A program made the position numbers and the translations under genes. This document shows positions 1-40,651 of a DNA stretch of 40,651 nt, piece after piece. Within the stretch, counting starts at the first letter, position 1, and each line of letters starts with the position of its first letter. This DNA comes from Gemmatimonadota bacterium (GTDB taxonomy: Bacteria > Gemmatimonadota > Gemmatimonadetes > Gemmatimonadales > Gemmatimonadaceae). Where the stretch lies: the NCBI GenBank assembly GCA_026387895.1, contig JAPLKT010000126.1, positions 1-40,651 on the forward strand. Direction: 5' to 3'. The notes beneath the pieces are model-generated. The model had not been told where the DNA came from. It saw only the letters and a list, made by a program, of their open reading frames with translations, and ran no database searches.

Positions 1-2184
1 CACCATAATGCCAAGCGCGAGGTCGTTATCCGCCTGATGCGAGGCGGGCGTGCTACGCCCTGCGGCCGTCCCATCCGTGTGGTCACTCGGCAGAATCACC
101 ATCACCAGGTTGGGCATCGCCTTCTTGGCTTCCCATTCCTTAACATTTTCAGTAAAAATATCGGCCTTCAGCACGTCCGGAACATCCTGCGTCCACGACG
201 GATATTCGCGCACCAGCGTGCGATCGAGCGACGCAATCGGCGACGTGGTGTTGTAGTCCTTCTTCACGAGTTCGCGGAAATAGGCTGCGTCGTGCGGCTG
301 CCGATCGCGCCACTCGGCGAGGTATTTCTGCCGCACGGAGACGTCGCGATCCTTAGGCGCCGGCGCATACTCGCCAAACACGCTGACCTTTTTCCCCTTG
401 GCCTGCGCGCCTTCCCACAGGAACCCGCCGCTCGAGTACGCCAAGGCGTCGCGTCCCTCGGACGGATACGAACGGCCATAATACAGCGGCCACATCGGAT
501 ACTCGGTCTCATTCGCCGACACGAGCCACTGGTGCCCGTCCGCGGAGTTGCCGCCGGAGGCGAAGAAATGGTCGAGCAGCACATACTGATCGGCGAGCGC
601 GTGGGTGTTCGGCGTAATATCCCGCCCGTACATAGCGAGCGTCGAATCACTCGCCCCCTTGCCTATATCGCCAAGTACCTGATCGTAGGTGCGGTTCTCC
701 TTGACGATGAACACCACGTGATTGATCAAGCTCGCCTCGCCAGGACGCTCTGGTACGGCGCGCGCACTCGCGGTCGGGCGCACGGCGAGCGCACGATCAG
801 GCTGCGACAGCAGGGTCAGACGATTGTTCTGTGCGACACTCGTCGTGTAGGCCGTGAGTTCAGCGTCGGTGGGAACCGGAATCACATTCACCGAACCCCG
901 CACCGCATGCACAAAGCCGGCAGTCTTGCCGGGATGCCCGCTCGTCCGTCCGTCTCCAGACCCAACTCCAAGTAGCGTACCCACGGCGATCGTCGTGCCG
1001 TCGCCGCTGATATCGATGCTCGCAGGATACCATCCTGTCGGAATTAGACCCTTGAACACACCGTACTTGAGTCCGAGGGTCGCCGACACATCATACACAC
1101 CCACCGCGTTTAATCCGCCGAGTGTGACGTAGAGCTTGTTGAAGTCAGGGGAGAGGGCAACTGCGGTCGGAGCATATCCCGGCTTTCGTTCACGGAATGG
1201 TGCAATCTCGATCACGCCAGCGAGCGTGTTGGAGCGCGTGTCGATGACGCTCACCGCATCACTGTTCCCGTTGGCAACGTAGAGGCGGTTCCGCTTCTCG
1301 TCCCACACGAGTCCACTGGGATGACGCCCAACAATGATGTTGGTCGTGATAGTCCCGGTGGTCAGATCGATTCGCGCGATCGTCCCTGGCTGCGCGATGC
1401 CGCGTGTGTCCACCCGCACATCCTCGGCGAGTGGATCGCAGCACTGCTTGGTGGCGAGCTCTCCCGGCTTCGGCTTGGGTCCGCCGAACACCGACACATA
1501 GGCCACCGTGCCCGCTTCATTGATGACAGCAGCAATCGGGAGCACGCCCATTTCGATAACTGAGAGCTGTTTGCCATTCTCGGCGTCGAGTACCGCGAGT
1601 TGATCATTGGCCGGAAGCGGAAGGACGGCGAGTCGCTTGCCGTCCGCGCCAGCGCGACGTGCCACCGCGGGCGCACCCGACATAAACTCGCCAAGCCGGC
1701 CGGACACGGCGGCTACTACTACACTGTCGCCACCGCCAACCGCGGCGGGCGCGGTTCCGGAACGATCGTAAAAAAAGAGCTGGGAGAAACTCTTGGCTCG
1801 GGCGAGCGGAGGACCGCCGGGGAGGCGGCTCTGCGCAACGGCGTCGGGCAGGCGCCCAACGGTTGAGACGAGCACGCGCCCAAGCACAGGATCCATGGTC
1901 ACGCCGTGAACGCCGGGACGACCATCAAACGTTGCCTTTGCGAGCACTCGATTGTCGCGCCAGGACATGCGCCACACCGCGCTCTGCGCGCCAACCCAGA
2001 TCTCGTCGGACCGTTCACCAAAGCGAACGCCGCCCACGCGGTCATTGAAGACAGTCTGGACGCCGGCGGGGGTGACCCGCTGGTTCGTCGCAATCACCCC
2101 AGGCTTCACCACCTCTCGCTGAGGAGCGGGAGCCTGGACTTGAAGGGCAAAAAGGAGGGCAGGTGTGAGCGCGGTCGTAATCAT
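1..2184 (-). CDS. Beta-propeller (YVTN-type) and phosphoesterase-family exported protein, 3' end outside window
   Basis: The minus-strand frame is open from an ATG at 2184 to the window edge (728 codons, no stop), so the C-terminus is missing. A short hydrophobic N-terminus (about residues 3-17) suggests export. The first half has repeated beta-propeller blades of the YVTN/lactonase type: stretches such as NRLYVANGNSDAVSVIDT and a later KLYVTLGGLNAVGVYD. The second half starts with a phosphoesterase-family signature (HVVFIVKENRTYDQVLGDI) and then a region with DHFFASGGNSADGHQW and LPSDHTDG, which look like metal-site segments. This two-domain layout is known for secreted phosphoesterase/beta-propeller proteins; the natural substrate is not evident. 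It is divergent from the dienelactone hydrolase gene across about 190 bp. The domain assignment is fairly secure, the function is not. Confidence 0.85.
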   Translation of the reverse strand, partial: MITTALTPALLFALQVQAPAPQREVVKPGVIATNQRVTPAGVQTVFNDRVGGVRFGERSDEIWVGAQSAVWRMSWRDNRVLAKATFDGRPGVHGVTMDPVLGRVLVSTVGRLPDAVAQSRLPGGPPLARAKSFSQLFFYDRSGTAPAAVGGGDSVVVAAVSGRLGEFMSGAPAVARRAGADGKRLAVLPLPANDQLAVLDAENGKQLSVIEMGVLPIAAVINEAGTVAYVSVFGGPKPKPGELATKQCCDPLAEDVRVDTRGIAQPGTIARIDLTTGTITTNIIVGRHPSGLVWDEKRNRLYVANGNSDAVSVIDTRSNTLAGVIEIAPFRERKPGYAPTAVALSPDFNKLYVTLGGLNAVGVYDVSATLGLKYGVFKGLIPTGWYPASIDISGDGTTIAVGTLLGVGSGDGRTSGHPGKTAGFVHAVRGSVNVIPVPTDAELTAYTTSVAQNNRLTLLSQPDRALAVRPTASARAVPERPGEASLINHVVFIVKENRTYDQVLGDIGKGASDSTLAMYGRDITPNTHALADQYVLLDHFFASGGNSADGHQWLVSANETEYPMWPLYYGRSYPSEGRDALAYSSGGFLWEGAQAKGKKVSVFGEYAPAPKDRDVSVRQKYLAEWRDRQPHDAAYFRELVKKDYNTTSPIASLDRTLVREYPSWTQDVPDVLKADIFTENVKEWEAKKAMPNLVMVILPSDHTDGTAAGRSTPASHQADNDLALGIMV

Positions 2185-2374
2185 ATTTATGAATTGATGT
2201 GGTGACTGTAGTAGAGTCTACGCTACGTCCCGTCGACACCCCTTGCAAGCAACAGTTTGGTATCGGTGCCCGGCCTGTCGCACTCGACCCCCATGGACGC
2301 GCGACTCGCCCCCTCGCACCAGTCGACCGGTCAACCTATTATACACAAGCCACCAACCCTCTTGAGGGATACTC

Positions 2375-3367
2375 ATGCAGCGTCGAATCTTCGCTCTTTC
2401 CGCCATAGTCCTGCTCGCAGCCTGCTCCGTGCAGCAGTGGCGTCCGTCCCGCTCGATGGCGATGGACCCTCACATGTCGCACATGTCGGTTGCCGATATT
2501 CGGTCGACCGCGTCCACGAGCATCCACAGTGCGGATTGGCAGGGAGTCCCAGGCCTTCCCGCGAGCAACAACGCCGCCGCCGCGCGCATTCAGGCGAGCC
2601 CGCGCCACTCGGAATGGGTGAAAATCGCGTGGGCGCCTGGCTCCAAGGACTCGCTGATGGCGTGGATTGTCTATCCCGTCGGCAGCAAGAAGGCGCCTGT
2701 GGTCGTCGTGGTGCACGAGATCTACGGGTTGTCGACCTGGATGCGTGGCGTTGCTGACCAAGTCGCGGCCGAAGGGTTTATCGCGATTGCCCCAGACCTG
2801 AACTCGCGTGTTCGCGGTGGGCCGTCGACCGATGAACTCACGCGTGACTCGTCGCAGAAGATCATCCGTGGCGTGCCGAACGCCGATAAGGACGCTGGAG
2901 TTCTCGCCGCTGCGACCTACGCCATGTCACAGCCGGCCGCCGAGAAGAAGTACGGCGTGGTTGGCTATTGCTGGGGCGGTTCGGTGGCGTTCAATCATGC
3001 CGTGTTCAACGGCAAGGGACACGCCGCCTCTGTGGCCTATTATGGTCTCCCGTATACCGGCCCGAATCCCGCCGATCCGACCAAGCAGATTCCGGTGGTG
3101 GACTCGCTCAAGAAGATCCAGGTTCCTGTGATGCTGCTGAGCGGAACCGGCGACGCCCGGATCACGGCCGCCATGCCAGATCTTGCGGCGGCCATGAAGT
3201 CGCTGGGGAAGACATACGAGTCGACCAACTATGAGGGGGCGATCCATGGATTCCTCCGCGCACAGGACGACACCCCGGACGCTGCCGGTCAGGCGAACCT
3301 GACGGCCACCAAGGATGCCTGGCCCAAGACGATCGCCTTTTTTAAGAAGAACCTTGGCGTGAAGTAG
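2375..3367 (+). CDS. Dienelactone hydrolase family lipoprotein
   Basis: A 330-aa alpha/beta hydrolase. A lipoprotein signal peptide is visible: RR near the start, a hydrophobic run, then lipobox LAAC with the lipidated Cys at residue 17. The mature enzyme should therefore be membrane-anchored outside the cytoplasm. The dienelactone hydrolase fold is shown by HEIYG (114-118), the nucleophile motif GYCWGG with Cys199, the acid Asp260 in SGTGDAR, and His291 in HGF. Cys-Asp-His is the DLH triad. The family hydrolyses lactones and esters; the substrate here cannot be told. The ATG is preceded by GAGGGA, a good ribosome site. A strong intrinsic terminator follows the stop codon, so this is probably a single-gene unit. 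Confidence 0.92.
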   Translation: MQRRIFALSAIVLLAACSVQQWRPSRSMAMDPHMSHMSVADIRSTASTSIHSADWQGVPGLPASNNAAAARIQASPRHSEWVKIAWAPGSKDSLMAWIVYPVGSKKAPVVVVVHEIYGLSTWMRGVADQVAAEGFIAIAPDLNSRVRGGPSTDELTRDSSQKIIRGVPNADKDAGVLAAATYAMSQPAAEKKYGVVGYCWGGSVAFNHAVFNGKGHAASVAYYGLPYTGPNPADPTKQIPVVDSLKKIQVPVMLLSGTGDARITAAMPDLAAAMKSLGKTYESTNYEGAIHGFLRAQDDTPDAAGQANLTATKDAWPKTIAFFKKNLGVK

Positions 3368-3414
3368 AGCAGGCGCGGTTATTAGGCGCGGCTGGCAGGC
3401 GCGGTTGTGAGAAA

Positions 3415-3447
3415 GGGCCGACACCGTATGTGGTGTCGGCCCTTTTT
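3415..3447 (+). terminator. Rho-independent terminator after the dienelactone hydrolase gene
   Basis: An 11-bp perfect stem, GGGCCGACACC (3415-3425) against GGTGTCGGCCC (3432-3442), encloses a 6-nt loop and is followed by five T. It lies about 48 bp past the stop codon at 3367. Confidence 0.93.
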
Positions 3448-3451
3448 ATTG

Positions 3452-3490
3452 GTCGGCAGGGAGTCGGCAGGGAGTCGGCAGGGAGTCGGC
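3452..3490. repeat. 11-bp tandem repeat, about 3.5 copies
   Basis: The unit GTCGGCAGGGA occurs three times in a row at 3452-3484, then a partial GTCGGC. It lies between the terminator and the 3' end of the convergent small gene. The first six bases of the unit also occur in the 3' arm of the terminator stem (TGTCGGCCC), so it may have grown by slippage from that sequence. Confidence 0.9.
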
Positions 3491-3496
3491 CGAGTA

Positions 3497-3787
3497 CTAG
3501 GCGTCGTTTGACATCCCAAACAGCGCCAGCCACTCCGGCCAGTTCCCGGGCATCTCAAAGAAATCGTCGAAAAAGACCAATCCGGCCTTCTCAAAGGCCT
3601 CGATCAGCGCGGCCAGGCCGTCGTCGTCAAAGATTGGCCCAATGGCGACGAGATCCTTTTCGACGCGAAATTCGTTGTCCGTGAGGGTCAGCGCTTGGTC
3701 GATCTGGACCCGGGTCAGGCCAGACCGTTCAAAGGCACTTTTGCGCACCAACAGGGTGGTGGCGCTGGAAGACAGTGGAAGTGGCAT
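3497..3787 (-). CDS. Conserved-looking small protein of unknown function, 96 aa
   Basis: I do not recognise a family. The protein starts MPLPLSSSATTLLVRKSAFE and has an acidic C-terminal half with FDDDGLAALIEAFEKAGLVFFDDFFEMP and a WPEW segment. The balanced, non-repetitive composition suggests a real gene. An upstream TTG (3823) would lengthen it, but ATG 3787 is preferred because AAAGG lies upstream and the product then begins with a natural N-terminus. There is no signal peptide or membrane segment, so it is presumably cytoplasmic. It is divergent from mnmG: the two start codons are only about 23 bp apart, leaving almost no room for separate promoters. Confidence 0.7.
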   Translation of the reverse strand: MPLPLSSSATTLLVRKSAFERSGLTRVQIDQALTLTDNEFRVEKDLVAIGPIFDDDGLAALIEAFEKAGLVFFDDFFEMPGNWPEWLALFGMSNDA

Positions 3788-3810
3788 GCAGGCAGGATAC
3801 CTTTGAAGGA

Positions 3811-5790
3811 ATGACCAGAGCAAGGGTTGGGTTGAAGTTGGGGATTTCTTCCGATCGCTCGGTGGAGTCTGCGTACGACGTCATCGTCGTTGGCGGTGGG
3901 CACGCCGGCGCCGAAGCCGCCGTGGCCGCGGCGCGCGCGATCGGACGTGGCGCGCGCGTGGCACTCGTCACCAGCTCAGTTGAGACCATCGGGCAGATGT
4001 CGTGTAATCCCGCGATCGGCGGGGTGGCCAAGGGAACTGTCGTGCGCGAAATCGACGCCCTTGGTGGCATTATGGGACGGGCTATTGATCGCGCGACGAT
4101 TCAGTTCCGAATGCTCAATCGCGGAAAGGGGCCGGCCGTGTGGGCTCCGCGCGCGCAGGCGGATCGCGGGTTGTATCGACGGGCCGTGCGTTCTCTCCTC
4201 GAAGAACATCCCGGTGTCTCGCTCGTGCAGGGCACCGTGCGCCAACTGCTGTTTGCCCCTGGCGATCCGGCGGTGCGCGGGGTGGAGACGATGGAGGGAC
4301 GTCGCTTCAGCGCGCGTGCCGTGGTTATCACCACGGGCACTTTCCTCCGTGGCCGCATCCATATTGGCACCGACACCGCGCTCGCCGGCGGGCGCGCGGG
4401 AGAACAGAGCACCACACACCTAGCCGAACAACTCGCGGAGGTCGGACTTACGGTCGAGCGCTTCAAGACGGGAACGCCGCCGCGTATCGACGGCCGGTCG
4501 GTGGACTACTCCGCCCTCGAACGCCAAGAATCTGAACTCGCTGATTTCGATTATCGCTGGTCGGCACTCGACACCGCACGTCGCGCTCCGCTTGAGCAGC
4601 TCGCCTGCTGGATCGCCTTCGCCGATACCCCAACCAAACAGATTGTCGCCGATCACATCAATGAATCGGCGATGTACGGCGGAGCCATTGGCGCGCGCGG
4701 CCCGCGCTACTGCCCAAGCATCGAAGACAAAATTGTCCGGTTCCCAGACGCCGAACGGCATCAGCTCTTCCTGGAACCAGAGGGGCTCGACACGCACGAG
4801 CTGTACGTAAACGGGCTCTCCACCTCACTCCCCGCCAAGGTGCAGATCGAAATGTTGCGCTCGGTGCGTGGCCTTGAGCAGGTGGAGATGACGCGCGCCG
4901 GCTATGCGATCGAGTACGACTATTATCCGCCCACGCAGTTGCATCCCTGGCTCGAGGTTCGCGCTATTGAAGGATTGTTCCTCGCCGGACAGATCAATGG
5001 CACCACGGGCTATGAAGAAGCGGGCGGGCAGGGGGTACTCGCGGGGTTGAATGCCGGTCTGCGCGCGCGCGACCGCGCGCCGCTTGTACTGGGGCGCGAG
5101 AGTTCGTATATCGGCGTGCTCGTCGACGACCTCGTCACGCGCGGCGTGGATGAGCCCTACCGACTCTTTACCTCGCGCTCTGAGTTTCGTCTTACCGTGC
5201 GACAGGACAACGCGCTGCACCGTCTCGCGCCCATCGGCCTCGCACTGGGGATCTACACCGATGCGGAGCGCGCAGGCATTGATGCGCGAGCCTCGGAATA
5301 CGATCGCCTCTGGCAGGTGGCGCGCGAAACCAGCGCGCGCCCCGATCTCGTGGAGCGCTTGGTCACCGCCGCGGGCGGTTTGCCCCTGCACCACGCGGTG
5401 CGCGTGGTGGAACTGGCCAAGCGCAACGGCGTCGCCCTCGAGGAAGTACTCGCGGCCGTCGGCATCACCGAGTCGTTCTCGCGCGACGAACTCACGACCG
5501 TCGATCTCGAAATCAAGTATGCCGGCTACTTCGAGAAAGAGCGATTCGCAGCCAACCGTCTGGCCCGCATGGCAGAACTGCCGCTGCCTGCAGACGCTCC
5601 CTACGCGCGCATGAAGACGCTCTCTATGGAATCGCGCCAAAAGCTTGCGGCACGCCGTCCGCAAACAATTGCACAGGCCTCGAGTATTCCGGGTGTGAGT
5701 CCCGCTGATCTCCAAAATCTTGTCCTCGAGATCGAGCGCCTACGGCAGCCTCACTCGGCGCTCGCCACGGACGCGGCGCTCGCCGAGTGA
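3811..5790 (+). CDS. mnmG: tRNA uridine-5-carboxymethylaminomethyl modification enzyme MnmG (GidA)
   Basis: MnmG is the FAD-binding partner of MnmE. The complex adds the 5-carboxymethylaminomethyl group to the wobble uridine of certain tRNAs. The N-terminus has the dinucleotide-binding segment YDVIVVGGGHAGAEAA, then SCNPAIGG, GTFLRG and the family signature INGTTGYEEAGGQG. The C-terminal domain has PYRLFTSRSEFRLTVR and KYAGYFEKE, followed by the usual helical tail ending IPGVSPADLQN. Length of about 660 aa fits the family. The start is uncertain: the frame opens at GTG 3775; ATG 3811, TTG 3832 (with AAGGG upstream) and GTG 3862 are also possible. The stop overlaps the next gene by 4 bp (GTGA). 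Its partner mnmE is at 34.4-35.8 kb in the same window. Confidence 0.96.
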   Translation: MTRARVGLKLGISSDRSVESAYDVIVVGGGHAGAEAAVAAARAIGRGARVALVTSSVETIGQMSCNPAIGGVAKGTVVREIDALGGIMGRAIDRATIQFRMLNRGKGPAVWAPRAQADRGLYRRAVRSLLEEHPGVSLVQGTVRQLLFAPGDPAVRGVETMEGRRFSARAVVITTGTFLRGRIHIGTDTALAGGRAGEQSTTHLAEQLAEVGLTVERFKTGTPPRIDGRSVDYSALERQESELADFDYRWSALDTARRAPLEQLACWIAFADTPTKQIVADHINESAMYGGAIGARGPRYCPSIEDKIVRFPDAERHQLFLEPEGLDTHELYVNGLSTSLPAKVQIEMLRSVRGLEQVEMTRAGYAIEYDYYPPTQLHPWLEVRAIEGLFLAGQINGTTGYEEAGGQGVLAGLNAGLRARDRAPLVLGRESSYIGVLVDDLVTRGVDEPYRLFTSRSEFRLTVRQDNALHRLAPIGLALGIYTDAERAGIDARASEYDRLWQVARETSARPDLVERLVTAAGGLPLHHAVRVVELAKRNGVALEEVLAAVGITESFSRDELTTVDLEIKYAGYFEKERFAANRLARMAELPLPADAPYARMKTLSMESRQKLAARRPQTIAQASSIPGVSPADLQNLVLEIERLRQPHSALATDAALAE

Positions 5791-7958
5791 CCGCGCACAC
5801 GTCTCCGGAAAGATCGTTGCACGAGGCTGAGCGCGAGGGGCTTTGGTCTGGCCCACTGATTCCGCGGATGATTGCGTGTGTTCTAGTGGTATTGGGCTGC
5901 CTGCCGGTGGCCAGCCTTATCGCCGGAGGATTACCTGACGATCGCGCCCGTGCACAGTCCATGGCGCAGTACATCGCACAATGGATCGACTGGGGGACCA
6001 GTTCTGCGATCTGCGCGGCTGTTGGTGTTGTGGCTGTGATTGTGTGGCGCGCGCGAGAACGTGATGCGCTTGGGAGCACCCACACATCGACGCCTCACCT
6101 TGCGACACCACACAGCTCGACGCTGGTCCGCGCGCGTCGCCGCCGCCTGACAGAGTGGGGAGTTCCCGCCGCGGCGCTCGCGCTCTACATCTGCATTGCG
6201 CGATTCGTCTTCGCTGGCCGTCCGCTACTGATCGACGAACTTGTGCAGGTCATGCAGGCGCGGCTCTACGCGGCCGGACAACTCTTTGCCCCCGTGGAGC
6301 GCTACCGGGAGTTCTTCTCTGTGCTGCATGTGGTCGACACTGGCGGGAAGGTCTACTCGCAGTTCCCGCCCGGTGGGCCGGCGATGTTGGCACTCGGCGA
6401 ACTGTTCGGCGCGCCGTGGCTCGTGGGTCCGGTCTGTGGCGCGTTGTGTGTTGCCCTCTTTGCACGACTCATTCGCTACACAGATCCCACCGCGTCTCCT
6501 CGCTGGCAGCTCGCGACCACGGCGCTCTTTGCTGTAACCCCGTTTGGCGCGTTCATGTTTGCGTCGCATATGAACCATGTGACGGCGCTGCTTTTCTTGA
6601 TGGTCGCTACACTGGCCGTTGCCCACCTGATGGCGCGCGACGCTGACGCGGGGCTCGGTACTGGAGCTCCGGCAGATTCAACGGTCCGCGCCCTAGCGCC
6701 AGCATTCCTCTGCGGCCTCGGACTCGGCGCCGCAGCTACGATCCGCCCACTCGACGCTTTCGCGTTCGCCCTTCCTGCAGGCCTGTGGTTCCTCTGGCGC
6801 GCACTCAAGACACCAGCGCGCTGGGCCGATGCCCTGGCTTCTGCCGCTGGAATCGCCGTGCCGTTTGCGGTCATGATGTGGGTGAATCATCGCACCACAG
6901 GGTCGCCGCTGCTCTTCGGGTACGAAGTGCTCTGGGGCGCGTCGCACGGACTCGGCTTCCATGCAGCACCGTGGGGTGATGCGCACACTCCCGCGCGCGG
7001 GCTTGCTTTGATCTCATTGTACGTCACGCGGTTGCAGACATATCTGTTTGAATCGCCATTTCCGGCGCTCCTCCCGGCGGTGGCTGCGCTCTGGTTCACC
7101 CGTCGCTGTTCGGCGATTGATCGCTATCTGTTGGCGAGCTCGGTATTTCTTGGCGCGCTGTATTTCGCCTACTGGCACGACGGCTTTTTTCTTGGACCGC
7201 GATTCGTCTTTCCCTGGCTACCGGTGCTTGTTCTCTGGAGTGCACGATTGCCGCGACTAGTTCGCGAGCGGTTTGGTGTGGGGATGGTATCGGTCGCCAC
7301 TAATGCCGGACTCGTCTCTGGTTTTGCTATGGCAGTTGTCTTTGCGTTGCCGGTGCGGGTCGCGCAGTATCGCGGTGGGTGGTCGTCGATGCGCGATGAC
7401 TACGGTGCCTTGGCGTCAGCCGTCGGCGCGCGGAATGCCTTAGTGTTTGTGCGGGAGTCGTGGGGCGCCGAGTTGATGGCGCGGCTCTGGGCGCTCGATC
7501 TCTCGCGGAGCGCGGCCGCCGCGCTGTATCACGACGTTGATGCCTGCACCCTGGACCGCGCGATTCGTGTTCTGGAGCAATCGGGTACTCGAGGTGTAGT
7601 TGCCGAGCGGGTGCTTGCACCGCTGCGTGCTGATTCGAGTGTGGTGACGGGAAGTCCGTTTTCTCCGGACAGCACAGAGCGTTTCCTGCGCGGGGCGCAA
7701 TACGACGCCACTTGTGTCGCGCGGTTGAACGAGGATCGTGCGGGGTACGCGTTGCTCCATCCCGTACTGTTGGATCGCAGGAGCGGGAACGTCTATGCAC
7801 GCGACCTCGGCGCGCGCGACACGCTGCTCATGGCGCAGTACCCAGAGCGCTCGGTGTATCTAATGCGCCGGCGCTTGGCCGAGGCGGGCGGCGCATTGGA
7901 ATGGCTCCCGATGTCGCGCGATTCAGTTATGGCGCACTGGCGGCGCGGCGCGCCGTAG
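5787..7958 (+). CDS. Polytopic membrane protein, glycosyltransferase-like (ArnT/RgtA-like fold)
   Basis: A 723-aa integral membrane protein with about ten to twelve hydrophobic segments. After the first helices comes an acidic motif in RPLLIDELVQVMQARLYAAG, then SQFPPGGPAMLALGE. This pattern is typical of GT-C type glycosyltransferases of the RgtA/ArnT group, where an acidic residue in the first outer loop is catalytic. Those enzymes move sugars from polyprenyl carriers to lipids or proteins on the outer face of the membrane. The assignment is by pattern only. The C-terminal 180 residues look soluble. The GTG start overlaps the mnmG stop (GTGA), so translation is probably coupled. Immediately after the stop codon the repeat array begins. 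Confidence 0.75.
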   Translation: MTAHTSPERSLHEAEREGLWSGPLIPRMIACVLVVLGCLPVASLIAGGLPDDRARAQSMAQYIAQWIDWGTSSAICAAVGVVAVIVWRARERDALGSTHTSTPHLATPHSSTLVRARRRRLTEWGVPAAALALYICIARFVFAGRPLLIDELVQVMQARLYAAGQLFAPVERYREFFSVLHVVDTGGKVYSQFPPGGPAMLALGELFGAPWLVGPVCGALCVALFARLIRYTDPTASPRWQLATTALFAVTPFGAFMFASHMNHVTALLFLMVATLAVAHLMARDADAGLGTGAPADSTVRALAPAFLCGLGLGAAATIRPLDAFAFALPAGLWFLWRALKTPARWADALASAAGIAVPFAVMMWVNHRTTGSPLLFGYEVLWGASHGLGFHAAPWGDAHTPARGLALISLYVTRLQTYLFESPFPALLPAVAALWFTRRCSAIDRYLLASSVFLGALYFAYWHDGFFLGPRFVFPWLPVLVLWSARLPRLVRERFGVGMVSVATNAGLVSGFAMAVVFALPVRVAQYRGGWSSMRDDYGALASAVGARNALVFVRESWGAELMARLWALDLSRSAAAALYHDVDACTLDRAIRVLEQSGTRGVVAERVLAPLRADSSVVTGSPFSPDSTERFLRGAQYDATCVARLNEDRAGYALLHPVLLDRRSGNVYARDLGARDTLLMAQYPERSVYLMRRRLAEAGGALEWLPMSRDSVMAHWRRGAP

Positions 7959-7961
7959 GGT

Positions 7962-8208
7962 TCGCAGAGTCTGTGGCAGAGTCTGTGGCAGAGTCGGTCG
8001 CAGAGTCTCGCAGAGTCTCGCAGAGTCTCGCAGAGTCGGTCGCAGAGTCTCGCAGAGTCGGTCGCAGAGTCGGTCGCAGAGTCGGTCGCAGAGTCTCGCA
8101 GAGTCTCGCAGAGTCTCGCAGAGTCTCGGATCGGGAACCTTCCCAGTCTCGCAGAGTCTCGCAGAGTCTCGCAGAGTCTCGCAGAGTCTCGGATCGGGAA
8201 CCTTCCCA
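7962..8208. repeat. Mosaic 10/12-bp tandem-repeat array with a 63-bp higher-order repeat
   Basis: About 19 units in two lengths: CGCAGAGTCT (10 bp) and CGCAGAGTCGGT or close variants (12 bp). The two types alternate irregularly from 7962 to about 8126. The last part is a 63-bp higher-order unit present twice: four 10-bp units, then CGGATCGGGAACCTTCCCA. The tail contains a small hairpin (GGGAA-CC-TTCCC). Almost every unit carries GAGTC. The array starts 3 bp after the stop codon of the membrane-protein gene. Both strands stay open across it, giving spurious repetitive ORFs. No function is known to me. Confidence 0.95.
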
Positions 8209-8341
8209 CATGTGTACGGTGATATGAGAGCCCCCTGAGTACTCGCAGGGGTACTAGCAGGGGTACTAGCGGGTGTATTAGTTGCAGTATGCTACTATAT
8301 CGGCACTATTAGTAACACAATAGAACTATTACAACGGAGCG
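8209..8341. other. Gene-free stretch with a 12-bp repeat (8239-8281) and AT-rich sequence
   Basis: GTACTCGCAGGG (8239), GTACTAGCAGGG (8251), GTACTAGCGGGT (8263) and a partial GTATTAG (8275) form a 12-bp tandem repeat. CCCCTG (8232-8237) can pair with CAGGGG around the first unit. The following 50 bases are AT-rich and may hold the old promoter of the SIMPL remnant downstream, but I cannot define a clear -35/-10 pair. Confidence 0.7.
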
Positions 8342-8731
8342 GACATTCGCCCATCCTCCGGGTGGTTCGTGGTGGTCGTCGGGACACTATTCGTCCTTGG
8401 TGGCAGTTCGTCAGCGCGCGCGCAGGAGCGCCATCACCCAAGGCACCGCAGCTCAATAGCTCAGCGACGGGCGAGGTCAAGCTATGCCCAGACCGAGCCA
8501 CCCTGACCCTGACCCTGAGCGTGGAGAGTCGAGGCGTAACCGAAGGTCGGGAGCGAGGCCGCGCGACGCCAGAAGCAGGTGCTGGACACACTGCGCGCCC
8601 TTGGAATCGGCACGGATCAGATCCAGACCGCATCCCTACCGATCAACCCCGAGTATTCAAACCCCGCCCCCGGCGGAACGATCACCGTAAGCGCTACAGT
8701 GAGCGGTCACTGGGGCTTTATCCTCAGCTGA
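8342..8731 (+). pseudogene. Frameshifted, truncated remnant of a SIMPL-domain (DUF541) exported protein
   Basis: Three pieces of one protein lie in order in two frames. First, a signal peptide in frame 2 (from about 8363): WFVVVVGTLFVLGGSSSARA. Second, in frame 1: SATGEVKLCPDRATLTL and SVESRGVT. Third, back in frame 2 (from about 8543): ARRQKQVLDTLRALGIGTDQ, then QTASLPINPEY, to a TGA at 8729-8731. SATGE-hydrophobic-PD and the TLxxLGI...I.T....PEY pattern are the N-terminal half of SIMPL proteins, which are usually about 230-250 aa. So there are two compensating frameshifts (near 8420-8440 and 8540), a loss of the C-terminal half, and no ATG at the start. ACCCTG is repeated three times inside it, a sign of slippage. 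Intact SIMPL proteins are periplasmic; the role is poorly known. Confidence 0.8.
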
Positions 8732-8762
8732 GGTGTATGGGAGGGGTGGATTTGCGGCGGAT

Positions 8763-8778
8763 TGTTCCACGTGAAACA
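8763..8778. promoter_or_regulatory. parS: parS centromere site (ParB-binding)
   Basis: TGTTCCACGTGAAACA differs at one base from the palindromic consensus TGTTTCACGTGAAACA; the variable fifth position is tolerated in known parS sites. It sits about 95 bp upstream of the parA start, where ParB would load as a CTP-dependent clamp. It is the only copy I found in the window. Confidence 0.93.
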
Positions 8779-8858
8779 ATCCGCCTTGCCCTTCCCCTCC
8801 ACAGCCCGGTATGTTGAGGGAGAGTTCCTCAGTCTCACAGTTACCGGAACACATCGCC

Positions 8859-9650
8859 GTGGCTCGAGTTATCGCAATCGCCAACCAGAAGGGCGGGGTT
8901 GGTAAGACCACAACCGCCGTCAATCTCGCCGCAAGTCTGGCTGCCGCTGAACAGCGGGTCCTCCTCGTTGATGGCGACCCCCAGGGGAATGCCACAAGTG
9001 GAATCGGACTCGAAAAAGAGTCGTACGAGACCACTGTCTACGATGTTCTCCTCGACCCAACAACAGTTGTCGCCGCCACTGTGCGTGAGGTGCAGTTCAA
9101 GCACCTCGACGTGATCCCGGCGACCCCGGATCTCGCTGCTGCAGAGATTGAACTCGTTAGTCGAGTCGACCGCGAACATTCCATGCGCCACGCCCTAGAG
9201 TCGGTGCGCGACAGCTACGACTTCATCCTCATCGATTGCCCTCCGTCGCTAGGCCTGATCACAATCAATATGCTTGCGGCAGCTGATGCACTCCTGATCC
9301 CCCTGCAGTGTGAATACTACGCCCTCGAGGGGCTCTCACAGCTCCTCAACACGGTCCATCTGGTGCAGCAAGGGGTGAATCCAACCCTCGCAATCGATGG
9401 CGTCCTGCTCACCATGTACGACGCTCGCCTCAACCTCTCCCGACAGGTCGCCGCAGATGCTCGCGAGTACTTCGGCGCCAAGGTGTTCCAGGCAGTCGTC
9501 CCGCGAAACGTGAGACTCGCAGAGGCGCCAAGCTTCGGTAAACCGATCATCCTCTACGACGTCGCGTCAGCAGGCGCACAAGCCTACATGGGGGTCGCCA
9601 AGGAACTCATCGAACGAAACTCCATCGTCAGCCGTAATCGAGCCTCGTAG
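8859..9650 (+). CDS. parA: Chromosome-partitioning ATPase ParA (Soj)
   Basis: ParA forms ATP-dependent dimers on the nucleoid that move ParB-parS complexes. The deviant Walker A KGGVGKTT is at residues 11-18, the A' motif VDGDPQGNA at 37-45, and the Walker B region [11 protein letters not shown] near 122-132. With GTG 8859 the protein starts [13 protein letters not shown], the usual N-terminus, and has 263 aa, the normal length. The frame also opens at ATG 8811, which would add 16 residues without a clear ribosome site. Downstream is parB after 54 bp; upstream is parS. Confidence 0.95.
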
Positions 9651-9704
9651 AAGTAGCGTAAGTCATTATACAACAACAGCTTACGTTTACAGGAGCACAC
9701 AAAT

Positions 9705-10682
9705 ATGTCGACCGAAAAGCCGCGACGTCTTGGACGAGGGCTCGAAGCACTCCTCTCCGCACGACACACACAGGTGCCAGCTACGCCCGCGCCTGGGCAA
9801 TCTGCGCCCGTTACAACAGCTACATCAACCCCTCAGCCGGCAGCTATCGCAGAACCACGATCCGCGCTCCGATCGCTCCCGATCGCGCTGATTCGTCCGA
9901 ATCCGCTGCAGCCGCGCAAAGAGTTCGGCGTCGCTGACCTCGCCGACCTCGAAGCGAGTATCCGCGCCAACGGATTGCTTCAACCGGTCACCGTGCGAGT
10001 CGCGGGTGCGGGCTATGAACTGATCGCGGGTGAACGACGATTCCGCGCGGTCACGCGAATTGGGTGGACGGAAATCCCAGCCATTGTGCGCGGCGCCGCC
10101 GAAACGAATGACAAGGCCGCACTCACACTCGCCCTCGTCGAAAACCTGCAACGTGCGGATCTCAATCCGATCGAAGAAGGCGAAGGCTATCAGCAACTCA
10201 TCTCGCAGTTCGCGCTCACGCAGCAAGAAGTCGCAGATGTCGTCGGCAAAGATCGCTCCACCGTCGCCAACACCCTGCGCCTGCTCGCACTCCCAGCCGC
10301 AGTCCGTCGCATGGTCCGCGAAGGCGACCTCACCATCGGCCACGCGCGCGCACTCCTCTCACTCGGCGACGATCATCGCATGGTCGAGCTCGCCAAGGCG
10401 ATCATCGCCGAGGGGTTGAATGTCCGTGAGGTGGAACGTCGTGTGCGTGAAGCCGGGACAGCGCGCGCGGCCAAGAAGGGTGGGGTGTCACCAAAGGCTG
10501 GAACCGTGCGACCACCTGAAGTGGCCCGCATCGAAGAAGAGCTGCGTAAGCAGTTGCAGACCGCCGTGAAGATCAACCTCTCGGCGAAGGAGAAGGGGGA
10601 GATTCGCATCAGCTTCTATTCCGCCGATGACCTTGAGCGTGTTCTTGACATCGTGCTCGGGGCCAACCGAGAAGCATTGTGA
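9705..10682 (+). CDS. parB: Chromosome-partitioning protein ParB (Spo0J)
   Basis: ParB binds parS and spreads as a CTP-dependent sliding clamp; it stimulates ParA and loads SMC. Visible parts: N-terminal RRLGRGLEALL, the basic ParA-activating end; the ParB/Srx CTPase domain with IRPNPLQPRKEF (63-74) and GERRFRA (109-115, CTP-binding box); ENLQRADLNPIEE; a helix-turn-helix at about 172-192 (LTQQEVADVVGKDRSTVANT); and a C-terminal dimer domain. Length 325 aa is normal. AGGAG lies before the ATG. The stop overlaps the next gene by 4 bp, so the next protein is likely made with ParB. Confidence 0.96.
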   Translation: MSTEKPRRLGRGLEALLSARHTQVPATPAPGQSAPVTTATSTPQPAAIAEPRSALRSLPIALIRPNPLQPRKEFGVADLADLEASIRANGLLQPVTVRVAGAGYELIAGERRFRAVTRIGWTEIPAIVRGAAETNDKAALTLALVENLQRADLNPIEEGEGYQQLISQFALTQQEVADVVGKDRSTVANTLRLLALPAAVRRMVREGDLTIGHARALLSLGDDHRMVELAKAIIAEGLNVREVERRVREAGTARAAKKGGVSPKAGTVRPPEVARIEEELRKQLQTAVKINLSAKEKGEIRISFYSADDLERVLDIVLGANREAL

Positions 10683-11176
10683 GTGAGCACGTCACGAGTG
10701 AAAGCACGCGCCTCGCGGAGCCCCAGCGCGGACAACGTACGCGTGAGTCTGGTACGCAACAGCATGGGAATATTTTCTCGCGTGCGTCGGGATCGATGCT
10801 GATCCACGTGCAGCGAGAGAATGGATTGGCGCATCGAACCTTGGTGCTGCGCCCCTGGCAGGTTCAGGCGCTGCGGGTTCTCACGTCAAAAACTTTCCGT
10901 GCGGTGCTTATGGTCGGCGTGTTGAGCTGGGGCTACTTCGCAGTGCAGTCCGCACGGGTCCCGTTCCTGACACAGCGCATCGCCCACCTCGAACAGGACG
11001 CGCAACGGTTGGACACACTGCAGCGCACGTTGGTGGAGTTACAGGACCGCTATGGACAGGTGCAGCGCTTGTTGACGGCATCCAAGGTCCCTGCGACTGC
11101 CGCACCAATGGCCGCGAAAGCGACCGCGACACGCGACGCACAGAAGTTGCCTAAGAAGAATCCTCAGGAGGATTGA
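10679..11176 (+). CDS. Single-pass membrane protein with coiled coil, between parB and bactofilin
   Basis: A 165-aa protein with a polar N-terminus (1-55), one membrane segment at about 73-90 (FRAVLMVGVLSWGYFAV), a coiled coil at about 95-133 with LEQDAQRLDTLQRTLVELQ, and an Ala/Lys-rich tail. The layout resembles the N-terminal anchor of M23 metallopeptidases (short cytoplasmic part, membrane helix, coiled coil ending near RLL), but the peptidase domain is absent; there is no HxH or HxxxD. M23 enzymes often sit beside bactofilins, so this may be a reduced relative. Overlap with parB (GTGA) and a 3-bp gap to bactofilin make a shared operon very likely. A role in joining ParB, bactofilin and the membrane is inference. 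Confidence 0.8.
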   Translation: MSEHVTSESTRLAEPQRGQRTRESGTQQHGNIFSRASGSMLIHVQRENGLAHRTLVLRPWQVQALRVLTSKTFRAVLMVGVLSWGYFAVQSARVPFLTQRIAHLEQDAQRLDTLQRTLVELQDRYGQVQRLLTASKVPATAAPMAAKATATRDAQKLPKKNPQED

Positions 11177-11179
11177 CGT

Positions 11180-11599
11180 ATGGCGTTTTTCGGAAATGGT
11201 AGCGCGGGTGGTAGCGCGGGTGGTGACACACAGGGCGCTGGGCGTATGATCGAGACGTCGCTGTCGATCATCGCGGCGGGTATGCGGATTAGTGGCGACA
11301 TCGAGAGTGGTGGCGTCATCAAAATCGACGGGCGCGTGGATGGCTCCGTCATCGGAGCGCGACAGATCCTACTCGGCCGCGGTGGCGCGATTCACGGGAA
11401 TGTCGAAGCCGACGAAGTGGTGATCGGTGGCGACGTATTTGGATCGGTCCGCGCCACAAACCGCCTCGAGCTTCAGGGAACCGCAACGGTGCAGGGCAAC
11501 ATTGACACCAAGTCGATTGTCGTGATGGAAGGAGCGCAGATTACAGGCAACGTCCGCATGTCGGAACTCGTGCCGATTGGCGGGCATTCGCATCAGTAA
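11180..11599 (+). CDS. Bactofilin (polymer-forming cytoskeletal protein)
   Basis: Bactofilins form nucleotide-independent filaments through a right-handed beta-helix and act as scaffolds at the membrane. This 139-aa protein has a short flexible, glycine-rich N-terminus, a core from about 25 to 130 of repeated short strands with glycines (GDIESGGVIKIDGRVDGSV, GAIHGNVEADEVVIGGDV, GTATVQGNIDTKSIVVMEGA), and a short tail, exactly the family plan. AGGAGG is 7 nt before the ATG, the strongest ribosome site of the operon. In Myxococcus, bactofilins and PadC hold ParABS at subpolar sites; adjacency to parAB here suggests a comparable job (inference). Confidence 0.94.
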   Translation: MAFFGNGSAGGSAGGDTQGAGRMIETSLSIIAAGMRISGDIESGGVIKIDGRVDGSVIGARQILLGRGGAIHGNVEADEVVIGGDVFGSVRATNRLELQGTATVQGNIDTKSIVVMEGAQITGNVRMSELVPIGGHSHQ

Positions 11600-11689
11600 G
11601 TAATCCACAACCGTTTGGGATTATACACATTCGGCATCATAGCACTCATATGTTTTTATTTTTAGCCTATCTCTATACTAGGTAACGCT

Positions 11690-12748
11690 TTGCGTAGAAA
11701 CCTAAATCTTTCTAGTTGGGGTTTTTGTGTGCTTATCAACGCGGTCGTGTTGCTTGGGACCGCTTGTGGTGGAGCTAACGGTGGGGCCAAAGACGTCAAG
11801 CCGGTGTCGACTGGCAGCGCCATAAAGGTCGCGCTTCTGACCCCAGGGCCAATCACCGACCAGTCATGGAACGGTGGCGCCTATACGGGATTACTGCGCA
11901 TCAAAGACAGCCTTGGCGCTTCCGTCAGTCATATCCAAACAAAAACGCCGGCAGAGTTCGAGGAGAACTTCAGGCAGTATGGGGCGCAGGGATATACGAT
12001 AGTGATCGGGCATGGTTTTGAATTTCAGGACGCAGCAAAGCGAGTGGGTCCTGAGTTTCCGAAGACCGTGTATATCACCACGGGTGGAAACTCCGTCGGC
12101 CCCAATATCGCGGCACTGTCGTTTGCGTTCGAAGAGCCCAGCTACTTGGCAGGGATGGTCGCTGCTGCTGTGAGTAAGACCGGAACGGTAGGATGTATAG
12201 GCGGAACCGAGTTGCCCCCAGTTAAGTCCAGCTTCGCGGCATTCGCCGCTGGAGCGCTCGCCGTAAATCCGAAGATCAAGGTTGTCACCGCATTTATTGG
12301 CAACTGGGATGACGCCAGTGCTGGCAAGGAACAGGCCCTCGCGCAAATCGGACGCGGCGCGGACGTCATCTTCCAAAACGCTGACGCCGCGGGGCTGGGT
12401 GTGTTCCAGGCGGCAAAGGAAGGCAAGGGGGTCTGGGTGGTTGGGTCCAACGCCGACCAGAACAACATCGCTCCGGCGGTAACGCTCGGGAGTGTCTTGA
12501 TTGATGTGCCACACGCGTTCATGGTGATGGCGCGCGAAGTCCAGGGCGGAAAGTTTCAGCCACGTGTAGTACGCCTCGACACCAAGAGCGATGTGGTGCG
12601 TTGGGTCCCGAACCCTGCGACACCAAACGCAATACCCGCAGCGATGCGGGCCCGAGTGGATTCCGTGCAGCGGCTTATGCAAAGTGGCGTCTTCGTGATG
12701 CCGCCAGCGGCAGCCGCCGCCACACCGTCGACTGGAGCTGCGAAGTGA
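11690..12748 (+). CDS. BMP-family substrate-binding lipoprotein of a nucleoside-type ABC importer
   Basis: A 352-aa lipoprotein of the basic membrane protein/Med/PnrA family, which bind nucleosides. The lipobox LGTAC gives Cys26, preceded by a RR-containing signal. Family features: VALLTPGPITDQSWNGGAYTG near the N-terminus, YITTGGN, SYLAGMVAAAVSKTGTVGCIGG, and WVVGSNADQNN near the C-terminus. The start is TTG 11690, with weak AGGTAA upstream; a later GTG would remove the basic residues of the signal peptide. The stop overlaps the NIF3 gene (GTGA), and the ABC ATPase and two permeases follow, so this is the first gene of a transporter operon. Confidence 0.93.
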   Translation: MRRNLNLSSWGFCVLINAVVLLGTACGGANGGAKDVKPVSTGSAIKVALLTPGPITDQSWNGGAYTGLLRIKDSLGASVSHIQTKTPAEFEENFRQYGAQGYTIVIGHGFEFQDAAKRVGPEFPKTVYITTGGNSVGPNIAALSFAFEEPSYLAGMVAAAVSKTGTVGCIGGTELPPVKSSFAAFAAGALAVNPKIKVVTAFIGNWDDASAGKEQALAQIGRGADVIFQNADAAGLGVFQAAKEGKGVWVVGSNADQNNIAPAVTLGSVLIDVPHAFMVMAREVQGGKFQPRVVRLDTKSDVVRWVPNPATPNAIPAAMRARVDSVQRLMQSGVFVMPPAAAAATPSTGAAK

Positions 12749-13545
12749 CCACGACACCGGTGAGCCCAGTCGGCGTACCGCTCAACCACATCGCGGCGGA
12801 GCTCGACACACTCCTCCGTACCGCAGACACTCCTGACTACAAGACAGCGCTGAACGGTGTGCAGGTTGGGAATCGCGCCCCAATTGTAAAGGTCGCCGCT
12901 GCGGTGGATTGCTCGCGTGACACGATCGAAAAAACGATTGCCGTGGGCGCGAACCTCCTGCTCGTGCATCACGGACTCTTTTGGGGTGGCTTACAGACGC
13001 TCACTGGGCCCCACCTCGACCGTGTCCGGCTGTTGATCGACCACGACGTCGCACTCTACTCCGCACATCTCCCACTCGACGCGCATGAGCGTATTGGGAA
13101 CTCCCGTCTCCTCGCCACTGAGCTGGGCCTCCTCCCAGAAGACGGATTCGCCAAACACGAACACATCTTCTGTGGCGTGCGTGGCACGTGCGACCTTCCA
13201 ACCACAACGGTCCTCGAGCGCTGTCAGCGCTTCTCGGCGACCCATGGCGGCACCGCCATCGCAAGTGCGATTTCATCTGGCCGTACCACTGCGCGCTGGG
13301 CTATCTGCTCTGGTGCGGGCGCGGGGCACGAGACTATCGCCGAAGCAGTCGCACTGGGCGTCGACACACTAATTGTTGGCGAAGGGCCGCACTGGAGTGC
13401 CGTGGACGCGCCGGAGAAGGGGCTCGTGATTATCTATGCGGGACACTACGCAACCGAAACACTCGGTGTGCGTGCGCTCGCCGATCACGTGACCTCAGCC
13501 TTTGGTCTCCCGTGGAGCTGGATCTCGTCCCCGACTGGATTGTGA
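12745..13545 (+). CDS. NIF3-family (DUF34) dinuclear-metal protein
   Basis: A 266-aa NIF3-like protein. Motifs: LLLVHHGLFWGG (metal-binding His pair), YSAHLPLDAHERIGN, and near the C-terminus GEGPHW and IIYAGHYATET. These are the conserved metal ligands of the hexameric NIF3/YbgI family. GTP cyclohydrolase I type 2 is a common label, but the real function is unsettled. The GTG start lies in the stop of the BMP gene, and the ABC ATPase begins 7 bp after its own stop. Placement inside a nucleoside importer operon is unusual and might hint at a nucleotide-related role; that is inference. Confidence 0.93.
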   Translation: MTTTPVSPVGVPLNHIAAELDTLLRTADTPDYKTALNGVQVGNRAPIVKVAAAVDCSRDTIEKTIAVGANLLLVHHGLFWGGLQTLTGPHLDRVRLLIDHDVALYSAHLPLDAHERIGNSRLLATELGLLPEDGFAKHEHIFCGVRGTCDLPTTTVLERCQRFSATHGGTAIASAISSGRTTARWAICSGAGAGHETIAEAVALGVDTLIVGEGPHWSAVDAPEKGLVIIYAGHYATETLGVRALADHVTSAFGLPWSWISSPTGL

Positions 13546-13552
13546 GTACCGC

Positions 13553-15019
13553 GTGGTGAGTGCGCGCGCGGACGTGTCGACGGCGCTCTCACTCTGCGAC
13601 ATGAGCAAGCGTTTTGGCACCACGCAGGCGCTCGACGGCGCCTCGCTCGATGTCCGTCGCGGCACCTTGCACGCGCTCCTTGGCGAGAACGGAGCCGGGA
13701 AAACAACACTGATGCGTCTCGCGTTTGGCATGGACACGCCAGACACCGGAACAATCCTCGTCAACGGGAAGACCTGTGCTTGGCGAACGAGCGCCGACGC
13801 CCTCCGTGCTGGTATCGGAATGGTGCACCAGCACTTCCTCCTTGTGCCCGCCATGAGTGTCGCCGAGAACATCGGATTGGGACGAGGTGGCGTGTTCAGT
13901 GGCTTTGATCCAACGTGCACAGCAGCAGTCGTGCGAGACCTCGTGGCAGCGACCGGCCTGGCCATCGATCCTGAGGCGCGAGTCGGAGATCTTCCTGTAG
14001 GCGCACAGCAGCGCCTGGAGATTCTGAAAGCGCTCTCGCACGACGCGCAAGTCTTAATACTCGACGAGCCCACCGCTGTGCTCTCGCCACAAGAGACGCA
14101 GGATCTCTATGCGTGGCTGCGTCGCTTTGTCGACAGTGGTCGTACCGTGGTGCTAATCACACACAAGGTGCGAGAAGCGCTCCAGATCGCCGACGATGTC
14201 ACAGTGCTTCGCCGCGGCCGAACGGTGATGCAAGTCGCCGCGCATGCAACAGGTGAGGCTGAGGTACTGACCGCACTGCTCGGCGAGACAACCACACATG
14301 GCGCTCCGCACGCGCGCGCACCACGGCGCACCACAGGGAAGACGGTACTCGCGGTGAACGGTGTCACCGTGCGCGATGACCGAGGAACAGAACGGCTCAA
14401 ATGTGTGACCACCCACGTATGCGGAGGAGAGATTCTTGGCGTCGCTGGAGTAGAGGGCGCTGGGCAACTCGAGCTCCTGCGCGTGATGGCGGGGCGCCGT
14501 ATACCAGACACGGGTAGCGCGACGCGTCCCGCACGCGTCGGTTTCGTTCCTGAAGACCGGCACCGCGACGCAGTGATTGGCGAGTGGACTTTGATCGAGA
14601 ATTTTGCACTCAAGGATGCTGGCCGCGCTACAGGCACGATGGTGTGGGACGACTATCGTGTGCGCGCCGAGTTGGGTGTGCGGGCGCAGGATGTCCGCGC
14701 AACGAGTGCACACGACCGGATGGACGCGCTCTCTGGAGGAAACCAACAGAAGTTCGTGCTCGCGCGTGAGCTTGAGGGAGCGCCAGAGGCGTTCGTGGTC
14801 GAGAATCCTACACGCGGTCTTGATGTCCGGGCCACCGAGCAGGTACTCGATGCGCTGCGCGCCGCGCGTGATGCTGGTGTTGCGGTTGTTATCTACTCAA
14901 GTGACCTCGACGAATTGTTTAGTGTGAGCGACCGGATCGTGGTGTGTTATGACGGTACGGTTCACGAAGTTCCCTTTGACCGTCAGGCAGTGGGCCGCGC
15001 GATGGTGGGGCTTTCATGA
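13553..15019 (+). CDS. ABC transporter ATPase with two fused nucleotide-binding domains (nucleoside/sugar type)
   Basis: A 488-aa double ATPase of the class used by CUT2 sugar and BMP nucleoside importers. Domain 1: Walker A GENGAGKTT (44-52), Q-loop in GMVHQHF, signature LPVGAQQRLEI, Walker B LILDEPTAVLSP. Domain 2: degenerate Walker A region GVEGAGQLEL, signature LSGGNQQKFVLAREL, Walker B AFVVENPTRGLDV. A degenerate second Walker A is usual for this class. Two adjacent GTG codons (13553, 13556) are candidate starts; the open frame reaches further up but would overlap NIF3. It ends in an ATGA overlap with the first permease, so the genes are translationally coupled. Confidence 0.94.
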   Translation: MVSARADVSTALSLCDMSKRFGTTQALDGASLDVRRGTLHALLGENGAGKTTLMRLAFGMDTPDTGTILVNGKTCAWRTSADALRAGIGMVHQHFLLVPAMSVAENIGLGRGGVFSGFDPTCTAAVVRDLVAATGLAIDPEARVGDLPVGAQQRLEILKALSHDAQVLILDEPTAVLSPQETQDLYAWLRRFVDSGRTVVLITHKVREALQIADDVTVLRRGRTVMQVAAHATGEAEVLTALLGETTTHGAPHARAPRRTTGKTVLAVNGVTVRDDRGTERLKCVTTHVCGGEILGVAGVEGAGQLELLRVMAGRRIPDTGSATRPARVGFVPEDRHRDAVIGEWTLIENFALKDAGRATGTMVWDDYRVRAELGVRAQDVRATSAHDRMDALSGGNQQKFVLARELEGAPEAFVVENPTRGLDVRATEQVLDALRAARDAGVAVVIYSSDLDELFSVSDRIVVCYDGTVHEVPFDRQAVGRAMVGLS

Positions 15020-16068
15020 CGACGCGCGCAGCCACGACGTCCACGCTATTCTCGTGGAAACGATTACTCCCGCCGCTTCTCGTATCGGCTGTTGTCGTGG
15101 GAGTGATTGTCGTCGTGATTGTCGCGGGCCATCACGACATCATCGAGTCGTTCAGCGCCTTCGGTCGCGGATCATTCGGTAGTGCGTACGCCTTCTGGTC
15201 GGCAACGCTCGTGCGTGCAACTCCGCTCACGCTTCTAGGGCTTGCAGTGGCGCTCGCTTTCCGGTCGGGGGTGATGAACATCGGCGCGGAGGGGCAGTTC
15301 CTTGCAGGAGCGAGCGCCGCGACAGCTGTCGTGTTGACAGGTGTCGGTGGGGGGATGGTGCTGGTGATCGCGCTTCCGGCTGCGGTACTCGCTGGCGCAC
15401 TCTGGGCAGCGATCGCCGGATGGCTCAAGCGCGAATTCGGCGTGCTCGAGGTGATCAGCTCACTCATGCTGAACTTTGTCGCGCAATATCTGGTGTCGTA
15501 CCTGGTGCGCGGGCCGCTACAGGAGCCGACCCATGTGTATCCGCAAACCGAAACATTCGGTCCCGCCGCACAACTTCCACTTTTGATCAGCGGACAACGC
15601 CTGCACCTCGGCTACGCTATCGCGGTTCTGCTCGCGCTGATTTTGTGGTGGATGTTTCGAGCAACCGCCGTAGGATTCCGGCTGCGCGCCGTTGGTGCAG
15701 GCGCCGCCGCGGCCGCGAGCGCAGGGCAGGTGATGGTCCCGCGTGTCCTCTTCACCGCGTTCTTGCTGAGTGGAGCAATCGCAGGGCTCGCCGGCGGGGT
15801 GGAGGTCACGGGGGTAACATATGCATTGTATGAAGGGATATCCCCTGGCTTTGGCTACACCGCAATCGCGGTCGCGTTGCTTGCCCGCTTGAACCCCTTG
15901 GCAATCATCGGGACAGGAATATTTTTCGGTGCGCTCGAGGCGGGAGCGGCTGCCATGCAGCGCGATGCTGGTGTGCCATTTCAGTTTGTCGCGGTTGTCG
16001 AAGCGCTCGTTGTGCTCGGTGTTATTGCGCTCGATTGGACGCGCGAGCGTGGAGCCACTCGCCGATGA
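15016..16068 (+). CDS. ABC transporter permease, nucleoside/branched-chain type (first subunit)
   Basis: A 350-aa polytopic permease (family BPD_transp_2) with about ten hydrophobic segments. The conserved stretch FRSGVMNIGAEGQFLAGA and, late in the protein, GISPGFGYTAIAVALLARLNP match YufP/NupB-like subunits of BMP-dependent nucleoside importers. The ATG is embedded in the ATPase stop (ATGA) and its own stop overlaps the second permease in the same way. With that subunit it should form the membrane channel for the substrate delivered by the BMP lipoprotein. Confidence 0.93.
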   Translation: MTTRAATTSTLFSWKRLLPPLLVSAVVVGVIVVVIVAGHHDIIESFSAFGRGSFGSAYAFWSATLVRATPLTLLGLAVALAFRSGVMNIGAEGQFLAGASAATAVVLTGVGGGMVLVIALPAAVLAGALWAAIAGWLKREFGVLEVISSLMLNFVAQYLVSYLVRGPLQEPTHVYPQTETFGPAAQLPLLISGQRLHLGYAIAVLLALILWWMFRATAVGFRLRAVGAGAAAAASAGQVMVPRVLFTAFLLSGAIAGLAGGVEVTGVTYALYEGISPGFGYTAIAVALLARLNPLAIIGTGIFFGALEAGAAAMQRDAGVPFQFVAVVEALVVLGVIALDWTRERGATRR

Positions 16069-16973
16069 CTGACGCGCTCGCTCCTTTCGTTGAAGCCACG
16101 GTCCGCACCGCGACGCCACTTGCCTTCGCGGCACTTGGCGAACTCGTGGCTGAACGATCGGGGGTCATTAACATCGGGCTGGAAGGAACCATTATCGCGG
16201 GGGCGTTCGGTGGTCTTGTTGTCGCGGGAACTGCTGGCGCGGGACTCGGCTTTGTTGGAGCGGTCGCTGCGGGGATGTTGGTTGCCGCCATATTTGCGTT
16301 CTTTGTCGTAACACTCAAAGCCGACCACATCATCACGGGAACAGCAATCAGTATGCTGGGGGTAGGCTCGACTGGCACACTGTACCGGTTGTACTACGGC
16401 ACAACCGGTGCGGCGCTCGAAACGCCAACACTCGCGCCCTTTCCAATCCCTATCCTCCACAGTATCCCGTGGATTGGCGGCGCGTTCTTTGCGCAGCCGC
16501 CGGTGATGTATCTGCTCTATGTGATTGTCCCGTGCCTCGCGTGGTGTATGACGCGCACGAGTGTAGGACTCGCGCTACGGGCTGTGGGTGAGCGGCCAGA
16601 AGCTGCGAGGGCCGCTGGAATCTCTCCGGCGCGTGTGCGTTGGGTGGCCCTCCTCTTTTGTGGCGCTATGGGCGGACTCAGTGGTGGAACGCTGGTGCTC
16701 GCGCAGGTTGGAACATTCAACGAGGGAATCTCCGCTGGGCGAGGATTTATCGCGATCGCGATTGTTGTGCTCGGGCGCTGGTCGGCGGTCGGTGTCACGG
16801 GTGCGGCGCTGTTGTTCGGTGCCGCAAGCGCGCTGCAATATCTGGCCCAGGCGATGGGGTGGGGCATCCCCTATCAGTTCGCGTTGGCACTCCCGTATGT
16901 GCTGACCCTCGCCGCGCTCGCGGGGGCGGGGAAACGATCCGCTGCGCCGGCATCGCTCGGCGTGCGCGGCTAG
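16065..16973 (+). CDS. ABC transporter permease, nucleoside/branched-chain type (second subunit)
   Basis: A 302-aa permease starting MTDALAPFVEATVRTATPLA, with the ATG inside the previous stop (ATGA). It carries LVAERSGVINIGLEGTIIAG, the family counterpart of the motif in the first permease, and GISAGRGFIAIAIVVLGRW near the C-terminus. It resembles YufQ/NupC-like subunits. It is the last gene of the operon. The convergent lipoprotein gene ends only 19 bp further on, and I see no hairpin terminator between them. Confidence 0.93.
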   Translation: MTDALAPFVEATVRTATPLAFAALGELVAERSGVINIGLEGTIIAGAFGGLVVAGTAGAGLGFVGAVAAGMLVAAIFAFFVVTLKADHIITGTAISMLGVGSTGTLYRLYYGTTGAALETPTLAPFPIPILHSIPWIGGAFFAQPPVMYLLYVIVPCLAWCMTRTSVGLALRAVGERPEAARAAGISPARVRWVALLFCGAMGGLSGGTLVLAQVGTFNEGISAGRGFIAIAIVVLGRWSAVGVTGAALLFGAASALQYLAQAMGWGIPYQFALALPYVLTLAALAGAGKRSAAPASLGVRG

Positions 16974-16992
16974 TCACACCGCAACAGGATGC

Positions 16993-17925
16993 TCAGGGAA
17001 TAGCGCAGCCGAGCGCTGTTGAGCTCCAGCGAAGACGCCAGGTCCCCGGTTGGACGCGATCGAGGATGTCAATCTCGTCTCCGTGATCACCACTGCGTGC
17101 CATCGCGAGCGCCATCCGCGCGCCGCGCAGTGTGAGCGCCGCAAGTAAGTCCGCACCGACCACCTTATCCTCTGGTCCAGACTCTCGGCGCGACCACGCA
17201 ATACGCAGGGCATCGCGCGAAAGGGGGTCTGGCTCAGCGATCATAGTGAGCAACTCGAGCCGTGGATTGGACTCGGTTCCCAGTGTGCGGGTAGACAGTG
17301 TGATCCAGACTGGTGTGCCCTCCGCGGATACCACGCGCCATGCGTCACGCACTACAACCGGCAGCCCGCGGAAGGTGGCGGAAGTGGAATCTTCGGGGAT
17401 TGTTCCCGCGAGCCGGCGCAGCCGTACAATCATTGCACTCGAGTCCCGTGGAAGAAGGTCGTCTAAACCGTCGATCCCGATTGCGGTGGCAACACCAGAG
17501 TCGAGCGCGAACGACCACACTGGAACGCCTGGATGGGTAGGGGTGGTGACGGTAGCCGCACGTTCGCGCGCGCACGCGCGTGTCGCAGTCCCGGCAACCA
17601 GCACGGCCGGCTGAAGTTGCGGATCATGTGAAAAAAGCTCGACTGTGCGTGGCGTCGCACTCAGTGAGTCGCGGGAGAACACGACAGGAGCACCGCGCTC
17701 TGTAGACATGATCGCGACAAGTGCGCCAAGCGAGTCATCCCATGTTGTGATGGCTGGGGCGGATTGCGACACCGAGCCTCCACTTGCGATGCTCGTGGCG
17801 ACCTCCGGGTGTGTGGACTTCGGCGCTGGCGACTCGTGTTTTGAGCACGCCAGTGCGAGCATGGCAACGAGGCTGGTACCCACGCGACGTGTGTGGGTAT
17901 GTCGAGTGGACGGCATGAGTATCAT
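16993..17925 (-). CDS. Lipoprotein of unknown function
   Basis: A 310-aa protein with a lipoprotein signal: several Arg/His, hydrophobic run, lipobox LALAC with Cys27. I do not recognise a family for the mature part, which has no repeats or obvious catalytic motif. It has two Cys after the lipidated one (RACARE and a C-terminal ALGCAIP). The start at ATG 17925 is set by a 4-bp ATGA overlap with the 56-aa gene upstream; the frame also extends to a GTG at 17967. It is the last member of a minus-strand series from the GWxTD gene through polA and the pilin-like gene. Confidence 0.75.
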   Translation of the reverse strand: MILMPSTRHTHTRRVGTSLVAMLALACSKHESPAPKSTHPEVATSIASGGSVSQSAPAITTWDDSLGALVAIMSTERGAPVVFSRDSLSATPRTVELFSHDPQLQPAVLVAGTATRACARERAATVTTPTHPGVPVWSFALDSGVATAIGIDGLDDLLPRDSSAMIVRLRRLAGTIPEDSTSATFRGLPVVVRDAWRVVSAEGTPVWITLSTRTLGTESNPRLELLTMIAEPDPLSRDALRIAWSRRESGPEDKVVGADLLAALTLRGARMALAMARSGDHGDEIDILDRVQPGTWRLRWSSTALGCAIP

Positions 17926-18092
17926 GGGCGCGGCGGAAGCCAAGGTCCTACGAGGTCCCAGTGCCACGCATCGCGACGTACGCCGTCGCGCGGATCACGC
18001 AGTGGCTTGTACTGCAGACGATGAGGATTCAGTCCGACGCTCATCCCCCACCGGACAAGTGTTATACGGTCCGTCGACACCAGGTGTGCCAT
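17922..18092 (-). CDS. Small protein, 56 aa, unknown (weak DUF4031-like look)
   Basis: Reads MAHLVSTDRITLVRWGMSVG and ends RRDAWHWDLVGPWLPPRP. The ATG at 18092 has GGAGGGAG eight bases upstream, among the best ribosome sites in the window, and the stop overlaps the lipoprotein start by ATGA. Both argue for real translation. The frame stays open further upstream (to 18287, inside the pilin gene), so a longer form from GTG 18224, overlapping the pilin stop, is possible. The motif pattern (HLVSTD...LNPHRLQ...DAWHWDL) faintly recalls DUF4031 proteins; I am not confident of that. About 120 bp between the pilin stop and this start show nothing else. Confidence 0.6.
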   Translation of the reverse strand: MAHLVSTDRITLVRWGMSVGLNPHRLQYKPLRDPRDGVRRDAWHWDLVGPWLPPRP

Positions 18093-18214
18093 CGGGCGCT
18101 CCCTCCAGATATGCCGATGCAGCCAGAGACCTCCAGACATCGCGTGAAGCATTCCATCGCGACGTTTCTCGAACTCGGCCCACGGTCCTTCGGTTCGCCA
18201 CTCCGTTGCGAGGC

Positions 18215-18655
18215 TTACTGACACCCAATCACTCCCTCCGATATCGCTGGTGGTAGGGCGGTCACCAATCCCACATAAATTGCGCACGTCAGTGGATAGG
18301 ACGAGGGATGTGTCGCGATGGCCGAAAACCCAATCGGGCCTGCTTCCCTAATGGATAACACAACACCATTCGATGACCGCAACGACAGGCTGTTAAACAC
18401 CGTGGTGTAGCTGTTGTTTTGAAAGAAGTGCGCTTCCTCTGCGACGGCGAGGTTTCGGAGGTCGCTCTTGAGCGCGGCAGCGTTGGCCTTCCCTGTCGTA
18501 TTCTGGAATTTTGGAATTGCAATTGTCACAATGATGCCGATTATCACAACGACAATAAGCAACTCAATCAAGGTGAAGCCGGCACTGCTTAAGGGCCTCG
18601 ACTTTTCGGGTCGCACCTTCGAGTAGCCTCGCCGATACCAGATACCTTGAGTCAT
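18215..18655 (-). CDS. Type IV pilin-like (prepilin) protein
   Basis: A 146-aa prepilin. The cleavage motif is SSAG|FTLIELLIVVVIIGII: Gly at the processing site, Phe next, Glu at +5, then a long hydrophobic helix. The leader is basic and rather long (about 26 aa). A short globular part follows, with two Cys near the C-terminus (TCAIYV and IGCQ) that could form the usual pilin disulfide loop. Start ATG 18655 is preferred because GAAGGAA lies 6 bases upstream; ATG 18661, two codons earlier, is also possible. It follows polA by only 31-37 bp. There are no assembly genes (pilB, pilC, pilD) here, so those must lie elsewhere. Confidence 0.9.
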   Translation of the reverse strand: MTQGIWYRRGYSKVRPEKSRPLSSAGFTLIELLIVVVIIGIIVTIAIPKFQNTTGKANAAALKSDLRNLAVAEEAHFFQNNSYTTVFNSLSLRSSNGVVLSIREAGPIGFSAIATHPSSYPLTCAIYVGLVTALPPAISEGVIGCQ

Positions 18656-18692
18656 TTGCATTTCCTTCGTGGGAGACCTTGCGGTGAATATC

Positions 18693-21587
18693 TTAGCGCT
18701 TCGTTTCTAGCCAGTTCGGTCCCGTTCCGATATCAACGACCAGCGGCACGTCGAGGTGCACGGCGGTGGTCATCTCGTGATTCACCAATGCTCGCAGTAC
18801 ATCAAGTTCGTCGGGTGGGCACTCAAACACGAGCTCATCGTGCACCTGAAGCAGCATTCGACTCTTAAGCGCCTTTTCTTCGAGCGCGTGGTGCAGACGA
18901 ATCATCGCGACCTTGATCAGATCCGCCGCCGATCCCTGGATGGGACTATTCTGCGCCGTACGCTCCCCAAAAGCTCGAATATTGAAGTTGCGGTCGTTCA
19001 ACTCTGGGATGTACCGCCGGCGCTTGAAGATCGTTTCCACATAACCCTTCTCGCGCGCCTGTTCGACGGTGGTATCCAAGAACGACCGAACCCCAGCGAA
19101 CCGCTCGAAGTACGTATCGATGAATGCCTTGGCCTCAGAGACCTCAATCTTCAGCTGACGCGACAGCGCGAAGGCACCCTGACCATAGATAGTTGCGAAG
19201 TTGATCGTTTTAGCACGCGCGCGCATTTCGCTGGTCACGACACTGAGATCAACACCGAAAATAATTGCCGCCGTCTGACGGTGAATGTCTCCGCCGGCCT
19301 TGAATGCCTCGACAAATGCGGGGTCGTGCGACAGGTGCGCCAGGAGCCGTAACTCAATCTGCGAATAGTCCGCCGCCAGCATCGTCCACCCTGGCTCAGG
19401 AATAAATCCTTTACGGATTTCCTTCCCGAGCTCTCGGCGGATGGGAATGTTTTGAAGATTCGGATCACTCGACGCCAGACGTCCAGTGCTCGCCACATGC
19501 TGATTGAACGAGGTGTGCAGTCGTCCGTCACGTGGATTGACGAGCAGGGGAAGGGTGTCGAGATACGTGCTCTCGAGTTTTGCCAGTTCGCGATATTCCA
19601 TCAACAACGACGGCAATGCGTGTCCTTCTTCTGCCAGTTCCGTCAGCACTGATGCATCAGTACTCGGACCCGTCGACGTCTTTTTCTTGATCGGAAGTCC
19701 GAGTTTCCCAAAGAGAATGACGCCGAGTTGTTTGTTGGAGTTGATATTGAACTCCTCACCAGCCGCCTCGTAAATCTGCAACTCCACCGCGCCGCGCTCA
19801 CGCGCGAAGCGGGTCTTAAGCGAATGGAACCACGGCACAGCAATCGCGATGCCGTTCCACTCCATACGGGCCAGCACCTCGACTAACGGCATCTCGACAT
19901 CGCGCAGTAGCGCGTCCGCTCCCGACTCTATGAGTTTCGGCTCAAAAAGTTTTCGTAGACGAAGTGCGATATCAGCATCCGCACAGGAGTATTCGCAAGC
20001 GGCCGCGATCGGGACCTGGTCGAAAGGGATCTGCGCCTTCCCTTTTCCGGTGAGCTCGTCGTAGCCGGTCATGGCGAGTTGGAGGAACTCGATTGCCAGA
20101 GCGTCGATCGCGTGCGAGCGCCGCCCTGGATCAAGCACATAACTCGCGAGCATTGAGTCAAAGTCGAGTCCGCGAACCTCGACGCCTGAGCGACGCAACA
20201 CCAGAAGGTCGTACTTCGCGTTGTGCGCGGTCTTCTTGACCGATGCGTCACCCAAGAGATCGCGCAGTGGAGACATCTCGGGCGAGAGAATCGAGGGGAG
20301 ATTCTTCGCCGTCGCCCCATCACCCTCCGCAATCGCGCGCGCCGCGATACTTCCACCACTCGCAGCCGTGCTCGGCGCCTTGGGGGTGGAGAGCAAGAGG
20401 TCTCCCTGATCACTCGCCCATGCGCGGTGGGCAAAGGGCAGGTAGAATGCCTCCCCCTCCTCAAACGCGAGCGAGATGCTGACCAGGTTCGCACGGTGTG
20501 GCGTGATGATCGGCGGCGCGCCATCATCAAGCACCGTTTCTGTGTCGAACGAGAGAAAGGGCGCGTTCCGCGCGCGCGCGCAGAGTGCCGCAACTGCTTC
20601 GACGGTGTCAACAACGGTGTAGCGCCGTGGAATTGTGTCCGGAACAGCGACCGGCGCAGTGGGTGTTCCGTCGGGCACTCCGCTCGCGTGTGCGGCGGCT
20701 TCCTGCGCATTGCCGCGGAACTCGAGCTCGACAAAGAGATCGCGCAGTCGATTCCAATCCGGCGTGCTGACCCTGAGCGTGTCGAGGTCGAGCGTCATCG
20801 GCAAATCGTCGCGAATTGTTACTAATTCTTTGGACAGGATGCCGTTGTCCCGGAATTCCTTCAGTGCGTTGCGCGCACGCGTGGGTTCAACCTCGTCGAT
20901 ATGCTCGAGGATGTTCTCTAGTGGACCCCACTTCTCAATCAGCGCAAGCGCAGATTTGTCGCCGATCCCTTTCACGCCAGGAACGTTGTCGCTCGCGTCA
21001 CCAAGGAGAGCGAGATAGTCAGTGACGCGCTCGGGGATGACGCCAAGACGTTCGGCGGCGTTGTCGCGGTCGTACCACTTCTCCGAGGTAAAACCGGGGC
21101 GGCCGTGCCAGGGATTTAGAATCCAAATCCCGTCATCCACAAGCTGCACGAAATCTTTGTCGCCCGAGACAATGACACCATGCACGCCGAGCTTCGGCGC
21201 TTGGCGGACAAGCGTCCCGATGACATCGTCGGCCTCGTAGTGCTCGAGCTTGAGGATCGGGATCTGCATGGCCTCGAGGATCTGCGAAATGCGCTCGACA
21301 CCGGTGTCGAAATCAGCCTGCATCGCCGGGTCGAGTCGCTCGCGTGTGGCCTTGTAGGCGGGATACCGCTCATTGCGGAACGAGAGTCCGGCGTCGTGCA
21401 CCCAGCCGAGGTACTCCGGCTTGTGTTTGTCCATGAGGCGCCGTAAGAAATCGTAGGCGCCACGGGCGATCGAGGTGTTCTCGCCCTTGGAGTTGATCAG
21501 GGGCTGCGCGCCGTAGGCGAAGAATGCGCGATAGATCATCGCGTACCCATCGATCAGGAAGAGGCGCGGCGAAGGGGCTTGAGGCAT
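18693..21587 (-). CDS. polA: DNA polymerase I
   Basis: A 964-aa PolA for Okazaki fragment processing and repair. The 5' nuclease domain starts FLIDGYAMIYRAFFAYG and includes VSGDKDFVQLV and the helix-hairpin-helix region GVKGIGDKSALALI. The 3'-5' exonuclease site looks intact: FDTET (DxE), NAKYD, and YSCADAD (YxxxD), so proofreading is probably kept. A low-complexity Ala/Ser-rich insert with STAASGG interrupts the exonuclease domain. The polymerase domain has DYSQIELR, FATIYGQGAFALSRQL and VHDELVFECP. The start is ATG 21587 (MPQAPSPRLFLIDGYA); the open frame reaches 21659 but would overlap the SEC59-like gene. Confidence 0.97.
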   Translation of the reverse strand: MPQAPSPRLFLIDGYAMIYRAFFAYGAQPLINSKGENTSIARGAYDFLRRLMDKHKPEYLGWVHDAGLSFRNERYPAYKATRERLDPAMQADFDTGVERISQILEAMQIPILKLEHYEADDVIGTLVRQAPKLGVHGVIVSGDKDFVQLVDDGIWILNPWHGRPGFTSEKWYDRDNAAERLGVIPERVTDYLALLGDASDNVPGVKGIGDKSALALIEKWGPLENILEHIDEVEPTRARNALKEFRDNGILSKELVTIRDDLPMTLDLDTLRVSTPDWNRLRDLFVELEFRGNAQEAAAHASGVPDGTPTAPVAVPDTIPRRYTVVDTVEAVAALCARARNAPFLSFDTETVLDDGAPPIITPHRANLVSISLAFEEGEAFYLPFAHRAWASDQGDLLLSTPKAPSTAASGGSIAARAIAEGDGATAKNLPSILSPEMSPLRDLLGDASVKKTAHNAKYDLLVLRRSGVEVRGLDFDSMLASYVLDPGRRSHAIDALAIEFLQLAMTGYDELTGKGKAQIPFDQVPIAAACEYSCADADIALRLRKLFEPKLIESGADALLRDVEMPLVEVLARMEWNGIAIAVPWFHSLKTRFARERGAVELQIYEAAGEEFNINSNKQLGVILFGKLGLPIKKKTSTGPSTDASVLTELAEEGHALPSLLMEYRELAKLESTYLDTLPLLVNPRDGRLHTSFNQHVASTGRLASSDPNLQNIPIRRELGKEIRKGFIPEPGWTMLAADYSQIELRLLAHLSHDPAFVEAFKAGGDIHRQTAAIIFGVDLSVVTSEMRARAKTINFATIYGQGAFALSRQLKIEVSEAKAFIDTYFERFAGVRSFLDTTVEQAREKGYVETIFKRRRYIPELNDRNFNIRAFGERTAQNSPIQGSAADLIKVAMIRLHHALEEKALKSRMLLQVHDELVFECPPDELDVLRALVNHEMTTAVHLDVPLVVDIGTGPNWLETKR

Positions 21588-21633
21588 ACGAGAAGTTTCG
21601 CCCACGTGCGGCTTTGGCACCAGAGACCTCACA

Positions 21634-22242
21634 TCAGGACAGCCAGAGCGCGAACACACCAGTGGCGGCGGTTACCCGCACATTATCGTCGAGTGGGGCT
21701 GATGGGCGTTCTGCAACAGCAGCAACGGCGCCTACAAGGAGAGCAACCGGAAAGGAGTATGGGGTCAGCCACCAGACACCAAGCGCACTACAGATCAGAC
21801 ACGCGAGCGAACCGGCCCAGGTCTTTCGTCCCCCTTCACGCGAGAGTGCGCGCCCGACGATCGCGGCGGCGGGATCGCCGATCGTGGCGCACCAGAGCGC
21901 TGCGATGGCGGCTGGCGCTGGAAGGAGGATGACTGCCGCTAAGCCGGACACACACAACCACGTCGCGCCAGTCAGATGCCGCACTTCATTCGGCCGAAGT
22001 AGCGCACCGAACACTGTTGTGAACTGGTCGCGGAACGCCGTGTTGTTCCAGCGAAGCCACTCGACGCTGAATGCCACCACTGTGCCCACAGCAAAGGCAC
22101 CGACGATCCACTGGGATGGAACGCCGAAATGATAGCCAACTGGCACCAGGGCCGTAGCCAGATGCAGGAGTTTGCGGGTGAACTCGCGCTTCAGCGAGAA
22201 CACACGACCCTCCGGTGCCTGAACCCGGGAGGGGGGAGTCAC
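21634..22242 (-). CDS. SEC59/DGK1/VTE5-family membrane protein (dolichol kinase / CTP-transferase like)
   Basis: A 202-aa polytopic protein with about six hydrophobic segments. Motifs: KREFTRKLLHLATALVP near the N-terminus, ATIGDPAAAIVGR in the middle, and GRKTWAGSLACLI. The RK..H and GDP.AA..G patterns are those of the dolichol-kinase/phytol-kinase group related to CdsA, which use CTP to phosphorylate polyprenols or lipids. The bacterial substrate is unknown. GTG 22242 is preferred, with CGGAG before it and 5 bp after the GWxTD stop; the frame also opens at a TTG (22272). polA follows after 46 bp. Confidence 0.85.
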   Translation of the reverse strand: MTPPSRVQAPEGRVFSLKREFTRKLLHLATALVPVGYHFGVPSQWIVGAFAVGTVVAFSVEWLRWNNTAFRDQFTTVFGALLRPNEVRHLTGATWLCVSGLAAVILLPAPAAIAALWCATIGDPAAAIVGRALSREGGRKTWAGSLACLICSALGVWWLTPYSFPVALLVGAVAAVAERPSAPLDDNVRVTAATGVFALWLS

Positions 22243-22247
22243 GTTGT

Positions 22248-23681
22248 TTACTCCGTGATCTTGCGGCGCCAAGCGGCCTGAAAGGCAATTTCGCTGCCGT
22301 TCACCAACTTCCAGCGCCCAAAACCCGTCTGATCATAGAAAGTCAGTTGCAGATTCTGGCCTCGATAATCCCAAATCTGCGATCGCCCGCGCTGCCCAAA
22401 ATCATTGGTGTTGCGCTGGTCGAATACCTGGTCGGGTTCGCCGAGTCCGAGGAGCACCTTGCCGCGGTCAGTCATCCACCCCGGTAGCCCCTCCTCGCGG
22501 AAGCGCGAGTTGGCGCCGAGGAGGCGACGGAAATACTCGCGAAGTGCTTCATTGCTTCCGTTGAGCGCCGAGTGACGCTTTACGAAGTTCGCCCAGGCAC
22601 TCGCGCGAAACTCTGGCGCTGTGTCGCGAAGGGTGTTGAGTTCGTATGAGGGAGCGAACCACCGGAGATACGTGATCATGTCCTCATAGGTGGTGACTGG
22701 AAGATCCTCACCAAAGCCAATAAAGATTGGCGCCTTCACACTGTCTCGGCGCCCAGGCTGAACGAACGCGACCTGTGCCGCGCCGATGGTCAGGCGTGCG
22801 ACAGGGATCAAGACTACGCCCGAATACAAATTGCCGCGCCGCGGAATGGAGGTGGAGTCGGCGAAGATCGGTTGCCCCTTCTCGTTCATTACCGCATACC
22901 GAATCGGGAGTCGTGCACCCGCCGTGCTGCTGTACCCTTCCAGGTAGAGCGGCACCATCGAATCGCTCCCGAATGTGATGGTCGATGTGGGACTTGAGAC
23001 GATTTGCGGAAGCGCGTCGGTGTTACTTCGTGTGACCGCGCGCGCGAACGTGATGGGCGACGAAAGCATTCCGTCTTTCACCTCGGGGACCAGGAGCGTC
23101 ACATCTTCGGTATTCGCGCGCGAACTTCCGTCGTCACGGACCGTCAGCACGAGATTGTAGCTACCTGGCGGTAGTGTGAGGAGTTCCTGAAAGATGATGC
23201 TCTCGTCAATCCGTGAGGTTTCGCGGAAGCTGCTCAGCAGGACCGACTCGCGTGCTTCGGTCTGTTTGACGGTCGCGCCGTTTTGCTTAATCGCGATTTC
23301 CACGGAGTAGCCGGCGCGGAAGCGATCCCCTTCACGCGAGAACGTCAGCGAGGCGTTGGCAATTCCGAGTCCAATCAAAACATGGGTGGAGTCGTGTGTG
23401 CCCGCCGCGAGAAATGATGCGTTTCCGACAAAGGGCATTGGTGCGCCGCGTGCCAGCAATCCGAGTTGCTGATAGAGTCGCACTTGATCGAACTGCGGTC
23501 CGGTGGACATTGCAGTCCCTGCGCCGCCGGCTGTCCCCGGGGCTCCCGTGGGACCGCCTCGTGGTACTGGCCCGCCGGCTGGCGCGCCGGCTGGCGCGCC
23601 AGCTGGGCGACTCCCACCACAGGCGGTCAGCAGCACCACACACCCGAACACCAGCCCACCGCGCCACATCCTCGTGAACAT
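22248..23681 (-). CDS. GWxTD domain-containing lipoprotein
   Basis: A 477-aa lipoprotein. The signal starts MFTRMWRGGLVFGCVVLLTA, with the lipid-carrying Cys21 next. Then comes a low-complexity linker built from repeats of GAPAGAPAGGP, in which the DNA repeats GGCGCGCCGGCT. The GWxTD signature is LPGWMTDRGKVLLGLGEPD near the C-terminus, followed by the usual RSQIWDYRG. GWxTD proteins are found in Gemmatimonadota, Acidobacteriota and related phyla; their function is not known. The frame opens at a TTG further up, but ATG 23681 has a GGGG before it and fits the signal peptide. It is the first gene of the minus-strand run toward polA. Confidence 0.9.
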   Translation of the reverse strand: MFTRMWRGGLVFGCVVLLTACGGSRPAGAPAGAPAGGPVPRGGPTGAPGTAGGAGTAMSTGPQFDQVRLYQQLGLLARGAPMPFVGNASFLAAGTHDSTHVLIGLGIANASLTFSREGDRFRAGYSVEIAIKQNGATVKQTEARESVLLSSFRETSRIDESIIFQELLTLPPGSYNLVLTVRDDGSSRANTEDVTLLVPEVKDGMLSSPITFARAVTRSNTDALPQIVSSPTSTITFGSDSMVPLYLEGYSSTAGARLPIRYAVMNEKGQPIFADSTSIPRRGNLYSGVVLIPVARLTIGAAQVAFVQPGRRDSVKAPIFIGFGEDLPVTTYEDMITYLRWFAPSYELNTLRDTAPEFRASAWANFVKRHSALNGSNEALREYFRRLLGANSRFREEGLPGWMTDRGKVLLGLGEPDQVFDQRNTNDFGQRGRSQIWDYRGQNLQLTFYDQTGFGRWKLVNGSEIAFQAAWRRKITE

Positions 23682-23788
23682 GCAAACCCCAGACATTCGA
23701 GAAATAATTGTCGACATGTAAAGCATTACCCTTGGCCTGTCATATCGTTTCGCTTGCCACAACTATCGTTTGGAGTTAGCTTCTCCGC

Positions 23789-24706
23789 GTGGCTAAAGAC
23801 CCTTTCGTTGGAACGGTAATCGCAGGCTATTCCATTCTCGACCGCGTCGGGGAAGGGGGCACTGCAGTAGTATATCGCGCCGAACACCCAGAACACGGGG
23901 CTGTCGCGCTCAAAATCCTCAAGGACAAACTCCGACAGGACAAGACCGCGGTTACCCGATTCCTGCGTGAGGCTCAATTTGGCGGGCGTGTCGTCCATCC
24001 AAAGGTCGTGCGGACGATAGATGCGGGGCAATCCCCCGAGGGGTATCACTTTCTGGCCATCGAATGGGCGCCAGGGGATATTCTTGAGGGTTATGCAAAG
24101 CGCAACGCGCCACTGAAGTCCGACGAGGTCACCGCGATCATCCTCCAGATCGCCGATGCCGTATATGCCGCCCACGCAACCGGTGTGGTGCACCGAGATC
24201 TGAAGCCCGAGAACCTGATGTACGATCCGGCCTCGCGAAACGTGAAGCTGCTCGACTTCGGGATCGCGATGGCCACCGATGCAGCGGCCGACGACCGACT
24301 CACCCGTGCAGGGTTCTTTGTCGGCACCCTGATGTACGTCGCCCCGGAAGCACTCTCGGGTGAGGTGGTAACCGCGGCCGCTGACCAATACAGTCTTGGC
24401 ACTATTGCTTACCTGCTCATGACTGGAGTGCTCCCATACACCGCCAAAACACCGCGGGATATGTTCACACAGTTGCTGACACAGTCTCCGATTGCGTTGA
24501 ACAAGGCCGTGCAGGGGATCACGTATCCCAGTGGCGTCGAGAGCGTGGTCATGAAAGCGCTCGCCAAAGCTCCAGCTGACCGATTCCCCGACGTGCTCGC
24601 CTTTGCAAAGGCGCTCGAGATTGCGCTCCAGGGTGTTGACGGTGCGAGCAGCGGTGAGGGTGGCCTAGTCTCACGGATGAAGGGACTGTTCGGTCTCAAG
24701 AGCTGA
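23789..24706 (+). CDS. Serine/threonine protein kinase (Hanks type), no sensor domain
   Basis: A 305-aa kinase that is almost only catalytic domain. Glycine loop GEGGTAVVY (21-29), Lys42 in VALKIL, Glu61 in LREAQ, catalytic loop HRDLKPEN with Asp137, DFG (156-158), activation segment to APE (185-187), then DQYSLGTIAYLLMTG. All key residues are there, so it is probably active. There is no transmembrane helix and no PASTA or other sensor; the C-terminal tail is only about 30 aa. The GTG start is 107 bp from the divergent GWxTD gene. It is convergent with the histidine kinase gene (7-bp gap), a tight pairing of two signalling kinases. Confidence 0.93.
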   Translation: MAKDPFVGTVIAGYSILDRVGEGGTAVVYRAEHPEHGAVALKILKDKLRQDKTAVTRFLREAQFGGRVVHPKVVRTIDAGQSPEGYHFLAIEWAPGDILEGYAKRNAPLKSDEVTAIILQIADAVYAAHATGVVHRDLKPENLMYDPASRNVKLLDFGIAMATDAAADDRLTRAGFFVGTLMYVAPEALSGEVVTAAADQYSLGTIAYLLMTGVLPYTAKTPRDMFTQLLTQSPIALNKAVQGITYPSGVESVVMKALAKAPADRFPDVLAFAKALEIALQGVDGASSGEGGLVSRMKGLFGLKS

Positions 24707-24713
24707 ACCGTCT

Positions 24714-25808
24714 TTAGTGCAGGTTGGCCGCGGGTGGGGTCGGACTGTCGGCCGGCAACCAGACCGTAAAGGACGACCCGACGCCAAGAGTGCTCTCGAC
24801 CGTAATATCGCCGTCGAGCACTCGCGCCAGACGGCGCGAGATCGCGAGGCCAAGCCCAGTCCCTCGGCGCGCAGAATCCCCGCGCGGTCCAGCATTCACT
24901 TGCTCGAACTCCTCAAAGACGCGCACTAGGTCCTTTTCCGCGATCCCAACTCCGGTATCGGCTACCTGAAGCGCCACCCACGAACCGCCGCTCGCCAAAA
25001 GCGGGTGTCGATTCGCGGCAGCAGCGAAACGTTCCACCTCTCCGTCCGACACCAAAGCGGCGCGTAACGTCACACTCCCCGCCGGCGTGAACTTGATTGC
25101 ATTCCCCAGGAGGTTCACGAGAATCTGCCGGAGGTGGGTCGGATCGGTCGCAATGCGTGGGAGTGTGGCGGGAATCGTAATGGAGAACGAAAGCCCGCGC
25201 TCGGTCATCAGTGGCTCCACTTCACTCGCCACGTCGATCACGAATGGGCGGAGTTTAATGAGTTCTGTGTGCACATCGAGTCGCCCCGCCGCCATTTTTG
25301 CGAGGTCGAGCACCTGCTCAACGAGCGCCTGAAGATGATTCGCTGATGATTCAATCCTCTCGACAGGTCCCACCTGGCGTGGCGAGAGCTCGCCGTACGC
25401 TCCGTCTCGCAAGAGATCCACAAACCCGACGATCGCGGCAAGCGGCGTGCGCAGCTCGTGCGACACGTTGGCGAGAAACTCTCCCTTGGCGCGATTCGCG
25501 CGATACAACTCCCCAGATAACTGCTCAAGCTCCGCCGATCGATCTGCGATATCGGCAGCCTGTTTGCGTTGTTGAATAAGTCCAAGAAACAGTGCGAGGA
25601 CCGCGAGACCAGCCGCCGCCCAGAGCGCGAACCGCACGCCCGGTGAGCCGTGTCGACTCACATAGTGGTCGCCGATGGCGAGCGCGACAAAAAGCCCGAC
25701 AAAGACCGCGCCAAGGGCAACAGTCGACGGACGCAGCCGAACGCGCATCTCGGAGGTCACCTCCGGGCGTTCCGACACTAGCTCCACCAGCCTTTCATCT
25801 GCCGACAC
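24714..25808 (-). CDS. Membrane sensor histidine kinase
   Basis: A 364-aa two-component kinase. Two membrane helices (about 28-46 and 58-77) are separated by a very short outer loop, so it likely senses within the membrane or from inside. H-box FLANVSHELRTPL with His117, N-box ILVNLLGNAIKFT, G1 DTGVGI, F-box FEEFEQV, G2 GTGLGLAIS. No receiver domain and no response-regulator gene is adjacent. GTG 25808 has AAGGA 9 bases upstream. ATG 25748 is a rival start: its GGAGGT ribosome site lies in a perfect palindrome at 25751-25765. It is divergent from pyrE with 38 bp between starts. Confidence 0.93.
   Translation of the reverse strand: MSADERLVELVSERPEVTSEMRVRLRPSTVALGAVFVGLFVALAIGDHYVSRHGSPGVRFALWAAAGLAVLALFLGLIQQRKQAADIADRSAELEQLSGELYRANRAKGEFLANVSHELRTPLAAIVGFVDLLRDGAYGELSPRQVGPVERIESSANHLQALVEQVLDLAKMAAGRLDVHTELIKLRPFVIDVASEVEPLMTERGLSFSITIPATLPRIATDPTHLRQILVNLLGNAIKFTPAGSVTLRAALVSDGEVERFAAAANRHPLLASGGSWVALQVADTGVGIAEKDLVRVFEEFEQVNAGPRGDSARRGTGLGLAISRRLARVLDGDITVESTLGVGSSFTVWLPADSPTPPAANLH
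25751..25765. repeat. 15-bp palindrome covering a possible internal ribosome site of the histidine kinase gene
   Basis: CGGAGGTCACCTCCG is a perfect odd-length palindrome. Read on the minus strand it would be CGGAGG-TGA-CCTCCG in RNA, which hides a GGAGGT element located 8 bases before the in-frame ATG at 25748. Confidence 0.6.
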
Positions 25809-25846
25809 ATTGACGCATCCTTCACGCTCGCCTAACCTCCGCCTTC

Positions 25847-26401
25847 ATGACGCCCACAAAACGCCTCCTCTCGATGCTCGCCGAACGCTCGGCGAAGCGC
25901 GGTAACTTCACCCTCGCCTCCGGTCGGCAGTCGACGTTGTATGTCGACGCGCGACTCACCACGATGAGTCCTGATGGACTCGCCACGATCGGCCCCCTAG
26001 CGCTCGCCGCAATCCGCGACGCCGGCTGGACCCCAGATGCAGTGGGTGGGCTCACCCTCGGTGCCGACCCCGTGTCGTACGCGATTGCCCACGCCAGTGC
26101 ACTCGCCGGCACACCGGTGCGCGCCTTCACTGTGCGGAAGGAAGCGAAAACACACGGGACTGGCAAGCTCATTGAGGGGCCGTACCAGGCCGGCGATCGC
26201 GTGGTGGTCATTGAGGACGTCATCACAACCGGCGGCTCCGCGCTCAAGGCTGTGGAGGCTGTACGCGCCGCGGGTGGCATTGTCCTCGGTGTGCTCGCTG
26301 TGGTCGATCGTGAAGAAGGTGGCGTAGAAGCAATCCGCGCCGCAGGGGTGGAGTCCATCGCACTAGCGCGAGCCTCGGAGATTGTCGCGCTGATGGTGTG
26401 A
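25847..26401 (+). CDS. pyrE: Orotate phosphoribosyltransferase
   Basis: PyrE converts orotate and PRPP to OMP, the fifth step of pyrimidine synthesis. A 184-aa protein with FTLASGRQSTLYVDAR near the N-terminus (substrate region), GLTLGADPV, FTVRKEAKTHGTGKLIEG (the flexible catalytic loop with Lys/His) and the PRPP-binding signature VVVIEDVITTGGS. Length fits the family. No strong ribosome site is visible before ATG 25847. The gene is divergent from the histidine kinase (38 bp between starts) and convergent with the AraC-type regulator (8-bp gap). upp, the salvage counterpart, is at 36.9-37.5 kb. Confidence 0.95.
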   Translation: MTPTKRLLSMLAERSAKRGNFTLASGRQSTLYVDARLTTMSPDGLATIGPLALAAIRDAGWTPDAVGGLTLGADPVSYAIAHASALAGTPVRAFTVRKEAKTHGTGKLIEGPYQAGDRVVVIEDVITTGGSALKAVEAVRAAGGIVLGVLAVVDREEGGVEAIRAAGVESIALARASEIVALMV

Positions 26402-26409
26402 GGGAAGTC

Positions 26410-27396
26410 TCACTGTAAAAGCCGTGGCACCTTGGGTGCAAAAATTAGTGACGCGGCAGAAGGATCTACCGAGCGTGGGTTTCGGAATTGTTGAGGCCGC
26501 ACTGATATTGTCACGGCTTCCGGTCCCGATGCCAGCACTGCTTCACCCCCTTGCGTGCGCTGCGCGAGTGGTCGAAGGTGGAGCAGCGCTGGCATGTGAG
26601 GAAGCACCAACGTCTCTCGGAAATGGCGCAACATCTCGTGTCCGTCAAACCGGCGACGAAAGTCTGTGGCATTCATCGCCAGCACACTCTTCACATGACG
26701 ACCAAAGCTCTGTGGAGATGAATAGTCGAGATGGTTCGCGACATCCGCGACCGAGAGGCCGGGGTTCTCAAAGAGACGTGCTGCTCGCACGAGTCGTGCA
26801 AGAGCCAGGTATCGCTTGGGTGGTGGAAGTTTCGCGCGAAAGAACCGACTCATCAACGTGCTTGGGAGCACACCCAGTCGGCGTGCGAGCACTCGAATAG
26901 TCGGCGCGCTGTATGTCCGGGTAAAGAGGGCTTCAAAGAACCGCCAACAGTCCGGGCTCGCCTCGCACAGATCCTGCTGAAGCACGCCGAGTGCGATCCG
27001 GTCCATGTCGTGTGTCACCTCGGCGCCAAGCACGTCACGGAGATGCCCCCAGCCTGCGGCGTAGCGCACATCGACGAGTGTCCTCACCCCACAGTTCCCG
27101 AGCGCGAGTACAGCCGTGGGATCGGTGTCCGAGGCGGCAGAGACGAGCGCCACTGTAGGGATCCGTGGGAAATCCCGCACCACAGCCTGCATATGCGCTG
27201 GCTCCTCGCGCACACAGCGTGCGACAGAGACAATAACCGCGCTGATTCGCCGCTCTTTGAGGTCCCGCCGAACCTCCTGGAGTGACTCTCGGTGCAGGGT
27301 GCGGTAGAGTCCCGCGCCGGCGGCGTCGACACTGCGTCGTTCTGCTGGATCTAGCACGGTCGCAACGGGTGGCAGTCGATCGGTTGGTGTGGTCAC
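26410..27396 (-). CDS. AraC-family transcriptional regulator with receiver-like N-terminus
   Basis: A 328-aa protein. The C-terminal region has two helix-turn-helix units of AraC type: APTIRVLARRLGVLPSTLMSRF, then LSVADVANHLDYSSPQSFGRHV. The N-terminal 110 residues have alternating hydrophobic strands and helices like a response-regulator receiver (ISAVIVSVARCV, IPTVALVSAASDT), but a clear phosphorylatable Asp in the usual place is not evident. The final 80 residues are low in pattern. GTG 27396 with GAGAGG just before it is preferred over the TTG at 27432. Just upstream is TGTGATCGAACACA, a possible operator-like inverted repeat. The target genes are unknown. Confidence 0.85.
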   Translation of the reverse strand: MTTPTDRLPPVATVLDPAERRSVDAAGAGLYRTLHRESLQEVRRDLKERRISAVIVSVARCVREEPAHMQAVVRDFPRIPTVALVSAASDTDPTAVLALGNCGVRTLVDVRYAAGWGHLRDVLGAEVTHDMDRIALGVLQQDLCEASPDCWRFFEALFTRTYSAPTIRVLARRLGVLPSTLMSRFFRAKLPPPKRYLALARLVRAARLFENPGLSVADVANHLDYSSPQSFGRHVKSVLAMNATDFRRRFDGHEMLRHFRETLVLPHMPALLHLRPLAQRTQGGEAVLASGPEAVTISVRPQQFRNPRSVDPSAASLIFAPKVPRLLQ

Positions 27397-27456
27397 GCAG
27401 CCTCTCTTTGGGTGTTGTGTTCGATCACACAAAAGGAGGGTGTGACACGCCTGTCA

Positions 27457-27486
27457 TTGCCCCGTCATCGGTGGCATGGCTACTAT
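27457..27486 (+). promoter_or_regulatory. Candidate sigma-70 type promoter of rnpB
   Basis: TTGCCC at 27457-27462 and TACTAT at 27481-27486 are 18 bp apart, and the -10 element ends about 8 bp before the expected 5' end of RNase P RNA. This is by pattern only. Confidence 0.5.
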
Positions 27487-27493
27487 TGGGATG

Positions 27494-27877
27494 AGGGGTT
27501 CCCTCGGCCGGACGGTCGCGACGTGGTGGCAGGATTACTGCATCGAGGAAAGTCCGGGCTCCATGGACAAGTTGCCAGGTAACGCCTGGGCACCTCGTAA
27601 GAGGTGACGGATAGTGCCACAGAGAATTAGACCGCCTTCGGAAACGGAGGTAAGGGTGAAAAGGTGGGGTAAGAGCCCACCGCGTTCGTGGCAACACGGA
27701 CGGCACGGTAAACCCCAGCTGGAGCAAGGCCGAATAGGCGGTGAGCAGCAGTCCTCTGCGATCAAGACACCGCGGGTAGGCCGCTAGAGAGTACGGGCGA
27801 CCGTACTCCGAGAGAAATGACCGTCCGGAGCCGCAAGGCTCTGACAAAACCCGGCTTATAGGCCGAGGGATTCCCCT
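27494..27877 (+). ncRNA. rnpB: RNase P RNA, bacterial type A
   Basis: The catalytic RNA that trims tRNA 5' leaders. Conserved CR-I element GAGGAAAGTCCGGGCTCC at about 27555, the ACAGAGA and AGACCGCC region near 27634-27653, and a 3' CR-V part with GATCAAGACACCGCGG replaced by local helices and ACAAAACCCGGCTTATAGG at about 27844. The P1 helix closes the molecule: TCCCTCGGCC (27500-27509) pairs with GGCCGAGGGA (27861-27870), extended by GGGG (27495) with CCCC (27873). About 384 nt fits type A. A run of seven T follows and could act with P1 as terminator. Its protein partner rnpA lies at 32.1-32.4 kb. Confidence 0.95.
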
Positions 27878-27897
27878 TCCCACCTTCTTTTTTTCGT

Positions 27898-28791
27898 ATG
27901 GTGCGTCACGACGGTGTAGGTCGCGCGTTCTTGCTTGTGGCGGTCGTCGTCGCTGTTGCGGCGTGCCGCCCACCCGTTCCGCAGCAAATGATTGTTCCTG
28001 AAGCGCCGCGCACAGCGCCGGCCGTGGTCCCTGTGTCCGTGACCGCCGGGCCGTGGAGTTGGGCGCCGGTGCGTGAGCGTCGCGCGTATCTCGTCACACA
28101 ACGCGCACTGATTACGACGCGCCAAGACACACTCACAAAGATCGACACCGTTGCCAGTGAACTTGGCGCCGCGTTTACGCAGTTTGTTTCCGCCAATCGT
28201 ATCAGTGGGTCGTTGACGTTGTTTCGTGTAACGTCGGGTTCACGTTCGCCGGCAACTCCGGCGGGGATCACACTTCCGATCACCGTTGCCGCGTCAGCCA
28301 CTCCCTCGGGCTTTGGTGCGGCGTTGCAGTGGATCCTCACGACCCCAGCGGAAGGCGCCGCGTGCAGTAGTGTCGCGTGGACCGTTGCTCAGGGGCTTCG
28401 TGATCTTTGGTTCCGCGCTCCCGACACGTTGCGCGTCGGCGCCAGCTGGCGCGATAGCACGAGTTATGTAACCTGTCGCGATGGGATCCCGCTGCAGCTT
28501 TCCGTGCGGCGCGATTTCCGTGTGCGCGCGGTGGCGGAGCGTGATGGACGTGCGGTGCTGATAATTCAACGCGAATCACACACCACACTCTTGGGCGACG
28601 GTGTGCAGTTTGGTGAGCCTGTCAAATTCACTGGCGCGGGAAGTGGCACGCTGCAGTTTGAGCTCGCGCCTGCGACCGGTGAGTTCCTGGGCGGCTCGGG
28701 CACGAGCACCCTTGAGTTCACTATGCAAAGCCGCCTGCGCACACAGCGTGTGCAGCAGGCGGCAGTGATAACACTCGCGCGCGGGATTTAA
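27898..28791 (+). CDS. Lipoprotein of unknown function, 297 aa
   Basis: An N-terminal signal with RAFLLVAVVVAVAAC gives a lipobox AVAAC with Cys23. The mature part is rich in beta strands (SLTLFRVTSG, GTLQFELAPATGEFLGG) and has two internal Cys in AACSSV and VTCRDG. The end pattern, in which a measured quantity is split into ratio-like beta strands, is seen in several unnamed Gemmatimonadota lipoproteins, but I cannot assign a family. The ATG lies 20 bases past rnpB and has no ribosome site, only the T-run of rnpB, so initiation may be leaderless or start elsewhere. It is convergent with dnaN, and a tandem repeat fills the gap. Confidence 0.8.
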   Translation: MVRHDGVGRAFLLVAVVVAVAACRPPVPQQMIVPEAPRTAPAVVPVSVTAGPWSWAPVRERRAYLVTQRALITTRQDTLTKIDTVASELGAAFTQFVSANRISGSLTLFRVTSGSRSPATPAGITLPITVAASATPSGFGAALQWILTTPAEGAACSSVAWTVAQGLRDLWFRAPDTLRVGASWRDSTSYVTCRDGIPLQLSVRRDFRVRAVAERDGRAVLIIQRESHTTLLGDGVQFGEPVKFTGAGSGTLQFELAPATGEFLGGSGTSTLEFTMQSRLRTQRVQQAAVITLARGI

Positions 28792-28800
28792 TCTCCCGCT

Positions 28801-28840
28801 CCGCGTTGCTCCGCGTTGCTCCGCGTTGCTCCGCGTTGCT
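28801..28840. repeat. 10-bp tandem repeat, four exact copies
   Basis: CCGCGTTGCT occurs four times with no mismatch, between the convergent ends of the lipoprotein gene (28791) and dnaN (28851). The first copy is preceded by a partial GCT. No hairpin with a T-run is present in this gap. Confidence 0.95.
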
Positions 28841-28850
28841 TAGGTGCGGC

Positions 28851-29969
28851 TTAGTCGACGAGGCGCAGTGGCATGAGAAGGCAGAGATACTTCGACGGAT
28901 CCGTCCAGCCCTCTGGCTCAATTGTTGCCGCACGATCCGGTGCCTTGAAGGTCAGGCGAATCTCGTCGGTGGGCATATAGCGCAAGATCTCGAGCAAATA
29001 CGCCGCGTTGAAGCCGATATCAAGTGGATCGCCGTTGTAGCGCACCGGCAGCTCGTCCTGTGCCTCGCCAAGATCCGGGGTGCTCACGGAGAACTTGAGC
29101 ATACCGGAGTTGAAAGACAGCCGGATCCGGTGCGTCTGGTCGGAGGCGACAATCGACATACGCTTGAGCGCGCTGGCGAGGGCTGCTTTGTCGATGGTTG
29201 CAACTTTGTCATTGTCCTTCGGGATCACCTGATCGTACGGCGGATACGGCCCTTCGATCAGGCGAGTAAAGACCGAGGTGAACGGCGAGCGGAAGCCCAG
29301 GTGATTGTCCCCCTGCGCGACCTCTAGCTCCTCTTCTGCGGGGAAAAGACGGCAGATCTGGTCCAACGCCTTGGGCGGGATGATTAAGTCGCCCTGAGCG
29401 GCTTTGGCGGCCTTGGCGCCCACCGGCACTTCCATCTTGGCAAGTCGATGACCGTTTGTGGCGACCATGCGCATGTGTTCCGCGCGAATTTCCCAAAGCA
29501 CCCCATTCAAAATTGGGCGACTCTCCTCGTTGCTCACCGCGAACGAGGTGTGTGTGATCAGCCGCTGCAAGTCGCCCGCTGGGATCCGAAGCGCTTTTTC
29601 GAAGGCCACGGCGGGGAAGCTCGGGAACTCACTCTTCGGTAAGCCTAAGAGTTTGAACTTTGAGCGCCCACACTCCAGGGTGATTCGCTGATCGCCGGTC
29701 GCTGAAATCTTGACCGGCGCTGGCGGCAACTCCCGCGCGATTTCTGCAAGCTTGCGTGCGGGAATCGTGATCGCTCCCGGAGCTTCGATATCGGCGGTGA
29801 CTTCGGTGCTCACGGCGATATCGAGATCGGTACCGGAGATGCGAATGCCTTTCTCGGTGGTCTGCACGAGAAGATTTGCGAGCACAGGCAACGTCGTTTT
29901 GGAGGGGACTGCCGGCGTGACCGCGGCGAGCCCTTCCTGCAACTTCTCACGCGAGATAGTAAATCGCAT
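28851..29969 (-). CDS. dnaN: DNA polymerase III beta subunit (sliding clamp)
   Basis: The clamp that tethers replicative polymerase to DNA. A 372-aa protein starting MRFTISREKLQEGLAAVTPA, with three repeated clamp domains. Recognisable segments are FKLLGLPKSEFPSFP, TNGHRLAKME, GFRSPFTSVFTRLIEGPYP and the C-terminal YLCLLMPLRL. Length is normal. The ATG has AAGGAGAA not ahead of it but GGGGACAGG upstream. The stop is close to a 10-bp tandem repeat. It follows dnaA on the same strand after 237 bp of origin-like DNA. Confidence 0.97.
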   Translation of the reverse strand: MRFTISREKLQEGLAAVTPAVPSKTTLPVLANLLVQTTEKGIRISGTDLDIAVSTEVTADIEAPGAITIPARKLAEIARELPPAPVKISATGDQRITLECGRSKFKLLGLPKSEFPSFPAVAFEKALRIPAGDLQRLITHTSFAVSNEESRPILNGVLWEIRAEHMRMVATNGHRLAKMEVPVGAKAAKAAQGDLIIPPKALDQICRLFPAEEELEVAQGDNHLGFRSPFTSVFTRLIEGPYPPYDQVIPKDNDKVATIDKAALASALKRMSIVASDQTHRIRLSFNSGMLKFSVSTPDLGEAQDELPVRYNGDPLDIGFNAAYLLEILRYMPTDEIRLTFKAPDRAATIEPEGWTDPSKYLCLLMPLRLVD

Positions 29970-30206
29970 TCCCGACCTGTCCCCTGAATAAGGAGAATGT
30001 GGATCCCGCGCCTAGACTAGTATCTACATGAATTAGATATCTAATTCGCAGTAGTAGTAGTAAGGTGTGGAAAGTTGAAAAGCAACGAAAGTCGTTATTT
30101 AACTTACACTTCTGGTGCGTCAGGTGATGTGGAAACGCTGTGCCAATCGTGGGGGAGCGCGTGGGTTACCGCAAATCCCCCACGCCTGATGGGGACAGGA
30201 TGTTGA
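29970..30206. other. dnaA-dnaN intergenic region, candidate unwinding part of oriC
   Basis: A 237-bp gene-free stretch, more AT-rich than its neighbours at 30010-30110. It holds three DnaA-box-like sites in one orientation (TGTGGATCC 29998, TGTGGAAAG 30066, TGTGGAAAC 30128; consensus TGTGGATAA), a 16-bp perfect palindrome AATTAGATATCTAATT (30031-30046), a run of trinucleotides next to the middle box, and a 9-bp stem CGTGGGGGA/TCCCCCACG (30148-30184), which may be a dnaA terminator or origin structure. Confidence 0.7.
30049..30074 (+). promoter_or_regulatory. DnaA-trio run adjoining a DnaA-box-like site
   Basis: CAG-TAG-TAG-TAG-TAA (30049-30063) is five consecutive (C/T)A(G/A) triplets, then GG, then TGTGGAAAG (30066-30074). 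In the basal unwinding element of Bacillus-type origins, DnaA boxes, a short GC spacer and repeated trios of this form lie in this order and direct strand opening. Confidence 0.65.
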
Positions 30207-31595
30207 TCAATGTTCATGACGCAGAGTTTCCCGCACCTTTTCCACACGCCCCCGGAACTCCGCATCCTCCTGCATCATGACGCCCACACGCTCCAAGCTG
30301 TGGATGACGGTCGAGTGGTCACGACCACCGAACGCCTGTCCGATTTCCACCAACTGGAGCCCGAGGATCTCGCGCGCGAGGTACATCGCCACCTGTCGCG
30401 GGGTTGTGAGGACCTTGGTGCGCGTCTTGGACTGCAGTCCATCGACCGTGACCCCCCACTCGCCCGCGACCCGCTGCTGCACGGTCCGCATACGATCATG
30501 GCGTGAGGACCGCGGCTGAGCAGCATCATTCGATTTCAGCTTGTCCCGAAGTGCTTCGCGGGCCAAGTCGACCGTGACCACGCGATGTTTGAGCGAGGCG
30601 TAGGCGAGGAGCTTGATGATGGAACCTTCAAGCTCGCGAACATTTGCCTGGACGTGATCGGCGATGAAGTGGAGGACGTCATCGGGGATTGTGTGCTCGA
30701 GATGATCGGCCTGCGCCTTTTCTCGCAGGATTGCAATACGGTGTTCGAGATCTGGCGGCACAATATCGGCGACCATTCCCCACTCAAAGCGGCTCACAAG
30801 CCGCGCTTCGAGTTTTGGGATCTCCGACGGCGGGCGATCGCTGGTGAGCACGATTTGCCGTCCCGCTTCATAGATCGCGTTGAACGTATGAAAGAACTCT
30901 TCTTGCGTGGCTTCTTTGCCGCCGAGGAAGTGGACGTCGTCGACCAGGAGGAGATCCGTCTCGCGATAGCGGCGACGGAAATCGTGCATGGTGCGTTTCG
31001 TGATGGAAGTGACGACGTCGTTGGTAAACTGCTCGGTGCTGATGTACATGACGCGGCAGTTTGGGGTGCGGGCCAGGATGTCGTGCGCAATGGCCTGCAT
31101 GAGGTGCGTTTTCCCCAGTCCCGTGGCGCCGTAGATGAAGAGCGGGTTGTAGCTCTTTCCTGGTGCGGCGGCGACCGCGGATGCGGCGGCGGCGGCGAGC
31201 TCGTTGGACCGTCCGATGACGTACGAGTCGAAGAGGTAGCGATCGTTCAAAGTACTTAAAACGACGCTATTGTCTCTCTTTTGTGGCGCTATTGTGGCGC
31301 TTTTTTGAGGCATGAAAAGGTCCATCTGCGACCTTTTTAGCCGTTCTGCCTGGACCCTAAAAACGACCTTGACCGGATGTCCAATGCAGGTCGGGGCGTA
31401 CCCCTCAAGGATGGCCTGATGCTTACTCTCGTTCCACTCAACAGACCACTGGTCTGGAGCGGTGAGGATCAGCGCTGCGCCGTCATAGCTGTCGGGCGCG
31501 AGCGGTGTGAGCCACGTCTCAATGACATGCTCCGGGAGCTCGGTCTTTGCGCGATCGAGGAGACGATCCCAAGCCTCAACTGCGGAGAGTGTCAC
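30207..31595 (-). CDS. dnaA: Chromosomal replication initiator DnaA
   Basis: DnaA binds origin boxes and, with ATP, melts oriC. From GTG 31595 the protein has 462 aa and starts VTLSAVEAWDRLLDRA (V read as M), matching the usual domain I. Then comes a short linker; the AAA+ domain with Walker A GATGLGKTH (156-164), Walker B LLLVDDVHFLGG (217-226), and RPPSEIP; and C-terminal domain IV with the DNA-binding signature GGRDHSTVIHSLERV. The open frame continues 86 codons further up to ATG 31853, but that part is a translated tandem repeat and low-conservation sequence, so I treat it as noncoding. No clear ribosome site precedes GTG 31595. Confidence 0.95.
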   Translation of the reverse strand: MTLSAVEAWDRLLDRAKTELPEHVIETWLTPLAPDSYDGAALILTAPDQWSVEWNESKHQAILEGYAPTCIGHPVKVVFRVQAERLKRSQMDLFMPQKSATIAPQKRDNSVVLSTLNDRYLFDSYVIGRSNELAAAAASAVAAAPGKSYNPLFIYGATGLGKTHLMQAIAHDILARTPNCRVMYISTEQFTNDVVTSITKRTMHDFRRRYRETDLLLVDDVHFLGGKEATQEEFFHTFNAIYEAGRQIVLTSDRPPSEIPKLEARLVSRFEWGMVADIVPPDLEHRIAILREKAQADHLEHTIPDDVLHFIADHVQANVRELEGSIIKLLAYASLKHRVVTVDLAREALRDKLKSNDAAQPRSSRHDRMRTVQQRVAGEWGVTVDGLQSKTRTKVLTTPRQVAMYLAREILGLQLVEIGQAFGGRDHSTVIHSLERVGVMMQEDAEFRGRVEKVRETLRHEH

Positions 31596-31605
31596 AGGCG
31601 TGTCA

Positions 31606-31661
31606 CGAGTGGCGTGTTGCGAGTGGTGTGTTGCGAGTGGTGTGTTGCGAGTGGTGTGGTG
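31606..31661. repeat. 14-bp tandem repeat directly upstream of dnaA
   Basis: Four units: CGAGTGGCGTGTTG, CGAGTGGTGTGTTG (twice) and CGAGTGGTGTGGTG. They end 10 bases before the dnaA start and so lie in its mRNA leader, or in an N-terminal extension if the far start is used. Confidence 0.93.
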
Positions 31662-31733
31662 TGCTGCGTCTTTCACTGCGCGTTCGACCGCTTTCGCGAG
31701 ACGAAGGGGAGGGGGCAAAGAGTACGGGTCGTA

Positions 31734-31742
31734 TGTGGATAA
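31734..31742 (-). promoter_or_regulatory. Perfect DnaA box upstream of dnaA
   Basis: TGTGGATAA, the exact complement of the consensus TTATCCACA, lies 139 bp upstream of the dnaA start. It fits autoregulation of dnaA or the upstream half of a bipartite origin. The 295-bp gap 31596-31890, between divergent dnaA and rpmH, otherwise holds the 14-bp repeat and presumably both promoters, which I cannot pin down. Confidence 0.75.
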
Positions 31743-31890
31743 GTCAACACTCGTGCTTCCGAACAAATGGTACCGCCGATAGGGGTGGACTTGATGTATG
31801 TGTTTCCCACGACTAGGTTTAGGGGTCTTGGGTTCATACGACTTGAACCGCATTTTGAATCGCAGTTGAACAGCGCTTTTTGGAGCAGCT

Positions 31891-32055
31891 ATGGGGAAGC
31901 CAACTTATCGTCCGCGCAACACCCGTCGTCTTAGGACGCACGGCTTTCGTACGCGGATGGCAGACAAGTGGGGACGTGAAGTGCTGAGCCGCCGTCGCAA
32001 GAAGGGGCGCAAGCAACTGACCGTCAAACTGCCGTCGAAGTACGCCGGCGCCTGA
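31891..32055 (+). CDS. rpmH: 50S ribosomal protein L34
   Basis: A 54-aa, strongly basic ribosomal protein: [19 protein letters not shown], then [35 protein letters not shown] and GR.VL.RRR.KGRK are the L34 signature. The product is a little longer than the usual 44-50 aa, with a C-terminal KLPSKYAGA tail. GGAG is 6 bases before the ATG. It heads the conserved rpmH-rnpA-yidD-yidC-mnmE cluster and is divergent from dnaA. Confidence 0.97.
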
Positions 32056-32449
32056 TCGTTTCCGTTTCCCACCAGCGTCGCGACTGACGCGGGAGGGGGA
32101 GCTCGAAACCGTTCGTCAGAAAGGGAAGCGAGTCCGAGCCACGCACCTCGAGGTTCGGTACATCGCTTCCCTTCTGCGTCGGGTTCGAGCCGGGGTGATT
32201 GTGCCAAAGTATGGTCACAACTCTGTAGAACGGAATCTTGTGAAGCGGCGGCTCCGTACCTTGGTACGATGCGAGCTGTTGCCGAAGGTGGGGGCGAGTG
32301 GGGCGGTGCTCGATGTCGTCGTGCGGGCGCTTCCGTCCGCATACGGCGCATCGTTCGCAACGCTACAACTGGAGATCGCCAGCATGACGGCGAAGCTCAC
32401 CACCACTCCGCCCACAAAGATTCCCTCCACGAAGATTCCCCCGCCCTGA
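32054..32449 (+). CDS. rnpA: RNase P protein component, start codon not canonical
   Basis: The basic protein subunit of RNase P. The conserved frame reads [20 protein letters not shown], then [18 protein letters not shown]-type [21 protein letters not shown] (the RNR-like signature) and [10 protein letters not shown]. The open frame runs from a stop inside rpmH to TGA 32449, but it contains no ATG, GTG or TTG until GTG 32195, which would remove the first 47 conserved residues, including FP..RLT. The coordinate given starts where the recognisable protein begins. A CTG at 32084 is one candidate start; another is slippage from rpmH, whose stop lies at the same place. It overlaps yidD by TGATG. 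Confidence 0.8.
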
Positions 32450-32658
32450 TGCAGCGGTTCTTCGTTCGGTGTGTTCGGGGGTATCAGCTGGTCATCTCGC
32501 CGCATCTCGCGGCGTCGTGCCGTTATTATCCAACCTGCTCCCACTATGCGATCGAGGCACTACAGAAGTACGGTGCCTGGCGTGGTGGGTGGATGGCTGT
32601 CCGGCGCATCGCGCGCTGTCACCCCTTCCGTCCGGGGGGTTATGACCCGGTTCCCTAA
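32449..32658 (+). CDS. yidD: Membrane protein insertion efficiency factor YidD
   Basis: A 69-aa protein of the YidD/HlyA-like family: [20 protein letters not shown], then [34 protein letters not shown]. The three Cys (SC, TCS, RCHP) and GGYDPVP are family hallmarks. It aids YidC-dependent insertion at the inner membrane. The ATG overlaps the rnpA stop (TGATG), which supports translation coupling. yidC begins 18 bp further on. Confidence 0.96.
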
Positions 32659-32676
32659 CTTGCGCAGACTTCGCTG

Positions 32677-34380
32677 ATGGAACGGCGCTTCTTTCTCGCT
32701 CTTCTGCTGACTGGCGTGGTGGTTGTCCTCACGCCTCGGCTCTTTCCTGCCCCACCCAAGGCCATCACAGCCTCGGTGGACTCCACAACCGTCGCGGTTG
32801 GGTCCACACCAGCGACGACCACCACTGGCGCTCCGGCGGCCCTTCCTGCGACCGGCGCGAACACAGCCGGAGCGGCCCCACGTACCGCCGCGACGATTGG
32901 CGCCACCACACAGACGGTCCCCGCCGCGGTTCCCGCTGAAACGCTGACCGTTGAGACGCCACTGGCACGGACCGCGTACAGCTCGATCGGCGCGGCGCCG
33001 TTGTATGTCCAGGTCGACAGCTACCCTGCGCTGAACTCGGCGACTGGTGGGGTGCGCATCAAACACGGCACCCAAGCGTTGCTCCGGTATCGCGTGATCT
33101 CGGCGACCGACACCATCCGGCTCGACGCGATGACCTTCAGCGCGCAGCGCGGAACGGCAACAAATGGCGATCCGACGGTGACCTTTACAGGCACCACGCC
33201 GAGTGCCCGTGGACCGGTCACCGCGACGATCAGCTATTTGATGTCACGCGACACCTACGTGAGCACGGCCACCGTTCGTTTGACCGGCGTGCCCGAGTCG
33301 GCGTTCCTACTTGTCGACTTGCCGCGCGGCTTCGACATCCAGGAAGCAGACTCCTCGGGCGACTTGCGCGCGCTGTCCTATGCCGTGAAGCCAGTTAACA
33401 AGAGCGCGAAGGGCACCCTTTTCGCGAAGCTCGAAGAAGGGGAAACAAAGCTTGAGCCGGGGCCGCTCACCTGGGCGGTGGCCAAGAACAAGTATTTCAT
33501 GGTTGGTCTGCTGACACCAGAGAAGGGGGGGAACCCGTTCTCTGAAGTGAACATGGTCGGCGGCGCCCGCGAAAAGAAAGAGGCGCGCGTCGGTCAGGCG
33601 ACGGTCGTGATGCCGCTGAAGGCTGGCGCTGCGACGTTCGAGCTGTTCGCTGGCCCACAGTCGTGGGAGCACCTCCGCAAGATGGGCCGCGAGTTCGAGA
33701 CGGCCAATCCATACGGCGGCTTCATGCAGCCGGTGGTGCAGCCCTTCTCGACGATCGTCATGCGCATTCTGCTCTGGATGAAAAAAGTCCTCGGCCTCAA
33801 CTACGGCTGGGTGCTTGTCATCTTTGGTGTCACGATTCGCATTGTGCTGTGGCCGTTGAATGCGAGCGCTATGCGCGCGAGCCTACGCATGCAGCGCTTG
33901 CAGCCGGAACTGACCGCGGCGCAGACCAAGTACAAGAGCGACCCACAGAAGCAGCAGGCCGAAATCATGCGGATCTATAAAGATCATGGCATGAGTCCGC
34001 TCTCGCCGCTCTCGGGATGTGTGCCGGCGCTCATTCCCATGCCGGTGCTGATGGCGCTGTTCTTTGTCTTCCAGAACACGATCGAGTTCCGCGGCGTGTC
34101 GTTCCTCTGGCTGCACGACATCTCGCTGCACGATCCGCTGTACATCCTGCCACTACTCATGGGAATCTCGATGTACGTGCTGAGCTGGATTGGCTTGCGC
34201 AACATGCCCGATAACCCGCAGGCGAAGATGATGAGCTGGATGATGCCGATCATGTTCACCTTCTTCCTGCTCCAGTCGGCCGCCGGACTCTCGCTGTATT
34301 ACACCGTGCAACAAATCGCGGCGCTCCCGCAACAGTGGTTGATCGCGAACGAGCGGGCCAAGGCCAAGGCGACGAGCTGA
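32677..34380 (+). CDS. yidC: Membrane protein insertase YidC
   Basis: A 567-aa insertase of Gram-negative type. N-terminal membrane helix FFLALLLTGVVVVL, then an Ala/Thr-rich linker (about 35-85), a large periplasmic beta domain to about 345, and the conserved five-helix core beginning FSTIVMRILLWMKKVLG and GWVLVIFGVTIRIVLWPLN. In the core, a positively charged Arg in VTIRI is expected for substrate insertion. The coiled loop has MRMQRLQPE and MSPLSPLSGCVPALIPMPV. The tail is short, AKAKATS. The mnmE frame overlaps the 3' end. Confidence 0.97.
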   Translation: MERRFFLALLLTGVVVVLTPRLFPAPPKAITASVDSTTVAVGSTPATTTTGAPAALPATGANTAGAAPRTAATIGATTQTVPAAVPAETLTVETPLARTAYSSIGAAPLYVQVDSYPALNSATGGVRIKHGTQALLRYRVISATDTIRLDAMTFSAQRGTATNGDPTVTFTGTTPSARGPVTATISYLMSRDTYVSTATVRLTGVPESAFLLVDLPRGFDIQEADSSGDLRALSYAVKPVNKSAKGTLFAKLEEGETKLEPGPLTWAVAKNKYFMVGLLTPEKGGNPFSEVNMVGGAREKKEARVGQATVVMPLKAGAATFELFAGPQSWEHLRKMGREFETANPYGGFMQPVVQPFSTIVMRILLWMKKVLGLNYGWVLVIFGVTIRIVLWPLNASAMRASLRMQRLQPELTAAQTKYKSDPQKQQAEIMRIYKDHGMSPLSPLSGCVPALIPMPVLMALFFVFQNTIEFRGVSFLWLHDISLHDPLYILPLLMGISMYVLSWIGLRNMPDNPQAKMMSWMMPIMFTFFLLQSAAGLSLYYTVQQIAALPQQWLIANERAKAKATS

Positions 34381-35783
34381 CAAGCGCGACACTTCGTGGC
34401 GACACGATTGTGGCCATCGCCACGGCCCCCGGCCGTTCGGCGGTGGCCATTGTCCGTTTGAGCGGTCCGCAGGCGGAGGCGATTGCCGCGCGAGTCGGTG
34501 TGTCGGTCGCGCGGTGCGCGCCACGTGTCGCGACACGCACACGACTGCACGCGTGCGACGATCCCGCGGTGCCGCTCGACGATGCGCTGGTCACACACTT
34601 CCCAGCGCCTCACTCGTACACCGGCGAGACGGTCATCGAGTTTGCGACGCACGGCGGAAGTATTGTGCCGACCGCGGTGTGCGCAGCGCTGGTGCACGCC
34701 GGGGCACGCCAGGCGTTGCCCGGAGAGTTCACGGAGCGCGCAGTCCTCGCCGGCAAACTCGATCTCCTGCGCGCCGAAGCGGTGGCAGACCTAATTGATG
34801 CACGCTCCACGGCCACTCACCGCGCGGCGCTCACGCAGCTCGACGGCGCGCTGTCGCGCGCGCTCGACGCGCTGCGCACAGCGGTCATTGAACTCGACGC
34901 CCTACTGGCCTACGATATCGATTTCCCCGAGGAAGATGGTGGCCCTGTGCCACGCGCCCGGATTACCACTGCGTGCGACGCCCTCGTGGAACGGCTTGAG
35001 GCGCTCTTAGCCACTGTACCCGCCGCCGTCCTCGGCCGCGATGGCGTGACCGTGGTGCTGGCGGGGGCGCCGAATGTTGGAAAGTCCTCGTTGCTCAACG
35101 CGCTGGTTGGCGAACTTCGTGTGATTGTGAGTGACGTTCCCGGCACCACCCGCGACGCGGTGGAGGTATTGCTCGATCACGAGCCTTGGCCGCTTCGTCT
35201 TGTGGACACCGCAGGGCTCCGCGAGACCCAAGACCCACTGGAACGGCTCGGGATTGAGGTCAGCGAGCGGTATGTGGCGTCCGCGCATGTGGTGGTGGTG
35301 TGCGGCGAGACGCCAGCAGCGCTTGCCGCCGCGGCCACAGAAATCCGCGGGCGTTCGGCCGCGCCGATGATTGGAGCGCTGACAAAGCGTGATATAGTAA
35401 CTAATAGTTACGATATAGCCAACGCCGGATCACACCTTGCACACTTCGCACACATCGTGCCTGTGAGTGCCCATACCGGTGATGGGCGGAGCGCGCTGCT
35501 CGCTGCCATCACCGCCGTGATGCGCGCACAGTTGGAGGAGCGTACGGGAGTCCTCAACACGAACACACCACTCCTCACCCGCGCACGACATCAGAGCGCG
35601 ATCACCACCGCGCGCGACGAACTGCTCGCATTTCGTACCGCGTGGGCCGACGGCGCATTGCCAGCACCAGTGGCCGCATCGCATGTGCGTGCAGCGGCGC
35701 ACGCACTCGAAGAGCTTGTGGGTGCTGTGGATATCGAAGATGTGTTAGCGAAGGTCTTTTCGAGCTTTTGCGTCGGCAAGTAA
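34377..35783 (+). CDS. mnmE: tRNA modification GTPase MnmE (TrmE)
   Basis: GTPase partner of MnmG in wobble-uridine modification. N-terminal formyl-THF-binding domain begins DTIVAIATAPGRSAVAIVRL and holds HSYTGETVIEFATHGG. GTPase domain: G1 GAPNVGKSSLLNAL, G2 around PGTTRDAVE, G3 DTAGLRE, G4 LTKRD (TKRD for NKxD), and the C-terminal FCVGK, the Cys-containing end of MnmE. The start is unclear. CTG 34377 gives a natural N-terminus and a CTGA overlap with the yidC stop; GTG 34335 (482 aa) adds 14 residues overlapping yidC; GTG 34410 removes DTI. It is convergent with the protease-like gene, 32 bp away. Confidence 0.95.
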   Translation: MTSATLRGDTIVAIATAPGRSAVAIVRLSGPQAEAIAARVGVSVARCAPRVATRTRLHACDDPAVPLDDALVTHFPAPHSYTGETVIEFATHGGSIVPTAVCAALVHAGARQALPGEFTERAVLAGKLDLLRAEAVADLIDARSTATHRAALTQLDGALSRALDALRTAVIELDALLAYDIDFPEEDGGPVPRARITTACDALVERLEALLATVPAAVLGRDGVTVVLAGAPNVGKSSLLNALVGELRVIVSDVPGTTRDAVEVLLDHEPWPLRLVDTAGLRETQDPLERLGIEVSERYVASAHVVVVCGETPAALAAAATEIRGRSAAPMIGALTKRDIVTNSYDIANAGSHLAHFAHIVPVSAHTGDGRSALLAAITAVMRAQLEERTGVLNTNTPLLTRARHQSAITTARDELLAFRTAWADGALPAPVAASHVRAAAHALEELVGAVDIEDVLAKVFSSFCVGK

Positions 35784-35792
35784 CACGCCGCG

Positions 35793-35828
35793 GCGCACCC
35801 CGCACTACCGCAACACTACGCGGTGCGC
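35793..35828. terminator. Possible bidirectional terminator stem between convergent genes
   Basis: GCGCACC (35793-35799) pairs with GGTGCGC (35822-35828), with partly matching flanks. It bridges the ends of mnmE and the minus-strand gene but lacks a T-run on either strand. Confidence 0.35.
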
Positions 35829-36754
35829 GCCGCCCCTTCTGCGAGCGCCAGTAACTCCGTCGCGCTCGCGCGCAGCGCCCACGGGAGTCCCTTCTCAATG
35901 ATCGCGTCCTCCACCATTCGGGCGCCCAGAAAATAGCCGGCACGTTCCGGGACAACCTGGCGCTGCACGGTGCGGGCCTCGTCGCTCATGCCACCCGAGA
36001 GCCACCGGAGTCGCAGGCCAAGGCCTGCGCGCTCAAGATCGTCGGCCACGGCGCGGGTGAGCATACCCTCCAGCTCGCGAATCCGCGCGTACTGCTTGCG
36101 CTGGAATCCGAAATACTCCCACGGGGCATGTCCCGGGCTAAAACGCCGCGCCGCCTGCACCGCGAGCCCTTCGTTCACGAGATGCTCCCGGAGTGACACA
36201 CTGCGGCCAGTTTCCCAATACGAATACACGCCACCGGCATCGGCGATCTGCGGGCGCATTTCGCTCCGGCTCTGCGGCGACGTGTACCGCACCCCGTGCG
36301 CGATTTCGTGCGCGAGCCACATCGGAATCAGCTCGGGATCGAGGCCGAGTGCGTGGGTGGTGGGGTTGGCAACGGAGGTGAAGTGCTCGAGGCAGACGAA
36401 GGCCACGGCGCGTCCATTGACGACCAGCTCACCAGCGTTGGCGCCGCCGACGCCCACCATAATCAGCACGTCGATGGTGCTGTCGATTTCCATGAGTTCG
36501 ACGCACTGCGCTTCCGTCGCGCGCGCGATCGCGTCGATATCGGTGCGCTCGAGCATCGCGAGCAGATCACTGCGGTCGGCGTTGACCGTGTCGCGCACCA
36601 CCTCGGCGAAGTGCGGACCACGCGGATCCACGACGTAGTTGTGCCAATACGCCTCGAGGAGCGGGCGATGCTGCTCGAAATAGCGCTCGTACGCTGCTGC
36701 CCGATCCGTGCTGTGCAGGATCGCCAGAAAGTCAGGCAGCAGGTTGATGATCAT
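35816..36754 (-). CDS. Predicted zinc-dependent protease-like protein (HExxH)
   Basis: A 312-aa cytoplasmic-looking protein with HEIAHGVRY, giving HExxH ligands His149, Glu150 and His153, and NEGLAVQAARR with Glu196 as a possible third ligand. The layout recalls the DUF2268 group of putative Zn-dependent proteases. No signal peptide or membrane helix is seen. The start is ATG 36754 (MIINLLPDFLAILHS); the frame extends to 36811 with a Cys/His-rich leader that I reject. The upp stop is 112 bp upstream on the same strand. The substrate is unknown. Confidence 0.7.
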   Translation of the reverse strand: MIINLLPDFLAILHSTDRAAAYERYFEQHRPLLEAYWHNYVVDPRGPHFAEVVRDTVNADRSDLLAMLERTDIDAIARATEAQCVELMEIDSTIDVLIMVGVGGANAGELVVNGRAVAFVCLEHFTSVANPTTHALGLDPELIPMWLAHEIAHGVRYTSPQSRSEMRPQIADAGGVYSYWETGRSVSLREHLVNEGLAVQAARRFSPGHAPWEYFGFQRKQYARIRELEGMLTRAVADDLERAGLGLRLRWLSGGMSDEARTVQRQVVPERAGYFLGARMVEDAIIEKGLPWALRASATELLALAEGAARTA

Positions 36755-36866
36755 CAGGCGTCGTCGGGGTACGAAGCAGCGGTGGGGTGCGCACACGTGT
36801 TTGCAATCCAAATGTACGACAACTGATTCGAGTCTGTCAGCCTCTTGTGGCGCCGACCAATTAATG

Positions 36867-37523
36867 CTATCGCGTTCCGAAAAGACGATCGCCCGCGTCG
36901 CCCAAACCTGGTAGGATGTAGCCGTGCGCGTTTAGCTCGCGGTCGAGAGCGGCGCAGATAATCGGCACGTCGGGGTGTGCCTCGTGCACTCGCGTCACAC
37001 CAGCCGGGGCTGCGACCAGGCAAAGGAAACGGATACGCTGTGCTCCGGCCCGCTTGAGCGCGGTGATCGCAGCGACCGCGCTCCCGCCCGTGGCGAGCAT
37101 CGGATCGAGCAGAAGGAAGTCACGTTCCGGGGCGTCGGCCGGAATCTTGAAGTAGTAGTCCACCGGCTCGAGGGTGTTGTGGTCACGGTAGAGGCCGATA
37201 TGTCCAACGCGAGCCGAGGGGACCAGCCGGAGGATGCCGTCGACCATGCCGAGTCCCGCGCGCAGGATCGGCACGAGGGTGAGCTTTTTTCCGGCGAGAC
37301 GCTCGCCCTGGGTGGTCTCGAGGGGGGTGTCGACGGAGACAGGCTCGAGGGCAAGATCAGCTGTGGCCTCGTACGCCATGAGCATGGCGATCTCGTCCAC
37401 GAGCTCCTTGAAGATCTTTTTGGGTGTGTTTTTGTCGCGGAGGAGCGTCACCTTATGGCGCACCAGCGGGTGCTGTACCACGGTGAAGAGAGGGGTACCG
37501 CGAGGCGGAGGCGTTGTTGTCAT
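36867..37523 (-). CDS. upp: Uracil phosphoribosyltransferase
   Basis: A 218-aa salvage enzyme making UMP from uracil and PRPP. Motifs: [32 protein letters not shown], the PRPP-binding [13 protein letters not shown] and the uracil-binding [17 protein letters not shown] at the C-terminus. Length is normal. ATG 37523 (MTTTPPPRG) is chosen; the frame opens further up at a leader lacking family similarity. The divergent 58-aa gene starts 27 bp away on the plus strand. Confidence 0.95.
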
Positions 37524-37550
37524 GCTGCGGATACTACTATTTTTCTCACC

Positions 37551-37727
37551 ATGAAAGAATACCAGGCCGTGATCCTGCGCCTTACGGGGCATACGCGCGA
37601 GGATGAGGACGCCCTGACCGACCTGCTCAATGAGCGGAGCCGCGGCGGGTGGGACCCCACAATGATGACGCCCGATCCCTATCGTTTGACTATCATCTTC
37701 GCCCGGGCCTCACAGCCCGAGCGCTGA
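37551..37727 (+). CDS. Small protein, 58 aa (DUF4177-like pattern)
   Basis: Reads [20 protein letters not shown], ending [13 protein letters not shown]. Its shape (short strand, acidic linker, [12 protein letters not shown], then a strand) resembles the DUF4177 class of small proteins; the match is by eye only. There is no ribosome site before the ATG; instead TACTAT (37535-37540), a -10-like hexamer, lies 10 bases upstream, so the mRNA may be leaderless. The DUF218 gene follows 7 bp after the stop, probably in one transcript. Confidence 0.7.
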
Positions 37728-37734
37728 CCCGGTC

Positions 37735-38322
37735 GTGGCTCGCCGTCGACGGTGGGTGTTGGCCACGCTTAGCGTTTTACTGCTCTGTTGGCTCGCATCA
37801 CTGAGCGCGGTGCTCGTGTGGGCGTTGGAGGACGACGCCGAGCACGCGGACGCGATTATTGTGATGGGGGCGGCGCAGTATCAGGGTAAGCCGTCGCCGG
37901 TGTTGCGTTCGCGGCTGGATCATGCGGTCGCGCTCTGGCAGCTCGGGCTCGCGAACCGCATGGTGCTCACAGGTGGATTCGGCACCGGGGATACCCTGTC
38001 TGAGGCTGGGGTGTCGCGTCACTACGTGATGTCGCGCGGGGTGCCTGACACGGCCATCCTGCTCGAGAGCATGGGACGGACATCGTCGCAAAGCATGCGC
38101 GCGGCGATCGAGCTCATGCACACCCAGCAACTACAGACGGCGATCGTCGTCAGCGATCCCTTTCACATGTTGCGACTCGAGATCATTGCTCGACGCTACG
38201 GGCTCGAGCCACTCACCTCCCCGGCGCTCCCATCACGGGCCGGAAGCCGCATCTGGAATCACTGGAGTTTTCTGTTAGCAGAATCTATCAAAGCGCCGGT
38301 GGCGCTTGTCCTCGATTGGTAA
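37735..38322 (+). CDS. DUF218/YdcF-family membrane-anchored protein
   Basis: A 195-aa protein with an N-terminal membrane helix at about residues 9-30 (WVLATLSVLLLCWLASLSAV) and a DUF218 domain outside or inside the membrane: DAIIVMGAAQYQG, RLDHAVALWQLGLA, VLTGGFGTGDTLSEA, LLESMGRTSSQSM, VVSDPFHMLRLEIIARR. Family members such as YdcF and SanA are linked to envelope integrity; biochemical function is uncertain. The GTG start is 7 bp after the 58-aa gene. The M16 gene follows after 11 bp. Confidence 0.9.
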   Translation: MARRRRWVLATLSVLLLCWLASLSAVLVWALEDDAEHADAIIVMGAAQYQGKPSPVLRSRLDHAVALWQLGLANRMVLTGGFGTGDTLSEAGVSRHYVMSRGVPDTAILLESMGRTSSQSMRAAIELMHTQQLQTAIVVSDPFHMLRLEIIARRYGLEPLTSPALPSRAGSRIWNHWSFLLAESIKAPVALVLDW

Positions 38323-38333
38323 TACGAAACACA

Positions 38334-39668
38334 ATGCGCATTCCTGTAGAGTCCTACCGCCTGCCAAACGGATTGCTCGTGACCCTCTCCGAGGATCACT
38401 CGGCGCCGATCGTGGCCGTGAACCTGTGGTACCATGTTGGATCGGCCAACGAACGGGAGGGGCGTACCGGGTTCGCGCACCTGTTTGAACACATGCTTTT
38501 TCAGGGATCCGAGCATGTGGGCGCCAACGAACATTTCGAACTCGTGCAACGCGCCGGCGGAACGCTCAACGGCTCCACCTGGCTCGACCGCACCAATTAT
38601 TACGAGACGGTGCCGTCGAATCACTTAGCGACCGCGCTCTGGCTCGAAGCAGATCGCATGGGCGCACTGCTCCCCGCGATGACGCAAGAAAAACTCGACA
38701 CACAGCGCGACGTCGTGAAGAACGAGCGCCGCTGGTCGGTGGACAATCAGCCCTACGGCACCTGGTGGGAACGACTCCCGGCATTGTGTTTTCCGCCGGA
38801 GCATCCGTTCCACCACTCGCTGATCGGCTCTATGGAGCACTTGAGTGAGGCGAGTCTTGAGGATATCGCCGAGTTCTTCCGCACCTGGTATTCCCCGGAC
38901 AACGCGGTGCTGACGATTGCGGGAGACTTTGATCCCACCGAGGCGCGCGCGCTGGTGGCGCAATATTTCGGACCCATTCCGCGCGCCGCGGCTCGTCCAG
39001 AGTTGCCGTCGTTCACAGTGGCGCCGTCATTCGGCAGTGCGCAGCGAGCGGTTTTTGAAGATGATGTAGTGTTGCCCCGCCTCTTCCTGGCCTTCCGCTC
39101 ACCCGTGTTCGGCTCAGCGGAGTATTACGCGGCGAGTATCTGCGGCGCCATCCTCGGCAGTCGGCGCGGCAGTCGGCTCTACCGGTCGTTGGTGCGTGAG
39201 CAGGAGGTCGCTCAGGAAGTGTCGGCCTTTACGTATGATCTCAGCAAAGGCAGCGATTTGCTGGTGGTTGACGCGATGGCGCGCCCCGGCGTGACACTCG
39301 AACAGCTCGAAGCGGCGGTGGGCGCTCAGGTCGATCGGTTGCATAACGACGGTGTCACGGCGGACGAACTCGCGCGTGCGCTCGCGTTGATCGAGACGGA
39401 TTTGATCGGTGCGCTGCAGTCGGCGGGCGAGCGAGCCGATAGATTGTCGCAATTTGCTACTTATTTCGGGGATGCCGCGTTGCTGAACGAACAAATCGAC
39501 CGGTATCGTGCGGTGACCGTGGAGCAGGTGAGCGCCTTTGCGCGCGCGCGCCTTGGGGCCGATAATCGGGCATCGCTTGTGTACGTCCCGCGCGCGGCTG
39601 GTGGTTCCGGTGCTGCCGGTGCTGCCGGTGCTGGCACTCCCGGAGTCGGCGAGGAGGTGGGCGCATGA
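38334..39668 (+). CDS. M16-family zinc peptidase (active subunit)
   Basis: A 444-aa peptidase of the pitrilysin/insulinase class. The inverted zinc motif HLFEH gives His49, Glu52 and His53; the third ligand is Glu131 in VVKNERR, 78 residues later as usual. The product starts MRIPVESYRLPNGLLVTLSE, and no export signal is visible. The end has a repeat GSGAAGAAGAG of slipped GGTGCTGCC. The start is ATG 38334; a GTG at 38316 would overlap the DUF218 gene. The stop overlaps the following M16 gene by ATGA, so the pair is probably made together and dimerises. Confidence 0.94.
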   Translation: MRIPVESYRLPNGLLVTLSEDHSAPIVAVNLWYHVGSANEREGRTGFAHLFEHMLFQGSEHVGANEHFELVQRAGGTLNGSTWLDRTNYYETVPSNHLATALWLEADRMGALLPAMTQEKLDTQRDVVKNERRWSVDNQPYGTWWERLPALCFPPEHPFHHSLIGSMEHLSEASLEDIAEFFRTWYSPDNAVLTIAGDFDPTEARALVAQYFGPIPRAAARPELPSFTVAPSFGSAQRAVFEDDVVLPRLFLAFRSPVFGSAEYYAASICGAILGSRRGSRLYRSLVREQEVAQEVSAFTYDLSKGSDLLVVDAMARPGVTLEQLEAAVGAQVDRLHNDGVTADELARALALIETDLIGALQSAGERADRLSQFATYFGDAALLNEQIDRYRAVTVEQVSAFARARLGADNRASLVYVPRAAGGSGAAGAAGAGTPGVGEEVGA

Positions 39669-40651
39669 GTATGTCCACTCGCCCAGTCGCGGGCCCGGGA
39701 CGTCCTTGGGAATTTCCGGCTGTGCATCAAGCCACGCTGGCGAACGGCCTTCGCGTCTCAGTCGCGCCAATGCACCGCTTGCCGATGGTCACGGTGCTCG
39801 CGATGGTCGATGCCGGCGCCACGCGCGATGCGGCTGGGCACGAAGGGGCGTCACTGCTCACCGCGTCGGCGCTCACAGAAGGAACGGCACGACTCGACGG
39901 CGCTTCACTCACCGAACAGTGCGAACGTCTTGGCGCCAGCATCGACGCCGGCGCTGACTGGGACAGCTTCATGGCCCATGTTGCCGTCACCCCAGATCGC
40001 CTCGAGCAGGCCATGGCGCTCCTTGGTGAGGTGCTGATCACGCCAGGGTTCCGCGCGCGCGATGTGGAGCGACTCAAAGAAGAGCGACTCGCCGATTTAC
40101 TGCAGCAGCGCGTAGAACCGCGCGGCCTCGCGGCTGAACAGTTCCGGGAATTCTTGTACGTCGACGGTTCGCGCTATCGCGTGTCAGCGGGCGGATCCCC
40201 AACCACGGTGCGCGGTCTCTCGCCGGAGATCGTGCAGGCGTTCCACGCCGCGCATGTCGCACCGAGTCGGATGACGATTGTGTTGACGGGCGATGTGACC
40301 CCTGAGCGCGGTGTGGCCTTGGTGGAGCGCGCGCTCGGATCGTGGCGTGGGGATGCAGCGGCTGGCGCTATGCCGGCGACTGTTGATGATCGCACGGTTG
40401 CTGGTGGGCGCCGCGTGCGCGTGGTGCACAAGGCCGATGCCCCGCAGTCTGAGTTGCGTGTGGGGCATCGCGGACTTCCGCGCCTGCATCCCGATTTCTT
40501 TGACGTGGTTGTGATGAACGCGCTGCTTGGCGGGTTGTTCTCGTCGCGGATCAACTTGAATCTGCGCGAGAAGCATGCGTACACGTACGGTGCGAACTCG
40601 ATGTTTGATTGGCGCCGAGGCGCGGGACCGTTTGTCGTGTCGACTGCGGTA
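39665..40651 (+). CDS. M16-family peptidase-like protein (inactive partner), 3' end outside window
   Basis: Open from the ATGA overlap to the window edge (329 codons). Motifs fit the M16 fold: ATLANGLRVSVAPMHRLPMV, then AGHEGASLLTASALTEGT where the active subunit has HxxEH. The His/Glu set is not conserved, so this subunit likely lacks zinc. LNLREKHAYTYGANS carries the Arg/Tyr pair that helps substrate binding in heterodimeric M16 proteases. So an active and inactive pair, like mitochondrial processing peptidase or bacterial M16B dimers, is the likely design. Confidence 0.92.
   Translation, partial: MSMSTRPVAGPGRPWEFPAVHQATLANGLRVSVAPMHRLPMVTVLAMVDAGATRDAAGHEGASLLTASALTEGTARLDGASLTEQCERLGASIDAGADWDSFMAHVAVTPDRLEQAMALLGEVLITPGFRARDVERLKEERLADLLQQRVEPRGLAAEQFREFLYVDGSRYRVSAGGSPTTVRGLSPEIVQAFHAAHVAPSRMTIVLTGDVTPERGVALVERALGSWRGDAAAGAMPATVDDRTVAGGRRVRVVHKADAPQSELRVGHRGLPRLHPDFFDVVVMNALLGGLFSSRINLNLREKHAYTYGANSMFDWRRGAGPFVVSTAV

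Follow-up and report, generated by a model that had tools for sequence, protein, structure and literature searches.

Does the gap between dnaA and dnaN of a Gemmatimonadota bacterium hold a replication origin that DnaA would open in the manner known from Bacillus subtilis? The question was raised by a first-pass annotation, which described five DnaA-trios, a GG dinucleotide, and a DnaA-box-like site in this gap and likened their arrangement to the basal unwinding system (BUS) of Bacillus-type origins. The window, by which we mean the whole 40.6-kb stretch of DNA that was analysed, contains dnaN (DNA polymerase III beta clamp; 28851..29969, - strand; Pfam PF00712/PF02767/PF02768) and the dnaA open reading frame (30207..31853, - strand; Pfam PF00308/PF08299), whose stop lies at 30207, separated by a gap of 237 bp (29970-30206). 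The true dnaA start is probably near 31595 because homology begins only at about codon 92. The genes yidD, yidC, and mnmE lie on the + strand, rightwards of dnaA. We found nothing specific in the literature on the oriC of Gemmatimonas or on DnaA-trios in Gemmatimonadota, and a survey of the BUS among bacteria leaves Gemmatimonadota unmentioned in its main text (PMC8287927).

The box and trio module in the dnaA-dnaN gap

Every element of the proposed module could be located in the sequence. The five DnaA-trios, CAG, TAG, TAG, TAG, and TAA (i.e., three TAG, one TAA, and one CAG, all five being of the NAN type), occupy positions 30049..30063 of the + strand, the strand which DnaA would bind as single-stranded DNA by analogy with B. 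subtilis. The TAA trio is nearest to the proximal DnaA box, TGTGGAAAG (30066..30074, + strand; CTTTCCACA on the - strand), from which the trios are separated by a GG spacer (30064..30065, + strand). The proximal box has two mismatches to TGTGGATAA. Directly behind it, and overlapping it by 2 bp, lies a degenerate tandem DnaA box with three mismatches, AGTTGAAAA (30073..30081, + strand; TTTTCAACT on the - strand); sister genera (e.g., L153 and L156) carry a clear TCCACA box at this position. On their other side, the trios adjoin an AT-rich region (30019..30048), which is the presumed duplex unwinding element. Across the genus, the 30 bp beyond the trios are 66% AT on average. In the dnaA-to-dnaN direction, the boxes come first, followed by CC, the trios, the AT-rich segment, and finally dnaN, an order shared with B. 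subtilis.

The two further box-like sites that had been reported to share this orientation are also present, both on the + strand, in the orientation of the proximal box and with two mismatches each: TGTGGATCC (29998..30006) on the far side of the AT-rich region and TGTGGAAAC (30128..30136) on the dnaA side of the BUS. Two sites had been overlooked, namely the tandem box and a perfect DnaA box TGTGGATAA (31734..31742, + strand) upstream of dnaA in the dnaA-rpmH region. Most of 30 relatives have a box with at most one mismatch, in equal orientation, upstream of dnaA.

When the gap was shuffled 20,000 times, a box with at most two mismatches and a minimum of four trio-like triplets no more than 16 bp away arose in two of the shuffles. 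No second box-plus-trio module was found elsewhere in the 40.6-kb window. The 21-base core pattern TAGTAGTAGTAANGNGTGGAA, searched with up to three mismatches, has a single match in the 2.85-Mb genome, located here and with 0 mismatches; the reversed control of this pattern also gave one match in the same genome.

The gap and its flanks contain several other repeats. A 9-bp inverted repeat, CCTGTCCCC / GGGGACAGG (29976-29984 and 30191-30199), brackets almost the entire gap and is also found in the relative G015, being absent from the other species examined. A GC-rich hairpin, GTGGGGGA...TCCCCCAC (30149-30183), located just downstream of dnaA and devoid of a T run, is a possible dnaA terminator; a consensus scan for terminators found none in the gap and did not pick up this hairpin. 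An approximately 14-bp tandem repeat, GTGTTGCGAGTGGT (31605-31665), is found a short distance upstream of the probable dnaA start, and the long dnaA open reading frame runs through it. Another tandem repeat, TCCGCGTTGC (28801-28840), lies just past the 3' end of dnaN.

The GC skew had been proposed in the first-pass annotation as a check on the position of the origin. The local skew of the window is flat, and its own genome consists of 154 contigs; the check was run on two relatives, sampled in 20-kb stretches. G106 consists of one contig of 5.18 Mb; its sampled skew goes from -0.018 to +0.029 at dnaA (P = 0.001), and the minimum of the cumulative skew lies between -168 and +102 kb of dnaA. 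In G105, with a contig of 3.14 Mb, the minimum lies at -179 to -24 kb of dnaA, with a left-right contrast that is not significant (P = 0.27). The minimum is thus found at dnaA in the former and within about 180 kb of it in the latter.

Conservation in relatives and alternative readings

A strict DNA pattern applied over the phylum matched chiefly the genus of the window, and an alignment of the dnaA-dnaN gaps was required instead. The locus in relatives was located via DnaA, and the gaps were taken from about 170 genomes. Within the genus (16 species), conservation of the gap peaks in the 30 bp at 30050-30079, whose mean identity is 0.92 vs. 0.65 overall. The middle and flanking bases of the trios are almost invariant in these species, the core TTCCAC of the proximal box is almost invariant across the genus, and the palindrome and the rest of the gap drift. 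Beyond the genus, we aligned the modules of 146 Gemmatimonadota-type origins from 72 genera, all located in the dnaA-dnaN gap and with equal polarity, so that conservation in relatives, another check suggested beforehand, is borne out for the box-plus-trio block. The set stems from automatic anchoring, and about 22 misanchored or incomplete loci were excluded from the tallies, most of which still show a trio run by eye. One contig labelled as a Nitrospiraceae MAG (L071) carries a dnaA 64% identical to that of the window together with a Gemmatimonadota-type BUS, and is therefore probably mislabelled or a contaminant.

Could the element mainly be a promoter or operator of dnaN, at which DnaA regulates dnaN via the boxes without any strand opening? 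The dnaN gene starts 80-110 bp downstream of the element, and DnaA boxes are able to regulate genes. However, a consensus scan, covering promoters of the sigma-70 type only, found no sigma-70-like promoter in the gap, and a triplet-phased conservation whose middle base is A or C is unexpected for a promoter. Position and polarity also fit a BUS throughout the phylum, and we regard the regulatory reading as very unlikely.

Another reading takes the palindrome beside the trios as the functional core, e.g., as a binding site for a dimer or as a cruciform, with the trios being incidental. The AT-rich palindrome of the first-pass annotation is indeed present and perfect (GAATTAGATATCTAATTC, 30030-30047, inside the AT-rich region), even though it measures 18 bp rather than the 16 bp given and its sequence is not conserved in the genus. 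It is perfect in G015 as well, and the entire gap, as single-stranded DNA, folds better than its shuffles (z -4.96). In other species of the genus, however, the palindrome is degraded and the trios are the conserved part, and the mean hairpin z beside the trios is only -0.3 to -0.8, and +0.2 in f2/f3. We consider a palindromic core highly improbable, and the palindrome was rejected as a conserved or separate element, being degraded within the genus. Finally, slippage readily makes short triplet repeats, but the notion that chance placed a TAG microsatellite beside a box-like site itself due to chance is hardly credible in view of the two hits in 20,000 shuffles and the single occurrence in the genome, and is already refuted by the conservation of the run in 72 genera though the surrounding bases have diverged.

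DnaA and the presumed opening of the origin

According to the published rules, a BUS comprises a DnaA box with at most two mismatches, a spacer of 0-16 bp, and three or more NAN trios, for which 3'-GAT-5' is preferred, on a strand that leads from the box into AT-rich DNA (PMC8287927). A second co-oriented tandem box, for which up to four mismatches are allowed, is usual but not obligatory. The module of the window fits these rules in order, polarity, and spacing, in agreement with the Bacillus-type arrangement claimed for it: in the probable origin region, there are a box at a 2-bp distance from NAN trios on the correct strand, a tandem box, and the corresponding residues in DnaA. The best PDB match of the window's DnaA is B. 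subtilis DnaA (8btg; residues 92-544). Its closest named matches come mostly from Gemmatimonadetes assemblies, which places the organism in the Gemmatimonadota. The trio-contacting and arginine-finger residues named for B. subtilis (PMC10721633, PMC8287927) are present, with N187, I190, I193, R202, E228, and R264 corresponding to N, V, I, R, E, and R, respectively.

Like the BUS of B. subtilis oriC (DnaA-boxes 6/7 and DnaA-trios, incC; PMC6669920, PMC8287927, PMC10721633), the module of the window lies between dnaA and dnaN, and both have tandem co-oriented boxes, a short GC spacer, a 3'-GAT-5' trio strand extending from the boxes into AT-rich DNA, and the trio-contacting DnaA residues in common. 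Unlike in B. subtilis, the boxes are weaker (two and three mismatches), the box-adjacent trio is TAA, and an extra weak box of equal orientation lies beyond the AT-rich region. The boxes are also one base closer than in the Bacillaceae origins examined. Whereas B. subtilis uses DnaD/DnaB/DnaI, the genome of the window has a gene for DciA, as found in 29 of the 31 genomes searched, its own included. Outside the Bacillota, the same box-spacer-trio logic is known from Helicobacter pylori, Synechococcus elongatus, and Deinococcus radiodurans, for which the BUS was tested in vitro with the cognate DnaA (PMC8287927).

The anatomy, the uniqueness, and the conservation of the module, the position-specific constraint on its trios, and the matching residues of DnaA were all observed here, and the element is very probably the BUS of a Gemmatimonadota-type oriC, with its opening argued by analogy. 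We infer DnaA binding, oligomerisation, opening, and helicase loading from B. subtilis. DnaA would bind to the tandem boxes (30066-30081) as double-stranded DNA, and DnaA-ATP would polymerise on the + strand toward dnaN with one protomer per trio, each capturing the G and A of 3'-GAT-5'. The AT-rich region would thereby open and helicase loading would become possible, in this lineage presumably via DciA, whose gene is present. The affinity of the boxes is in doubt because of the two mismatches in the proximal box and the three in the distal tandem box. This reading extends the BUS to a little-studied phylum.

A second, DnaA-like protein, about 630 amino acids long and with two tandem Bac_DnaA ATPase domains (L312:957-2855, + strand; L311:585-2465, - strand), is encoded by many relatives; it ends in a conserved EKIVW(D/E)WP motif and gave no match to the C-terminal DNA-binding domain of DnaA. 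A shorter single-domain version (L315:386-1237, - strand) is found in G015 beside a pseudouridine-synthase-like open reading frame. The genome of the window has just a short match to this protein, on contig C140.

The far side of the AT-rich region differs between lineages. A direct far-side box is found in 26 of 68 origins of the window's family, where 4.4 are expected, the window's own being the one at 29998-30006. Outside the order of the window, none of 34 origins has a direct far-side box, and 17 of the 34 (13 genera) have an inverted box 30-75 bp past the trio start vs. 1.3 expected. Inverted trio pairs occur in 62 of 112 origins within the order (27.4 expected) and, hardly in excess, in six of 34 outside it (3.9 expected). 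A doubtful, more speculative reading would be that the Gemmatimonadota origin is a two-sided BUS or the descendant of one, in which the AT-rich region has a box and trios on one side and an inverted box and/or inverted opposite-strand trios on the other. The far-side box in the family of the window is direct, not inverted, which speaks against it, and among the lineages none clearly has an inverted box and inverted trios together as a complete mirrored BUS. The two-sided model is worth testing because the placement of the second helicase in B. subtilis has been proposed to depend on DnaD bound opposite the trios (PMC10201434). The recognition element of DnaD is a set of TnnT repeats facing the trios. 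If the model were true, there would be a DnaA platform on each strand, and both helicases would be placed without DnaD.

Base-by-base constraint on the trios

The alignment of the modules was anchored by scoring the first and third triplet positions only. Since the anchoring rule ignores the middle base, the tally of the middle base is an unbiased readout. We counted the internal triplets with NTN-type neighbours, read on the trio strand. In both sets of genomes taken together, the first base is G in 224 cases vs. five others and the third base is T in 224 vs. 64 others, both tallies being inflated by the anchoring rule. The middle base is A in 224, C in 28, G in four, and T in one. The excess of C was spotted in the first set (A 149; C 15, from 13 genera; G 2; T 1), and a test on 60 additional genomes followed (A 75; C 13, from eight genera; G 2, from one genus; T 0). 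Counted by genus in both sets, C has taken the place of the middle A in 20 genera, G in three, and T in one. A-to-G is a transition and would therefore normally be expected to be commoner than A-to-C; in these triplets, 46 of the 64 third-position changes are transitions. The difference in transitions between the middle and the third position, counted by genus, gives a Fisher P of 1e-7 over both sets, with slightly looser flanks and with shared ancestry not fully corrected.

In B. subtilis, the G and A of a trio are captured in a dinucleotide pocket, in which A makes contact with Asn187 through its amino group, and T is not captured (PMC10721633). Mutation showed that C can stand in for A and that G or T cannot, and the authors suggested that DnaA might read a wider range of sequences (PMC10721633). 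The order of constraint found here, with G and A over T, is what capture of G and A but not of T would lead one to expect, and the bias from A to C at the middle base agrees with the prediction of the base-capture model. NCN trios also occur outside the phylum, e.g., in L103 (Selenomonas), L106 (Paenibacillus), and L123 (Anaerovibrio). The published search required NAN trios (PMC8287927), and Gemmatimonadota arrays with NCN members would therefore be shortened by it. Searches for the BUS that are restricted to NAN trios overlook part of the array in many origins.

We regard the natural A-to-C variation as the most useful addition of this analysis, amounting to a natural mutagenesis experiment over 72 genera. 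The presumably captured G varies least and the uncaptured T most, and the captured A gives way almost only to C, the base that likewise carries the required amino group. The result of mutation in B. subtilis (PMC10721633) may here be seen as an evolutionary pattern.
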